Shown here: positions 1-46,154 of the stretch, piece after piece
Layout: each line of letters opens with the position of its first letter
Numbering within the stretch: position 1 is the first letter of the stretch
IMG/VR virus record: IMGVR_UViG_3300012931_000031
Span: 1 to 46,154 of that record
Source: a virus
Length of the DNA: 46,154 nucleotides
Direction: 5' to 3' (one strand)
Translations under genes and position numbers: made by a program
Notes under the pieces: model-generated
Seen by the model: only the letters and a program-made list of their open reading frames with translations
Told to the model about the DNA's origin: nothing
The model's database searches: none

Positions 1-138
1 CGATGCCGCCACCTATGTCGCCGCCCATGCCGCCGCCTATGCCGCCGCCGAGGCCGCCGATGGCGCCACCTATGTCGCCACCTATGCCGCCGCCTATGCC
101 GCCACCGATGCCGCCTATGCCGCCGCCAAGGCCATCAC
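1..138. repeat. GCC-rich coding repeat
   Basis: Imperfect short repeats built from TATGCCGCC and GATGCCGCC units with interspersed GCC or ACC codons. Much higher GC than the rest of the window. It encodes the Ala-rich part of the partial gene that ends at 202. Such arrays expand and contract by slippage. Confidence 0.8.
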
Positions 139-202
139 TATTAAATTAATAGAGATAATCGACGGCGTTTTGAAAAAAGGGACACAAGATGAGCAACCCT
201 AA
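2..202 (+). CDS. Ala/Tyr-rich repeat protein, C-terminal part
   Basis: Open frame entering from the left edge and stopping at 200-202. The visible 66 residues are a run of Ala with regularly spaced Tyr, Asp, Thr and Val (YAAAYAATDAAY-like), followed by a short non-repetitive tail ending GTQDEQP. Low-complexity Ala/Tyr/Asp repeat proteins of this kind occur in phages, but I do not recognise a function. A helical or coiled structure is likely from composition. The stop overlaps the start of the next gene by 14 nt. The start lies outside the window. Confidence 0.65.
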   Translation, partial: DAATYVAAHAAAYAAAEAADGATYVATYAAAYAATDAAYAAAKAITIKLIEIIDGVLKKGTQDEQP

Positions 203-395
203 ATTTATTTATGAATGCCCTTATTGTAAGGGGGATGTAGTAAGAAATATACTCTTTGGGTTTTACAACTGTTTAAAATGTCGTGAGCGATTTGATACTT
301 GTCACGGCATTCCCTTTGAGCCGAATTATCTAAACCTTAAATATGTAGATGGAAAGGTAAAGGAGCAAGAAAATGTTACCGACACCGGAAACTAA
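189..395 (+). CDS. Small zinc-ribbon protein
   Basis: 68 residues with CPYC at residues 10-13 and CLKC at 28-31, a classic four-cysteine zinc ribbon, plus one extra Cys/His pair. Function unknown; many phages carry such proteins as early host-interacting factors. It resembles the minus-strand protein at 44932-45156: both have an aromatic-x-C-P-x-C-x-G-x-V start, a second Cys after an (F/Y)G-aromatic turn, and a following G-(I/T)-P-(F/E)-E segment. It overlaps the next gene by 23 nt, which suggests translational coupling. Confidence 0.7.
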   Translation: MSNPKFIYECPYCKGDVVRNILFGFYNCLKCRERFDTCHGIPFEPNYLNLKYVDGKVKEQENVTDTGN

Positions 396-648
396 GCCTG
401 ATTTTGTGTATGGTGATTTAAGTTTTTACAAAGACAAATTACTTACAAGGGACGCCAGAGCAAGGGGATTAGTTGGTAAACCAATCAAAGCTGATTGTTT
501 CTTAGTGAAAAAGAGAGAACAATTTCTGTGGTATGTTCTTGTAGATGATAAGGGAATAATTATATATGATACACCCAGACTTAAAGATATGGGGTGTCAT
601 ATAAACATATTAAGATTACAGAAAGGATTTGGTAATGTCAAACGTTGA
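373..648 (+). CDS. Hypothetical protein
   Basis: 91 residues with no motif I recognise; mixed charged/hydrophobic and predicted soluble. A GGAG Shine-Dalgarno sequence sits about 8 nt before the ATG, inside the preceding gene. The end overlaps the endolysin gene by 14 nt, so it belongs to the same operon. Real on grounds of RBS, spacing and codon use; function unknown. Confidence 0.65.
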   Translation: MLPTPETKPDFVYGDLSFYKDKLLTRDARARGLVGKPIKADCFLVKKREQFLWYVLVDDKGIIIYDTPRLKDMGCHINILRLQKGFGNVKR

Positions 649-1195
649 CATGAGCTTATTAAAGCCAGAGTTTCGCCAGAAAGTAGAAGCATGGCTTGAG
701 GATTGCAAAGCGCAAGGCGTAAGCGTGGAATTGGTATCTGGCTTTCGGTCGTGGATAGAGCAAGCTAAGTTGTACAGGCAAGGACGGGCAACAAGAATGT
801 TAAGGGAAAGAATGATAGAGTTGGCCGCATGGGGAAACTTAGATCGCTTTAAAGACCTTCAAGCTCTTGCCTTATTCAACGCCGGAGCGCAAGACGGCGA
901 TAAGATTGTAACCAACTCCTTGCCCGGCGAATCGGCGCACAATGTTATGATTTCCGGTAAGCCTGCTTCAATGGCGGTGGATTTTGTGCCACGCTTTCCT
1001 ATATATGCTACAAATACTATAGATGATAAACCACAATATAAATATTTGTGGGGTTACGATATAGGCAAAGCCGTCTGGGACAAAGCCATCGAACTGGCGG
1101 AAAAGCACGGCCTCGAATCCGGCAAAGAATATCACGATTACGGCCATCTGCAAGAACCCGGATTCGACTGGCGTGATTGGGTGGATAACGCATAA
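635..1195 (+). CDS. M15-type peptidoglycan peptidase (endolysin)
   Basis: Predicted zinc D-Ala-D-Ala carboxypeptidase or L-Ala-D-Glu endopeptidase of the VanY/M15 type, which cuts the peptide stems of peptidoglycan at lysis. Visible motifs are a substrate-side SGFRS near residue 36, a zinc-ligand S-A-H segment near 100 followed by A-V-D-F, and a C-terminal Y-G-H-L-Q near 173. These correspond to the His-Asp-His metal ligands of the family. About 186 residues is normal for phage M15 lysins, and no signal peptide is seen. ATG 635 is chosen over TTG 629 because an AAGGA Shine-Dalgarno lies at the right distance. A terminator follows. Unusually, it lies beside replication genes rather than in the lysis region near 35-36 kb. 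Confidence 0.85.
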   Translation: MSNVDMSLLKPEFRQKVEAWLEDCKAQGVSVELVSGFRSWIEQAKLYRQGRATRMLRERMIELAAWGNLDRFKDLQALALFNAGAQDGDKIVTNSLPGESAHNVMISGKPASMAVDFVPRFPIYATNTIDDKPQYKYLWGYDIGKAVWDKAIELAEKHGLESGKEYHDYGHLQEPGFDWRDWVDNA

Positions 1196-1201
1196 AACGA
1201 T

Positions 1202-1223
1202 AATGCCCGAATCGGGGCATTTT
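1202..1223 (+). terminator. Intrinsic terminator after endolysin gene
   Basis: Stem AATGCCC/GGGCATT with a six-base loop followed by four T. It lies 7 nt after the endolysin stop and before the RNA ligase gene. The stem is short, so partial read-through is likely. Confidence 0.7.
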
Positions 1224-1250
1224 GAGATAACAAAATAAAGAAAGGGAAAG

Positions 1251-2162
1251 ATGATGGAACTTTCAAGTTACGGTAGTGTTTACAATATCGGCCATAAGGC
1301 TATTGACGGTATATGGGACAATGAGGTGGTGATTGAAGAAAAAATAGATGGTAGTCAATTCTCCTTTGGCGTGGTTGGAACTGATTTATTTGTAAGGTCT
1401 AAGGGGTCTGCTTTATATTTTGATTCTGACGGGAAATGTAATCAAGCCATGTTTCAAAAGGCCGTAGATACCGCTTTTTTCTTATTCCATCATGGATTGA
1501 TTAACAATGGTACAACCTATTACGGCGAATATCTGCAAAAACCTAAGCATAATGTCTTAAATTATAGTAGAATCCCCGCAGGTTATATCATAATTTTTGA
1601 TGTTATGATTGGCGACCAAGTATTTTTGTCTCCAGAAGAAAAGAAAATAGAGGCCGGTCGTATCGGCCTTGAGTGTGTACCGTTACTTCATATTGGCCGG
1701 ATAAACGATTTTGAGGGGATGAAACTGCTATTAGAGCGTGAGTCAATTTTGGGTAATACTTTGATTGAGGGTTTTGTTGTCAAAAATTACAACAAATTTA
1801 CGGTTGACAAAAAATATATGAAGGGTAAATTTGTATCGGAAGCTTTTAAGGAAACACACAATAAGAAATGGAAAACGGAAGGCAATAAAAAAGAAATTAC
1901 CCAACTTATAATCGAAACCTTGCGTAATCCGGTTCGCTGGGAAAAAGCAGTTATCCACCTCAAAGAACGTGGAGAATTAACTAATAGTCCTAAAGATATT
2001 GGTGCGCTTATTATTGAGGCACAAACAGACATCAGTAAAGAAGAAACGGAATGGATAAAAGACCAACTTTATAAACATTTTAGGGGAACTATACTACGTG
2101 GTAGTATAGCCGGTTTACCAGAATGGTATAAAGAACGGTTGGCTAAAGAGAGCTTCGGGTAA
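1251..2162 (+). CDS. RNA ligase (nucleotidyltransferase superfamily)
   Basis: 303-residue ATP-dependent RNA ligase-like protein. Nucleotidyltransferase motif I is EEKIDGSQF near residue 30, with the Lys that would take up AMP; motif III is T-Y-Y-G-E-Y near 88; motif IV is E-G-F-V-V-K-N near 173; motif V is K-Y-M-K-G-K-F near 187. The order and spacing fit the T4 Rnl2/DRB0094 type rather than a large DNA ligase. Phage RNA ligases typically reseal tRNAs cut by host anticodon nucleases. No polynucleotide kinase/phosphatase partner is visible in this window. Tandem ATGs at 1251 and 1254; 1254 has better spacing from AAGGGAAAG. Confidence 0.88.
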   Translation: MMELSSYGSVYNIGHKAIDGIWDNEVVIEEKIDGSQFSFGVVGTDLFVRSKGSALYFDSDGKCNQAMFQKAVDTAFFLFHHGLINNGTTYYGEYLQKPKHNVLNYSRIPAGYIIIFDVMIGDQVFLSPEEKKIEAGRIGLECVPLLHIGRINDFEGMKLLLERESILGNTLIEGFVVKNYNKFTVDKKYMKGKFVSEAFKETHNKKWKTEGNKKEITQLIIETLRNPVRWEKAVIHLKERGELTNSPKDIGALIIEAQTDISKEETEWIKDQLYKHFRGTILRGSIAGLPEWYKERLAKESFG

Positions 2163-2177
2163 GAATGGAGAAACAAA

Positions 2178-2249
2178 ATGGCTAAGTGGAAAAGCGTTAA
2201 CGGGAGAAATAACGGCGCAGATGTCAACAATCATCGAGAAAATAATTAA
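2178..2249 (+). CDS. Possible 23-residue peptide
   Basis: Short frame after the RNA ligase, rich in Asn, Lys and Arg, with a weak GGAG-like Shine-Dalgarno sequence 8 nt upstream. No family recognised. It could be a chance frame in the 136-nt spacer between two real genes. Confidence 0.3.
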   Translation: MAKWKSVNGRNNGADVNNHRENN

Positions 2250-2298
2250 CATTTTGGGAACTTTTTAGGAATTAATACGTTTAAGAGAGTATGGGTAA

Positions 2299-3207
2299 AT
2301 GGACGAAAATAATCAAAAAGACAATAAACCAGAATTAGCCAAGACCGAGCCGGGGGACAATTCCGTCCGTTTACCCAACCCGGCTCGTGAGGCTGATAAT
2401 GGGGTAAACATAAAATTGAGTAAAAGGGGGTGGTATCTTATCCATCGGCAATTATGGGATGATGAAGAGTTCCCAACTGAACCATTTTCAGAACGTGAGG
2501 CTTGGATATGGTTAATCGGGGCGGCGGCTTTTGAAGACAAAACCGTTTATTTCAATAAGCGGAATATCCCAGTTAAAAGGGGGCAATTTGTTACATCTGT
2601 CCGCTTTCTGTGCAAAACCTTTATTTGGAGCAATTCAAAGGTATATGGCCTCTTAAAGCGTCTATCCGAAAATGGCAAAATATTGCGACAGCAACAAGAC
2701 AGCAGACAAACCATGATAACTATATGTAATTATGACCTTTACCAAGATATGAGAAACAGTAAAAAGACGCAAACCGATACAGTGTTGCGACAGTGTTGCG
2801 ACAGTGATGCGACACGACTAACTAATATAACTAATACAACTAAAGAAACTAAAGATATATTGCCATTCACAGAAATAGTTGATGATTTAAACTATAATTG
2901 CCATACAAATTTTAAACACTCATCGGAGAAAACAAGGTCTTTAATAAAAGCAAGATGGAGTGATGGTTTTAGATTGGATGATTTTAAAACGGTGCATAGA
3001 AAAAAAGCCAACGAATGGCTTAATTCCGAAATGGCAAAATATCTAAGACCAGAAACTTTGTATTCAAATAAGTTTGAGGGATATTTGAACCAAACTGAAA
3101 TTAATCATTTACAATCTCGATTTGATAAATCCAATCCACAACAACCCGGCAATCAGGAAACTATGGCCGATATTATGAAAAGGAGATACCCTGAAAACCC
3201 ATATTGA
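2299..3207 (+). CDS. Replisome organizer / replication initiation protein
   Basis: 302 residues. The N-terminal half (about 40-155) looks like the winged-helix part of phage replisome organizers, with W-Y-L-I-H-R and E-R-E-A-W-I-W segments. The C-terminal part (about 200-270) matches the conserved phage C-terminal domain Phg_2220_C: a helix with S-L-I-K-A-R, then D-D-F, N-E-W-L, and the signature K-Y-L-R-P-E-T-L-Y followed by K-F-E-G-Y-L-N. Such proteins bind the origin and load the helicase, and here the DnaB-like helicase gene follows and overlaps. The linker between domains is rich in Thr, Asn and Lys. No origin is evident. Confidence 0.82.
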   Translation: MDENNQKDNKPELAKTEPGDNSVRLPNPAREADNGVNIKLSKRGWYLIHRQLWDDEEFPTEPFSEREAWIWLIGAAAFEDKTVYFNKRNIPVKRGQFVTSVRFLCKTFIWSNSKVYGLLKRLSENGKILRQQQDSRQTMITICNYDLYQDMRNSKKTQTDTVLRQCCDSDATRLTNITNTTKETKDILPFTEIVDDLNYNCHTNFKHSSEKTRSLIKARWSDGFRLDDFKTVHRKKANEWLNSEMAKYLRPETLYSNKFEGYLNQTEINHLQSRFDKSNPQQPGNQETMADIMKRRYPENPY

Positions 3208-4519
3208 ACAAGATTTGTTGGCGGTGATGTTGACCGATACAGTAGTAGCGGAGACTATGATTTTGACGCTTGCCTCGATAGACTTTGCGGAATCTAAACA
3301 TCGGCAAATATTTTCGGCTATAGCGGCATTATTGGCCGATAAGAAACCTGCCGACATAGCAAGCGTGAATAATTATTTATACACCAATGGGACATTGGAT
3401 TCGGTTGGTCGTGGTTATGTTTTGGCATTAGTGCATAATAGCGTATGCTCTGCGGCATCGGCACAATATTTTGCACGGCAGATAAAAGAGGAAAGCGTTA
3501 AACGGGCAATCCAATTAAAAACTCTTGAGTTCCAAAGCCGGATGGAAGATAAAACAATATCTTTTAGTCAACTGGTATCGGAATATCTGCGTGATATATC
3601 GGAATTGCAGGCGCAAGTATTGAAGTCGGACATCTTGACGATGGAAGATATTGCTAAATCCACAATGCAAGAAATTGACGATCGGCAAAAAGGTAAGATT
3701 AAGGGTATAAATATAGGCATACCGTTTATTGATGATAATATTGGCGGTTTCATGGAAGGGGAGCTTATTACACTTGCCGGTGTTACTGGGGTAGGTAAGA
3801 CTAATTTAGCCTTGCAATTTGCTGATTTTATTACGGTTCAGAACGGTATAGCCTCGATGTTTGTGCCGCTTGAAATGGTTCCCAATGCCTTGTTCAAACG
3901 ATTAATCCTAAACCATACTGAGAAACTAAACGGTTATTGTTTGAGAACGGGGAAAATGACGGGTGAACAAGCTATAGAGTTTAGTAATGTTGCAACATAT
4001 CTTATGCCCGCTAAATTATATATTCCCGAAAGTGTTGATTTAAAATTCACAGACTTAGCGGCGTTAATCAGAAAGGCTAAACTGGAGTATAAGATACAAG
4101 CGGTGTTTATAGATTATATGCAATTATTGACTACATACATGAAATTTAATTCTGATGCGTCCGAAATAGCTTTCATATCCAAGAGTTTAAAAACAATAGC
4201 CAGAGATAACAGGGTGGTATTGTTTAGCGTATCTCAATTCCGCAAACTTGACGGTAAGAAGATGGCGACAATAGACGATTTAAAGGGGTCAAGTTCTATC
4301 CCCCAAGATTCGGATTTTATTATCTATATTCATCGGGACAAACTGGACGACAATTCAAATGCCTTTGCTAATACTGGTATAATCGAATTAGCAAAGGCCA
4401 GAGAAGGCAAAGCCGGATATAAAAACATAATATTCAGACATCCAAAGTTTTTTGAAGAAGGTACAGAATACGACAAATATTTTAAAGGCGTAGCGGATGC
4501 CGCTAAGGAAAAGGAGTAA
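3191..4519 (+). CDS. dnaB: DnaB-like replicative helicase
   Basis: RecA-fold hexameric helicase that unwinds DNA at the fork. An N-terminal helical domain (first ~115 residues) is followed by the ATPase core with Walker A GVTGVGKT, Walker B V-F-I-D-Y-M-Q-L-L, the F-S-V-S-Q-F sensor segment, and D-L-K-G-S-S-S-I-P-Q-D-S-D near the end, all typical of DnaB. Start choice is unusual. A strong AGGAG lies 5 nt before CTG 3191, and starting there restores the usual N-terminal E-Q-D-L-L-A-V-M-L segment. The first ATG/GTG/TTG-type start (TTG 3215) has no Shine-Dalgarno and would delete those residues. The gene overlaps the preceding gene by 17 nt. Confidence 0.9.
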   Translation: MKTHIEQDLLAVMLTDTVVAETMILTLASIDFAESKHRQIFSAIAALLADKKPADIASVNNYLYTNGTLDSVGRGYVLALVHNSVCSAASAQYFARQIKEESVKRAIQLKTLEFQSRMEDKTISFSQLVSEYLRDISELQAQVLKSDILTMEDIAKSTMQEIDDRQKGKIKGINIGIPFIDDNIGGFMEGELITLAGVTGVGKTNLALQFADFITVQNGIASMFVPLEMVPNALFKRLILNHTEKLNGYCLRTGKMTGEQAIEFSNVATYLMPAKLYIPESVDLKFTDLAALIRKAKLEYKIQAVFIDYMQLLTTYMKFNSDASEIAFISKSLKTIARDNRVVLFSVSQFRKLDGKKMATIDDLKGSSSIPQDSDFIIYIHRDKLDDNSNAFANTGIIELAKAREGKAGYKNIIFRHPKFFEEGTEYDKYFKGVADAAKEKE

Positions 4520-4523
4520 GAAA

Positions 4524-4679
4524 ATGTTGAAGAAAATAGGTTGGTCAATAGTGTTTGTGTTTTTTATTCTACCAGTGATGATTTTGATTGATATTTATCT
4601 GTGGATAAGATACGATATTATTGATGAATATTATAAAAATTATTTGTGTTGGATGGAATACGTTAAGAGAGGGGCGTAG
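4524..4679 (+). CDS. Small single-pass membrane protein
   Basis: 51 residues with one hydrophobic segment (about residues 8-25) after a short Lys-rich N-terminus, so probably N-in. AAGGAG lies 8 nt before ATG 4524. It follows the helicase directly. Function unknown. Confidence 0.6.
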   Translation: MLKKIGWSIVFVFFILPVMILIDIYLWIRYDIIDEYYKNYLCWMEYVKRGA

Positions 4680-4683
4680 GGAG

Positions 4684-4905
4684 ATGGCCGGAGTAATGTG
4701 TCCGTTTTGTGGAGAAGATAATTTAAACCAAGTTACGTTGAAATATCACTTATTAAATGGATATTGTGATATATTCAAACGCATAGATGAAGATCACAAT
4801 TCAGAAATTGACGGGTTTAGCAATGGTGAATATACAAGGCAAATTTACGAGAAACGTGGATATAAACAAAAATATATAAATAAATTAACAAGGAGAGTGG
4901 AGTAA
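4684..4905 (+). CDS. Small zinc-finger protein (C2HC type)
   Basis: 73 residues. CPFCGE at residues 6-11, then His about 12 residues later and Cys five further on, followed by F-K-R-I-D-E. The same plan (C-x2-C-G-E, His, Cys, F-K-x3-D-E) occurs in the minus-strand protein at 40451-40672, so the two are probably paralogs. Its TAA overlaps the next ATG by one base (TAATG), a coupled pair. Confidence 0.6.
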   Translation: MAGVMCPFCGEDNLNQVTLKYHLLNGYCDIFKRIDEDHNSEIDGFSNGEYTRQIYEKRGYKQKYINKLTRRVE

Positions 4906-5132
4906 TGGATGAGGCTGAATTTGGTTATCGCAAATATTTGATTAACATGTCAAATAGGGAACAACGAGACGTGATGTTGGAAAAATTAAGCGAATTATAC
5001 CAACAAGGCATTAAGGATGACCCGTCAAAGTTAAATGTTAAGCGGTTACTATTGGCTCTTAATTACAACCTTGGAAAAATTAACACCAACATAGAGTATC
5101 TAATCAAAGAAAAGGAGCAGAGTAATGGCTAA
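4905..5132 (+). CDS. Hypothetical helical protein
   Basis: 75 residues, highly charged and largely helical by composition, with no Cys. Coupled by a TAATG overlap to the gene before it and overlapping the gene after it by 8 nt. AGGAG-like Shine-Dalgarno sequence upstream. No family recognised. Confidence 0.6.
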   Translation: MDEAEFGYRKYLINMSNREQRDVMLEKLSELYQQGIKDDPSKLNVKRLLLALNYNLGKINTNIEYLIKEKEQSNG

Positions 5133-5358
5133 CGGTAGTAGAGATGTAAAGATAAAGTTAAACCACACAATAACGATCGACGATAAATCAAAATATTGTT
5201 CCGATAGCTGTACTCATTTAGCCTCTTATGAGGCTTGTTTTAGCGGTTATTATTGCAGATTGTTTGGTAGTTTATTGGAGCGAAATGAAAAAGAAAATAA
5301 ATGGATTAGATGCGGTGGTTGTACTTGGAAAGTAGGAAACAATGTTAAACTGGATTAA
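5125..5358 (+). CDS. Small Cys-rich protein
   Basis: 77 residues. After D-V-K-I-K-L come C-S-D-S-C-x-H-L, two further Cys, then W-I-R-C-x2-C near the end; six or seven Cys probably bind one or two zinc ions. The minus-strand protein at 45176-45376 has the same order: D-V-K-I-E-L, C-S-E-D-C-x-S-L-H, C-x4-C, then W-R-C-x2-C. The two are therefore likely paralogs at opposite ends of the window. Function unknown. Confidence 0.65.
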   Translation: MANGSRDVKIKLNHTITIDDKSKYCSDSCTHLASYEACFSGYYCRLFGSLLERNEKENKWIRCGGCTWKVGNNVKLD

Positions 5359-5701
5359 GCGGCTGTTTGCCAAACGCAAACCGAAAACTATCTGGGCAGA
5401 TCAGACATGGGCGGAAGATGGTTATACACCGGCACTTTTAGTATATTTAGATACGCTAAAAGTAAAAGGTAAAGATCTGATAGTTTTTGATTATCACGAT
5501 GGACAAAACGATATTAATCCTACCGATATTGTTTTTGTACCGGTTAAATACGACACAATCGGTAGGGAATTACTTTACGATATGTATTATTACAACAAAC
5601 ATACTGGACAGATAAGGAGGCATGACTTTGAAAAATGTGATAAGGCGTTTGATGAATTTATTCAGAAGCAAAAGGCCGAAAGCTATCTGGATAAAGTATA
5701 G
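5342..5701 (+). CDS. Hypothetical protein
   Basis: 119 residues, no known domain recognised. The basic N-terminus (W-I-K-R-L-F-A-K-R-K-P-K-T-I-W) looks amphipathic and resembles the start of the next protein (R-L-M-N-L-F-R-S-K-R-P-K-A-I-W). The shared stretch may be a common targeting or interaction motif. Overlaps the next gene by about 74 nt in a different frame. Confidence 0.6.
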   Translation: MLNWIKRLFAKRKPKTIWADQTWAEDGYTPALLVYLDTLKVKGKDLIVFDYHDGQNDINPTDIVFVPVKYDTIGRELLYDMYYYNKHTGQIRRHDFEKCDKAFDEFIQKQKAESYLDKV

Positions 5702-6587
5702 GGAATTATCGCCAAAAGAGAAGATGCTCAAGATTGTGGGTAATTGCCGGAAATCGACAGAACGGTATAACCAGAATTACTTAGATCAACTATTCGGGAT
5801 GGCAAACCCGTTTTATCAACAAGAAATGGCACGGGGAAAAGTACAACAACCACATCCCCCGAAAACAGATTTTTCTCCCCTTTATCACCCACTCCAAGCA
5901 TATTATCGCAGCGTGGCCTTACGGATGGAGAAGCCGACAGTTATGAGATGGGAATGCGATGAGGATGATTTATTGGCTTCTGATTTAATTGGTCAATGGG
6001 AGAGATCGGAACGCAGGCGCAAATTGAAGAAGGAAGTATTGGATAACTTTAACGCTAAAATAGCGGCAAAGGATAAATTGATTGATGATGGTTTACTTGC
6101 TCGACGAGACCGGTTGTTGGCCTCTGATCCCTACAGCGATACGGTAAAAAGGTTGGCAAGGTTATGTATTAATGCACAATACGGCATAGGTATTTTAGCA
6201 ATTAAAAAAGAACTTGAGACATTGGGTCTTGGGGAATATTTAGGCTTAGTTGCGGGGAAAGTTGGATTTCAAAACAAAGAAGAATTTTATTTAAAGGAAT
6301 GGCAGAAGATATTGCAGGCACGTCCGACACCGTTAAAGCCAAACGTAGCCCCCTACGAGGCTCAAGGCGAGGCGCAAGGGATAAAAACGGATAACGAGAG
6401 GGGGGGGAAAAGTCCGATTGTGTTATGCCCCAAATGCGACAAGGAATTTATTGATGAAAAGATAAGGATTGGGGGCAATATGGAATATAGTAAATGGCCT
6501 ACTATATGCAAGGGATGCGGAACTCTTTGCATAGTAGCGGTAATTCCTGTACCCAAAGCGGGTACAAGTGTACCCAAAAAGAGATAA
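5628..6587 (+). CDS. Hypothetical protein with C-terminal zinc ribbon
   Basis: About 319 residues. The middle is charged and helical. A C-terminal zinc ribbon (C-P-K-C ... C-K-G-C, about residues 268-300) precedes a short basic tail. The start is ambiguous: AAGGAGG ends one base before ATG 5622, too close for use, whereas TTG 5628 in the same frame has a 7-nt spacer, so TTG is preferred. The first third lies over the end of the previous gene. No family recognised; its position beside the helicase genes suggests a DNA-metabolism or takeover role, but that is inference. Confidence 0.6.
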   Translation: MKNVIRRLMNLFRSKRPKAIWIKYRELSPKEKMLKIVGNCRKSTERYNQNYLDQLFGMANPFYQQEMARGKVQQPHPPKTDFSPLYHPLQAYYRSVALRMEKPTVMRWECDEDDLLASDLIGQWERSERRRKLKKEVLDNFNAKIAAKDKLIDDGLLARRDRLLASDPYSDTVKRLARLCINAQYGIGILAIKKELETLGLGEYLGLVAGKVGFQNKEEFYLKEWQKILQARPTPLKPNVAPYEAQGEAQGIKTDNERGGKSPIVLCPKCDKEFIDEKIRIGGNMEYSKWPTICKGCGTLCIVAVIPVPKAGTSVPKKR

Positions 6588-6655
6588 GTTTAGCGGAGTA
6601 CCGGCGTGCTTTTGCTAAGTTAATGGCTAAGATTAACAAAGTAGGAAAGGATTAA
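6515..6655 (+). CDS. Possible overlapping 46-residue protein
   Basis: A frame that starts inside the preceding gene and runs past its stop to 6655. The last 23 residues (S-L-A-E-Y-R-R-A-F-A-K-L-M) look like a genuine amphipathic helix, and a Cys pair occurs earlier. The Shine-Dalgarno sequence is poor. It could instead be a short gene starting at an internal codon, or chance. Confidence 0.3.
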   Translation: MRNSLHSSGNSCTQSGYKCTQKEISLAEYRRAFAKLMAKINKVGKD

Positions 6656-6658
6656 GCG

Positions 6659-6739
6659 ATGGAGTGTTTGGTAGTGTTATTGTTTGGTTTTATTTTAGGT
6701 TTTCTTTTGGGTCTTTTTGTCGGGTGGTGGGATGAATAG
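6659..6739 (+). CDS. 26-residue membrane microprotein
   Basis: An almost wholly hydrophobic peptide with a G-x3-G-like helix and ending W-W-D-E. GGAAAGG lies about 9 nt upstream of the ATG. One transmembrane helix fits it exactly. Function unknown; tiny phage membrane peptides can act on lysis or exclusion. Last plus-strand gene before the convergent terminator. Confidence 0.5.
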   Translation: MECLVVLLFGFILGFLLGLFVGWWDE

Positions 6740-6742
6740 AAA

Positions 6743-6771
6743 TAGAAAAGGGCGGCTTTTATTGGCCGCCC
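6743..6771 (-). terminator. Terminator between convergent operons
   Basis: Perfect 7-bp stem GGGCGGC/GCCGCCC (6750-6756 with 6765-6771), loop of eight. On the minus strand it is followed by a T-rich tract, so it is best read as the end of the minus-strand operon. It may also stop plus-strand transcripts. Confidence 0.7.
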
Positions 6772-6795
6772 ATGCGTAGGAGCGAAAAATGAGGA

Positions 6796-6930
6796 TTAAT
6801 TTTTGTCCCTATTGGGTTTTCTTCTTACGGTAGTTATCATTTTGATTGATTCAGCAAACCATTGTTTCAATTGGTCATTAACACCTTCGGGGCTGAAGGT
6901 AAATCTTACAATTTCGTGCATTCTAAACAT
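6796..6930 (-). CDS. Small hypothetical protein
   Basis: 44 residues starting at ATG 6930, chosen because a GAGGAG Shine-Dalgarno sequence lies seven bases upstream; a longer frame to 7008 would overlap the gene at 6941-7075. Basic C-terminus. Last gene of the minus-strand operon. No family recognised. Confidence 0.6.
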   Translation of the reverse strand: MFRMHEIVRFTFSPEGVNDQLKQWFAESIKMITTVRRKPNRDKN

Positions 6931-6940
6931 CTTATTCTCC

Positions 6941-7075
6941 TCAATTCTTACTTGGTTTAAATCGTTGAAAATACTGGCAACTTTCGCAACGTGGTCTGTC
7001 TTTTTCACCTCGCCAGTTGCCGATTGCTAACGCGATGGCCGCGATCCAGCCGAGTATAGCAATTATTGTCCACAT
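6941..7075 (-). CDS. Small membrane protein with CxxC
   Basis: 44 residues: a hydrophobic N-terminal helix (about 1-20, rich in Ile and Ala) then a basic linker and C-E-S-C. GAGGGAG lies about 8 nt before the ATG. The stop is 11 nt before the next start. Possibly a membrane-anchored half zinc-ribbon; function unknown. Confidence 0.6.
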   Translation of the reverse strand: MWTIIAILGWIAAIALAIGNWRGEKDRPRCESCQYFQRFKPSKN

Positions 7076-7077
7076 GG

Positions 7078-7242
7078 CTAATTCTCCCTCAAAAGGATTT
7101 GCTCTATTACTTCTGTTACTGTGCTATCTGGTTGTTCATCTATAACCGCCTTGCAAATATGACAACTGGGTTCGCTTTTGTGATGTATGTAATTGTGTTC
7201 GCATTCGCAATCCCAATATTCCGGTGTTGTAAGTATTTTCAT
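7078..7242 (-). CDS. Small Cys/His-rich protein
   Basis: 54 residues. D-C-E-C-E-H at 11-16, then His pairs and C-H-I-C near 27-30, a zinc-finger-like set of ligands. Shine-Dalgarno GGGG/AAGG upstream. Starts with a 4-nt ATGA overlap with the end of the gene at 7239-7460, so it is translationally coupled. Function unknown. Confidence 0.6.
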   Translation of the reverse strand: MKILTTPEYWDCECEHNYIHHKSEPSCHICKAVIDEQPDSTVTEVIEQILLREN

Positions 7243-7460
7243 GGCTTTTCCCCTTCTTCTTTTATCCTATTAGCTATTGCAAGTATAAGGCTTGAGTCGT
7301 ATTCCGTGCCGATTTCTTGTGTCTCTATCCCGATTAGTGGTGTTTCTATGCACATATTCACCCCGTTGACTCCATTTGCGTTGTGTTCTGACATTTCATA
7401 CCAATCATCACCAATTCTAACCGTAAATGTTGGTTTTGTTTCAAAAATTTTAATTTCCAT
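7239..7460 (-). CDS. Hypothetical protein
   Basis: 73 residues starting at ATG 7460, with GAGGAG 7 nt upstream. The first half looks like beta strands (E-I-K-I-F-E ... F-T-V-R-I-G-D-D-W-Y) and the second half is helical. No family recognised. Part of the tightly packed minus-strand operon. Confidence 0.6.
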   Translation of the reverse strand: MEIKIFETKPTFTVRIGDDWYEMSEHNANGVNGVNMCIETPLIGIETQEIGTEYDSSLILAIANRIKEEGEKP

Positions 7461-7461
7461 C

Positions 7462-7731
7462 TTACATCTCCTCGTATTGTATGCCGACAAACTTATAGTC
7501 GGGGTAATTTGCGACAATGATCTCGCAAGCTATATGACACAACTCTTTTATTGTCGTCAAGTTTAACGGTTTTCCCAGTGAACCGTCTAATGGCAAAGAA
7601 TTTTCGGGGCTTGAATCGCATGGATTGTTGCCAGATTCGCATAACGATTCGCCAGCACATCCCCTTCCGTCAAACATATCCACGCGATAGCCGTTTTCAT
7701 TGTAGTATCCGATAATTGTTTTCTTACTCAT
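7462..7731 (-). CDS. Hypothetical protein
   Basis: 89 residues with several Cys (C-A, C-E, C-D, C-H-I-A-C) and a Gly/Ser/Pro-rich middle. No clear finger motif. It ends one base before the GAGGAG leader of the next gene. Function unknown. Confidence 0.55.
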   Translation of the reverse strand: MSKKTIIGYYNENGYRVDMFDGRGCAGESLCESGNNPCDSSPENSLPLDGSLGKPLNLTTIKELCHIACEIIVANYPDYKFVGIQYEEM

Positions 7732-7763
7732 TTTTTACGCTCCAGTATTTCAGTTGCCCGGAA

Positions 7764-8012
7764 TTACCGGATAACTGACGGTTTACATTCGTAAAAGTCA
7801 CTATAGTGTTGGGGTATCCCGATGTATTCGGGATTAGTCGCTATGGCTCGGTCTTCTTCCGGGTAATAAGTGATTGGCCAATTGTCACTTTCAAGGTCTT
7901 TTAGTATTTCTTTCGCCGTTTGGCCGTCTTCTGCTTCTTGGTTAATAATTAATTTTTCTTTTTCAAACCCAGCATCTCCGACAATATGTGTTATTTTGTA
8001 AAATTTGCTCAT
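7764..8012 (-). CDS. Hypothetical protein
   Basis: 82 residues, acidic; an N-terminal strand-rich part with K-I-T-H-I-V, then a helix with A-K-E-I-L-K-D-L. AGGAGC Shine-Dalgarno sequence upstream, the same leader style as several neighbours. Function unknown. Confidence 0.6.
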   Translation of the reverse strand: MSKFYKITHIVGDAGFEKEKLIINQEAEDGQTAKEILKDLESDNWPITYYPEEDRAIATNPEYIGIPQHYSDFYECKPSVIR

Positions 8013-8065
8013 TTTTTATGCTCCTGTTTTAAAGTTTTATCGTTTCGCTATTGCTTTTTAATTTC

Positions 8066-8296
8066 CTAAGCCTCTGTTAATTTTTGATATTGAGCCAATA
8101 TATACTTAGGTATATCGTCATGCTCCGGCAACGCCTCATACCAGATAGCGGGGCAACCATATTTATTTTGCTCCGTATCGCTAAGCCGATAGATATTGTA
8201 TCCTATTGACCCATCGTTATAATTTAATTTTACTATTTTCCACTTGCCGTTGGGGGATCTATAGGCAATTATTTTTTTTTCTTCTGGGGCTCTCAT
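8066..8296 (-). CDS. Hypothetical protein
   Basis: 76 residues from ATG 8296, chosen for AGGAGG nine bases upstream; the frame stays open to 8341 but without a better RBS. Contains S-P-N-G-K-W-K-I-V and G-Y-N-I-Y-R-L, a small beta-rich fold. It follows hammerhead copy 1 in the transcript. Confidence 0.6.
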   Translation of the reverse strand: MRAPEEKKIIAYRSPNGKWKIVKLNYNDGSIGYNIYRLSDTEQNKYGCPAIWYEALPEHDDIPKYILAQYQKLTEA

Positions 8297-8361
8297 ACTA
8301 TTTTCCTCCTGTTTAAGGTTCCGTGTGATAGCCGGTTTCATTTTTTAAAGTTTTATCGTTT

Positions 8362-8414
8362 GCCTAAGACGGCCATTGCTGGCCGTTTCGCTGCTTATAG
8401 CTCATCGGTTAGGC
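8362..8414 (-). ncRNA. Hammerhead-ribozyme-like RNA, copy 1 (core variant)
   Basis: On the minus strand it reads: helix I GCCUAA (8414-8409), core C-C-G-A-U-G-A (8408-8402), helix II GCU/AGC with a six-base loop, G-A-A, helix III ACGGCCA/UGGCCGU closed by a GCAA tetraloop, C17 at 8368, and helix I UUAGGC. This is a type I hammerhead layout with predicted cleavage between 8368 and 8367. One conserved core base differs (C instead of U4), so activity is doubtful. It starts directly after the TAA of the gene at 8415-8552. Helix II differs from copy 2 in compensating positions. Confidence 0.8.
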
Positions 8415-8552
8415 TTAATCACGTAAATAGAGTCGTTTAATATTATTATACTCGGTTGGGGTGATAACTATACTCTCATAGCCATCTTGTTTTCCCCATT
8501 CCTTGCGGGGGTTGCCGTTTTTGTCATTTGTGGTTTTTAGTTTAATTATCAT
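8415..8552 (-). CDS. Small hypothetical protein
   Basis: 45 residues, with GAGGAG seven bases before ATG 8552. Basic N-terminal half, then I-V-I-T-P-T-E-Y. No family recognised. It lies between the two hammerhead motifs, and its stop codon abuts helix I of copy 1. Confidence 0.6.
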   Translation of the reverse strand: MIIKLKTTNDKNGNPRKEWGKQDGYESIVITPTEYNNIKRLYLRD

Positions 8553-8553
8553 T

Positions 8554-8736
8554 TTACATCTCCTCGTTTTCCAATACTTGGTTAATTTTGTCTCGTAACA
8601 AAACTAATTCGGTTTTTGTTACTAAGCCGTAGGGTCTTGTCTCGGTTCCGCCTGTTTCTGTCCAATGAGCATACCAGTAGTCTTTGCCGCCTATACTGGT
8701 TTCTTGTTTTTCAATATGGATTCCAGAGAGTTTCAT
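8554..8736 (-). CDS. Small hypothetical protein
   Basis: 60 residues: strand-rich N-terminus (K-L-S-G-I-H-I-E-K) and a helical C-terminus (E-L-V-L-L-R-D-K-I). AGGAGC Shine-Dalgarno sequence 6 nt upstream, located just 3' of the predicted hammerhead copy 2 cleavage site. Its mRNA would thus begin with a cleaved 5' end. Function unknown. Confidence 0.6.
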   Translation of the reverse strand: MKLSGIHIEKQETSIGGKDYWYAHWTETGGTETRPYGLVTKTELVLLRDKINQVLENEEM

Positions 8737-8764
8737 TTTTTCGCTCCTGTTTAAGGTTAATTTT

Positions 8765-8817
8765 GCCTAAGACGGCCATTGCTGGCCGTTTCGTCTATTC
8801 TGACTCGTCAGTTAGGC
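8765..8817 (-). ncRNA. Hammerhead ribozyme, type I, copy 2
   Basis: Every conserved core position is present on the minus strand: helix I GCCUAA (8817-8812), C3-U4-G5-A6-C7-G8-A9 (8811-8805), helix II GUC/GAC with loop AGAAUA, G12-A13-A14 (8792-8790), helix III ACGGCCA/UGGCCGU with a GCAA tetraloop, C17 at 8771, helix I UUAGGC (8770-8765). Predicted self-cleavage is between 8771 and 8770. Its first base is the G of the upstream gene's TAG stop. The family cuts RNA by transesterification, leaving a 2',3'-cyclic phosphate and a 5'-OH. Confidence 0.9.
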
Positions 8818-8990
8818 TAATATCTGTCGAATATAATAGTTATAGTTTCTGTCTGTTCCGGTTGTAAGTCTGACAATTCCTCGACTATTAATGAGTTAAA
8901 TCGTTTGATGGCCTCTTTTTGTGTCTTGTAATTGTCGTGATAGGTGTCGGCTTTGTTACCGGCAGTAAAGATAACTCTACTACTAATCAT
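8817..8990 (-). CDS. Small hypothetical protein
   Basis: 57 residues. N-terminal R-V-I-F-T-A-G, then a helix with T-Q-K-E-A-I-K-R-F, and a strand T-I-T-I-I-F at the end. AGGAGCG Shine-Dalgarno sequence upstream. Its stop codon shares a base with helix I of hammerhead copy 2. Function unknown. Confidence 0.6.
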   Translation of the reverse strand: MISSRVIFTAGNKADTYHDNYKTQKEAIKRFNSLIVEELSDLQPEQTETITIIFDRY

Positions 8991-9010
8991 TTTTCGCTCC
9001 TGTTTAAAGT

Positions 9011-9247
9011 TTATCGTTGCGGATAATGCCCTATATCGATTGTCCAGCCGCCTCTGCGACCGCCTCTGCGTAAGTCCCAGACCTTGCCGCCATACATGGC
9101 CTTAATCGCTACTTTTGCCGATTTTTTTGTATTGTGGATATACCCCTCTTGTGGGTACTCAACTGTCCCGTCCGGTAATATGGCCTGTATAACATAGTTA
9201 CCGTGTCTCTCTACGATTTGGATTTTTGCTCTTTGATTTGATTTCAT
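9011..9247 (-). CDS. Small basic hypothetical protein
   Basis: 78 residues, basic, with an Arg/Gly-rich stretch (L-R-R-G-G-R-R-G-G-W) near the C-terminus that suggests nucleic-acid binding. First gene after the strong minus-strand promoter, preceded by GGGAGCG. Family not recognised. Confidence 0.65.
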   Translation of the reverse strand: MKSNQRAKIQIVERHGNYVIQAILPDGTVEYPQEGYIHNTKKSAKVAIKAMYGGKVWDLRRGGRRGGWTIDIGHYPQR

Positions 9248-9291
9248 TTTTCGCTCCCAGTTTTAAAGGTTTTTATCTCTTACGCAACTGC

Positions 9292-9320
9292 AATATATAT
9301 TACCGTTATCGGTTTGTCAA
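9292..9320 (-). promoter_or_regulatory. Sigma70-type promoter of the minus-strand operon
   Basis: Minus strand: -35 TTGACA (9320-9315), 17-bp spacer, -10 TATATT (9297-9292). Consensus -35 and near-consensus -10, giving a leader of about 40 nt before the start at 9247. The same two hexamers and spacing recur at 34124-34152. Confidence 0.8.
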
Positions 9321-9379
9321 GAGAAATCTTTAACAAAACATAAGATTTTATTAACCTTAATTACAATTATTTTTGCCGA

Positions 9380-9395
9380 TTGAGACAAATCTCAA
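9380..9395. promoter_or_regulatory. Palindromic operator-like site 1
   Basis: TTGAGACAAATCTCAA, a perfect 6-bp inverted repeat around CAAA. It lies between the two divergent promoters. Related palindromes occur at 9818 and 10411. A bound regulator is inferred; none is identified. Confidence 0.5.
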
Positions 9396-9411
9396 AGAAA
9401 ACACTTGACTT

Positions 9412-9440
9412 TTGCTCTTTTTTTGCGATCTCTATATACT
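9412..9440 (+). promoter_or_regulatory. Candidate plus-strand promoter
   Basis: TTGCTC (9412-9417), 17-bp spacer, TATACT (9435-9440). The -10 is good and the -35 weak. It directly abuts ATG 9441, so a transcript started here would probably use a later start codon or be nearly leaderless. Confidence 0.4.
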
Positions 9441-9821
9441 ATGAGAGATAAACAAATTGAAGACATGGCACGCAAGATTGACCTGCCCCGTCAGATAGAC
9501 AACATAATCAATCTATATCAGCTGTCCCAGCAACTCCAAGCCGATCTACAACAAGAGGCCTACATAGCAATCATGGAGTGCATATTAGATTGCGAGGCCA
9601 AGCACTGCACGCCCTTGCGTAGCATTATCGCCGGTCGCACAACCCGCCGACTCCACGATGTTGCCGCCGCCGAGTCAAGACACGGGCTAACAATCAAGGA
9701 CACCTTTGTCCCAATCGACCCGCTCCCGCCTGATACCGCCGCCCGTAACAATAGCATATTAGCACAAGTAGGCGTTGGTTTTGCGCCAGAAGCCTTAATT
9801 GAGTGTATCCGGCTAACTTGA
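9441..9821 (+). CDS. Sigma-factor region-2-like small protein (tentative)
   Basis: 126 residues. The middle (about 29-75), with D-L-Q-Q-E-A-Y-I-A-I followed by P-L-R-S-I-I-A-G-R and R-R-L-H-D, resembles region 2 of sigma-70-like factors, where D-L-x-Q-E-A-x-I-A-L precedes the -10-recognition helix. No region 4 follows. It could redirect host RNA polymerase to late genes, or the resemblance may be superficial. Start uncertain: ATG 9441 has no Shine-Dalgarno, and ATG 9465 is an alternative. First gene of the rightward late region, flanked on both sides by TTGAGAC palindromes. Confidence 0.45.
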   Translation: MRDKQIEDMARKIDLPRQIDNIINLYQLSQQLQADLQQEAYIAIMECILDCEAKHCTPLRSIIAGRTTRRLHDVAAAESRHGLTIKDTFVPIDPLPPDTAARNNSILAQVGVGFAPEALIECIRLT

Positions 9822-9834
9822 GACACAATCTCAA
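9818..9834. promoter_or_regulatory. Palindromic operator-like site 2
   Basis: TTGAGACACAATCTCAA, the same half sites as at 9380 with a five-base centre. It overlaps the stop codon of the preceding gene. Confidence 0.45.
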
Positions 9835-9870
9835 TTAAAACAGCCCCTATAATGCCCCAGAATGCACGAT

Positions 9871-9906
9871 CTATACACCGCCCTACCATTTGTATAGCCC
9901 GTTTTT
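9871..9906 (+). terminator. Weak terminator-like hairpin
   Basis: Stem CTATACA/TGTATAG with a 13-base loop, then CCCG and five T. The gap between stem and T-run makes efficient termination uncertain. Confidence 0.3.
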
Positions 9907-9950
9907 AACAATTTCAGCCCCTTAAAACCTTATAAAAGTGTAATATAGAT

Positions 9951-10442
9951 ATGAGTAACCAATTACAAAAGCAAAACATTGACAACAACTCCACTATACC
10001 GATCAGGCCAAGCGAAAAAAATTTCCAACTGTTTGCATTATACCGGCAAGGTCTGTCATGCGAGGAAATAGCCAAACGTGAGGGGCTTACGTTGAGGGAT
10101 ATACAATACCACATTGGCAAGGTGCGACAATGGCTTAGCGATGACTGGGACAGATTCACCCGTCAAGATATGCGACTGGAGTATGACAAAGTCAAGCAAA
10201 AGTGGACGGAATTGGTCGATGATCGACACGCCCCGACAATCATGCAGTATATGGAGAAAGAAGTATATGCTAAACCAACGGCTAAGCCAACGGCACAGAT
10301 TAACGTAATGACTGTAGTCAACGGCATGACTGGAGCGCAGGCATACGATAGTGACGTGATAGTTGAGCAAGCTGGAGATGATGGAGTATATGAGCCAACA
10401 ACGGCTGATATTGAGACAACGTCTCAAGATCGAGTGCAATAG
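9951..10442 (+). CDS. Putative small terminase / HTH protein
   Basis: 163 residues. A helix-turn-helix (about 24-60: L-Y-R-Q-G-L-S-C-E-E-I-A-K-R-E-G-L-T ... I-Q-Y-H-I-G-K-V) is followed by a helical, acidic middle and a poorly ordered C-terminus. An N-terminal HTH ahead of an oligomerising helical part, two genes before the large terminase, fits a small terminase subunit that recognises the packaging site. The same HTH type also occurs in sigma region 4, so a regulatory role is possible. One TTGAGAC palindrome lies inside the coding sequence. Confidence 0.55.
   Translation: MSNQLQKQNIDNNSTIPIRPSEKNFQLFALYRQGLSCEEIAKREGLTLRDIQYHIGKVRQWLSDDWDRFTRQDMRLEYDKVKQKWTELVDDRHAPTIMQYMEKEVYAKPTAKPTAQINVMTVVNGMTGAQAYDSDVIVEQAGDDGVYEPTTADIETTSQDRVQ
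10411..10427. promoter_or_regulatory. Palindromic operator-like site 3
   Basis: TTGAGACAACGTCTCAA, a perfect 7-bp inverted repeat around AAC, inside the 3' end of the small-terminase-like gene. Same half site as at 9380 and 9818. Confidence 0.45.
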
Positions 10443-10452
10443 AGGCGCGTAC

Positions 10453-10644
10453 GTGCGCGATCGTTGTGTGGCCGGTATGATTGCATGGCCTGATTGTGCG
10501 TGTACAGCCATTGTCAGCGCAGGCTTGCCGGCGTCAACAGCGTGCAGGCAGAACAAGCACCCCTACGGCAGGGGGATGACCGACAGTGCCGTCAATGCGA
10601 GGGAGGGAATGCCTACTCGCAAACTTCTGGAATTTTTAGAGTAA
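10453..10644 (+). CDS. Possible small protein in GC-rich spacer
   Basis: 63 residues from GTG 10453, with AGAGG seven bases upstream and directly after the previous stop. Cys-containing; ends T-R-K-L-L-E-F-L-E. GC content is clearly above the flanking genes, and the DNA has several hairpins (CCCC/GGGG near 10560; ACGGCA/TGCCGT near 10566-10593). It may instead be a structured or packaging-site region. No family recognised. Confidence 0.3.
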   Translation: MRDRCVAGMIAWPDCACTAIVSAGLPASTACRQNKHPYGRGMTDSAVNAREGMPTRKLLEFLE

Positions 10645-10716
10645 GTGGAGCGAAAAATAGATTAATGATAAAAAGCAGTAAGTTGTTGAAAACGAATGGC
10701 GAAAAGGGATTAAGGA

Positions 10717-11304
10717 ATGCGTAAATGGATGATTTTTCTGGTATTGGCGATGTTGGTATCGGTGATATTTGCGGCAGATCGCAAGGTGAACGATTATTTA
10801 CAGCATGGCAGTTTTGATTATCAGTTGGTACAGACGGCGTTTGACAGTAACGGTGTTAACTTTAAGTCGAATATAGTAGCGATAATTGACACGGTGAGTT
10901 TTATAGCGATGAAGCCGGTACAGGGTGATTTTGGGTTATCGGTAACGGCTAACGACACTAATTGGTATTTTATATGTGGAGTACCGACTGGGATGACGGC
11001 GACATTGCGGAGTATTTACGTAACTTGTGAGACGGAACCTAACGATAACGGTAATACTGATGGTCGATTTGGGTTTGTATTTTATGATGCGTCAAAGGCT
11101 GATACTGTAGTAAAGTTAGGGACGGAGCGGCCATTGGATGCTGATTCGGCTTCATTAGTAGCGGGTAATTTGACGGCGTTTAGTCTTGATTCGGTGACGG
11201 CACTGGCGGCTGGCGACATAGTATTTTTGAGAACTTGGGCTGACACGGCCAATTTGGTATTGGATGGTGGCGGCTTCTTTGTGGACATTGACTATAACGA
11301 ATAG
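10717..11304 (+). CDS. Exported protein upstream of terminase
   Basis: 195 residues. The first ~20 form a Sec-type signal peptide: M-R-K-W, a hydrophobic run, and an F-A-A-D cleavage region. The mature part is Ala/Thr/Asp-rich and probably all beta, with repeated D-T-x-x-F and T-x-x-D-G motifs, as in head-decoration or receptor-binding domains. It sits directly before the terminase gene, a strange place for an exported protein. One of six late-region proteins here with a signal peptide. Function unknown. Confidence 0.65.
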   Translation: MRKWMIFLVLAMLVSVIFAADRKVNDYLQHGSFDYQLVQTAFDSNGVNFKSNIVAIIDTVSFIAMKPVQGDFGLSVTANDTNWYFICGVPTGMTATLRSIYVTCETEPNDNGNTDGRFGFVFYDASKADTVVKLGTERPLDADSASLVAGNLTAFSLDSVTALAAGDIVFLRTWADTANLVLDGGGFFVDIDYNE

Positions 11305-11309
11305 GTGAT

Positions 11310-12881
11310 ATGGATTTAGGTGAGTTTAAAAGGCTGAACCCGGATTATTCGGAGATAAAAGTCCCGCCATTACAAAAATTGAAGGACGGAAGAATTATAT
11401 CTACGCCGGAGGAGGCCTTTGTCACTACTTATTTATTACAACCTGGGCAGAACAAGACGGCGCAATTCATGCGTGAGGAGTATTGGGTACTCCAGAATCC
11501 TGATTTATATCCGAGGGCGTTGTTTATTGACCCTCGTGGTTTTGCGAAGAGTACAAGGGTTTGTGTATATGATAGTCTATACGATATTTATGTTCGTTCC
11601 GATTACGATTTATGTTTAGAGTTACAGAAACAGTATCCATTTGTCCCGTTTCAATATGATTTCTGTAATAGATTATATATAATCACAAATTCGGATGATT
11701 TGTCGGAACAATGGGTGGGGGAGATTAAGCGTAACATACAGGAGAATGAGAAGTTATTGGCTCATTTTGGGGATGTATCTACAGAAAGCGACAAAAACGG
11801 CATTTGGAGATCGAATCATATTCACGTAAAGACTAAATCTGGGATAATGGAGATAAAAGCGTTTGGGCGTGGTAGTACAATTCGTGGTGGTCGTCCCCGT
11901 AAAGTTAAAGTAGATGATATTTTAAAGGATAAAGACGGTGTTTATTCGGCAGAGGACAGTAAGAAGGCGGAGAAGTGGCTAAAGCGGTCGGTAGAGGGAC
12001 TGATGGACAGGCAGGATTGCCGGTTATATTGGACGGCTACTATCTTAGCCCCGGAGGACATGGTAGATAACGCTTATGAGAAACGTGATGATTGGAGTTC
12101 TTATAAGATGTTGCGTATTAAGAACTCGGCAGAAGACGTTAATGGCAAATCTATCTGGCCGGATAAGTTTCCGGATAAGTTTTTGAGATTCAAGAGGGAT
12201 CAGATGGGTGTTGAGGGATATTATGCTGAATATATGAATAAGCCGATTATAAGTAAGAACGCCATATTCAGGCGTGAGTGGATGCAAAATTCTTATACAG
12301 ACGATGAATTACCTAATAATTTATATAGGGTATTGTCGATTGACCCGGCGATGACGACAAAAGAGATAAATGATTATACGGCTTTTATAATTAATGGATA
12401 TTGTTACGAAGGTGTGCATAAGGGAGAAATATATACACTTGATGCTGAACAGGGGCATTGGGATAATGATAGTGTTGCCCGTCTTGCCTGCGAGAAATAC
12501 CGGTCATTTCGTTGCGACGTAATGGTATTAGAGATAAATGCGGCGCAGAAAGTATTTGGAACATTGATAAGGCGAGAAGCCAGAGATCATTCCATGTGGA
12601 TTAATCTTGAAGAAAAGATAACCGATACCGATAAAGTAAGACGTGCCAACAGTATAAACTTTTTGTATAAAAATAATTATGTGCGTTTCCGTAAAGACGA
12701 TCCGGCGCAAGCGGAGTTAATTAATGCACTTTGTATTTTCCCATCTGGAAGACATGACGATTTTGTTGATGCCGATATGATGAACTTGGAATTTGAAAAA
12801 GAACGCCATGAGTCGATGATGTCTTCTGTGGAAGAAGAAGAAGACGACAGACAACTGGCCTGTCCTGAATTGGGGTACTAA
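11310..12881 (+). CDS. terL: Terminase large subunit
   Basis: 523-residue packaging motor. ATPase part: an atypical Walker A in F-I-D-P-R-G-F-A-K-S-T near residue 72; G-R-G-S-T-I-R-G-G-R-P followed by K-V-D-D-I near 200, where D-D is the Walker B site. Nuclease part: L-S-I-D-P-A near 345, V-L-E-I-N near 405 and the final R-H-D-D-F-V-D-A-D near 490, the acidic residues of the RNase H-like fold that cut concatemers. Length and order are typical. The atypical Walker A resembles that of several podovirus terminases. Confidence 0.93.
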   Translation: MDLGEFKRLNPDYSEIKVPPLQKLKDGRIISTPEEAFVTTYLLQPGQNKTAQFMREEYWVLQNPDLYPRALFIDPRGFAKSTRVCVYDSLYDIYVRSDYDLCLELQKQYPFVPFQYDFCNRLYIITNSDDLSEQWVGEIKRNIQENEKLLAHFGDVSTESDKNGIWRSNHIHVKTKSGIMEIKAFGRGSTIRGGRPRKVKVDDILKDKDGVYSAEDSKKAEKWLKRSVEGLMDRQDCRLYWTATILAPEDMVDNAYEKRDDWSSYKMLRIKNSAEDVNGKSIWPDKFPDKFLRFKRDQMGVEGYYAEYMNKPIISKNAIFRREWMQNSYTDDELPNNLYRVLSIDPAMTTKEINDYTAFIINGYCYEGVHKGEIYTLDAEQGHWDNDSVARLACEKYRSFRCDVMVLEINAAQKVFGTLIRREARDHSMWINLEEKITDTDKVRRANSINFLYKNNYVRFRKDDPAQAELINALCIFPSGRHDDFVDADMMNLEFEKERHESMMSSVEEEEDDRQLACPELGY

Positions 12882-12884
12882 TTA

Positions 12885-14885
12885 ATGGCAGAATATAGAC
12901 CTACAGACAAGGAACTTAGTGACGCACGGGATTTAATCCGTAGTTTGCGTGATGCTTGGACTGATACATACACTATATTTTCTGATTATCGGCGTATGGC
13001 AGATGGCGGTTTGCCTAAAACTATGTCTGATATACTGGAAAGTAAAGAATATGCAAGGCGGTCTAAGTTGAAACCACGTTTGATAGTGGATGCTATAAAA
13101 GACCTTGTTTCCTATAGTAATCATACCATATTCCACAATACGGACGGGGCATACAATTTTATCCCGGTTGGTGATGATGATGAGGGGAAGGCTGAAAAGG
13201 CCAAGAAACTTGTCGATCACGGAGTATATTATACTGGGGCTAAAATGGTTTGTAAGAGTATTGCCCGTGATGCCGCCATTGTTGGGATAGGTTATGGAAT
13301 GATAAACCAACATTCCGAAGATAGATTGGTTCCAAAGAGTACAAAGAATTTTCTGGGCAAGATTTTCAATGTTGCGCCAAGTATGGAGAGACGGGAAATC
13401 TATAGTGGAGCCAAACTAAAGAGATTACTACCCGAATCTGTATTCCCGCAGAAGGTCAAACAATGGGAAGATGTTTCAGCTATTGCCCGTATATATTTAA
13501 CACCAATATCTTATTTGATAAATCAGACAGTTCCGGGTGGATTACTGGAGAGGTATTCTAAAGAAATCCGGGGATTGAAACGGACAGAAGTTAGCGACCC
13601 AGACGAACAATTCAATATCTATAAAGAGAACGAAGGCGATCAATTCAAGGATAGAAACATCCGTGATTTCCGAGTAAAGATAGGCGAATTATGGCAACTC
13701 GCCATGTATGGTGGAGATAAGTTTCCTACTTGGTATAGATTATGGATTGCTGATTTTGATAATGGAGACAGACAAGAACCATTAGTAATCGGTTTTCAAA
13801 AAGACCCAATGAAGACCGGTTATCATAATATCTTAAGAGCTATTATATTTCCTAATCCCGATAGGATAAACGGTTATGCTGTCCCGGAAATGTTAAAAGA
13901 CCTCAATCTTGAGATGTTTTATAAACGTAACCAAGTTATCGACTATGTTAATCTTTTGATGGCTGTTCATGGTACTATCTGGGGTAAGGATAACGGATTA
14001 CCTAAAGACGATATAGTAATGAAGATTGGCAAATACAAATCTCTTAAAACAGGTAATCCCAAGGAATTGCATACGGTTACTCTCGATGTTACGCCAGTGA
14101 CTGCTGCTTATCAGGAAATCGGTTTGATAAAACGGGATGTTGAGGAAACGATGGCGCAAAATAAGATTTCGTCCGGTAAAGACCCGATTAGACGGGAAGC
14201 TGCTACAATCGGAGCCATTATAGACGAAAATGCCAAGATACGCCAAACAGACCCGATAGAGGAATTGGAGGAGTCTCTCATAAAACCTATGGCTATGAGT
14301 TATCTTGTTCAGGCGCAGATATTTATGACAAGCGCACAGAGAATTAGAATACTCGGCAAGAACGGTTGGGAGTGGGAGATGGTAGAACCAAGCGATATAC
14401 AAGGTGCATTTGATGTTGAATGTGTAGCCTCAAGTCAAATTATACCACGTGCCATGAAACAAGCGAATGCAAATGCTATAATAAATACATTCGGAAATAA
14501 TCCATATCTTGCCCCTAAATTAGATTGGGGGGAGGTTTATAAAGCTGTATGCGATCTTATGGAATGGCCTCAAGCTAAGAAGTTTCTTAAAGATCCGACA
14601 ATGCTACAAGAAGAAATACAACGCGAAGAGGACTTCATGCTTGAGACAGGTATGGTATGGATTGTATTGCCAAGTGAGGACGATGTTGCACATCTTAATT
14701 CGCATATGCAACGTATTGCCGGTATAGATAATGGTAAAATGCACATCCAAGATCATTTGAACAGTATGAAAATTAAACAAGGACAAATAGGTGGTGTTGG
14801 TCAACAGACATCTCTTTATACGAATCAGGGCGAGGCGTTAAACGATATGGCTTCGACCAATGCCCCCAAAGCTATAGGACGATAG
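12885..14885 (+). CDS. Portal protein
   Basis: 666 residues, the length of podovirus portal proteins. It directly follows the large terminase (3-nt gap) and precedes a scaffold/capsid pair, the canonical portal position. Sequence features fit: a charged helical N-terminus, an early A-I-K-D-L-V-S segment, a long central mixed region, and a helical C-terminal part (about 550-640) like the portal crown or barrel. It should form the dodecameric DNA channel and docking ring for terminase and tail. Assigned mainly from position and length. Confidence 0.8.
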   Translation: MAEYRPTDKELSDARDLIRSLRDAWTDTYTIFSDYRRMADGGLPKTMSDILESKEYARRSKLKPRLIVDAIKDLVSYSNHTIFHNTDGAYNFIPVGDDDEGKAEKAKKLVDHGVYYTGAKMVCKSIARDAAIVGIGYGMINQHSEDRLVPKSTKNFLGKIFNVAPSMERREIYSGAKLKRLLPESVFPQKVKQWEDVSAIARIYLTPISYLINQTVPGGLLERYSKEIRGLKRTEVSDPDEQFNIYKENEGDQFKDRNIRDFRVKIGELWQLAMYGGDKFPTWYRLWIADFDNGDRQEPLVIGFQKDPMKTGYHNILRAIIFPNPDRINGYAVPEMLKDLNLEMFYKRNQVIDYVNLLMAVHGTIWGKDNGLPKDDIVMKIGKYKSLKTGNPKELHTVTLDVTPVTAAYQEIGLIKRDVEETMAQNKISSGKDPIRREAATIGAIIDENAKIRQTDPIEELEESLIKPMAMSYLVQAQIFMTSAQRIRILGKNGWEWEMVEPSDIQGAFDVECVASSQIIPRAMKQANANAIINTFGNNPYLAPKLDWGEVYKAVCDLMEWPQAKKFLKDPTMLQEEIQREEDFMLETGMVWIVLPSEDDVAHLNSHMQRIAGIDNGKMHIQDHLNSMKIKQGQIGGVGQQTSLYTNQGEALNDMASTNAPKAIGR

Positions 14886-14886
14886 G

Positions 14887-15147
14887 ATGAAAACATTATT
14901 GACTCCAGAACAAGAAAAATGTATTGCCATTTGGGAGATTATCAAAAGTCACAACTGGAGATATATTGAGGGGTTAATAACAGAGCGTATTATAAACGCT
15001 AAACAAACGGTGTTCGATGCAAAGGGAGAGATAGCGGACTTTGATCGTGGTTACGGTACAGGTTTGCAGGAACTTCTTAATGTATTGGACGATTATTCTA
15101 AAACTGGTTCGGAAATCCTCAATAACGAGGAAGAGTCTGAATCTTAA
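14887..15147 (+). CDS. Small hypothetical head-region protein
   Basis: 86 residues, helical and acidic at the C-terminus (N-N-E-E-E-S-E-S). The start is one base after the portal stop, and the end carries the AAAGGAG Shine-Dalgarno sequence of the next gene. A small conserved position between portal and scaffold; function unknown. Confidence 0.65.
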   Translation: MKTLLTPEQEKCIAIWEIIKSHNWRYIEGLITERIINAKQTVFDAKGEIADFDRGYGTGLQELLNVLDDYSKTGSEILNNEEESES

Positions 15148-15157
15148 AGGAGATTTT

Positions 15158-15940
15158 GTGTCAGAAGAAGTGAAGGAACCCACAAAGGGACAGCCTTCCG
15201 GCGATGTTGCGGAAAAAGCAGAATTACCGGACAAAAAGGGAACCGAATCCGGAGCAAAGGAACCGTCTAAAGCGGCAGACCAGAACTCGGATAAAGGAAA
15301 GCCTGATTATGTTTCGAGAGATGAATACGTTAACATCCAAAGATTAGCATCCAAAAAAGACCAAGAGATAGCCGAACTCCGAAAAGAGTTAGAAGGTGTC
15401 AAAGGATTCCAGAAAAAACTGGAAGGTGCTTTTGGAAACGCTTCGGATATTAACTCAACACAGAAATCTAAAAAGGTTTTCACACCACAAGAATTACGGG
15501 TTACAGCCGACAGGTGGAGACAAGAGGGCAATATTGACGAAGCATCTTGTCTATCTTTAGAGACTCAAGCGGATATGCTTGAGACCATCAACCAGTTTAA
15601 GGCAGAATCACAACGCAATGCTCAACTTAATCAGGCAATTATGGAATTATCGAAACCCGATAGTTTGATAAAACCTGAATCAATAGATTGGGTTGCCGTT
15701 GGCAAAATTTCTGCTGAAGAAAACAAGGATTCTATTTCGGCCTTAGACAGTTGGATAAAACGTAATTTGAGTAAGGTGTTGGAGCCGATTATAGCAGAAA
15801 AAACAAAAACGCTAAAAGAACAACTTGCGGCTCGGTCTTTAGACGGTGATGACGTTGACAATCTTACAGAAGAACAGAAAAAGGTTGCCTACGAAGAACA
15901 CGCCAGAATAGGAGACCCCCGACAATGGAAAAAGAAATAA
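15158..15940 (+). CDS. Scaffold protein
   Basis: 260 residues starting at GTG 15158, five bases after AAGGAG; an upstream ATG at 15041 would overlap the previous gene and lacks an RBS. Highly charged, Lys/Glu/Pro-rich N-terminus, then coiled coil (about 50-85, D-Q-E-I-A-E-L-R-K-E-L-E) and more helix. Directly upstream of the major capsid gene. Such proteins template procapsid assembly and leave before packaging. No protease gene is seen, so removal by exit rather than cleavage is likely. Confidence 0.75.
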   Translation: MSEEVKEPTKGQPSGDVAEKAELPDKKGTESGAKEPSKAADQNSDKGKPDYVSRDEYVNIQRLASKKDQEIAELRKELEGVKGFQKKLEGAFGNASDINSTQKSKKVFTPQELRVTADRWRQEGNIDEASCLSLETQADMLETINQFKAESQRNAQLNQAIMELSKPDSLIKPESIDWVAVGKISAEENKDSISALDSWIKRNLSKVLEPIIAEKTKTLKEQLAARSLDGDDVDNLTEEQKKVAYEEHARIGDPRQWKKK

Positions 15941-15948
15941 GAGGATAA

Positions 15949-17109
15949 ATGCCAACCATTTATGACCAAGTAGCAACTTCACAAGGATTTTCTACAAATG
16001 AACGCCCAGTTTCAATGTATGAAAATATGCTTGTGGATTACCCGGAGGAAACTCCGCTTACTACTTTCATGTCCAGAGCTAAATTCAGGACAGCCGGTCG
16101 TTATCAGATAAACTGGATGAACGACATTGAAGTTCCCTATACTATTACCGGTTTGACGGCGGCTTCCACCGGCGACATTACCGGTGTAACCGATTATACC
16201 CGTCTTAAAAAGAACGATATACTTGTAAACCCTCGCACGGGCGAAGGTATGCAATTAATCACTTCCGACCCGTCTTCTACTACAATCGCATCGGCGGCTG
16301 TTACTCGTGGAATTATGGGTACTGCGGCTGCGATTCTCTCTACTGATATACTCTTCATCTTACCGGCTGAAATGGAAGAGGGTGCTGCCGAAGTGCAGAC
16401 TCGTTCTGCCGTGAACGAAGAAGACTACAACTATATGTCTATCATCCAACACGCTATTAAAACAACCAATTCCGCAGAGGCAGAGGACACCGTTTTCGGC
16501 GTTGACAAACGCACGGACAACATCCGTAAACTCTGGCGTGAATGGAAAATAAAATGCGAGGTTAAGGCTTGGTTGGGTGAACGCAGACGTACTGCTACTG
16601 CCGGTGGTCTTTATACCGGTGGCTGTGGCGGTATCTATGATTTCCTGAAAAACGGTACTCATCGTTGGGAAGTCAACGGATTATTGACCGAACAGGGATT
16701 CCGTTCCAAGCTACGTGATCTTTATACATCTCATCCGGGTGATGTCAATGTGGCTTTCTTCGGTTCACCGGATGCGATTGGTATAGTCGAGGATTGGGCG
16801 GCTGATAAGATACAAACAAGCGTGAACGCCAGTCAATGGGGTTACAATATCAAATCGTATAAAGGCGTATTTGATATTGATTTAATTCCTGTACCGTTAT
16901 TCGCCGCTACCGATACGACTAACGAATGGGGATTCATTCTTGATATGTCCCAGTTCATCGGTTGTTACAAAAAAGGTCGTTCTCCGTTATTGCAAAAGGG
17001 TGTCCAGCTTCCTTATGCTGATTACAAGCTCGACTTAATTCGTGGTGAACTTTCGATGTACAGATTTAACGAAAAACGTCATGCGTTCCTTTCTGGAATC
17101 AGAGGATAA
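15949..17109 (+). CDS. Major capsid protein (SU10/DUF5309-like)
   Basis: 386 residues. The N-terminal part (E-R-P-V-S-M-Y-E-N-M-L, then E-E-T-P-L-T-T-F) and the Y-Q-I-N-W segment match DUF5309-type HK97-fold capsid proteins found in SU10-like podoviruses. Central R-G-I-M-G-T-A and C-terminal R-G-E-L-S-M-Y-R-F are also typical. It follows the scaffold with a good RBS. Builds the icosahedral shell. Codon use is slightly richer in C-ending codons than its neighbours, as expected for a highly expressed gene. Confidence 0.85.
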   Translation: MPTIYDQVATSQGFSTNERPVSMYENMLVDYPEETPLTTFMSRAKFRTAGRYQINWMNDIEVPYTITGLTAASTGDITGVTDYTRLKKNDILVNPRTGEGMQLITSDPSSTTIASAAVTRGIMGTAAAILSTDILFILPAEMEEGAAEVQTRSAVNEEDYNYMSIIQHAIKTTNSAEAEDTVFGVDKRTDNIRKLWREWKIKCEVKAWLGERRRTATAGGLYTGGCGGIYDFLKNGTHRWEVNGLLTEQGFRSKLRDLYTSHPGDVNVAFFGSPDAIGIVEDWAADKIQTSVNASQWGYNIKSYKGVFDIDLIPVPLFAATDTTNEWGFILDMSQFIGCYKKGRSPLLQKGVQLPYADYKLDLIRGELSMYRFNEKRHAFLSGIRG

Positions 17110-17120
17110 GGAGATTATAT

Positions 17121-17945
17121 ATGGCATCTTTTAACTCTCTTGCGATGGCTAAATTAACGGCTGCTACTGCTGGCGGTGCGGTGGAAACCAGTGCAACCGG
17201 TTCGCCGATTATGTGGATAGGGTATCTGGGGGATACTGATTCAGGTGCTACTATTGCAGTTTCGGCCAGTGGTGATATAGCGGTTACTACCGATGGGACA
17301 ACTGCCGATACTACTGTTAATACAACCGGGACTATTGATTGTTCCACTCCCGGAGCCTCGACTAATACTTTTGGGGAGGTGGCGGCATTAATCAATGCCT
17401 CCGCTAACTTGTGTTGTGTACTTTTGGGTGTTCGTCCAGAAGACAGTACCGATAACACGATTGCCGTATTTACCGAAACGGATATTTCTACTGCGGCCTA
17501 CAAAACAAGTGGTATATTCCTTTATGGTGATGGTGCAGTGACTCCCTACAATACCTGTTATGCGATTTCTGGTTTCATGCCTAATCTACCGGAGAATCTT
17601 AAAACCGGTCTTCATAAGGGTGATCCTGATACAAATTGCTATTCGGTGTTACAGGCCGTTGAATGTCTTAATAACTTTTCGGCGGCTGGTACTATCTATG
17701 TGTATTCGGCTAATCAAACAAGTTCCACTCTGCTTTGGTCGAGAGCTTTGACCGACAACACCAAGACTAATTATGGTAAAGAGGGTGGTTTCATGTTTAG
17801 GTCTAAGGACGGCGAACGGTTGATTGTGACTATGCGTAACGATCAATCGAGTGCCAATGATTACTTGAGAATAACTGGTTATACTGTGGATGTTACGAAT
17901 AAATATCCCAGAATGGGTTATTCTTTAACTAATGCGTTACTGTAA
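17121..17945 (+). CDS. Probable capsid decoration / minor head protein
   Basis: 274 residues, rich in Thr, Ala, Ser and Gly with alternating strand patterns, so mostly beta. Directly follows the capsid gene with GGAG upstream, where decoration or head-fibre proteins are often placed, and a strong hairpin follows. No named family recognised, so the role is inferred from position and composition. Confidence 0.55.
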   Translation: MASFNSLAMAKLTAATAGGAVETSATGSPIMWIGYLGDTDSGATIAVSASGDIAVTTDGTTADTTVNTTGTIDCSTPGASTNTFGEVAALINASANLCCVLLGVRPEDSTDNTIAVFTETDISTAAYKTSGIFLYGDGAVTPYNTCYAISGFMPNLPENLKTGLHKGDPDTNCYSVLQAVECLNNFSAAGTIYVYSANQTSSTLLWSRALTDNTKTNYGKEGGFMFRSKDGERLIVTMRNDQSSANDYLRITGYTVDVTNKYPRMGYSLTNALL

Positions 17946-17958
17946 ACTTTAAATCCGG

Positions 17959-17988
17959 CTGGGGGGTAGAATTTCCGCTATCCCCCAG
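17959..17988 (+). terminator. Strong hairpin after the capsid genes
   Basis: 11-bp stem CTGGGGGGTAG/CTATCCCCCAG with one G-U pair and an eight-base loop. No T-run follows at once, so it may be a partial terminator or a 3'-end stabiliser that raises capsid mRNA relative to downstream genes. Confidence 0.6.
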
Positions 17989-18010
17989 ACCTATTGGAAG
18001 GGAATTTTTT

Positions 18011-18661
18011 ATGTTCACACAAGCACAACGAGAGGCGAAAAGCAAGCAAATGAAGGAATATTGCGCCAGAAAAAAAGCGGATGCACTCGCCAAACAATCG
18101 TCTCAATGCGAATCTGTTGCTACAAGTGGAACTCCTACTATTGAGGAAACTACTTTGGCAATAGAGAAGGCTGCCATAGATACACCGTCCGTAGAAGAAA
18201 TGGACAACGATATAATGGGGGGGAGAGAACCATATAAGTATGAAGACGACAATGAAGAGGATATACCTGTTAATGTAACCTATCTTACTGTCAGTCGAAA
18301 CTTCTGGTTAAGTTTGGCGAATTCTCGCAGGGGCAAGACTCTCGTTGACGGCACTAAGGTGAGAGACTATATCATCAAGTTCCGTGATGGCCGTTATGTT
18401 TCCAAATCTCTTGATGAACGCAAGGGGATAGAAACATCTCCGGCGTTTCTGAAAAAAGAGATTGAGATATTCAGCAAGGGCGTGAAGCCGTTATATCCGG
18501 AAGTAAAACGGTCGAAAACTGTTTTGCCTCCACTTGCTAAGATCGAGCAATCTCTTGGTATAAACGGTGCGGATGTTTCCCCAGAAGTAGCCGCTAAGGT
18601 TTTTGACGATTGGGAAGGAAATAATAGTGGTGGAAAACCGCCAACTATTAACGATATATAG
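18011..18661 (+). CDS. Hypothetical head-tail region protein
   Basis: 216 residues. Lys/Gln-rich N-terminus, acidic middle (D-N-E-E-D-I), then a possibly beta-rich C-terminal half. Preceded by GGAAGGGAA. Lies between the capsid and adaptor genes. No family recognised. Confidence 0.6.
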   Translation: MFTQAQREAKSKQMKEYCARKKADALAKQSSQCESVATSGTPTIEETTLAIEKAAIDTPSVEEMDNDIMGGREPYKYEDDNEEDIPVNVTYLTVSRNFWLSLANSRRGKTLVDGTKVRDYIIKFRDGRYVSKSLDERKGIETSPAFLKKEIEIFSKGVKPLYPEVKRSKTVLPPLAKIEQSLGINGADVSPEVAAKVFDDWEGNNSGGKPPTINDI

Positions 18662-18671
18662 GATGTGATAA

Positions 18672-19346
18672 ATGACAGATGAAGCAATGCTCGATTCGGT
18701 TGCCATAAACCCGATTGTAGGTAAAGAAAAAGAAGATATACGCGAGCAATTCAATTATGCCAAGAAACTTGTTTTACGCACTATGCACAGGTTAATAAAG
18801 GGATATTGGCGTAAAGAGAATAGTCATTTTACTCTTAGTTCTGGTGCTACTTCGGTTAATTTGGGAACTTACTTTTCTGATATAGATGAGGTCAAATACT
18901 TTTGGCTAATACCATCTGGAACAGGAACTGGTAAAATAGACATAAAATCAGAGAAGTGGTTTAGAAATACGTTTCCCCAAGCGACAGATACAGGCGAGCC
19001 GGTTTATGCCGTATGGTTGACGGATAATACTTTTAGGTTCTACCCTACGCCTGATTCCGATATGACCATTTACTTATCATATTTGTTCATACCTGATTTT
19101 TCGAGCATTACTTCTTTCCCTGAAAAGTTTAGCGATATAATTGAATATGGTATATTATCGTTTTTTGAGGATGCCCCTTCTCCTACCAATAATTATACGA
19201 AGGGCAAATATACTATGTTATATCATAATATGCTTGAGAAGTTGGATGTTGATCCAGCTCCCACTCCCGAATGGGAACCGGAACTGATATTTGGCGAGGG
19301 TCAAGAAGACATTAATGATGCTATGGATAGTCTGGAGAGAATATGA
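18672..19346 (+). CDS. Head-tail adaptor protein
   Basis: 224 residues. F-R-F-Y-P-T-P-D followed by Y-L-S-Y-L-F-I-P and F-S-D-I-I-E-Y-G-I-L is the typical pattern of phage adaptor or tail-connector proteins (gp7/gp11-like). N-terminal helices match the family. It would sit between portal and tail nozzle. No signal peptide, unlike the next gene. Ends with a 4-nt ATGA overlap with the next gene. Confidence 0.6.
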   Translation: MTDEAMLDSVAINPIVGKEKEDIREQFNYAKKLVLRTMHRLIKGYWRKENSHFTLSSGATSVNLGTYFSDIDEVKYFWLIPSGTGTGKIDIKSEKWFRNTFPQATDTGEPVYAVWLTDNTFRFYPTPDSDMTIYLSYLFIPDFSSITSFPEKFSDIIEYGILSFFEDAPSPTNNYTKGKYTMLYHNMLEKLDVDPAPTPEWEPELIFGEGQEDINDAMDSLERI

Positions 19347-20623
19347 AAAAGATAATTCTAATTTTGTTTCTGCTTTTTAGTGGAATAGCTGAATCCCAGA
19401 TTGTCAACGAGGCCGAATCCGATACGTTTTATGTTGTGGAAGCACGGGCGATGTTGAGATATTGTCTCAACGACTATGATGTCTCTGATAACAGATTCTG
19501 GCCTGATTCTGTATTAAATAGTTATCTTAATCAAGAATGTCAGAAGATTGCGGCAAGCGGTGTAATCGAGAAACGTGATACGGTGGTATCGGCGGCCAAC
19601 ACTCTTTTTTATGCGCTTAATACAAATTTCATGGAAGCTCGTGGTGGCATGGTAAAGATAGATGGACGTTGGACATATCTTAGTAAGTTAGATTCTACCA
19701 GTTTTGGCATACTTGAAAAGTGTGATACAGTTGTAACCCTTAGTGGTAATATATTTTACACATTGAACAATGATTTCTTGGTAGCCATTGGTACAATGGT
19801 AAAGATAGATGGACGTTGGACATATCTTAGTAAGTTAGATTCTACCAGTTTTGGCGTACTTGAAAAGCGTGATACAGTTGTAACTCGTAGTGATACGATG
19901 TTTTATACATTAAACAATGATTTCTTAGTAGCCATTGGAGCAATGGTAAAATTAAATTCTGGGTGGAGCGAACTAATAAGATTCGATACATCTGGTTATG
20001 GTCAAGTACCTAAAAGAGATACCATCATATCGGTTGCTGGGAAATTAGATTATTCTCTTAATCGTGATTTTATAGTCTGTGATGGAGTAATTATTAAACG
20101 TGATGCACGTTGGTCAAGTTTAGTTCCAGTTGGATTAACTGGTGATAACAGATTCGGTTCCACAAGCAATAAACAGGCCATAACATCATATTATATTTCC
20201 AACAAAACGATGTTTCTTGATAGTCCCCCGATAGATGGCGGCGATACTCTTATTGTAATTTACTATGCCAATTCTATGATGATTTCTGATAAACGATTAG
20301 TTGTCAATTCTCCAGTTACTGGTGATAGCATAATTATTTTCTATAAAGCTGGTTCATTTACTATTTCTGATAAAAAGTTGGTGATAAATTCTCCGGTGAC
20401 TGGAGATAGCATAATAGTCTTTTATAAAGCCGGTGCATTTACTGTTTCCGATAAAAAGTTAATTATAAACGCTCCAGTTTCCGGAGATAGTATTATCGTG
20501 TTCTATTCGGCCTATGCCAATAATTTAAGTAGCGATTCGGTTGTGATAAACTTGCCATATAAATATCGTGAACAATTAATACAGGGAGCGTTTACTCGTG
20601 CAAAAACTGCTTATAGCATGTAA
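19343..20623 (+). CDS. Exported adaptor-like protein with internal repeats
   Basis: 426 residues. A Sec-type signal peptide (M-K-K-I-I-L-I-L-F-L-L-F-S-G-I-A) precedes an adaptor-like segment (A-R-A-M-L-R-Y-C-L-N-D-Y-D with W-P-D-S-V-L-N-S-Y-L-N). Then come four ~49-residue repeats centred on K-R-D-T-V-V ... F-Y-x-L-N, and three ~28-residue repeats with S-D-K-K-L-V-I-N-x-P-V and G-D-S-I-I-V-F-Y. The adaptor part implies a place in the virion neck, and the signal peptide implies export; the two are hard to reconcile. Its end overlaps the next gene by 26 nt. Confidence 0.65.
   Translation: MKKIILILFLLFSGIAESQIVNEAESDTFYVVEARAMLRYCLNDYDVSDNRFWPDSVLNSYLNQECQKIAASGVIEKRDTVVSAANTLFYALNTNFMEARGGMVKIDGRWTYLSKLDSTSFGILEKCDTVVTLSGNIFYTLNNDFLVAIGTMVKIDGRWTYLSKLDSTSFGVLEKRDTVVTRSDTMFYTLNNDFLVAIGAMVKLNSGWSELIRFDTSGYGQVPKRDTIISVAGKLDYSLNRDFIVCDGVIIKRDARWSSLVPVGLTGDNRFGSTSNKQAITSYYISNKTMFLDSPPIDGGDTLIVIYYANSMMISDKRLVVNSPVTGDSIIIFYKAGSFTISDKKLVINSPVTGDSIIVFYKAGAFTVSDKKLIINAPVSGDSIIVFYSAYANNLSSDSVVINLPYKYREQLIQGAFTRAKTAYSM
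19649..19855 (+). repeat. 60-bp exact direct repeat inside a gene
   Basis: 19649-19708 and 19796-19855 are identical over 60 bp, period 147 bp (49 codons), within the repeat array of the gene at 19343-20623. Identity at silent positions shows a recent duplication or gene conversion. Confidence 0.85.
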
Positions 20624-23279
20624 TCTGTTATTAATATTTTGTCTGTCAGCAAACGGGCAGGAATCTCAAATGTACACCGTTAATGATTTTAGTGGTGGTA
20701 TGCAGATATATAAAGATTCGTCTATGCTAAATCCTAACGAGGCATTGGACATATATAATCTGATGTTTGATAATGCCGGTAGTTTGACTAAGCGGCATGG
20801 CATTAATTATTGGTCGATTAATCAATGCCCATCGGGGGAGACATTGAAGACTATTTACTATCTTAATACTACTACTGGCAAGAGTGTGTTTTTGGCGGCA
20901 ACACAGAAGTATATTTATAAAAACACAACTATAGATTCATCTCTTGGATGGACAAATAAACTTGGGTACAATAAAGGTACTGTAAAAATTTATCACGATG
21001 ACAGTTTGGTGTATGGTACTAATACGTGGTGGTTGGTAGGTATAAAAGAGGGTGATTCGCTTGTTATTGGTGATTCTACTTATGGTGTACATACAATAAA
21101 AGCTGATACTTGTTTCTCTATTGGTAGAACATTTAATGTTGCATCCGATTCTGGATTAAGTTATAAAATAACCAGAACTCTTGTTGGGGAACCATATATA
21201 ACTTCATGGAATAACAAAACATATATAGCCGATAAACATAGTCCAGCATTTGTTGTTGATGATTCCAGTTTGGTATGGTTAAATTTGGTAGATAGTGGAA
21301 TTGTCGATTGGCGGGAGATACAAGATACAGTTTGGTATGATACCGTTGGTAAAATTGAATATTATGGTTATTATAATTATAACAGCGAACATAATAGATA
21401 TGGATGGTTTTTTGAAAGGTCTATATATATAGATGATGGTAATATATATGATACTATAGCAACACTATTAAACCAAGACTGGATTCATCATAACGAAACA
21501 TTTATTGCGAGAAATGATTCTATATATTATTATCAAAATGCTTCGGACACCATGTATGATGTGGTTGCTATGTGGCAAGATACTACTGGTTCTTATACTG
21601 GTTTCAGATATTTGGCTAAATATTCAACTTATGATTCATGTGTTAGTATTAGAAATTCTTTTTATTTTAAAACAACCGATTCTTTACGTTTTGATACCTT
21701 ATTTGTTCATCTTGCTTATAACCAAAATCCCAATAATTATCCAACTACTTTTTATGAAAGAAGCCCTATACATTGTTATATTACGCATAAAGTTCCACAA
21801 TCAAATTATTACGCAACTCGTGAGATGTTATCAGCCGTTGATGATGAAGATCATCAAATTTTGTGCCAAACTTGGGGACAAGAGGGTACAAGAATATATG
21901 GGGGAAATTATAGTGATACTTCTGCACGGATTTGGACTCCGGCTATTATAGATTCTACATATTCATCATTTAACGATACATCAAAATATTTAGATCAAGA
22001 TGAATATTCCGGTTATTATATTGTTCCTTGTAGAAATGCTAATAGATATTTGAAGATAGAATCAAATAGTTATAATACTTATAAATTTTCTGATAATGAT
22101 ACTGGTTTAGTCACAAGTGATTCCGTTATTAATTTACATGATAGATATTATATATTTGAATCAATTCCGTATAATAATACTTGTCCAGATAGTATAGAAT
22201 CATCAAGATTAGATAATATATATTTCCACAAAAATATATTATTTGCTACTGGTTATGAATTATATAAAGGTGACACGGTAGAATCTGGCACAATCTATAA
22301 TTCAGAGGTTGGATTACCAAACAAAGGGACTACATTTAATGGTTTTAATCTTACACTAAATGCAGAAGACAGGCCAACTGCCATGTTTACCCTAAATGAT
22401 TATTTGATCTTGGCTTCGAGTAATAAGATATTTTCGTTAAGTGGTAATCCGCCTTCGGTAGATAATAACGGCGTTCTTATCGAGGTGATAAATGGTGTCG
22501 GCATACATAATAAATATGCCTATGCCACGAGAGACAAAAATTACGCATATATCTATGACGATAATAGATTCTATAAATTCAATGGCGGGTCTCTTTTGGA
22601 TATATCCGAGGGAATTTATCCACTTGTTAAAAAGTATGCCGGGGCAAACGGTTATCGTATATTCTATTATGATAACAATGTATATTTTAGTTCGGTAGAT
22701 TCTAATATGACATTTGTTTATAACGAACCGCTAACGGCGTTTAGCAGGATGTCTGTCGGTTTTGATATTGCCAATACTCAACAAAGTATATTGAGTCGTG
22801 GTTATATGTTATTTCTTAATAACATAACAGACCCACGCCGGATTTTCAAATATCCCAATAGTATTTATATGGATAAGATTTCCCCTACCGTTACAGATAC
22901 ATTTGATATAACGTATGAGACTGGATGGATTGACTTCGGGAATATCACTAATCGCAAAAGATTATTCAATACATGGAACCTTATCACCAAAGAAGCGTCA
23001 TCGGCCAAAGTATATTTAAAATATTATATAGATTTCAATTCCGATGTTTATTGCACAGATTCTATATATACTCCATCATTGTATTTTTATGAGAACATGA
23101 AGACAATTAATAGATTCAAGTTTCCGATAAAGACTAAATGCGATTTGATGAAGTTGAAAGTAGAAAGTGGCATACCGGGAAACATTGCCATTGGCCGTTT
23201 CTCGATAGAGTTTGGTGTGATCAATAAAGAGAATGGCATAGAAAATTTATATAACGGTGGTAGTGGAGTAGAACCATGA
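20598..23279 (+). CDS. Tail nozzle/stopper-like protein with signal peptide
   Basis: 893 residues from GTG 20598. Residues 1-20 form a Sec-type signal peptide (basic start, hydrophobic core, A-N-G end). From residue ~25 the conserved opening of phage tail tubular/nozzle-type proteins begins: V-N-D-F-S-G-G-M, then L-N-P-N-E-A-L-D-I-Y-N-L-M-F-D and G-S-L-T-K-R-H-G. Family members normally start there, so the leader is an addition. The rest is beta-rich with many Tyr, Asp, Ser and Thr. It would form the tail tube or plug. Confidence 0.7.
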   Translation: MQKLLIACNLLLIFCLSANGQESQMYTVNDFSGGMQIYKDSSMLNPNEALDIYNLMFDNAGSLTKRHGINYWSINQCPSGETLKTIYYLNTTTGKSVFLAATQKYIYKNTTIDSSLGWTNKLGYNKGTVKIYHDDSLVYGTNTWWLVGIKEGDSLVIGDSTYGVHTIKADTCFSIGRTFNVASDSGLSYKITRTLVGEPYITSWNNKTYIADKHSPAFVVDDSSLVWLNLVDSGIVDWREIQDTVWYDTVGKIEYYGYYNYNSEHNRYGWFFERSIYIDDGNIYDTIATLLNQDWIHHNETFIARNDSIYYYQNASDTMYDVVAMWQDTTGSYTGFRYLAKYSTYDSCVSIRNSFYFKTTDSLRFDTLFVHLAYNQNPNNYPTTFYERSPIHCYITHKVPQSNYYATREMLSAVDDEDHQILCQTWGQEGTRIYGGNYSDTSARIWTPAIIDSTYSSFNDTSKYLDQDEYSGYYIVPCRNANRYLKIESNSYNTYKFSDNDTGLVTSDSVINLHDRYYIFESIPYNNTCPDSIESSRLDNIYFHKNILFATGYELYKGDTVESGTIYNSEVGLPNKGTTFNGFNLTLNAEDRPTAMFTLNDYLILASSNKIFSLSGNPPSVDNNGVLIEVINGVGIHNKYAYATRDKNYAYIYDDNRFYKFNGGSLLDISEGIYPLVKKYAGANGYRIFYYDNNVYFSSVDSNMTFVYNEPLTAFSRMSVGFDIANTQQSILSRGYMLFLNNITDPRRIFKYPNSIYMDKISPTVTDTFDITYETGWIDFGNITNRKRLFNTWNLITKEASSAKVYLKYYIDFNSDVYCTDSIYTPSLYFYENMKTINRFKFPIKTKCDLMKLKVESGIPGNIAIGRFSIEFGVINKENGIENLYNGGSGVEP

Positions 23280-23485
23280 CAAGATTATTCAAAGCAATAA
23301 TTATTTTATTCATTTGTCTTTTGGCTGTTAATACGGTTCCGGCAGATACATCTATATCTGGCTTGTCTAACCGCAAATTGGCCGTTGATGAATATGATAA
23401 AAATGAGGAACAACTATATCGTGATGATATGGCCAAGAAGATACAAAACATTGAAAAGCGTTTGTCCGCACTGGAGGCGCAATAA
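23276..23485 (+). CDS. Small exported coiled-coil protein
   Basis: 69 residues: signal peptide (T-R-L-F-K then hydrophobic, V-P-A cleavage region) and a C-terminal coiled coil (M-A-K-K-I-Q-N-I-E-K-R-L-S-A-L). Overlaps the genes on both sides (ATGA at the start, one base at the end). Possibly a small periplasmic or virion accessory. Function unknown. Confidence 0.6.
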   Translation: MTRLFKAIIILFICLLAVNTVPADTSISGLSNRKLAVDEYDKNEEQLYRDDMAKKIQNIEKRLSALEAQ

Positions 23486-24060
23486 TGCCAACTATAGCCG
23501 AAGTATTTAAACAGGTTTATGGTGATAGGTTGGGTTATAGCCAATCTTATATCAACAATCTATACAATACGGGAGCAAATACTATAAATAGAGAGGCTGC
23601 CTCGGCAATTAAGTCGTCTGCCGCTAATCTTAGTTCGAGGGGATTCTATAGCAATCGTCCAGTTGCCGGTGCAATCGGGCAGATAAATGCACAGAAGGTT
23701 CAATCATTGGCTGACTTATCAACAAGTATAAGTAACAAGTCTCAAGAATATGCTCAAAGTCAACAATCATCGTTGTTTAATGCTTCGTCTGAAGAGGCAT
23801 TGGCCGGGCAACAACAGGAATATACTCTAAAGAACATGAGTGTTCAACAACAGTATGAGTTGGCGCAAATGGCACAACAGTTCCAGTATGACAAAGATTT
23901 AACCAAATTGAGAGCTAAGTTAGAAAGTAAGGGTTGGGGGAGTTTATTGGGTACTATTGTAGGTGGTGTTATTGGTACTGCGGTTCCGGGAATAGGTACA
24001 GCACTTGGGGGGGTTGTTGGCAATTTGATAGGTGGTAATAGTGGAGAGGGCGAAGGTTAG
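23485..24060 (+). CDS. Internal (ejection) virion protein, small
   Basis: 191 residues. Gln/Ala/Ser-rich helical body (Q-Q-Q-E-Y, M-A-Q-Q-F-Q) and a C-terminal Gly-zipper hydrophobic hairpin (about 155-185, repeats of G-x3-G). This resembles the smallest of the three podovirus internal core proteins, which insert into the host envelope during DNA ejection. First of three consecutive candidates. No signal peptide. Confidence 0.6.
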   Translation: MPTIAEVFKQVYGDRLGYSQSYINNLYNTGANTINREAASAIKSSAANLSSRGFYSNRPVAGAIGQINAQKVQSLADLSTSISNKSQEYAQSQQSSLFNASSEEALAGQQQEYTLKNMSVQQQYELAQMAQQFQYDKDLTKLRAKLESKGWGSLLGTIVGGVIGTAVPGIGTALGGVVGNLIGGNSGEGEG

Positions 24061-24069
24061 GAGAATATT

Positions 24070-25035
24070 ATGGGATTCACTAATGATTTCGTCAGAGGCG
24101 CACAAGAATCTTTTCCACAAGGTTATCAAACCGGTTCTGATTATCGTAACAGGATGATTCAACTGGAATATCAGCGTGGTCTGGAAAAACAGGCACAGGC
24201 CAATGCCGATAGGGAATTTGAACTCCAGAATAAAGAATTTGCATTGACACAGAAAACGACCGAACTTTCCAATAAGGAACTGGAGGCCAAAAACAAGCGT
24301 CTTGAGGAATTGAATAAAACCCAACAGGAAATATTCAGTGCTATGGGTCAATTAGAAGATGTTGAAAATGGATTAAAGTTTAAGGCAAAAGTTGGCGGTT
24401 TAAAATATAAGACCGGTGGATTAAAGGGCGGAGAATCACGTAAACATGATGTAACTATTGAAGAGTTACCACAGGCCGAAGCATTGAAACGTAAGATACT
24501 TGGTTTACAAGGGAAACTTGAGATACAAAAAGGCACAGCGTTGACACCACTTGAAGAGGAAGAGAAAAGAGCGCAGATAGAATCAGAGAAAGCGCAAGCC
24601 GGATATTATCGTTCTCAAGGATTAAAGGCGGTTACACCCAAAGAACCAGTTTATCCAGTCGAAGTTGACGGACAGATTATCGGGTTAAGTGGTAAGGATT
24701 TCATTGAATATAAGAAACAGTTGGCAACACAATATGACCTAACTTCTAAGGATATGGATACTATTATCGACCTAATGAAAAGTAATCCGGCTTATGAATA
24801 CGACAAGGATCGTGGTGGTTTTGGAGCAGAAGGATTCGAGTTCAACCGTGAATTTGATAAAACCGTTAAACAATATATGCCGCAGAAGTCTCTTAATAGA
24901 CAAACAGAGGAAACTCCGGCTGATACTGTGCAAACTGATAACAGACAAACAGAGGAAACTCCGGCTGATACTGTGCAAACCGAGTATGATAAATTAATCG
25001 AGTCTAACCCAGGTTGGGGTGCTAATGCCAAGTAA
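24070..25035 (+). CDS. Internal virion protein, coiled coil
   Basis: 321 residues. Long coiled coil (about 30-100, many Glu, Gln, Lys, Leu), then mixed regions, ending with a duplicated 15-residue unit R-Q-T-E-E-T-P-A-D-T-V-Q-T. Second of the presumed ejection-protein trio. Its end overlaps the next gene by 11 nt. Confidence 0.55.
   Translation: MGFTNDFVRGAQESFPQGYQTGSDYRNRMIQLEYQRGLEKQAQANADREFELQNKEFALTQKTTELSNKELEAKNKRLEELNKTQQEIFSAMGQLEDVENGLKFKAKVGGLKYKTGGLKGGESRKHDVTIEELPQAEALKRKILGLQGKLEIQKGTALTPLEEEEKRAQIESEKAQAGYYRSQGLKAVTPKEPVYPVEVDGQIIGLSGKDFIEYKKQLATQYDLTSKDMDTIIDLMKSNPAYEYDKDRGGFGAEGFEFNREFDKTVKQYMPQKSLNRQTEETPADTVQTDNRQTEETPADTVQTEYDKLIESNPGWGANAK
24898..24980 (+). repeat. 45-bp in-frame tandem duplication
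   Basis: Two near-identical copies, period 45 bp, of the stretch encoding R-Q-T-E-E-T-P-A-D-T-V-Q-T, at the 3' end of the preceding gene. Recent slippage duplication. Confidence 0.8.
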
Positions 25036-28000
25036 TGATGCTAAAAGATTACTTGTTTGGGTATCGCAACATCCAGAAGATGCTGAAAAGTTCAACTGGG
25101 TTAACATTGCTAAAGATGAACCAGACTTGAATATCAATCAGATAGCGGATGATTTGGGGTTTGCTCATTTATCGCCGTTGGGTAAAGATATACAACGTAA
25201 ATATAGTGAATACGAAAAAGAGTTAAGTCAATATCCAGAATCAGATCAGTATTTGAATCCCAAAGTATCTATGGGAGTTGATGAACCGAGTGCAACTCCA
25301 TCTTTCGGGAGACCTGATTTTTCTGATATTGGTGCTGGTGGGCGTGCTTATAAAGCATTAACCCAAGAAACCGGGATGTCTGAATTTGAATTAGATAAAT
25401 ATCTTAACAAAAATGTTAAGAGAAAAGTTCAAGCATTCGGTGGTGGTGTAGCAAGTGGCATGACTTTCGGTTGGGCTAAAGATAAAGAAGTTGCAGAAGC
25501 ATACCCCTTTATTGAGGGTATGGGGGATGTTGTTGGGACATTATTACCCATAAGCGGTATTGCTGGCGGTGTTAAGGTTGGCATGGGAGCGGTTAAGATC
25601 GGTCTCAAGGTTGGCGAAAGTGCGTTAAAGGCCATTGGCAAAACTGCCTTAGCTGAAGGCGTATCTGGCGGTGTTTATTCTGGGCTTAAACAAACAATCA
25701 AGGGTGAATTTGACCCTACGGCAATAGCAACAGAAGCGGTTACGTGGGCTGGTTTGGGTGCAGGTTTCAAGGGTTTAGGTAAGATTGTTTCCAAACTTAA
25801 AGATGCCAGAACTGTAACCAGACAGGCAAAAGTTCTAAAAGAAGAAATAGAATCTTATGGTGGTGTTAAGAAACCACTTGATGAATACAGAAAGTTTATA
25901 CAGGGCGGCGGTAAGTTTGAGAATAAGTCTGCCGATGTATATCCCGAATCGGTTACAAGTAAAGCCGGTCTCAAACAACAATTAGTAGAAGAATCTACGG
26001 CGGCAGAATTAGAGTCTAAAAAGGCATTAGGTTTAAAACAAAAAGGTATGCCCCAAGATGTTACTATACCATCTAAGACCGATGATGAATTGCGTGTCGC
26101 TCGGACTGCCATGCGTGAGCAACTGATGGACAATGTTTCTACTATTGAAGATGAGATAGAAGGTTTATCCAATCGTTTACGGCAGAATATAACTACTGAT
26201 GAATCCCAAGTTATTGGTAAACAAATAGAGAATCTGTCCGGCAAATTAGATACAATAGACCCAGCCGGTATATATCGTAAACCTTCCAAGTTATCATCGG
26301 AAGCCGGTTTCGCCTCATTCCCTTCGCTGGATGATTTGCGCCAAGTTAGAGACCGTGCCATTAAGGGAGCCAACAAAATCGACCCGTTTGGTATGCCGGG
26401 AGATAAAATAGTCTATCATCCTATCGGTGAGAAGTTCACTAATATGCTCGAAAAGAGTTATGCGTTTGGCCGTGCTATTGAAGGCAGAATAGGGGTTATT
26501 TCCGATACTATCAAACGTCCAAGTAGGGTATTACCATCTGGTAGAAAAAAGATAGAATTGGCTGCCGAGACTTGGATGGAGAGATATGAAAAAGGATTAC
26601 CGCAGGAAACGCCGGAGTTACAGGAACTTGCCGACAAATTCAAAGAGATAACGGGAATACCAGTTCCGATTGCTCAACAATTAGATGTTAAGGTTAGCCA
26701 TCAGATAACTAAAACTGGTAAACGTGGTGGGACAATAACTAAAACTATTGTGAAAGAGTTCCAACCCAGAGAGAATTATGTCCCCCATTATGCGACACAT
26801 GATGGATATATAACAATGGTATCGCAAACTGGTAAAGTTTGGGATGCTCTTATTCAGAAATTAAAAGATGATGGTAAATATTTCAAGGGTATAGAAGAAT
26901 ATATTAGAAGCAACGCCGACAAAGGCAGAATTATAATAGAAAAATCCGGTTCTCTTGAAAAGGAGAGGACGTTGGATTTGCCTCTTTGGGTTATAGTCGA
27001 TGGTAAAAGGGTTAATATAATAGAAACTAATCCATATAACATTATCAAAAAGTATGGGGACAATGTTTCTAAGCGTCTTGGTATAATAAGTCAATTCGGT
27101 CAAGATGATAAGGTTATTAAGCAGATATTAAAAGATTCTTATGACGATATGTATGTCCACGACAAAATCAAAGATATGTGGGGTTTTATGAATGACGTGG
27201 ACAAAAGATATTATAATAATGGATTTATGCGTATATTCAGGCCATTAGAGGCTTTGGTGATGGCTGGACAATTATCCGGTGCGACCGTTTCTAACATATT
27301 CGGGTTTGTACCAAGCGCTATGAAATATAGATTGATAGATACTATAAAGGGTATGACCGATGTTATGACCGCCAAACTTGGTAATATACCAGCCGCCGAA
27401 AGAATAAAAATTCTACGTATGGATGATGCTTTTGGGCGTGATATGTTTACCAATCTGGCAATGACTGAAGGTATTACTGGTGCAACAAGTAAGATTACCC
27501 ACGCTACGTTTAAAGTGTCCGGGATGTCGTTGGTAAATAGGGCTATTAATAAAGCGGCTTCTGGTGCGGCCATCCGGTCTTTTGAACATGGACTTGAGAT
27601 AATTAGACGTGGTGATGATAACTTATTCAAGAAAATATACGGTGGAGATTCGGCTACATACATACGCCAGTTCAAACGTGATTATCGTTTTACGGATGCA
27701 GATATATCAGATATGTTGAAAAACGGTATATCAAAAGAGCAACGGGCTATTATAGTGCAAAAGGCTCCGGCTTTGACAAATGCTTATGGTGAAAGTGTTG
27801 CTAATAGACCACTCTGGATGAGACACCCAATATCGCAAAGGGTGTTTGCTTATACATCGTTCCCCAGAGCTATGGGGAATATCGCTAAATACGCAACGGT
27901 AGAAGCGGCGCATGGTAACGTAGTGCCTTTGGCTAAATGGCTTGGTGGTAGTTTAGCGGCAGGCGAGGGGATTATATGGTTAAAGAATTATCTTAAGAAT

Positions 28001-28402
28001 AAAGAACGCCAAGACAAGAATATATACGCCAGATTATTTAATGATATGTTGGCGGCGGCCAGTTTCGGCGTAATGGGAGAAATAGGGCAGAGTTTATATT
28101 ATGATGTTTCTTCTGGAGTTAAACCGGGTGAAGCGGTTACTAATATTATGACCGATATGCCGGTATTAAATGGATTGGCGGAAGATTTTACTTCTGCTTT
28201 GGAGTCCATACAGAAGAAATCATTTGTACCATTTGCACGGAATAAGGTTAAGAACCTTCCGGCTGCACGTATAGCCAGAGGAATGGCAATAAGAATACTC
28301 GATCCCCATGAGGCTAAACGTGAACGCAAATATGGTTTGAAAGTGAAGAAGTATAAGAAATATGATTTGTGGAATACAAAAGAAGCATTAATTTTAGAGT
28401 AG
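25025..28402 (+). CDS. Large internal / ejection protein
   Basis: About 1125 residues from ATG 25025 (GTG 25019 is also possible). Gly-rich hydrophobic region at about 145-230 (repeated G-G-V and G-M-G) suggests membrane insertion; most of the rest is helical. Position third in the trio and length match the largest podovirus ejection proteins, such as T7 gp16-like ones. No lysozyme (E-x8-D-x5-T) signature is evident near the N-terminus. It probably helps form the trans-envelope conduit. Assignment by position, size and composition. Confidence 0.6.
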   Translation: MPSNDAKRLLVWVSQHPEDAEKFNWVNIAKDEPDLNINQIADDLGFAHLSPLGKDIQRKYSEYEKELSQYPESDQYLNPKVSMGVDEPSATPSFGRPDFSDIGAGGRAYKALTQETGMSEFELDKYLNKNVKRKVQAFGGGVASGMTFGWAKDKEVAEAYPFIEGMGDVVGTLLPISGIAGGVKVGMGAVKIGLKVGESALKAIGKTALAEGVSGGVYSGLKQTIKGEFDPTAIATEAVTWAGLGAGFKGLGKIVSKLKDARTVTRQAKVLKEEIESYGGVKKPLDEYRKFIQGGGKFENKSADVYPESVTSKAGLKQQLVEESTAAELESKKALGLKQKGMPQDVTIPSKTDDELRVARTAMREQLMDNVSTIEDEIEGLSNRLRQNITTDESQVIGKQIENLSGKLDTIDPAGIYRKPSKLSSEAGFASFPSLDDLRQVRDRAIKGANKIDPFGMPGDKIVYHPIGEKFTNMLEKSYAFGRAIEGRIGVISDTIKRPSRVLPSGRKKIELAAETWMERYEKGLPQETPELQELADKFKEITGIPVPIAQQLDVKVSHQITKTGKRGGTITKTIVKEFQPRENYVPHYATHDGYITMVSQTGKVWDALIQKLKDDGKYFKGIEEYIRSNADKGRIIIEKSGSLEKERTLDLPLWVIVDGKRVNIIETNPYNIIKKYGDNVSKRLGIISQFGQDDKVIKQILKDSYDDMYVHDKIKDMWGFMNDVDKRYYNNGFMRIFRPLEALVMAGQLSGATVSNIFGFVPSAMKYRLIDTIKGMTDVMTAKLGNIPAAERIKILRMDDAFGRDMFTNLAMTEGITGATSKITHATFKVSGMSLVNRAINKAASGAAIRSFEHGLEIIRRGDDNLFKKIYGGDSATYIRQFKRDYRFTDADISDMLKNGISKEQRAIIVQKAPALTNAYGESVANRPLWMRHPISQRVFAYTSFPRAMGNIAKYATVEAAHGNVVPLAKWLGGSLAAGEGIIWLKNYLKNKERQDKNIYARLFNDMLAAASFGVMGEIGQSLYYDVSSGVKPGEAVTNIMTDMPVLNGLAEDFTSALESIQKKSFVPFARNKVKNLPAARIARGMAIRILDPHEAKRERKYGLKVKKYKKYDLWNTKEALILE

Positions 28403-28414
28403 GGCGGCGGCGAT

Positions 28415-28675
28415 ATGACAGTAAATGATTTCGGCAAATTCAACTGGTCGGGTATAATCATCTCTGTATTATTGGTGATTGTTACGGCGGCTGTGACTTA
28501 CGGGATAACGGTCAATGGTAATTTGGCTGATACAAATCAAAAGATAGCGGATGCTAATGTATCTGTGGCTGTCTTGGGGACACAACAAATTAATACCCAA
28601 AGGGATGTGGATAGAATTTGTGGTTTACTGGAACAACTAATTGATAAGTTGCCGGAGACAAAGGAGACGAGATAG
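28415..28675 (+). CDS. Small membrane protein (holin or spanin candidate)
   Basis: 86 residues: one transmembrane helix (about 12-35) and a polar, helical C-terminal part. The N-in, C-out single-pass plan with a coiled-coil-like tail fits an inner-membrane spanin or a pinholin-type protein. Followed at once by another tiny membrane peptide. Assignment tentative. Confidence 0.5.
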   Translation: MTVNDFGKFNWSGIIISVLLVIVTAAVTYGITVNGNLADTNQKIADANVSVAVLGTQQINTQRDVDRICGLLEQLIDKLPETKETR

Positions 28676-28765
28676 ATGTTTTTTCTGTATTGGTGTATAA
28701 TCGGAATGATATTTATTGTAGTATTAGATAGAATGTTTACGATTAAAAAAGGAGAGATGGATTGA
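28676..28765 (+). CDS. 29-residue membrane microprotein
   Basis: One hydrophobic helix (about 2-20) then M-F-T-I-K-K-G-E-M-D. The start is at the base after the previous stop, with AAGGAG nine bases upstream. Its last codons contain the AAAGGAG Shine-Dalgarno sequence of the next gene, whose TTG start overlaps this stop. Function unknown. Confidence 0.5.
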   Translation: MFFLYWCIIGMIFIVVLDRMFTIKKGEMD

Positions 28766-28992
28766 ATAAATTAACGGTTCAGCAAATTAATGAATTAAGT
28801 TTAAAGCCCCATGTTTGTTCGGCTTATGCACTTGGTAAACTTTATTCAAGCACGGGTACAAAGCAAGGTAAGATTGGGGCGTTACAATCCATGCAACGAA
28901 TCCCCAATATGCCAGAGTTTGCCGAATGTAGTGATGGTTTAAAAGAGATTGTCTTGGCGGATATTAACAGGTTGGGAAGCGCCAAAAAGTGA
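28762..28992 (+). CDS. Hypothetical helical protein
   Basis: 76 residues from TTG 28762, with AAAGGAGAG upstream. Begins N-K-L-T-V-Q-Q-I-N-E-L-S and is helical by composition. Overlaps the tailspike-like gene by 4 nt. Function unknown; perhaps a small tail accessory. Confidence 0.55.
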   Translation: MNKLTVQQINELSLKPHVCSAYALGKLYSSTGTKQGKIGALQSMQRIPNMPEFAECSDGLKEIVLADINRLGSAKK

Positions 28993-31193
28993 ATAAATTA
29001 ATCATCATAATCATTTGTCTATTATCATCGGCGCTATGGGCAAGCCATATAACCATTACGAGCTTGCCCTATACCACTACCAGAAGCGGCACGGCGAGTG
29101 AATACGATACTCTGTTTCTGGATGGGACTAAACTGTCGAGTGCAACGAATGGCATTATAATCCAGCATAATTATATCGTACTTAATCTTGGAACTGATAC
29201 TCTGGCGTTTGGTGCCGATTGCGGAAATGCTTATAATGGCATTACTTTTTACAATGGAGTACATGACATTATAATTTACAAAGGTTGGATTATTTACAGC
29301 CCGGACTCCATACATTGGGATGCTGCTTATGTTGATAATGCGAGTCTAAGTTATACTTATCCTCCCGCCAACAATAATAACGAATGTCTTGAAGTAACTG
29401 GCGGATATAATGTTTTACTTGATAGCTGTAATATGATTGTCGGTGGATGGAATGGGCAAATAATAAATTGGATTTCCGCAGCGGGTTATTATTGGCCTTA
29501 TCAATGGGAGATACGGGGGGGAAATTATTGGAATAATTGTACTGGTTTTTATGATCGCTGTGGTGGAACCGCAGTATCGTTTAATCTGTGGTCATACGAT
29601 ACAACGTCCTCTTATACCGTCAAAATACATGATATCGTAATGCACAATTCACCGCATATGGCTATGCGTATTTATCGCAAAGCACAAGTTTATGCTTGTT
29701 CTCTTAATCTCGATGTACAAAATGTGTTTTTTACATCGCCGTCCGGTAGTGTATGTAAAGGTCTTGGTAATGCTTTCGCCATCGGATTACAGTATGCCCG
29801 TCCGGGAGCTACTATCCACGATAATAAGATTACTGCCAGTAGAAATCATAATGGCGGACGTGGTATTGAAGTAAGCGGTATGGGGGGCGGTACTACCGAT
29901 AGTATGATTACGGTTTACAATAATTATGTGGTATCACATCAAGGGAATGATTATCCAGAAGAATATTTTTTTAGTGGGGGATCGGCTTTTAAATGGCGTA
30001 ATCCCGTTGAGTATGTTCATGTCTATAATAATACTTTCATAACTTATACAAAGGGTGAATGTTGTTTAACGCAGGATTGCAGAGATGCCGATACGATAAA
30101 ATGGGCTGATGGACGCTCTGCGTCTTTCTATAATTCGATTGGCAGTTTGTCGGAATATTCTGACTCCACTCCCTACGCTCCTGCAAATAGTATATTTGAG
30201 AATAATAATATTATATGCCTCGCTCTTGATAATCTGGCGGAGGCGTATGGCATGAGTTTTGAAACTATAGGTGCTGGTGATTCTACAGTCAAAACAAGCG
30301 ATTGGAGTTATAATAAAATACAATCAAATAGCGAGGGTATTAGATTTGGCGAATTTAATGGTTCAGGGAGTAATGTCATCCTTGTCGGCGATACGATTGT
30401 TGGCTTAGATTCCAGTTATCGGACAGGTGATTTTTATTCGGTTTATTTCTTTTCCTCTAATTGCACCTCAAATGTGATGCGGGATTTTGTATTTCAAGGG
30501 TTAGCAGAAGATAAAAGTGTTGGTTATAATTCTGGCGTATCTAATTGCGATGTTGCATTTGAACGAACCTTGCAAGTATTAGTAGTGGATAGTTTAAATT
30601 ATCCCTATCAGGGGGCAACCATAAGAATAACAAATGATTATGGACAAACAGTGGGTTACGATACATCGGATGCCAACGGTTTAACCGGTATAATGTGCAG
30701 GTATCATTGGGATGCGGCTTCTGGAGATTCTATCGGTTATAATCCCTTTGATATATTTGCATCTTATGGATTAGATTCTGCCTCATCGCTTAATTTTATA
30801 TTGAGTGATTCTATTTTTACCGACACTATCCAATTAATTCACACAACCGGAGAAATAGAAACATTATTAACTGTGACCATAACAGCAACCGATACATCTT
30901 ATAATTATGTTACAATCAGAGATACAATAGTGACTCAATATTGCGATGATCTTGATTCAATTTTTTATATGTTTTCTTCTAATAGCGGGCTTGCTTGGGA
31001 CACGACCGTTGTATTAAATCCAACAAATCCGCAAAGTCACCAATTTTCAAGTTTAAACCCCAGTACTCAATATCAGTTTAAGGTTAAGATATTTGGCTGT
31101 GGCACCAAATATGATGAAAGCAATACATTGGCAATAACAACTGAAGCCTCGACACCGTCAACCACTAAAAAATATGTAATGATCAAAAAATAA
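28989..31193 (+). CDS. Exported beta-helix tailspike-like protein
   Basis: 734 residues from GTG 28989. Signal peptide at 1-18 (M-N-K-L-I-I-I-I-I-C-L-L ... L-W-A-S). A large central region (about 60-500) has many short strand/turn motifs (N-N-N, I-H-D-N-K-I, V-Y-N-N-Y-V-V) typical of right-handed parallel beta-helices, as in tailspikes and pectate lyases. Next comes a carboxypeptidase-regulatory-like domain (about 530-610) and a fibronectin-III-like domain to the end. Expected role is binding or cutting a surface glycan. Confidence 0.68.
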   Translation: MNKLIIIIICLLSSALWASHITITSLPYTTTRSGTASEYDTLFLDGTKLSSATNGIIIQHNYIVLNLGTDTLAFGADCGNAYNGITFYNGVHDIIIYKGWIIYSPDSIHWDAAYVDNASLSYTYPPANNNNECLEVTGGYNVLLDSCNMIVGGWNGQIINWISAAGYYWPYQWEIRGGNYWNNCTGFYDRCGGTAVSFNLWSYDTTSSYTVKIHDIVMHNSPHMAMRIYRKAQVYACSLNLDVQNVFFTSPSGSVCKGLGNAFAIGLQYARPGATIHDNKITASRNHNGGRGIEVSGMGGGTTDSMITVYNNYVVSHQGNDYPEEYFFSGGSAFKWRNPVEYVHVYNNTFITYTKGECCLTQDCRDADTIKWADGRSASFYNSIGSLSEYSDSTPYAPANSIFENNNIICLALDNLAEAYGMSFETIGAGDSTVKTSDWSYNKIQSNSEGIRFGEFNGSGSNVILVGDTIVGLDSSYRTGDFYSVYFFSSNCTSNVMRDFVFQGLAEDKSVGYNSGVSNCDVAFERTLQVLVVDSLNYPYQGATIRITNDYGQTVGYDTSDANGLTGIMCRYHWDAASGDSIGYNPFDIFASYGLDSASSLNFILSDSIFTDTIQLIHTTGEIETLLTVTITATDTSYNYVTIRDTIVTQYCDDLDSIFYMFSSNSGLAWDTTVVLNPTNPQSHQFSSLNPSTQYQFKVKIFGCGTKYDESNTLAITTEASTPSTTKKYVMIKK

Positions 31194-31205
31194 AGAGGAG
31201 ATAAA

Positions 31206-34112
31206 ATGAAAAAATTATTAATAGCGGTGATACTTTTATTATCAATTTCGGCCTACGCCGCAGACGGATATCTTGGCGTAACTGACACAACCGGTTCTGG
31301 CACGAATACGGGAAACTTATACGGTTACAAAAGGGCTTTGGCCTACGTCATACCAACAGCTGATATAACTGTAGATACTATTTATATCTTGGTTAACAAC
31401 CCTTCGGGATATTATGCCGACAGGGTTATGGGCGCAATTATGAGAGCCGACACTTCTTTGCTCGGTAAGTCCGATTCGGTGCAAGTAAATGCAAATAGTG
31501 GTAAGATATGGTTAGCTTTGCCAATGGCCGGACAAGCGATGAAAAAGGATTCAATATATTTCATCGGGGCTTGTGCAGAATCTCTCACGCAATGCTATAG
31601 ATTAACAAGTGGAAGTGATGATACTACAGTATTTAAAACGGAAGCATGGAATGGAACATGGGATAACCCTGAAACCGGTTGGACGACAAGTAATGGAGGA
31701 AAACTATGGATGTATCTGGCATATACAAACGCGGCGGCGGCGGTCGACACGGTAACTAATGCCTCTGTCGATTCTTCCCATAGCGACTATGCGATTGAAA
31801 CCGACTCGATAAAGATCAAGTTCACCATGAGTTCTCAAGTAAACGATTCAGTCTTTGCAACATTAGCTACCGATGGTTATCCCGATAGTTCTTATATCTC
31901 TAAACGTAAAGCATATACAGCCAGCTCGACCGATTCATTCTGGGTTGCAAATACTGATCTTATAGAAACCGACACGGCCTATGTTTCTATCTGGGTTTGG
32001 GATGCGGTCGATGGCTGGAGTACGCGGGTACAGGTCTTTAAGGTATTTAGGTCTTATATCGATACGGTTGCAAGTTTTGCCGCTGATTCGATTGCGTGCG
32101 ATTTTGAGGATAATAGTGACTCGGTAAGATTCAGGTATGTAACAAGTTCACAAACCGTGCCTGATTCCGTGTTTATTGCGTTTTCTACATCTGCCTATCC
32201 AGATAGTTCAACGATAAATAAGCGTTTGGCCTATACCGCTTCTGCTACTTGCACAACCTATTATGTATCGAGCGGGGCGACCGAACCCTATACACTTTTC
32301 GCTTCCATCTGGGTGCGCGATTATCTTGAGGGTTGGAGCGCGCGTAAGACGACATCGATATACTTTTATGATCAGCCGGTAATTGAGTCGATTACTGTTA
32401 TCGATACTGGTGCTACAAGTTTTAAAACGAGAACTGTATTTTCTACAATAGCCGGAGCCGCCGATACCATATTTTCATATTGCAGTACTTTCAGGGATAG
32501 CGTTCTGAATTTATCGGCTTCTTATTGTATCGATACGACATTGGCGAAGAATAGCCCCTGTACTACTTTATTTATTGGATTCTCCGCCGAAACAAAGATT
32601 TATTTCCGTAGATTGATTTGCGATTATGGGGCGAGAGATACATCGGCCATAGACTCAATAACTACTTTAGCCGCCGGAACCGATGAGTGTTGTCTTGAAG
32701 ATATTAATTATATGATGACCGAGAAATATCTGGCGGTTATGATCAAACTTGAGGAAATACTGGATTCGGTTAAAAGCAATGCAGAAAACGGATGTGATGA
32801 GACATTAGATTCGCTTAATAACTACTATGCTTATCAGACATATAAGATAGATTCATTGTTGGCTTTCATAAAAGCGATGCCCGATACAAGTGATCTTGCG
32901 ACAACGTCTCAAATAGCGGATTCGGCGGCGGCAAGAGTACAGCAAATCTTAGGAGATTCTATCGCCTATCTCAAGGAACAATTAGATTCGCTACATACCT
33001 ACGAGATAGGCAGGACTGGGGGCTATGCGTCTTTGTCGGATAGGATGGGGAGTTTTGGCGTTACTGATGGGTCTTCATCTGTTTATTCTATGCACGGATT
33101 TATGGAGGATCTCATAAGACAACCACTTGATACATTGGGGATTGATCTCGATACTGTTAGAATATATGTCGGCAAAAATGGAGTATCTACATCCCAAACT
33201 TCTTTATTTATGCTGATAAATGGGCTTTCCGGTACGTGCATTGATGACAAACTGGATTCGATTAATAGGAGCGTGGACAGTATTGAAGCTATTGTTGATA
33301 GGGTTACCGATACCTTATCAGTAGTGTTTGATGGTGTTTTGCATGTTACTGATAGTATTTATGCTTGGGATGACGACATTGCGTTTATAAGCCCGATAAA
33401 GAGTAAAACAGACAGTTTACATTTCAGGGGTGATTCCACATTATCTACCGGAACTGGTGGTATGGCTACCCTGCCCGATAGTCTCTGGGAAAAACTCGAC
33501 TCGGTTAATGCCGCCGTCTATGGCATAACTGGTGCAGGTTCGGAACTTTGTTCTCTTATCGTTAAGGACACGGCCTCATCCTATGTCGCTGACGCACGTA
33601 TCGAGGTATGGTCTGTTGATGGTAGTACCAAGAGGGTGCAAAGTGTCTATACTAATTCTGTAGGTCGATATATTGTCCATTTAGACACCGGCTACAGTTA
33701 TAAAGTTGTGGTTACGGCCAATCTCTATAACCAACTAATAGACACCATCACCGTCCATAAAGATTCAGCATGGGTATTATTGGTTACCCCGTTCTCCACC
33801 AGTACCTGTAATGTAACCGGAACCGTCTATAATAATAGCGGTACATTAGAGCCGGGAGCGCAAGTATTAGCATCGCTCAAATCTGATAGCACAATAGTTA
33901 CTTACAATGATTACTTTATTGACACAGATCACTGGGGAGCCGTAACAAAAACAAATTCAAGTGGTATATTCACGTTGCCATTGATACCTAACTCCTATTT
34001 ATCTGATACAAGTTCCACTTATACGATTACCATCAAGTATCGTAGCGGTAATACCGATGTAATACGTGGCGTTAAAGTACCGGCACAATCGACATGGGAT
34101 TTGGAAATTTAA
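31206..34112 (+). CDS. Exported multidomain tail-fibre-like protein
   Basis: 968 residues. Classic signal peptide with A-Y-A-A cleavage (1-18). Then a beta domain, two or three ~95-residue Ig/Fn3-like repeats (about 180-400, each ending in a W-V-x-D-x-x-x-G-W-S motif), a helical coiled-coil region with L-D-S-V, I-D-S-L and L-D-S-L heptads (about 510-700), and two carboxypeptidase-regulatory-like domains at the C-terminus. The layout suits a long trimeric receptor-binding fibre. Same exported style as the preceding gene. Confidence 0.68.
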   Translation: MKKLLIAVILLLSISAYAADGYLGVTDTTGSGTNTGNLYGYKRALAYVIPTADITVDTIYILVNNPSGYYADRVMGAIMRADTSLLGKSDSVQVNANSGKIWLALPMAGQAMKKDSIYFIGACAESLTQCYRLTSGSDDTTVFKTEAWNGTWDNPETGWTTSNGGKLWMYLAYTNAAAAVDTVTNASVDSSHSDYAIETDSIKIKFTMSSQVNDSVFATLATDGYPDSSYISKRKAYTASSTDSFWVANTDLIETDTAYVSIWVWDAVDGWSTRVQVFKVFRSYIDTVASFAADSIACDFEDNSDSVRFRYVTSSQTVPDSVFIAFSTSAYPDSSTINKRLAYTASATCTTYYVSSGATEPYTLFASIWVRDYLEGWSARKTTSIYFYDQPVIESITVIDTGATSFKTRTVFSTIAGAADTIFSYCSTFRDSVLNLSASYCIDTTLAKNSPCTTLFIGFSAETKIYFRRLICDYGARDTSAIDSITTLAAGTDECCLEDINYMMTEKYLAVMIKLEEILDSVKSNAENGCDETLDSLNNYYAYQTYKIDSLLAFIKAMPDTSDLATTSQIADSAAARVQQILGDSIAYLKEQLDSLHTYEIGRTGGYASLSDRMGSFGVTDGSSSVYSMHGFMEDLIRQPLDTLGIDLDTVRIYVGKNGVSTSQTSLFMLINGLSGTCIDDKLDSINRSVDSIEAIVDRVTDTLSVVFDGVLHVTDSIYAWDDDIAFISPIKSKTDSLHFRGDSTLSTGTGGMATLPDSLWEKLDSVNAAVYGITGAGSELCSLIVKDTASSYVADARIEVWSVDGSTKRVQSVYTNSVGRYIVHLDTGYSYKVVVTANLYNQLIDTITVHKDSAWVLLVTPFSTSTCNVTGTVYNNSGTLEPGAQVLASLKSDSTIVTYNDYFIDTDHWGAVTKTNSSGIFTLPLIPNSYLSDTSSTYTITIKYRSGNTDVIRGVKVPAQSTWDLEI

Positions 34113-34123
34113 TAAAAAAACAC

Positions 34124-34152
34124 TTGACAGAAATTCCGGCAAATGTTATATT
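34124..34152 (+). promoter_or_regulatory. Sigma70-type promoter upstream of the inserted element
   Basis: TTGACA (34124-34129), 17-bp spacer, TATATT (34147-34152), followed by GGAGG (34158-34162). It originally served the holin-like gene and now points into the element. The predicted start near 34159 falls in the Shine-Dalgarno, so the exact start needs mapping. Confidence 0.75.
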
Positions 34153-34170
34153 TGCTTGGAGGTAATAATA

Positions 34171-34193
34171 AATGGGATCGGAATGTTCACCTT
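34171..34193 (+). repeat. Target duplication and left inverted repeat
   Basis: AATGGGAT (34171-34178) is the left copy of the 8-bp target duplication; CGGAATGTTCACCTT (34179-34193) is the left terminal inverted repeat, exact reverse complement of the right one. Confidence 0.92.
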
Positions 34194-34195
34194 AA

Positions 34196-34546
34196 TACAA
34201 CGGCAAAGACGCAAGAGATTTCGTTTTGAAAAACATTGACTTGTCCGGCTCGTCCTTGTACACTGACGATTACAGAGTGTATTCCAAGATGGGGAAGCTT
34301 GCGGAGCATGAAAGCGTCAATCACAGCGCAAAGCAATACGTCAACGGGAATGTGCATACAAACGGAATCGAAGGATATTGGGCGCTCGTAAAGCGGGCAT
34401 GGTATGGACAACATCATCACTACGCTAAAAAATACACGCCTCTTTACGTTGCAGAGGCAAGTTTCAAATTCAACAACAGGAAAATTGATTCTTCGGAAAT
34501 TTTTGTAAAAGTTATGAAAGAGGCAATGACATGTACACTTTCATAG
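34196..34546 (+). pseudogene. IS1595-type (ISXO2-like) transposase, C-terminal remnant
   Basis: In-frame remnant of about 116 codons that begins right after the left inverted repeat with Y-N-G-K-D-A-R. Conserved C-terminal signatures of the family are intact: Y-T-D-D-Y-R-V-Y, V-N-H-S, H-T-N-G-I-E-G-Y-W, K-R-A-W-Y-G and F-K-F-N-N-R. The N-terminal zinc-binding part and the first catalytic Asp are missing, so it is inactive. TTG 34226 is the first plausible start codon. Overlaps the methyltransferase start by 16 nt. Confidence 0.85.
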
Positions 34547-35475
34547 ATTTGTTTTCGGGAATCGGCGGCTTTAGATGCGCCCTTGAAAAAAGAGGACTGG
34601 AGTGCGTCTTTTCGTCCGACATAGACGATAAGGCAAACGAAGCGTACAAGGCGAATTTCGGAGACAGTCCGCATGGCGATATTACGGAAATACCCGAAAA
34701 GAAAATACCGAAGCACGATATTTTATGCGCGGGTTTTCCCTGTCAAAGCTTCAGCATTTCTGGAGACCGCAAAGGACTTGACGACAACAGGGGACGGCTT
34801 TTTTACGACATAGTGCGTATTGCTCAATATCATCAGCCATATATCATGCTTTTGGAAAACGTGAAAAACATCTTGACGGTAGACGGCGAGAAAGTCATAA
34901 AAACGATTGAAACAAAACTTGACGAAATAGGATATACGGTTCAAAAGCACGTTCTCAATTCCTCGTTTTACGGAATACCTCAAAGCAGGGAACGGGTTTA
35001 TTTTGTTTGTCTTCGCAAAGACATAAAATCAGAGAACGTGAAACTTTCATACCATCCGCCGAAACAACAGAGAAAAGACATCTATCTGGAAAACATATTG
35101 GAAGCGGAAGTAGACAAGGCCTTGTTTGTCGATAGAAAAGACATGAAGATTGAACGCCAAGCGGAAAAGCACGAATTGAGACCGATACGAATCGGCCACG
35201 TCAATAAGGGCGGACAAGGAGAGCGGATATACAGCATAAACGGACACGCCATAACGCTGTCTGCATACGGCGGCGGCGTTGGGGCGAGAACGGGGCTTTA
35301 TCTTGTTGACGACAGAGTGCGCAAACTTTCGATTAACGAATGCAAGACGCTTATGGGATTTCCCGTTACATGGAAAGTAAGCGACGGCATTCAAGGGTAT
35401 CAACAATTAGGGAATGCAGTTATCCCCATCATGGTCGGGAACGTATATGACGCAATCAAAGTTCAGCAAGCCTAA
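34531..35475 (+). CDS. DNA cytosine-5 methyltransferase (element cargo)
   Basis: 314 residues with all key motifs: I F-S-G-I-G-G (SAM binding), IV G-F-P-C-Q-S-F-S (catalytic Cys), VI E-N-V-K-N, VIII Q-S-R-E-R-V-Y-F-V, and X with Q-L-G-N-A-V. Length and order are those of type II M.HhaI/Dcm-like enzymes. Methylates cytosine in an unknown short recognition sequence and could protect phage DNA against restriction. GC-richer than the neighbouring phage genes, in line with transfer. Downstream partners are broken, so it now acts as an orphan enzyme. Confidence 0.92.
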   Translation: MYTFIDLFSGIGGFRCALEKRGLECVFSSDIDDKANEAYKANFGDSPHGDITEIPEKKIPKHDILCAGFPCQSFSISGDRKGLDDNRGRLFYDIVRIAQYHQPYIMLLENVKNILTVDGEKVIKTIETKLDEIGYTVQKHVLNSSFYGIPQSRERVYFVCLRKDIKSENVKLSYHPPKQQRKDIYLENILEAEVDKALFVDRKDMKIERQAEKHELRPIRIGHVNKGGQGERIYSINGHAITLSAYGGGVGARTGLYLVDDRVRKLSINECKTLMGFPVTWKVSDGIQGYQQLGNAVIPIMVGNVYDAIKVQQA

Positions 35476-35593
35476 CAGAAACGCATACATAGGCAGAAAC
35501 GTCGAAATATTATTCAAAAACAGCATTGGCGACAATCCAAACGTCATATTGAAATTGCAAAAAGCGTTTTCAATGAGGTCAAAAGAGCCTTGA
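35447..35593 (+). pseudogene. N-terminal fragment, possible restriction endonuclease
   Basis: 48 residues starting inside the 3' end of the methyltransferase gene, as coupled restriction genes often do. Contains R-N-A-Y-I-G-R-N-V-E-I-L-F-K, which looks like the start of a larger protein, then ends early where a different frame takes over. A restriction endonuclease is inferred only from its place after a type II methyltransferase. Confidence 0.45.
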
Positions 35594-35673
35594 AAAAAGA
35601 GGGCCGGAAAGTGATTATCGTCTGGGAATGCCAAACGACAAAAGAAACATGGATTAAGAAATTAAAGCCCTAA
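35527..35673 (+). pseudogene. Vsr-like mismatch endonuclease, C-terminal fragment
   Basis: Frame open from about 35527 to the TAA at 35671-35673, with no start codon of its own. The end reads A-L-K-K-E-G-R-K-V-I-I-V-W-E-C, matching the family's terminal L-x3-G-W-x-V-x-x-x-W-E-C signature (here G-R instead of G-W). Vsr nicks T-G mismatches that arise from 5-methylcytosine and often accompanies cytosine methyltransferases. Catalytic N-terminal part absent. Confidence 0.6.
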
Positions 35674-35695
35674 AGGTGAACATTCCGAATGGGAT
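35673..35695 (+). repeat. Right inverted repeat and target duplication
   Basis: AAGGTGAACATTCCG (35673-35687) is the right terminal inverted repeat, and AATGGGAT (35688-35695) is the second copy of the target duplication. The ATG inside it is the start codon of the next gene. Confidence 0.92.
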
Positions 35696-36057
35696 TAGGA
35701 AAACTAAAAGACAATATCGTGATGTCTATCGTAATGAGAACAATTAAAAACAAATTAAAGGAGTCTGGCATGTTATGGAAAATCAAGTCATGGTTTAGTA
35801 ACAAGAAAACCTATTTCGTGGCAGTTGGTATCTTTTTAGAACAACTGGTAGAATTAGTTAATACCTATTTGACAACTGGCCAGTTTGACGAAAAAGCGTT
35901 AGTGGGTATGTTAGCCGGTCTTGGTATCGGAACATTACGGGCGGCAATAGCTAAGGCTATGATTATGTTAGCCCAAATGGTTGCAGAAGCCCAACCCCCC
36001 AAAGTGCCTATTTCTGGACAAGATATAAGTAAATCAGTAAAAAAAGAAGGAGAGTAA
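35689..36057 (+). CDS. Holin-like small membrane protein
   Basis: 122 residues from ATG 35689, or 95 from ATG 35770, which has AAAGGAG six bases upstream. One hydrophobic segment near N-K-K-T-Y-F-V-A-V-G-I-F-L and a Gly/Ala/Leu-rich one near L-V-G-M-L-A-G-L-G-I suggest two membrane helices. With a cell-wall hydrolase two genes on, a holin is likely. The element lies between this gene and its original promoter and GGAGG. The right inverted repeat supplies an AGGTG that may act as a replacement Shine-Dalgarno. The two in-frame starts recall dual-start holins. Confidence 0.6.
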   Translation: MGLGKLKDNIVMSIVMRTIKNKLKESGMLWKIKSWFSNKKTYFVAVGIFLEQLVELVNTYLTTGQFDEKALVGMLAGLGIGTLRAAIAKAMIMLAQMVAEAQPPKVPISGQDISKSVKKEGE

Positions 36058-36059
36058 TT

Positions 36060-36110
36060 ATGCCATGCAAAGGCAAAAAAGGTAAGAAAACAGGAGGAAA
36101 AAAGAAATGA
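36060..36110 (+). CDS. 16-residue Lys/Gly-rich peptide
   Basis: M-P-C-K-G-K-K-G then more Lys and Gly. AAGGAG lies eight bases before the ATG, and the AGGAGG inside it serves the next gene, whose ATG overlaps its stop. It may be a leader or a nucleic-acid-binding peptide. Confidence 0.4.
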   Translation: MPCKGKKGKKTGGKKK

Positions 36111-36271
36111 GTGTTAAAACTGCTGAAATCGAAAAGAAATGGAAGGAACTTGTTAAGTTCTGCAAGACTATTAAGTGGAATAATTTTCTCAAGAAACTTA
36201 AAGTATTCGCCATGATAAAAGAACTAATCGACCTAATAGGCGATGAAACCAACATTACGATAAAGTTATGA
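36107..36271 (+). CDS. Small basic helical protein
   Basis: 54 residues, Lys-rich and predominantly helical, preceded by AGGAGG. Coupled at both ends by ATGA overlaps. Lies between the holin-like protein and the hydrolase, so possibly a lysis accessory. No family recognised. Confidence 0.55.
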   Translation: MSVKTAEIEKKWKELVKFCKTIKWNNFLKKLKVFAMIKELIDLIGDETNITIKL

Positions 36272-36777
36272 ACCTGAAATACGGCGATGTATTAGTCGGC
36301 CATGTGCCGGTTAAGTTTCTTAAAAGCCCTCATGGTTGGATAGTCAAAAAGGTTATCCAACTATGGCAGAAGTACAAGGGATATAAGAACTGGAAGGTTA
36401 CGCATTGCAAGATAGCGTTATGGAGAACTGCCGAAGGTAAATGGATAATCTTTGAGTTTACATTCCCTTATGCTACATGGACAGAAGTAGATACCTTACC
36501 AAATGGATATGAAGTTTACCGCAACCCGGAAGACAAGAATGTCTCCACAGCCATACTCTATGAAGAAACTACTGGACACAATGGCGATTGGTATGATGTT
36601 GGTGATTTATGGGAGTTTCTTAAGGGATGTAAAATTGTTATTGGTTTATCCAACGAACACTTTGTATGCTCTGTTGGCATACAACATATCTTGCGTCAAT
36701 GCGGTATCGACACATGGCCGGATAGGTCGGTAGTACCGGCTGATTTCGCAGATAATTGGACGAAAGTGGGGCAATGA
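36268..36777 (+). CDS. Permuted papain-like (NlpC/P60-type) hydrolase
   Basis: 169 residues. G-D-V-L-V-G-H at the start and T-H-C-K-I-A-L-W with W-I-I-F-E near 46-63 give the His and acidic part; H-F-V-C-S-V-G-I-Q-H-I-L-R-Q-C-G near 131-146 gives the catalytic Cys. This circularly permuted order (His before Cys) is typical of YiiX/YebB-like amidases of the NlpC/P60 superfamily. Next to a holin-like gene it probably hydrolyses cell-wall peptides, giving the phage a second lytic enzyme beside the M15 peptidase. No signal peptide. Confidence 0.65.
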   Translation: MNLKYGDVLVGHVPVKFLKSPHGWIVKKVIQLWQKYKGYKNWKVTHCKIALWRTAEGKWIIFEFTFPYATWTEVDTLPNGYEVYRNPEDKNVSTAILYEETTGHNGDWYDVGDLWEFLKGCKIVIGLSNEHFVCSVGIQHILRQCGIDTWPDRSVVPADFADNWTKVGQ

Positions 36778-36962
36778 GTTTTGACAAATATTATCCCAAT
36801 CGCAAGGATTGGCGCAGACAATACTATGGTTCTAAACGGTTTGATTATTCATGCCGTAATCATGGCGGTTGTCCTTATTGCGAAGGGGGACGATTGAGAT
36901 ACCGTAAACTGGCCGATATTTTAACAAAGGAACAATTAGAAGAACTTGTAAGCTGTAAGTAA
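36774..36962 (+). CDS. Small Cys/Arg-rich protein
   Basis: 62 residues from ATG 36774 (ATGA overlap with the previous stop). Basic, aromatic N-terminus, then C-R-N-H-G-G-C-P-Y-C-E-G-G, a compact zinc-knuckle-like set, and a helical end. Function unknown. Confidence 0.6.
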   Translation: MSFDKYYPNRKDWRRQYYGSKRFDYSCRNHGGCPYCEGGRLRYRKLADILTKEQLEELVSCK

Positions 36963-36989
36963 GGATAAACCCAACAATAGGAGCAAATA

Positions 36990-37808
36990 TTGGAATACCA
37001 AAAGATTCAAATCAAAGTCAAATCGACTACCGATAAAATAACCATTCACCCCTTAGCGTGTTTACATCTTACCAATAAGGGCTGTAACACAACTAAACTA
37101 CGTAGAGATATAGAACATATAAGAGATACTCCCAATACATATTGGATTGGCTTAGGTGACTACGCCGAATATATTCATTACCTTGACAAGAGATTCGACC
37201 CGGCCAACACTTCGCCGGATATTACAGTAAACGACATGGCGTATTGGGGAGAACGCACTAACCGTGAAGTCTTGCGTTATTTAGAACCTATTGCCGATAA
37301 ATGTCTTGGCGTCCATAAGGGTAATCACGAACTAACATTTGAAAAGAGATATGGTTGGAGTCCATCCGAACATCTGGCACACACACTCAAAGTAAAACAT
37401 TTGGGTTATGAATCTCTAACCGTGATGCAAGTTACCGACAACTCCGGGCGGCATTACTCGAGGGTAATATATGCGACACACGGTTCAGGCGGCGGCAAGA
37501 AGCCCGGAAGTCATATCAATAATCTGTCTGATCTTATGACTGGTTACGAAGCCGATATATATATCATGGCGCACAATCATCGACTGATTACTACTAAACT
37601 CCGGCGCAAATACATTACCGTTCGGGGTAATCCTCAAGATAGAGACATTGTGTTCTTGACATCTGGCACGTATCTTGATACCAAACAGAACGGTATAGAA
37701 GGTTACGAAGTAAAGAAGGGATTCATGCCCTTGCCTATCGGCTGTAGCCATGTTGATATATTTACAGTTGGTGAACATCATAGGGTTGAAATGGAACCCG
37801 GAATTTAA
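36990..37808 (+). CDS. Metallophosphoesterase
   Basis: 272 residues from TTG 36990, preceded by AGGAGC. Calcineurin-like motifs in order: G-L-G-D-Y near 52, G-V-H-K-G-N-H-E near 107, A-T-H-G-S-G-G-G near 161, M-A-H-N-H near 188. The first D-x-H is replaced by a C-L-H segment, so metal binding at site 1 may be changed. Could cleave DNA, RNA or cyclic nucleotides; phage members are poorly characterised. Last gene of the rightward block, followed by a terminator. Confidence 0.8.
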   Translation: MEYQKIQIKVKSTTDKITIHPLACLHLTNKGCNTTKLRRDIEHIRDTPNTYWIGLGDYAEYIHYLDKRFDPANTSPDITVNDMAYWGERTNREVLRYLEPIADKCLGVHKGNHELTFEKRYGWSPSEHLAHTLKVKHLGYESLTVMQVTDNSGRHYSRVIYATHGSGGGKKPGSHINNLSDLMTGYEADIYIMAHNHRLITTKLRRKYITVRGNPQDRDIVFLTSGTYLDTKQNGIEGYEVKKGFMPLPIGCSHVDIFTVGEHHRVEMEPGI

Positions 37809-37849
37809 TTCATCTCCTCCATCATGGCAGGGCTACGGCCTTGTCCTCC

Positions 37850-37888
37850 GAAACCCCTGCGATCCGCTCCTGTCGTGGGGGTTTCTCT
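37850..37888 (+). terminator. Terminator of the late operon
   Basis: Stem GAAACCCC/GGGGTTTC (37850-37857 with 37878-37885) followed by TCTTT, with a long loop. It ends the rightward late transcript after the phosphoesterase. Confidence 0.6.
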
Positions 37889-37934
37889 TTATATGCAACG
37901 TTCAAGTATTGTGAACAAACGTAAATATTGAACA

Positions 37935-37974
37935 AAAAATAACCCCGCCATTGGTAGTAAGGCAATGACGGGGG
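37935..37974 (-). terminator. Terminator of the minus-strand early operon
   Basis: On the minus strand, CCCCG(T)CATTG pairs with CAATG(G)CGGGG, with a G-U pair in the stem, followed by TTATTTTTT. A convincing intrinsic terminator facing the late-operon terminator. Confidence 0.8.
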
Positions 37975-38051
37975 AGTTTGATATTAGATCAGAAAGGCTT
38001 TCCCATAATGCCCTTTTGATAACATCAAGATACTACTTTTCGTTTACGTTG

Positions 38052-38372
38052 TCAAGATAACTCTTTGTTCATGTTTTCTGCCGATATGATTATCCAATCC
38101 TCGGCCAGCAAATCAGTTTGACTGGCAAACCACGGGAACCTTGCGCCGTTGGGATAATCAGAATTCCCAAAAACCGTTCCATCTTCGGCGGTCTCAAATT
38201 TAGGATATACCATTTCCAGATACGGTAACGGTTGCGGATCTCCCTCGATAGCGGCGGATGTCTTCAATAACTGGACATGAAGACCCTTGCCATTCCATCC
38301 CGAACGGCAAATCTTGCCATTGAAATGTTTTACTTGATGAAGTGCATCCTCAAAACAACAAGTTTCTTCCAT
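38052..38372 (-). CDS. tad2: Tad2-type anti-Thoeris protein (DUF2829)
   Basis: 106 residues. The DUF2829 pattern is clear: F-x-x-A-L-x-x-V-K near the start, R-S-G-W-N-G-K-G-L near 23, and the hallmark F-P-W-F-A-S-Q-T-D-L-L-A-E-D-W near 79-93. Characterised members (Tad2) block Thoeris immunity by sequestering its cyclic ADP-ribose-type signal in a tetramer pocket. Last gene of the minus-strand operon before its terminator. The family call is strong; activity against a particular Thoeris type cannot be read from the sequence. Confidence 0.85.
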   Translation of the reverse strand: MEETCCFEDALHQVKHFNGKICRSGWNGKGLHVQLLKTSAAIEGDPQPLPYLEMVYPKFETAEDGTVFGNSDYPNGARFPWFASQTDLLAEDWIIISAENMNKELS

Positions 38373-38401
38373 TATTTTCTCTACCTTTCTTTATAGATTT
38401 A

Positions 38402-38423
38402 GCCCCCGTCTCTCAACGGGGGC
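38402..38423 (-). terminator. Intercistronic hairpin
   Basis: Perfect 8-bp stem GCCCCCGT/ACGGGGGC with a six-base loop in the 117-nt gap upstream of the Tad2-like gene. No T-run, so it may be a processing or attenuation element rather than a full terminator. Confidence 0.5.
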
Positions 38424-38489
38424 AGAACATAGTTTAGCACTCTTGCGTTTTAACAATTACTACGATAGTTTAATTTGCTAAGTCATTCA

Positions 38490-38810
38490 TCATCCTTTCT
38501 TTAAAAACATCTTGGTTAATTTGGGGTTGTCCTTTAACAAAGCCAATAATCCCTCCTCTAACCCCAATGCTTGGTTTTCCGTTAAATCTATATTCATTGC
38601 GTTTGACAATCCGTGCAGACATTCATGCAACAAAATTCCGGTATTTGTTTCTTCAGCTAATCCTTTTTCGATATATATTTGTTGCAAATCTGTTTTGATT
38701 CTTCCCCCACAAACCTTATCGTTTTTGATTAAATTTCTATGGCCGTATGGCAAATACTCTACGGAATATGTTTTACCCAGTATCTTTATGGATTTGATAT
38801 TTTGTTTCAT
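38490..38810 (-). CDS. Small HExxH metalloprotease-like protein
   Basis: 106 residues. I-L-L-H-E-C-L-H-G-L near 59-68 is a zinc-protease H-E-x-x-H helix; a downstream G-L-E-E-G segment could give the third ligand. Similar minimal metalloprotease-like proteins are common in phages, with unknown targets. Ends before the 38402 hairpin and overlaps its upstream neighbour by 4 nt. Confidence 0.7.
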   Translation of the reverse strand: MKQNIKSIKILGKTYSVEYLPYGHRNLIKNDKVCGGRIKTDLQQIYIEKGLAEETNTGILLHECLHGLSNAMNIDLTENQALGLEEGLLALLKDNPKLTKMFLKKG

Positions 38811-39001
38811 TTTTTGTCCTTCTTATCGCATATAGTAGTAATGGTCTTCAAGGTTAAATCACGATAGGCATTCTGTACCCATCTAATGGTCATTGGTTTT
38901 GTCATATTCTTGCCGAATGTATTAATGTATAGTCGATACAGTTTACGTATATTATCCCTCTCCTTTTCTCCTACCTGTTCAAGTGGACGACTTTTACTCA
39001 T
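38807..39001 (-). CDS. Small basic hypothetical protein
   Basis: 64 residues, basic, starting M-S-K-S-R and ending with K-K-D-K-K. Helical with R-K-L-Y-R-L-Y and W-V-Q-N-A-Y. ATGA-type overlaps with both neighbours. Function unknown. Confidence 0.6.
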   Translation of the reverse strand: MSKSRPLEQVGEKERDNIRKLYRLYINTFGKNMTKPMTIRWVQNAYRDLTLKTITTICDKKDKK

Positions 39002-39210
39002 CTCCTACCCTCTATTATCCTGTCCTTAAACGGCAATCTGCCGATATGCCCGACACGCACAAGCGCAAGGCCATTATTGGGTAACTTGTGTGACGGGCAT
39101 TCTGGATTGAGGCAGTATTTATATTTGCACAGATTGGTGTAGAACTCTTCGATTGCACCACCGCAAATCTGGCAATGATTGGGTTCAAATTTGTTGTTAG
39201 TCTCTGGCAT
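38998..39210 (-). CDS. Small zinc-binding protein
   Basis: 70 residues from ATG 39210. C-Q-I-C-G-G, later C-K-Y-K-Y-C and C-P-S-H supply at least five Cys plus His. A longer frame reaches 39225 but has no better RBS. The start overlaps the end of the upstream gene by 14 nt, an arrangement also seen at 39846-39859 and 44932-44945. Confidence 0.6.
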   Translation of the reverse strand: MPETNNKFEPNHCQICGGAIEEFYTNLCKYKYCLNPECPSHKLPNNGLALVRVGHIGRLPFKDRIIEGRR

Positions 39211-39418
39211 TGGTTTCTTCTGCATGGAATAGTTTGCTTATTTCTTGCAAAGGAAGTAGCATATTCTCATACACTACTTTCCTATCTTCCATAGGTAATA
39301 CATTAGTTCCGCCTTTTTCTCCAAGACCAAGTAGATTACTTAAAGCATCTATGGCTTTCTGCAAATTCTTTGCGCCTTCGGTTCCATGTTTGGTGTATTT
39401 TCTTCTCTCATTAGACAT
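39197..39418 (-). CDS. Hypothetical protein
   Basis: 73 residues. Basic start (R-R-K-Y-T-K-H-G), then a helical A-I-D-A-L-S-N-L-L-G and another helix at the end. Resembles small phage structural or regulatory proteins in composition only. Overlaps both neighbours. Confidence 0.6.
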   Translation of the reverse strand: MSNERRKYTKHGTEGAKNLQKAIDALSNLLGLGEKGGTNVLPMEDRKVVYENMLLPLQEISKLFHAEETNARD

Positions 39419-39689
39419 TTGTTTTATCTTCCTGTTCTAATAACTTATGACGTAATATAAAGAACGCCAAACCCATGATGTATCTATCCGATACTGGTTC
39501 ATTAAACATAAACCGGCGCAAGGTCTCGCTTAGTATATCAGCCATTCTATTCCCCTCGATGGCGCATGAACTAAATGACTCTTGCCATATGGCTAATTCA
39601 TGCGGTGTGAGTGTGCATAGATATACATAAGCCGACTCCGACACCGGATGCTTTTCGCCTTGCTGTAGTGTGCCTCTATCGTTTGGCAT
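39411..39689 (-). CDS. Hypothetical protein
   Basis: 92 residues from ATG 39689, with AAGGA upstream inside the preceding gene; TAATG coupling with the PHD/RING-like gene. Helical; contains T-P-H-E-L-A-I-W-Q-E-S-F and R-R-F-M-F-N-E-P-V. No family recognised. Confidence 0.6.
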   Translation of the reverse strand: MPNDRGTLQQGEKHPVSESAYVYLCTLTPHELAIWQESFSSCAIEGNRMADILSETLRRFMFNEPVSDRYIMGLAFFILRHKLLEQEDKTNV

Positions 39690-39859
39690 TATTCGTTTTC
39701 CTTCAAACAATTTTTGCAGTGGTGAAAATCGGGCAATATTTTCCCCATGCAATCAAGATGTACTATTTCTTCACACAGGGAACATATTTCGATTGGTTCG
39801 TCGTCTGTTATCCGTTGATGGCACACCGGACAGCGTTCTATCTCTTTACTTTTTGCCAT
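39689..39859 (-). CDS. PHD/RING-like C4HC3 zinc-finger protein, copy 1
   Basis: 56 residues made up almost wholly of one treble-clef type finger: C10-x2-C13-x13-C27-x2-C30-x4-H35-x2-C38-x9-C48-x2-C51. The C4-H-C3 ligand order is that of PHD and RING-variant fingers; prokaryotic RING-like families have similar starts (R-C-P-V-C). Such domains bind proteins or, in some families, act with ubiquitin-like systems, but no such partners are visible here. Starts M-A-K-S-K, like the paralog at 44772-44945, and overlaps the upstream gene by 14 nt in the same manner. Confidence 0.75.
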   Translation of the reverse strand: MAKSKEIERCPVCHQRITDDEPIEICSLCEEIVHLDCMGKILPDFHHCKNCLKENE

Positions 39860-40457
39860 ACCTTACACTCCTTCCGTAGCCATTGACAGTATGTTTTTTA
39901 CCATCTTTACCTCTACGCCGATAACTTTTGACGTGTTGTATAACTTTCTTCGGCAATACCACCTTATCAAAAATGTCATTAATCGTAGCAGTAATAGTAG
40001 CAGAAGAAGGCACAATCGGTGATTGCGATTTCGCCGCTACAATCTGCTCCGTCTCTGCAGAATCAAATGTTTTTTTTAGTTTCTCCGGCATTTCGTGAAC
40101 TTTGTCGTGATTATCTAAGCGTTCTTCGATAGTCTTGACCCTATTCGGCAAATCGCAATCATTTAAGCAACGCACTATCTCTTGTATCTTCTCAAATTCA
40201 AGTTCCCTAAACGCTGTTTCCAAATTGCCAAGATCGGTGTTAACATTATGCAAGAGTTCTGCCTCATTTGGGTGTGAGTTGGCCTCAAGTTTGTTAAGGC
40301 GAGTGTAAATTTCGTGCCGATATTGTGTGCAATTACCAGTTCCAACACAATACGAAGTAGTAAAATCACGACATTCCTGTAATTTACTGTATAATCTGTA
40401 AATAAACACTCCCAACACTACTACTGCCACCGCTAACGCAATTACCGTGATTAACAT
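39846..40457 (-). CDS. Membrane-anchored coiled-coil protein
   Basis: 203 residues. N-terminal transmembrane helix (about 2-24), a short Cys-containing segment, long coiled coil (about 48-130) and a basic C-terminus (Y-R-R-R-G-K-D-G-K-K). The basic tail would face the cytoplasm or bind nucleic acid depending on orientation. Could be a spanin-like or host-envelope protein. Function unknown. Confidence 0.6.
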   Translation of the reverse strand: MLITVIALAVAVVVLGVFIYRLYSKLQECRDFTTSYCVGTGNCTQYRHEIYTRLNKLEANSHPNEAELLHNVNTDLGNLETAFRELEFEKIQEIVRCLNDCDLPNRVKTIEERLDNHDKVHEMPEKLKKTFDSAETEQIVAAKSQSPIVPSSATITATINDIFDKVVLPKKVIQHVKSYRRRGKDGKKHTVNGYGRSVRYGKK

Positions 40458-40672
40458 TTTGTCTCCTTTGTGTAAAGTTCGTCTATGGCCATTTTAAAGA
40501 CACAATTATCTTTATGTTTTATTACATGGTCAACACCAGATGGTTCCCCACACAACCTACAATAACAAAACGATGGTTGTTCTGTTGGGTTTACTGTTTG
40601 TATAAATGTGTTTTTGCAAGTTACCATTGCCCTGATTATATTTTCCAACCGTTCACACCGTTCACACTTCAT
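40451..40672 (-). CDS. Small Cys/His zinc-finger protein
   Basis: 73 residues. C-E-R-C-E-R at the start and Y-C-R-L-C-G-E ... H-V-I-K-H-K-D-N-C-V-F-K later, a C2HC-type finger. The second part is like the plus-strand protein at 4684-4905 (C-x2-C-G-E, His, Cys, F-K, D-E), a likely paralog. Overlaps both neighbours. Confidence 0.6.
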   Translation of the reverse strand: MKCERCERLENIIRAMVTCKNTFIQTVNPTEQPSFCYCRLCGEPSGVDHVIKHKDNCVFKMAIDELYTKETKC

Positions 40673-40902
40673 CGCGTCTCCTTTGTTTCTGATTCGCCCG
40701 TCACATCCTCAACTTTATCACTACTCCATGTTATAGATACGTTGCGCCATGTAACAAATTCCCTTTCGCACACACCGCAAGTTGTGGTTATCCTATCGCC
40801 ATCGCCGGAATTATAGCCGCCAAGCTCCCATGCGTCATGTTGCTCGCTACCACAATAGGGGCAGATGGGTTCGCCGGTACAATCGCAATTAATCTCTGGC
40901 AT
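40669..40902 (-). CDS. Small zinc-ribbon protein
   Basis: 77 residues from ATG 40902, preceded by AAAGGAG inside the repeated leader motif. C-D-C, C-P-Y-C, a His, then C-G-V-C-E-R-E-F make a zinc ribbon of the type common in phage accessory proteins; the C-terminus is acidic. Function unknown. Confidence 0.65.
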   Translation of the reverse strand: MPEINCDCTGEPICPYCGSEQHDAWELGGYNSGDGDRITTTCGVCEREFVTWRNVSITWSSDKVEDVTGESETKETR

Positions 40903-40909
40903 CTTATCT

Positions 40910-40923
40910 CCTTTCAAATCCGC
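40910..40923 (-). repeat. 14-nt leader repeat
   Basis: GCGGATTTGAAAGG on the minus strand, directly upstream of the start at 40902. Exact copies at 41120-41133 (start 41105) and 41739-41752 (start 41735). It contains the AAAGG of the Shine-Dalgarno and extends into a shared upstream half, as if three genes had a common translation signal or regulator site. Confidence 0.75.
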
Positions 40924-40925
40924 TA

Positions 40926-41105
40926 TCATTTCTTTATAAATTGCCCGTTACGCAACACGCATTCTTTATAGCCATTTTTGACTAATACATTTTGGTTGAT
41001 TATCGATGGCACACCTGTCATTTGGCTTAACATCTCCAAATCTACGTATCCTTGTTTTTCAAAAAAGAAATTAATAGCATCAACGATTCTTTCTTCTTCA
41101 GTCAT
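40926..41105 (-). CDS. Small hypothetical protein
   Basis: 59 residues. Helical start (T-E-E-E-R-I-V-D-A-I-N-F-F-F-E), then what looks like a small winged-helix-like segment (V-D-L-E-M-L-S-Q-M-T-G-V). Upstream, a triplicated GGTAAA tract follows the 14-nt leader repeat. It may be a small DNA-binding protein; no family recognised. Confidence 0.6.
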   Translation of the reverse strand: MTEEERIVDAINFFFEKQGYVDLEMLSQMTGVPSIINQNVLVKNGYKECVLRNGQFIKK

Positions 41106-41132
41106 TACCTTTACCTTTACCTTTCAAATCCG

Positions 41133-41735
41133 CTATCTGTTTGCCTCGAAAAATGCCTTAGCAAATCCGGGCGGTGTTATTGATCTTAATTCTGCTATCT
41201 TTTTAAAGTCTCTATTCATTTTGGCTGGGTTGAATAATTCTTTTACCGTTGTATTGGCCGGTGGTTTATCGTAAATGATGGAATCCTTTGGCGTTTCAAA
41301 CATCCCCCAAAGGCAAGTCTTCTTGGTATAGTTATCGCCGAATTGGTAAGGTTGAAATACAAAAGCTGGTTTACCTAAAAACCATTTGAGCAATCCGTTG
41401 GGATTTTCTAACGCCCAAAATTTTAACGGGGAACTTCTCGAATATGGTTTTTTTATTCTATACTGGGATTCCCAAATTATCCCGAGACAGGCATATACTA
41501 TTTCCATTCCCTCTTTTAAATCTCTTGGCCTACCATTAGTTTTAGCGATGCTGAAGTGTGTACAGGGCGGAGCGGCCAATATCCCATAGACATTATCTGG
41601 CGGTTGATATAGTCGCACATCGTTATCGGGCAATGTTACCAATCGCACGTCATAACCGGCTTCTTTATAAGGTCGAGACCATGCACCGGTTCCACCGCAG
41701 AGATCGAGAATTATCTTATCAGAATTACCCATCAT
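41133..41735 (-). CDS. Phage-type DNA cytosine methyltransferase-like protein
   Basis: 200 residues. Motif I I-L-D-L-C-G-G-T-G-A-W; motif IV A-A-P-P-C-T-H-F-S with the catalytic Cys; motif VI W-A-L-E-N-P-N-G-L, where E-N-P replaces E-N-V; and a C-terminal S-I-T-P-P-G-F-A-K-A-F. Shorter than classic enzymes, with little room for a target-recognition domain. Such compact members are frequent in phages and may modify many cytosines or use another one-carbon chemistry. It belongs to the phage's own operon, unlike the enzyme at 34531-35475. Confidence 0.75.
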   Translation of the reverse strand: MMGNSDKIILDLCGGTGAWSRPYKEAGYDVRLVTLPDNDVRLYQPPDNVYGILAAPPCTHFSIAKTNGRPRDLKEGMEIVYACLGIIWESQYRIKKPYSRSSPLKFWALENPNGLLKWFLGKPAFVFQPYQFGDNYTKKTCLWGMFETPKDSIIYDKPPANTTVKELFNPAKMNRDFKKIAELRSITPPGFAKAFFEANR

Positions 41736-41748
41736 TTACCTTTCAAAT

Positions 41749-41807
41749 CCGCTCGGCTAGTGTTGAAATACTCAAAAACGATTGTTTAAAGTTAGCCGAC
41801 CGAGCGG
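41749..41807 (-). promoter_or_regulatory. Inverted-repeat leader of the methyltransferase gene
   Basis: CCGCTCGG at 41749-41756 pairs with CCGAGCGG at 41800-41807, with nested TAGCCG/CGGCTA pairing. The 3' arm on the minus strand runs into the 14-nt leader repeat, so the structure could limit ribosome access to the methyltransferase start. Confidence 0.45.
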
Positions 41808-41811
41808 GTGT

Positions 41812-41907
41812 TTATTTCCCCCAGATCAATATCGCCGTTGCCGTCAATGCGATGATCGCCGCAAAGAATATCTTGAAGCCGGTCGTCATTTTGAGGTTGT
41901 TGCTCAT
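41812..41907 (-). CDS. 31-residue membrane microprotein
   Basis: Short polar start then a single hydrophobic helix (about 11-29) ending W-G-K. GGAGAGG lies six bases before the ATG. ATGA overlap with the end of the SAM methyltransferase gene, whose C-terminus is itself hydrophobic. Function unknown. Confidence 0.5.
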   Translation of the reverse strand: MSNNLKMTTGFKIFFAAIIALTATAILIWGK

Positions 41908-42569
41908 TTATACCTCTCCATTTCAAGGACAAACTGGTATGTATAATCCAACGGCAATAGCCAGAACAACAACTTTCCCAACCATGCCAGCTTACCCAAT
42001 TTATAAGCTAATCCATAATCTTTTCGGATTTTAATAATATTAAATCCGTTCGCATGGATTATTATTTGCCATAGTTCTTTAGTCAATAATGCCTCTTTAA
42101 TTTCTTGCTGTTCTGTACCGGCTAACGGAAATTTTTTGTTTGGTACAATTATCAGAAAACGGCAATACGGTTTCGCGACTCTTTTCATTTCATCTAAGGC
42201 TTGGTGCATATTTTCGAAATGCTCCAGACTACCAAGACAGGCAATGTAGTTAAACGAATTATCGGGGAATGTTAAATGTTCGGCGGGGGAAACCTGAAAG
42301 CGGTGTGAACCGGAGAATTTCCTTTGTAGTTCTGCTTTTTCTATAGCGGTGTCTGATATATCGATACCCCAAGATTCTATGCCTTTGCTATTTGCCAGTT
42401 CTACTAATTCCCCCAGACCGCAACCGACATCAAGTAACGATCCTAATATTGGCCGTTTCCCGATAAGCAATTTCAGCATATCGCTATACCACCTTATAGG
42501 CCGTAATGATGTTTGGCCGCTTCTGAACATCTCTTGGTATTGATTATTGTACCAATCTTTTGCGTTCAT
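41904..42569 (-). CDS. Class I SAM-dependent methyltransferase
   Basis: 221 residues. Rossmann-type motif I L-L-D-V-G-C-G-L-G-E near 45, W-G-I-D-I-S at strand 2, F-P-D-N-S-F-N-Y-I-A near motif II and L-G-S-L-E-H after it: the Methyltransf_11 (UbiE-like) pattern. No DNA-methylase N-P-P-Y or P-C motif, so a small molecule, lipid, sugar or protein is the likely substrate. A hydrophobic C-terminal stretch (L-A-W-L-G-K-L-L-F-W-L-L-P-L) suggests membrane contact. Confidence 0.8.
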   Translation of the reverse strand: MNAKDWYNNQYQEMFRSGQTSLRPIRWYSDMLKLLIGKRPILGSLLDVGCGLGELVELANSKGIESWGIDISDTAIEKAELQRKFSGSHRFQVSPAEHLTFPDNSFNYIACLGSLEHFENMHQALDEMKRVAKPYCRFLIIVPNKKFPLAGTEQQEIKEALLTKELWQIIIHANGFNIIKIRKDYGLAYKLGKLAWLGKLLFWLLPLDYTYQFVLEMERYK

Positions 42570-42820
42570 TTCCCTATTACCTCCACGTAAACCTTCCGGC
42601 AGGTTGTATCGGGGTCATCCTTAAAGCACGGAATTTTCAGATGTTTAGCCTCATTATTGTATAGCTGGATGCTCATCCTCCTTAGGTGTGTTAGTGTCAT
42701 CGGATCGGCAAGGCTGATTTCGGTGGCGTGGGATTGGGAACACATGAATATTAATAAAAACAAAAATATGACCGCCATGCCGGTCAGATAACCAACCAGA
42801 AATGTATCAAACTTTTTCAT
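42566..42820 (-). CDS. Small exported or membrane-anchored protein
   Basis: 84 residues from ATG 42820, with GAGGTGG upstream. Hydrophobic segment (about 8-31) ending F-M-C-S-Q-S-H-A-T could be a Sec signal with cleavage after S-H-A, or an anchor; the Cys is not in a good lipobox. The remainder is polar with two more Cys. Overlaps both neighbours by 4 nt. Confidence 0.6.
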   Translation of the reverse strand: MKKFDTFLVGYLTGMAVIFLFLLIFMCSQSHATEISLADPMTLTHLRRMSIQLYNNEAKHLKIPCFKDDPDTTCRKVYVEVIGK

Positions 42821-43179
42821 TTCACCACCTCGATTTTGTGGCCGCAATGAGGACAATAGTTGATATTACTTTGATCGGGTACTATATTCTCTGGGGCATA
42901 ACCACAACCAGCAAGCCAATTGCCGGGGGTAACTTCTTCCCACTTGCACGTCTTGGGTTCCAATACCATCATACAAGCCCTTAGAGTTTTATATGCATCG
43001 TCTAATTGCTCTTGGAGTTGTTTATTTTCCTCCTCTAATTTATTAGTATTGGCGGCTTTTTCGGCCAGATAAGCGGCGGTACAAGCATCAATGGCTTGGT
43101 TCCAACCGATATTTTCCTCATCAGTTAGTTCAAATCTGTCTTTTACCGGCCAACCATCCGGTAGTTTGATGTTGGTCAT
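42817..43179 (-). CDS. Coiled-coil protein with C-terminal zinc ribbon
   Basis: 120 residues: helical N-terminus with coiled coil (about 45-70, K-L-E-E-E-N-K-Q-L), then C-K-W, G-N-W-L-A-G-C-G and Y-C-P-H-C-G-H-K-I, a zinc-ribbon form common at the C-terminus of phage accessory proteins. Probably dimeric. Partner unknown. Confidence 0.65.
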   Translation of the reverse strand: MTNIKLPDGWPVKDRFELTDEENIGWNQAIDACTAAYLAEKAANTNKLEEENKQLQEQLDDAYKTLRACMMVLEPKTCKWEEVTPGNWLAGCGYAPENIVPDQSNINYCPHCGHKIEVVK

Positions 43180-43760
43180 TTTACATCCTCCATCGCTTTG
43201 GCGGCATTACGGAAGTCGCCGACTAAGAAATCGGAACCAACATCGGGATAATTATCATAGATATGCATAATCAATCTCCGGGATACAGAATAATTTTTAA
43301 AGTTCTTCCCGAACTCTGCAAACGGCTTCAACGCCTGCTTGAGTTCTGCTATCTTGGCCTCAAGTTCTATAACTTTATCGTGGGCTGCCATACTGTCCAC
43401 CGTTAGATCAAAATTAAGATTCTTGGTTTCCTCAAGTTGCGCCTCAAGCTCCCTCACCCGATTAGCCAATGCCTTATCCGCCATCAATCGACCGGCCTCA
43501 TATTCGCCCTTAGATTGCATCGTCATTAGAGTTTCATTAGCGTCTGCCAGTTGCGCCTTGAGTGCAGTGATTTCACCATTGGCCTTTGCAAGTAGAGCGT
43601 TAATAAAATCAGCAACAATCTGGCGGTTAATATCTATATTACACTCGGTTAAATCAGATGAATTAAGTTCATCCGTCATATCCTTAAACAAGCTAACGGT
43701 ATCTAACAAATCCCAATTAGTTAAATGACCATTAACTTTTATTTCTACATTATCATTCAT
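43176..43760 (-). CDS. Coiled-coil protein (Ead/Ea22-like layout)
   Basis: 194 residues. A short N-terminal domain (V-N-G-H-L-T-N-W-D-L-L-D), a long coiled coil (about 60-145, repeated A-L-K-A-Q-L, E-L-E-A-Q-L) and a small C-terminal globular part. The layout resembles phage Ead/Ea22-like early proteins, but identity is not certain. Overlaps its neighbours. Confidence 0.6.
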   Translation of the reverse strand: MNDNVEIKVNGHLTNWDLLDTVSLFKDMTDELNSSDLTECNIDINRQIVADFINALLAKANGEITALKAQLADANETLMTMQSKGEYEAGRLMADKALANRVRELEAQLEETKNLNFDLTVDSMAAHDKVIELEAKIAELKQALKPFAEFGKNFKNYSVSRRLIMHIYDNYPDVGSDFLVGDFRNAAKAMEDVK

Positions 43761-43938
43761 CTTTTACCTCGCCTTTCATTTGCGCCTTCAAGATTGGACA
43801 CCATTTAGGTATCGTTTCTTCATCCGGTATTTTGCGTTTCCCTTGACAGCGATATTGATCTGACATCCTACCGGCTTCTCTTTCCGCATAAGGGCATAGA
43901 AGGCATTGCCCTATCGTAACCTTTATTGTAGTTCTCAT
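43753..43938 (-). CDS. Small Cys-rich protein
   Basis: 61 residues from ATG 43938 (GAGG nine bases upstream; ATG 43956 is an alternative). C-L-L-C-P-Y-A-E near the start, a later R-C-Q-G and W-C-P-I-L; four Cys likely bind zinc. Function unknown. Confidence 0.55.
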   Translation of the reverse strand: MRTTIKVTIGQCLLCPYAEREAGRMSDQYRCQGKRKIPDEETIPKWCPILKAQMKGEVKDE

Positions 43939-43943
43939 CTTAT

Positions 43944-44771
43944 TTACCTCATCCATTCCGGCAACTGCTGGAAGCGCAGATGCTTTGGGAATTTACTCAT
44001 GTCGTGTTCGACTTTGCCGTTAATCTCCATCTGCTTGACAAAGATCGGTATTCCAGCATCTTGGCATTGATTGACGACAGATGCAATCCATTCCTGCTTA
44101 CAGGGACGGCGATGTGCGCCGGACTCACAACCGACAACAGCCCAGTTCAGATGTTCTTTTTCATAGGGGCAGAAATTAGCTTCAATACAATCGAAATCGA
44201 TACAAATATCGGGATGGCACATATTCGGGATTTCGCCAACATCCCCAAGAAGCGGTTCAAACGACACAAAACGAAATGCTGCCGGTATCTTGCATAGTTC
44301 CCCAATACGCCAAAGGTAGTCGTTGTTTTCGACTGAAACGCCGATACCGAGATTTTGGGGTATAAGACCTTCACGATTAGCAGACCATACGTCCATTAAA
44401 TCACGCATAGACTTAGGCCGCTTTGTTAAGATAAGGAATTTATGTTGTGGCCTCGTATATATTTCGTCAATGATTTGCTCTTGGAAATATGCCGGTACTT
44501 GCTCGTGGAACAAATCAGACATGAATTGTACCCCGACAACTGCCGATTTATGCTTTGGCAAAGTGTCGAATACCGATAGATCAAGTTTGAATGTTACCGG
44601 CCTATTATCGAATGGAATCTTATTACCAAACCGATTATTCAGCGATTCAGCGAAACAGTTGCCACAACCCAGACTTGCTTTTGTGCAATGGACGTTAATT
44701 CGGGTATTGAAACCCTCGACCTTAACCGGATTAATTTCGTAGTCAAGATATGATATGTTACTTTTTGACAT
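43944..44771 (-). CDS. Phage Gp37/Gp68-family (DUF5131) protein
   Basis: 275 residues. The family's N-terminal cluster C-T-K-A-S-L-G-C-G-N-C-F-A-E is present (near 29-42), followed by V-Q-F-M-S-D-L-F-H-E-x-V-P, F-L-I-L-T-K-R-P, the L-G-I-G-V-S-V-E-N segment, F-V-S-F-E-P-L-L-G and the C-terminal W-A-V-V-G-C-E-S-G, P-I-F-V-K-Q. These define Gp37/Gp68 proteins, whose three-Cys cluster recalls radical-SAM enzymes. Substrate unknown. Starts M-S-K-S-N, the same ATGTCAAAAAGTAA start region as its upstream neighbour. Confidence 0.85.
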   Translation of the reverse strand: MSKSNISYLDYEINPVKVEGFNTRINVHCTKASLGCGNCFAESLNNRFGNKIPFDNRPVTFKLDLSVFDTLPKHKSAVVGVQFMSDLFHEQVPAYFQEQIIDEIYTRPQHKFLILTKRPKSMRDLMDVWSANREGLIPQNLGIGVSVENNDYLWRIGELCKIPAAFRFVSFEPLLGDVGEIPNMCHPDICIDFDCIEANFCPYEKEHLNWAVVGCESGAHRRPCKQEWIASVVNQCQDAGIPIFVKQMEINGKVEHDMSKFPKHLRFQQLPEWMR

Positions 44772-44945
44772 TTAATCATCCCCTAAACAACTATCGCAAA
44801 TTGTTTGTCCAGTATCAGAATTAATAAACCCACAATCAATATGCACTTCACATTCGCAAATATCACATTTGATCATATCTTCTTCGTCCGTAAATCGTTC
44901 CCCGCACACCGGGCAACGCTCTGGTAACCCTTTACTTTTTGACAT
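44772..44945 (-). CDS. PHD/RING-like C4HC3 zinc-finger protein, copy 2
   Basis: 57 residues: C11-x2-C14-x12-C27-x2-C30-x4-H35-x2-C38-x11-C50-x2-C53, the same C4HC3 plan as the protein at 39689-39859, with shared M-x-K-S-K ... E-R-C-P-V-C and V-H-x-D-C. Clear paralogs about 5 kb apart. Starts 14 nt inside the upstream gene and ends one base before the Gp37/Gp68 gene start. Probable protein-interaction finger; partner unknown. Confidence 0.75.
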   Translation of the reverse strand: MSKSKGLPERCPVCGERFTDEEDMIKCDICECEVHIDCGFINSDTGQTICDSCLGDD

Positions 44946-45156
44946 CGCCGTCCTCTATTGGTGTTAGAAATTGTTCGATTGAATAGCGAGGTATTTCTTC
45001 TGGGGTTCCTGTGTATCTATGCCAATCGGTTTTGTCGCATTGCCATCCCCCATATTTTATATTCCAACCTACAACCCCCTCGCAATGAGGGCATTTATAC
45101 TTTTTCGCTGGTATATTACTTGCCCTCCGGCAATTCAATCCCTGATTATTTCTCAT
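44932..45156 (-). CDS. Small zinc-ribbon protein
   Basis: 74 residues. K-Y-K-C-P-H-C-E-G-V-V-G-W-N-I-K-Y-G-G-W-Q-C gives three Cys and nearby His; the fourth ligand may be His 46. Resembles the protein at 189-395 in order and spacing, including the following T-G-T-P-E-E. GGAG-like RBS upstream. Function unknown. Confidence 0.6.
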   Translation of the reverse strand: MRNNQGLNCRRASNIPAKKYKCPHCEGVVGWNIKYGGWQCDKTDWHRYTGTPEEIPRYSIEQFLTPIEDGDVKK

Positions 45157-45175
45157 CTACTCGCTCCTTTTCCGG

Positions 45176-45376
45176 TTAAAACTGTCCACTTGCCTTACGA
45201 CATTCTGCACAACGCCATAACTGCAAACCATAATCGCTATCAATATCACAACCGAAATAGTAACAACCCCAACGCTTAGGTTTTTTTGTTACTAAATGTA
45301 AAGACGGGCAATCCTCTGAACACAATAAATCATAATTGCCTCTTGTCTTTATCGTGAGTTCTATCTTAACGTCCAT
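45176..45376 (-). CDS. Small Cys-rich protein
   Basis: 66 residues. D-V-K-I-E-L, C-S-E-D-C-P-S-L-H, C-Y-Y-F-G-C, then W-R-C-A-E-C-R-K: the same plan as the protein at 5125-5358, so a likely paralog. GGGAGATG upstream. Six Cys suggest structural zinc. Confidence 0.65.
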   Translation of the reverse strand: MDVKIELTIKTRGNYDLLCSEDCPSLHLVTKKPKRWGCYYFGCDIDSDYGLQLWRCAECRKASGQF

Positions 45377-45380
45377 CTCC

Positions 45381-45785
45381 CTACCCTCTCCCTACTGGGT
45401 CTGGATAGCCGTCAGGCGAATATTCCTTCATCGATTCATTGTGCCTCTCTATGGCCTGTTTCAGGGCGGCCTTTACATCCTTACCAAACAGCCCCTCAAG
45501 TTCTCCAGATTCAATTTGCATGCCGTAAAACACACTACCGATATGTGTTACCGTGATATTGTAAATATTGTAGTCGCCCGATTCATCGTCATAGTTATAG
45601 ACAAGTTCGGCGTGTATGCCCGTTTCTATCGGCAACGCCCAATCTATGCTATCGGAGTTCTGCAACCCCAAACCAACGGTGAAATCAAGCACACCGAATG
45701 TTATTTGCATCTGGGTAGATTTAAGCCCGCCATCTATAATAGTTTGGTGGTGTTCGCTAAGTTCTTCTTTGGTTAAAAATTTCAT
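45381..45785 (-). CDS. Hypothetical protein
   Basis: 134 residues, acidic, alternating strands (I-T-F-G-V-L-D-F-T-V-G-L) and a C-terminal helix (D-V-K-A-A-L-K-Q-A-I-E). No Cys-rich motif. No family recognised. Confidence 0.6.
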   Translation of the reverse strand: MKFLTKEELSEHHQTIIDGGLKSTQMQITFGVLDFTVGLGLQNSDSIDWALPIETGIHAELVYNYDDESGDYNIYNITVTHIGSVFYGMQIESGELEGLFGKDVKAALKQAIERHNESMKEYSPDGYPDPVGRG

Positions 45786-45790
45786 CTATC

Positions 45791-45844
45791 TTATTCCTCA
45801 CAGAAAAAACAGCACTTCACAATTTGTTTATGAACTTTTGCCAT
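45791..45844 (-). CDS. Possible 17-residue Cys-rich peptide
   Basis: Starts M-A-K-V-H-K and holds C-C-F-F-C. GAGGAAAAG lies about 5 nt before the ATG and just after the 45864 hairpin. Overlaps the 3' end of the gene at 45817-46014, so one of the two may not be translated. Confidence 0.35.
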   Translation of the reverse strand: MAKVHKQIVKCCFFCEE

Positions 45845-46014
45845 CTTACTTTTCCTCCATCAATCCCGCCCATGCGCTCCCCTCGTCGCACGGGCGGGAG
45901 GGATTTTTCCTCACCATAAGGAGTTTTAAATCGTTGTTGGTTGTCCCAGTATTCATAGTTAACTATTTTTATAGTTACTACTCCTTCTTGTTTTCTCTCG
46001 AATACTTTTATCAT
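45817..46014 (-). CDS. Small basic hypothetical protein
   Basis: 65 residues. The first ~38 look like a real protein (strand-rich, I-K-V-F-E-R-K ... I-V-N-Y-E-Y-W-D-N-Q); the rest translates through the 45864-45899 hairpin and is less convincing, though no earlier stop exists. GAGAG precedes the ATG. It directly follows the SSB gene. Confidence 0.5.
   Translation of the reverse strand: MIKVFERKQEGVVTIKIVNYEYWDNQQRFKTPYGEEKSLPPVRRGERMGGIDGGKVRWQKFINKL
45864..45899 (-). promoter_or_regulatory. Strong hairpin before small gene
   Basis: 13-bp stem 45864-45876/45887-45899. The one imperfect position is an A-C mismatch on the plus strand but a G-U pair on the minus strand, which indicates it works in minus-strand RNA. 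It lies 20 nt before the start at 45844 and has no T-run. Confidence 0.55.
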
Positions 46015-46046
46015 CTTATTTCTCTCTTTCTGTCAAATGGTTATGG

Positions 46047-46154
46047 TTAAAAAGGTAATCCATCACTATCATCAACTGGTGGCTTAGACTCTGGGTCTAT
46101 TGTCTTAGCCGGTGATGGTGGTGCGCTATCAAACGGTTTGTATTTCTTAACGTC
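46047..46154 (-). CDS. ssb: Single-stranded DNA-binding protein, C-terminal end
   Basis: The last 35 codons of a gene running off the right edge: a Pro/Ser/Lys-rich flexible linker, then the acidic tip D-D-S-D-G-L-P-F. An acidic tail ending in P-F after a disordered Pro-rich linker is the hallmark of bacterial and phage SSB, which uses it to recruit replication proteins. The DNA-binding OB fold lies outside the window. It heads the visible minus-strand early operon, whose promoter must lie beyond the window. Confidence 0.7.
   Translation of the reverse strand, partial: DVKKYKPFDSAPPSPAKTIDPESKPPVDDSDGLPF

Follow-up and report, generated by a model that had tools for sequence, protein, structure and literature searches.

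Two type I hammerhead ribozyme motifs at gene ends in a phage small-gene operon, and the placement of their counterparts across viral contigs

Introduction

Two closely similar motifs in the gaps of a phage gene cluster raise the question of whether the messenger RNA of an operon is cut by ribozymes encoded within it, and into which pieces. The cleavage chemistry of the hammerhead family is established, and the purpose of phage hammerhead arrays, known since 2011, is still unproven. The window analysed here spans the entire 46,154 bases of an IMG/VR record, and its genes for a terminase, a portal protein, DnaB, a DnaD-like protein and an SU10-type capsid protein identify it as a tailed phage. 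In prophages, Perreault et al. 2011 (PMC3088659) described several hammerheads placed around one gene or a short block of genes and proposed that they process long phage transcripts to short mRNAs; three arrays were shown to cleave in vitro, and one to cleave in E. coli. An earlier note on this DNA had regarded stop-adjacent processing of this kind as an undescribed arrangement, which was wrong because that paper had already reported the flanking clusters and proposed the same processing.

Results

Architecture of the paired motifs

A descriptor scan of the window placed two hammerheads of 53 nt each on the minus strand, copy 2 at 8817-8765 and copy 1 at 8414-8362, with a start-to-start distance of 403 nt, and returned no further match in the window. 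Both lie inside a series of about ten small genes on the minus strand, for which comparison with PHROG gave no significant match. The features of this region, all on the minus strand, are listed in the direction of transcription.

9292..9320, minus: sigma-70-like promoter TTGACA-17-TATATT (11/12) before the first operon gene; consensus match only
9011..9247, minus: first operon gene, 78 aa
8817..8990, minus: 57-aa gene, the last base of whose TAG stop is part of copy 2; no significant PHROG match
8765..8817, minus: type I hammerhead (copy 2) with the full consensus core, CUGACGA...GAAA...U-C17
8368..8770, minus: predicted 403-nt RNA between the cuts, with the 60-aa and 45-aa genes; deduced from the cleavage positions
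8554..8736, minus: 60-aa gene, start 34 nt past the copy 2 cut, AGGAG before the start; no PHROG match
8415..8552, minus: 45-aa gene, whose TAA stop ends one base before copy 1; no significant PHROG match
8362..8414, minus: type I hammerhead (copy 1) whose core, CCGAUGA, is the U4C variant
8066..8341, minus: next gene past copy 1; 91 aa if begun at 8341, 76 aa if begun at the ATG of 8296, which has an AGGAGG site
7764..8012, minus: operon gene, 82 aa
7462..7731, minus: operon gene, 89 aa
6750..6771, minus: terminator-like hairpin GGGCGGC...GCCGCCC with a T-rich tail at the operon end; consensus match only

Overall, promoter and terminator consensus matches are no more numerous than in shuffles. 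Near-identical leaders (AAACTTTAAAACAGGAGCGAAAAATG-like) precede most of the small operon genes (window 7731-9250, minus strand), and past hammerhead copy 1 there is another start, at 8341, which is weaker.

The two copies have in common an open helix I of 6 bp (GCCUAA/UUAGGC), a helix III of 7 bp (ACGGCCA/UGGCCGU) closed by a GCAA loop, the GAA with A15.1, and C17. Helix II, also closed, is GUC/GAC with loop AGAAUA in copy 2 and GCU/AGC with loop AUAAGC in copy 1, so that the compensating changes and differing loops proposed in the earlier note stand as read, as do its spacing of about 400 nt and its list of shared elements. Scored against the type I core (C3 U4 G5 A6 N7 G8 A9/G12 A13 A14/A15.1-U16.1/H17), copy 2, with CUGACGA, carries every position; copy 1, with CCGAUGA, carries every one except U4, where it has C, again in agreement with the first reading. 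Cleavage would be expected after C17, at 8771/8770 in copy 2 and 8368/8367 in copy 1, the sites already predicted from the letters, and the earlier placement of the motifs directly at stop codons, separating cistrons, is borne out by a TAG that shares its last base with copy 2 and a TAA that adjoins copy 1. Compared with each other, the copies are identical at 44/53 positions and their flanks at only 10/30 and 14/40, which indicates that essentially nothing but the ribozyme is repeated. Two features count against function: helix II is merely 3 bp in both copies, and in the minimum-energy fold of copy 2 part of the core is paired with the helix II region.

Covariance-model evidence for hammerhead identity

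The gathering score of RF00163 (Hammerhead_1), 34 bits, is a detection cut-off and not a biochemical definition, and at gathering thresholds Rfam reported no match in the window. By E-value, copy 2 gave a full-length RF00163 match of 31.3 bits (E 2.5e-5 for 1.9 kb against 4227 families; E 1.4e-7 in a search of its own genome), 2.7 bits below the gathering score. Copy 1 has no RF00163 match, and its best match under the E-value threshold is RF02275 at 15.9 bits. In the search with an Rfam hammerhead model that the earlier note had proposed as its check, Hammerhead_1 found copy 2, under 34 bits, and not copy 1. Both window motifs share with RF00163 the three-way junction, the open helix I, the conserved core and C17; they differ from it in the 3-bp helix II, in the lower score of copy 2 and in the C4 of the unmatched copy 1.

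Because copy 2 fell under the Rfam cut-off and copy 1 had no RF00163 match, we trained a covariance model, R1, on 40 phage hammerheads from viral contigs other than the window; it has no curated cut-off. In its training set the helices are paired in 98.5% of cells, both sides have changed in 13/15 pairs, and the covariation score is 0.745 against 0.157 in shuffles. Under R1 the score of copy 2 was 51.3 bits (E 1.7e-15) and that of copy 1 was 41.2 bits (E 7e-12); across the 46 kb window the third-best match reached 10.5 bits, and no additional, degenerate copies were found. The type I hammerhead identity first read from the letters is thereby upheld. Motifs that arose by chance, or that have decayed and lack ribozyme function, would fit the failure to reach the curated Rfam cut-off, but almost no credence can be given to this explanation in view of the E-values of the independent model, the paired helix II changes between the copies, the placement exactly at gene ends, and the shuffled sequence of all loci surveyed below, which gave no match of any kind even in a relaxed scan that tolerated a single change anywhere in the core. 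By sequence and predicted structure, both motifs are real hammerheads.

Placement of hammerheads across viral contigs

A scan of IMG/VR with two patterns led to the examination of at least 225 loci, in which the descriptor found at least 359 hammerheads in at least 192 loci, with two or more in at least 91 loci; among the matches listed, no locus had hammerheads on both strands. R1, applied to 50 whole records, found up to 15 copies per record. Some phage records, among them those with the loci L041 (G019), L017 (G009), L006 (G004) and L071 (G028), carry between 9 and 15 type I hammerheads, which lie at gene boundaries, on one strand, hundreds to a few thousand nucleotides apart. Same-strand arrays at gene boundaries are widespread in IMG/VR. 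The window terminase is detectable in only 2/50 hammerhead records, at 23-29% identity, and the arrangement is therefore common to unrelated phages.

For the position of gene ends, a non-redundant set among the matches listed comprised 236 hammerheads, 226 of them with a scorable upstream gene. Among these listed matches, the upstream stop is adjacent to the ribozyme (-10 to +3) in 86/226 (38% against 9.6% at random; Fisher p 2e-27) and lies inside helix I or the core (+4 to +11) in 101/226 (45% against 5.1% at random), which places it at the 5' edge or inside helix I or the core in 187/226. The adjacent class is the cleaner evidence, because the motif brings a UAA and a UGA of its own, which in part dictate the stops that fall within it: the core UGA (U4 G5 A6) is the upstream gene's stop in 42 of the 236 listed hammerheads, and the UAA ending helix I supplies it in a further 60. 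The first scan pattern demanded UUA after C17 and so favours UAA in helix I; for loci found by the second pattern only, the adjacent class among the matches listed is 39% against 9% (p 1e-10).

Downstream of the cut, an ATG with an open frame is found within 10-60 nt in 197/236 of the listed hammerheads, compared with 1475/4720 at random, at a median of 24 nt. With a possible tertiary contact between loop II and helix I in view, an A at position -1 beside helix I, which both window copies keep, was counted in 198/236 phage hammerheads among the matches listed, and the spacing between copies shows no bias modulo 3 (49/46/39) in the same listed matches. Together these placements define a rule: hammerheads on the same strand, the upstream stop at the ribozyme edge or inside it, and the next start about 24 nt past the cut. 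Such a rule makes ribozyme-based operon processing, an arrangement previously anecdotal, testable in many phages, to which this phage adds one more, compact example with a U4C variant beside a canonical copy. A text search of the main text of Perreault et al. 2011 (PMC3088659) did not find the words 'stop codon'. What the survey adds to that work is that the stop abuts the ribozyme or is supplied by it in most surveyed cases; we claim no novelty for this, the literature search having covered open-licence papers.

At L018, identical hammerheads stand at 1263 and 1631, 368 nt apart, and their identity suggests a recent duplication. For the window pair, the terminase and DnaB helicase have no confirmed relative in viral_contigs, blastn of 5500-12900 against phages gave no match, and the exact 29-nt motif does not occur in viral_contigs; no close relatives having been found, the evolution of the pair is not traceable in near relatives.

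The U4C variant in copy 1

The relaxed scan yielded, among the matches listed, 258 canonical hammerheads and three single-change variants, all of them U4C: one in L095, one in L223 and window copy 1. The other two U4C copies are on the minus strand, at 3005 in L095 and 6974 in L223, both in arrays beside canonical copies. Perreault et al. 2011 (PMC3088659) state that in vitro activity is considerably lower with U4C, although the variant is still sufficient for viroid infectivity in vivo. That viroid hammerhead, cited in PMC3088659, has the same single core change as copy 1, although it belongs to an RNA that replicates by rolling circle and copy 1 to the mRNA of a DNA phage.

These observations bear on whether copy 2 is the only working ribozyme, copy 1 being a decaying duplicate largely inactivated by U4C, with the operon cut once. 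We consider this rather unlikely. In its favour, the C4 of copy 1 occupies a conserved core position, the same change weakens activity considerably in vitro (PMC3088659), copy 1 scores 10 bits below copy 2, and the leader past copy 1, with the second start site at 8296, looks partly degenerate. Against this, copy 1 has changed helix II while keeping its pairing (GCU/AGC), it retains C17 along with intact helices I and III, and it is therefore not decaying freely; moreover, U4C recurs in two other phage loci as the sole core change found among the matches listed, and a viroid ribozyme bearing it suffices in vivo (PMC3088659). This recurrence, together with the viroid case, points to a copy 1 that is slower but functional. 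Copy 2 very likely cleaves in this phage; copy 1 probably cleaves as well, more slowly, as judged from a small number of U4C cases.

Discussion

The window pair resembles the arrays of Clostridium scindens, Azorhizobium caulinodans and Agrobacterium tumefaciens described by Perreault et al. 2011 (PMC3088659), in which same-strand hammerheads likewise flank phage genes or blocks. Taking a phage cluster as at least two same-strand hammerheads flanking phage genes, the window holds one, with two copies flanking two genes; it differs from those arrays in belonging to a different phage and in that one of its two copies is U4C. Given the identity and placement of the motifs, the two hammerheads in intergenic gaps very probably cut one small-gene operon mRNA into three pieces. 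A single primary transcript would run from about 9285 to 6745, and each ribozyme would fold soon after its transcription and cut after C17, leaving mRNA pieces of about 515, 403 and 1620 nt once both had acted. The piece upstream of a cut would keep its own stop codon and end in the ribozyme hairpins with a 2',3'-cyclic phosphate, and the piece downstream would begin with 5'-OH-UUAGGC, followed by a short leader up to the next ribosome-binding site. RNA with a 5'-OH and a structured, cyclic-phosphate 3' end is a poor substrate for 5'-monophosphate-dependent nucleases and for 3' exonucleases, and independent mRNA stability is therefore a plausible gain. The likely benefit would be that the stability and expression of the cistrons are uncoupled.

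The position of the stops also allows for a more elaborate version of transcript cutting in which cleavage is gated by translation, the terminating ribosome covering the 5' strand of the ribozyme and delaying its folding until ribosomes clear. We judge such gating improbable; if it did operate, stop-codon placement across phages would have been selected for timing and not for compactness alone.

A further explanation is that the excised 403-nt RNA with its two genes becomes circular, joined by reversal of the hammerhead reaction or by an RNA ligase, in the manner of retrozymes and viroid-like RNAs. Retrozymes and small circular RNAs with hammerheads resemble the window in that a segment a few hundred nucleotides long is bounded by two hammerheads in direct order. 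The identical helix I would allow the 5' UUAGGC of the released piece to pair with GCCUAA of the hammerhead at its own 3' end; the phage encodes an RNA ligase (1251-2162, plus strand; PF09414, 54.9 bits); and, among the matches listed, helix I sequences resemble each other more within genomes than between them (0.76 against 0.585), which those of helix II do not. However, helix III is likewise more alike within genomes among the matches listed (0.43 against 0.32), so that shared ancestry explains the likeness of helix I, and within-genome helix I identity is weakened as a sign of ligation. T4-type RNA ligases require healed ends, 5'-P and 3'-OH, and the window has no AAA_33 kinase for such end healing. 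PF09414 is found in 0/50 other hammerhead phage records, and on this count we rejected the idea that hammerhead arrays generally have an RNA ligase as partner. The window segment also departs from retrozymes in carrying two operon protein genes, in showing no retroelement features and in the lack of ligase association across hammerhead phages, and spliced or circular products were looked for by Perreault et al. 2011 (PMC3088659) and none were found. Closure into a circle is accordingly very improbable, and cutting of the operon mRNA into separate linear messages remains our preferred interpretation. The RNA ligase gene itself (1251-2162, plus strand) adjoins a VanY-type endolysin gene (629-1195).

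What the first reader, a model, noticed from the sequence alone, without database searches (positions are those of the whole stretch)
34171..35695. IS1595-type element delivered a DNA methyltransferase to the phage
Seen in sequence: perfect 15-bp inverted repeats (CGGAATGTTCACCTT), exact 8-bp duplication AATGGGAT, a C-terminal transposase remnant with family motifs, and an intact m5C methyltransferase. It shows in one locus how a phage can gain an anti-restriction gene by transposition. The left repeat is joined directly to internal transposase codons, so the element had already become non-autonomous, or decayed in place.
Basis: partly seen in the sequence, partly recalled or inferred. Interest (0 to 1): 0.85.

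Follow-up and report, generated by a model that had tools for sequence, protein, structure and literature searches.

The report
Phage methyltransferase left by R-M transposon
A small jumping element that once carried a complete restriction-modification system (a DNA-cutting enzyme plus its protective methylase) landed in this phage, and deletions have stripped it down to the protective methylase, which shows in one place how a virus can acquire a lone, probably anti-restriction, methyltransferase.

Summary
An exact 8-bp duplication (AATGGGAT) and perfect 15-bp inverted ends enclose a C-terminal IS1595 transposase remnant and an intact m5C methyltransferase; no other such pair exists in the window. 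Between methylase and right end lies the N-terminus of a restriction-endonuclease gene (the only match in the window, E 2e-9) and possibly the tail of a vsr gene. Relatives show the intact form. Phage record L074 holds a complete element with the same ends, full transposase, methylase and endonuclease, and its own 8-bp duplication. An Omnitrophota MAG (L054) has transposase and methylase (75% identical) joined by the same overlap. The methylase is HhaI-like (E 2e-90 to M.HhaI) and the endonuclease family is related to R.HinP1I (E 1e-5), both GCGC enzymes. So the cargo was a type II R-M system, and two deletions left a solitary methylase behind a strong phage promoter. Anti-restriction is inferred, not shown. 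Related IS1595 elements repeatedly carry other methylase or R-M genes. Passenger-carrying IS1595 elements are already known. No uninterrupted relative of this phage was found.

The parts
34124..34152 (+). phage sigma-70-type promoter TTGACA-N17-TATATT with TG before the -10, upstream of the insertion; now reads into the insert
   Evidence: 11 of 12 matches, tied best of the 10 kb scanned; consensus match only
34158..34162 (+). phage ribosome-binding site GGAGG of the interrupted gene; now serves a short leader ORF MGSECSP* (34172-34195)
   Evidence: sequence
34171..34178 (.). left copy of target-site duplication AATGGGAT (contains the start codon of the interrupted gene)
34179..34193 (.). left terminal inverted repeat, truncated to 15 bp by an internal deletion (ancestral 21 bp or more)
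34196..34546 (+). C-terminal ~116 codons of IS1595-family transposase; N-terminal ~177 codons (zinc ribbon, first part of the DDE domain) and the element's own promoter deleted
   Evidence: PF12762 E 7.7e-21; 65-68% identity to L054 transposase
34531..35475 (+). intact HhaI-like m5C DNA methyltransferase, 314 aa; start overlaps transposase stop by 16 nt as in L054
35474..35569 (+). N-terminal remnant (about 32 codons) of a HinP1I-related restriction endonuclease gene
   Evidence: E 2.3e-9 in six-frame search, only hit
35569..35673 (+). C-terminal remnant (34 codons) of a last gene, possibly vsr; stop codon overlaps the right inverted repeat
   Evidence: weak: best six-frame Vsr hit in window E 0.09; rank 3 of 1000 against shuffles; M-R-Vsr gene order in L175
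35667..35687 (.). right terminal inverted repeat, 21 bp as in relatives (15 bp of it pair with the left end)
35688..35695 (.). right copy of target-site duplication AATGGGAT; restores the start codon of the downstream phage gene
35689..36057 (+). phage gene whose start codon is the insertion site (122 aa, hydrophobic segments, holin-like by eye only); an in-frame ATG at 35770 has its own AAAGGAG
   Evidence: no convincing Pfam match and no PHROG match

Best explanation
An IS1595-family transporter IS (tIS) carried a complete HhaI/HinP1I-like (GCGC) type II R-M cassette, ordered transposase - methylase - endonuclease, probably followed by vsr. It transposed into the start codon of a phage gene and made an 8-bp duplication. 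Two internal deletions, before or after insertion, removed the transposase N-half with the element's promoter, and the body of the endonuclease (and vsr). An intact methylase remains, now placed directly behind a strong phage promoter. The solitary methylase most likely methylates GCGC in the phage genome and protects it in hosts carrying GCGC-cutting systems. Shown: ends, duplication, gene remnants, intact relatives. Inferred: order of events, expression, specificity, protective function.
For: Perfect duplication and ends, unique in the window. L054 (Omnitrophota MAG): left end CGGAATGTTCACTTTTAGGGC, full transposase, methylase 75% identical, same overlapping stop/start, and the same endonuclease N-terminus (NRNAIIGRNVEVLFKNS) followed by decay. 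L074 (phage record with terminase, portal, protease, tape measure): complete 2680-bp element, identical ends of at least 21 bp, transposase, methylase and endonuclease, duplication TTGAGTTA. Six-frame search of the window with the endonuclease profile has one significant hit, the open stretch from 35411, E 2.3e-9. Methylase aligns end to end with M.HhaI including the recognition domain (KGGQGERIYS..G.AITLSAYGGG), E 2.3e-90. Endonuclease profile finds R.HinP1I as the only significant PDB match, E 1.4e-5, and PF11463 at 3e-4 for L174, below its curated cutoff. Window and L054 methylases are sisters, 96/92. Promoter at 34124-34152.
Against: No related phage with an empty site was found, so the insertion is read from the duplication alone. 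The vsr remnant is not significant. Expression and activity are unknown. GCGC is only mildly rare in the phage (59 seen, 78 expected), so there is no sign of strong GCGC restriction pressure on it. The structure prediction of the endonuclease was too poor to use. Synonymous sites are saturated against L054, so selection on the methylase after insertion cannot be tested.
Confidence: 0.8

Rival explanations
1. The element always carried a methylase only; the flanking scraps are chance, and no R-M cassette was involved.
For: Phages often carry solitary methylases, and Oliveira et al. [quoted passage not shown]
Against: The endonuclease scrap scores E 2.3e-9, is unique in the window, and sits exactly where the endonuclease gene lies in L074, L072 and Borreliella lp28-5.
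Confidence: 0.04
2. A decayed insertion whose methylase is a passive passenger, caught before loss, with no benefit to the phage.
For: Perfect ends and duplication suggest a recent insertion; the remnants are still in open frames; selection on the methylase after insertion cannot be tested.
Against: Only the methylase of the three or four genes is whole, and it sits behind a near-consensus phage promoter. Another viral record (L170) shows the same kind of loss with its methylase kept.
Confidence: 0.35
3. The element entered the phage already deleted (non-autonomous) and was mobilised in trans by a host copy, rather than decaying in place. (A sub-question of the best explanation, not exclusive of it.)
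For: Both outermost 15-bp ends are intact and identical; L170 shows a similar shortened form in another virus record.
Against: No second copy of the deleted form was found: the exact 15-mer search gave single-copy matches in other viral contigs, of which only L015 was recognised as a relative, and it has a different deletion.
Confidence: 0.4
4. Assembly chimera of a bacterial fragment and a phage.
For: The source is a virus record from a public collection, probably metagenomic.
Against: A chimera does not make an exact 8-bp duplication next to perfect inverted ends in a single contig.
Confidence: 0.02

Closest known systems
IS1595-family transporter ISs (tISCpe8, MTnSag1/tISSag10, ISNha5)
   Same: IS1595 transposase with terminal inverted repeats and passenger genes not needed for transposition (PMC5704250; PMC11891212)
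   Different: Those papers name lincomycin resistance (tISCpe8) and a regulator (ISNha5) as cargo; here the cargo is a type II R-M cassette, and the copy is deleted and lies in a phage
HhaI / HinP1I type II R-M systems (GCGC)
   Same: Methylase matches M.HhaI along its length; the endonuclease family is related to R.HinP1I
   Different: Endonuclease reduced to an N-terminal scrap; borne by an IS
R-M systems as mobile units with target duplications (Furuta and Kobayashi, as reviewed in PMC3874152)
   Same: R-M units bounded by inverted repeats and short duplications
   Different: Here the mobilising transposase is identified and encoded in the same unit
Solitary methyltransferases of phages (PMC4176335)
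   Same: A lone phage methylase, thought to act as an antidote to host restriction
   Different: Origin from a complete R-M system is visible here, against that survey's general trend
IS220 (IS1380 family) tIS with a methyltransferase (PMC11891212)
   Same: IS with a methyltransferase passenger
   Different: Different transposase family; methyltransferase type not examined here

Membership tests
IS1595 family insertion sequence / tIS | IS1595-type (ISXO2-like) transposase | tested here: met
   PF12762 E 7.7e-21 for the remnant; NF033547 IS1595 E 2.6e-49 for the full-length L054 relative
IS1595 family insertion sequence / tIS | 8-bp target-site duplication | tested here: met
   AATGGGAT, 8/8; also exact 8-bp duplications in L074, L067, L063, L059, L068
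IS1595 family insertion sequence / tIS | terminal inverted repeats shared with relatives | tested here: met
   CGGAATGTTCACYTTTAGGGC in window right end, L054, L015, L074
IS1595 family insertion sequence / tIS | complete transposase (autonomous) | tested here: not met
   About 60% of the transposase is deleted; this is a remnant of, not an active, IS1595 element
HhaI-type m5C methyltransferase (GCGC) | m5C motifs and HhaI-like target recognition domain | tested here: met
   GFPCQ, ENV and the KGGQGERIYS / AITLSAYGGG recognition region align with M.HhaI, E 2.3e-90
HhaI-type m5C methyltransferase (GCGC) | methylates GCGC | not testable with these tools
   inferred from the recognition domain only
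Type II R-M system | cognate restriction endonuclease present | tested here: not met
   Only the first ~32 codons remain in the window; intact in relatives L074 and L072
vsr repair gene | significant match to Vsr | tested here: inconclusive
   No Pfam hit; best six-frame Vsr profile hit in the window, E 0.09

The most novel reading that the evidence does not exclude
One clade of IS1595 elements is a standing vehicle for R-M and DNA-methylase genes that shuttles them between bacteria and phages. Phages repeatedly keep the methylase while deletions remove the transposase N-half and the nuclease, which would be a general route by which phages gain solitary methylases.
Probability: 0.35. Interest if true: 0.72.

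Novelty: new variant of a known kind. Interest (0 to 1): 0.52.

Why it matters
Where phage solitary methylases come from is disputed: a survey of 2261 genomes concluded that they rarely arise by decay of complete R-M systems (PMC4176335). This locus is a concrete case of such decay, with the vehicle, the lost endonuclease and the intact relatives all visible. It also shows that some IS1595 elements move whole defence cassettes, so a mobile element can supply a phage with the antidote to the very restriction system it spreads. The predicted specificity (GCGC) makes it directly testable.

Tried and rejected
Empty-site search: capsid protein and interrupted gene against viral contigs, and DNA and proteins against annotated phages, gave no close relative. 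Exact 15-mer ends in viral contigs gave 50 single matches, mostly chance. Vsr identity of the right-hand scrap was tested with Pfam, PDB and shuffles and stays undecided. Structure prediction of the endonuclease from two sequences failed (pLDDT 42) and was not used for a fold search. dN/dS against L054 is uninformative (synonymous sites saturated). TIR-like matches in 384 genomes of L054's phylum gave only L054 itself as a clear case. Motif avoidance: the phage strongly avoids CTAG, CGCG and GATC but GCGC only mildly. The searches of the held paper library turned up no report of R-M cargo in IS1595 elements; the defining 2009 IS1595 paper is not held, so this absence is weak.

Full report
Observation. 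The stated features are all there. Window 34171-34178 and 35688-35695 are the same 8 bases, AATGGGAT, and 34179-34193 / 35673-35687 are perfect inverted repeats of CGGAATGTTCACCTT. A scan of the whole window for inverted repeats flanked by duplicated 8-mers finds this pair and no other. The window is a virus record with an SU10-type major capsid protein, a terminase large subunit and a DnaB-type helicase.

What lies inside. The left end is joined directly to internal codons of an IS1595-family transposase: 34196-34546 aligns with residues ~178-290 of the full-length relative in L054, and matches PF12762 positions 76-153. The methylase at 34531-35475 is full length. Its start lies within the last codons of the transposase (16-nt overlap), exactly as in L054. 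Downstream of the methylase, 35474-35569 encodes NRNAYIGRNVEILFKNSIGDNPNVILKLQKAF, which matches the start of the protein encoded next to the related methylase in Borreliella burgdorferi N40 lp28-5, in L072 and in L074. In a six-frame search of the whole window with a profile of that family it is the only significant hit, E 2.3e-9. From 35569 the frame shifts into ...LKKEGRKVIIVWECQTTKETWIKKLKP*, whose stop codon overlaps the right inverted repeat. In L074 the stop codon of the last gene falls at the same place in the end sequence. This second scrap resembles the end of Vsr, and an Omnitrophota locus (L175) has the order methylase, endonuclease, vsr, but the match is not significant.

Intact relatives. 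L054 (Omnitrophota MAG) has the left end CGGAATGTTCACTTTTAGGGC, a complete transposase, a methylase 75% identical to the window's and a decayed endonuclease start; its right end was not found. L074 (IMG/VR 3300012932_000093), a phage record with terminase, portal, protease and tape-measure genes, holds an intact copy: 2680 bp, identical ends of at least 21 bp, transposase, methylase (64% identical), endonuclease, and duplication TTGAGTTA. L015/L226, another phage contig, holds the left end and the first 134 residues of a transposase 79% identical to L054's. The methylases of the window and L054 are sisters in a maximum-likelihood tree (96/92). So the methylase travelled with the element.

Specificity. 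The methylase aligns end to end with M.HhaI, including the recognition domain. A profile of the endonuclease family finds R.HinP1I as the only significant solved structure, E 1.4e-5; two family members also hit PF11463, below its curated cutoff. HhaI and HinP1I both act on GCGC (established knowledge). GCGC for the window's methylase is therefore a strong inference, not a result.

How it most likely works. In intact elements a promoter lies just inside the left end (for example TTGACC-17-TATAAT in L074) and would drive transposase, methylase and endonuclease. In the window that promoter is deleted, but the insertion landed 19 bases after a near-consensus phage promoter and beside its ribosome-binding site (34124-34152; 34158-34162), so the methylase is probably transcribed as part of a phage operon. 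The duplication includes the start codon of the interrupted phage gene, so that gene keeps an ATG, and it also has an in-frame ATG with its own Shine-Dalgarno at 35770. The phage thus may lose little from the insertion and keep a methylase without the nuclease. Protection from GCGC-cutting hosts is the likely benefit; it is untested.

Wider pattern. Relatives of this transposase often have a DNA methylase or R-M gene as the next gene: N4/N6 methylases in L056, L063, L067, L153, L170 and L215 (and L221 by resemblance); methylase fused to an HsdR-type N-terminus in L059, L060 and L061; M+R in L074. L063, L067, L059 and L074 have both ends and exact 8-bp duplications. Other copies carry no cargo (L058), a protease-like protein (L068) or other genes. 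The loci were drawn by similarity to this one transposase, several from the same genomes, so no rate should be read from this. In L170, another virus record, the same kind of loss is seen: end joined to transposase codon ~170, C-terminal half kept, methylase intact, though without a duplication.

What is known. IS1595 elements with passenger genes are established (tISCpe8, MTnSag1, ISNha5), and R-M genes have been reported on insertion sequences and transposons in general and as mobile units with inverted repeats and duplications. My searches of the held library turned up no report of R-M cargo in IS1595 elements, but the founding paper (Siguier et al. 2009) is not held. [quoted passage not shown] Verdict: real, well supported, a new variant of a known kind.

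Noticed in passing
L170 128-2280 (IMGVR 3300045116_000428): Second virus-record IS1595 element with the same loss pattern: end joined to transposase codon ~170, C-half kept, intact 568-aa DNA methylase; no target duplication.
   Followed up: partly
L059 3148-7869, L060, L061: Poribacteria IS1595 elements carrying large fused HsdR-N / N6-methylase proteins (type I or IIG-like R-M) directly after the transposase; L059 has exact 8-bp duplication AAATTAAA.
   Followed up: partly
L068 3167-6207 and L218 367-3582 (L218 in transposase orientation): IS1595 elements with other cargo: a trypsin-like protease-like protein and a GIY-YIG-like repeat protein (both named by eye), each with exact 8-bp duplications.
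   Followed up: no
L226 15540-16030 (L015): Phage contig with left end plus first 134 transposase codons ending at the first catalytic region, bordered by TAAAAAAT on both sides but with no right inverted repeat.
   Followed up: partly
window, whole: Strong avoidance of CTAG (1 of 75 expected), CGCG (15 of 80) and GATC (73 of 194), with GCGC only mildly low (59 of 78).
   Followed up: no
window 41133-41735, - strand: A second, unrelated small phage DNA methyltransferase (phrog_757, E 1.5e-34) outside the insertion.
   Followed up: no
window 35689-36057: Possible double start: long form from the duplicated ATG, short form from ATG 35770 with AAAGGAG; the insertion separates the long form from its original ribosome-binding site.
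   Followed up: no
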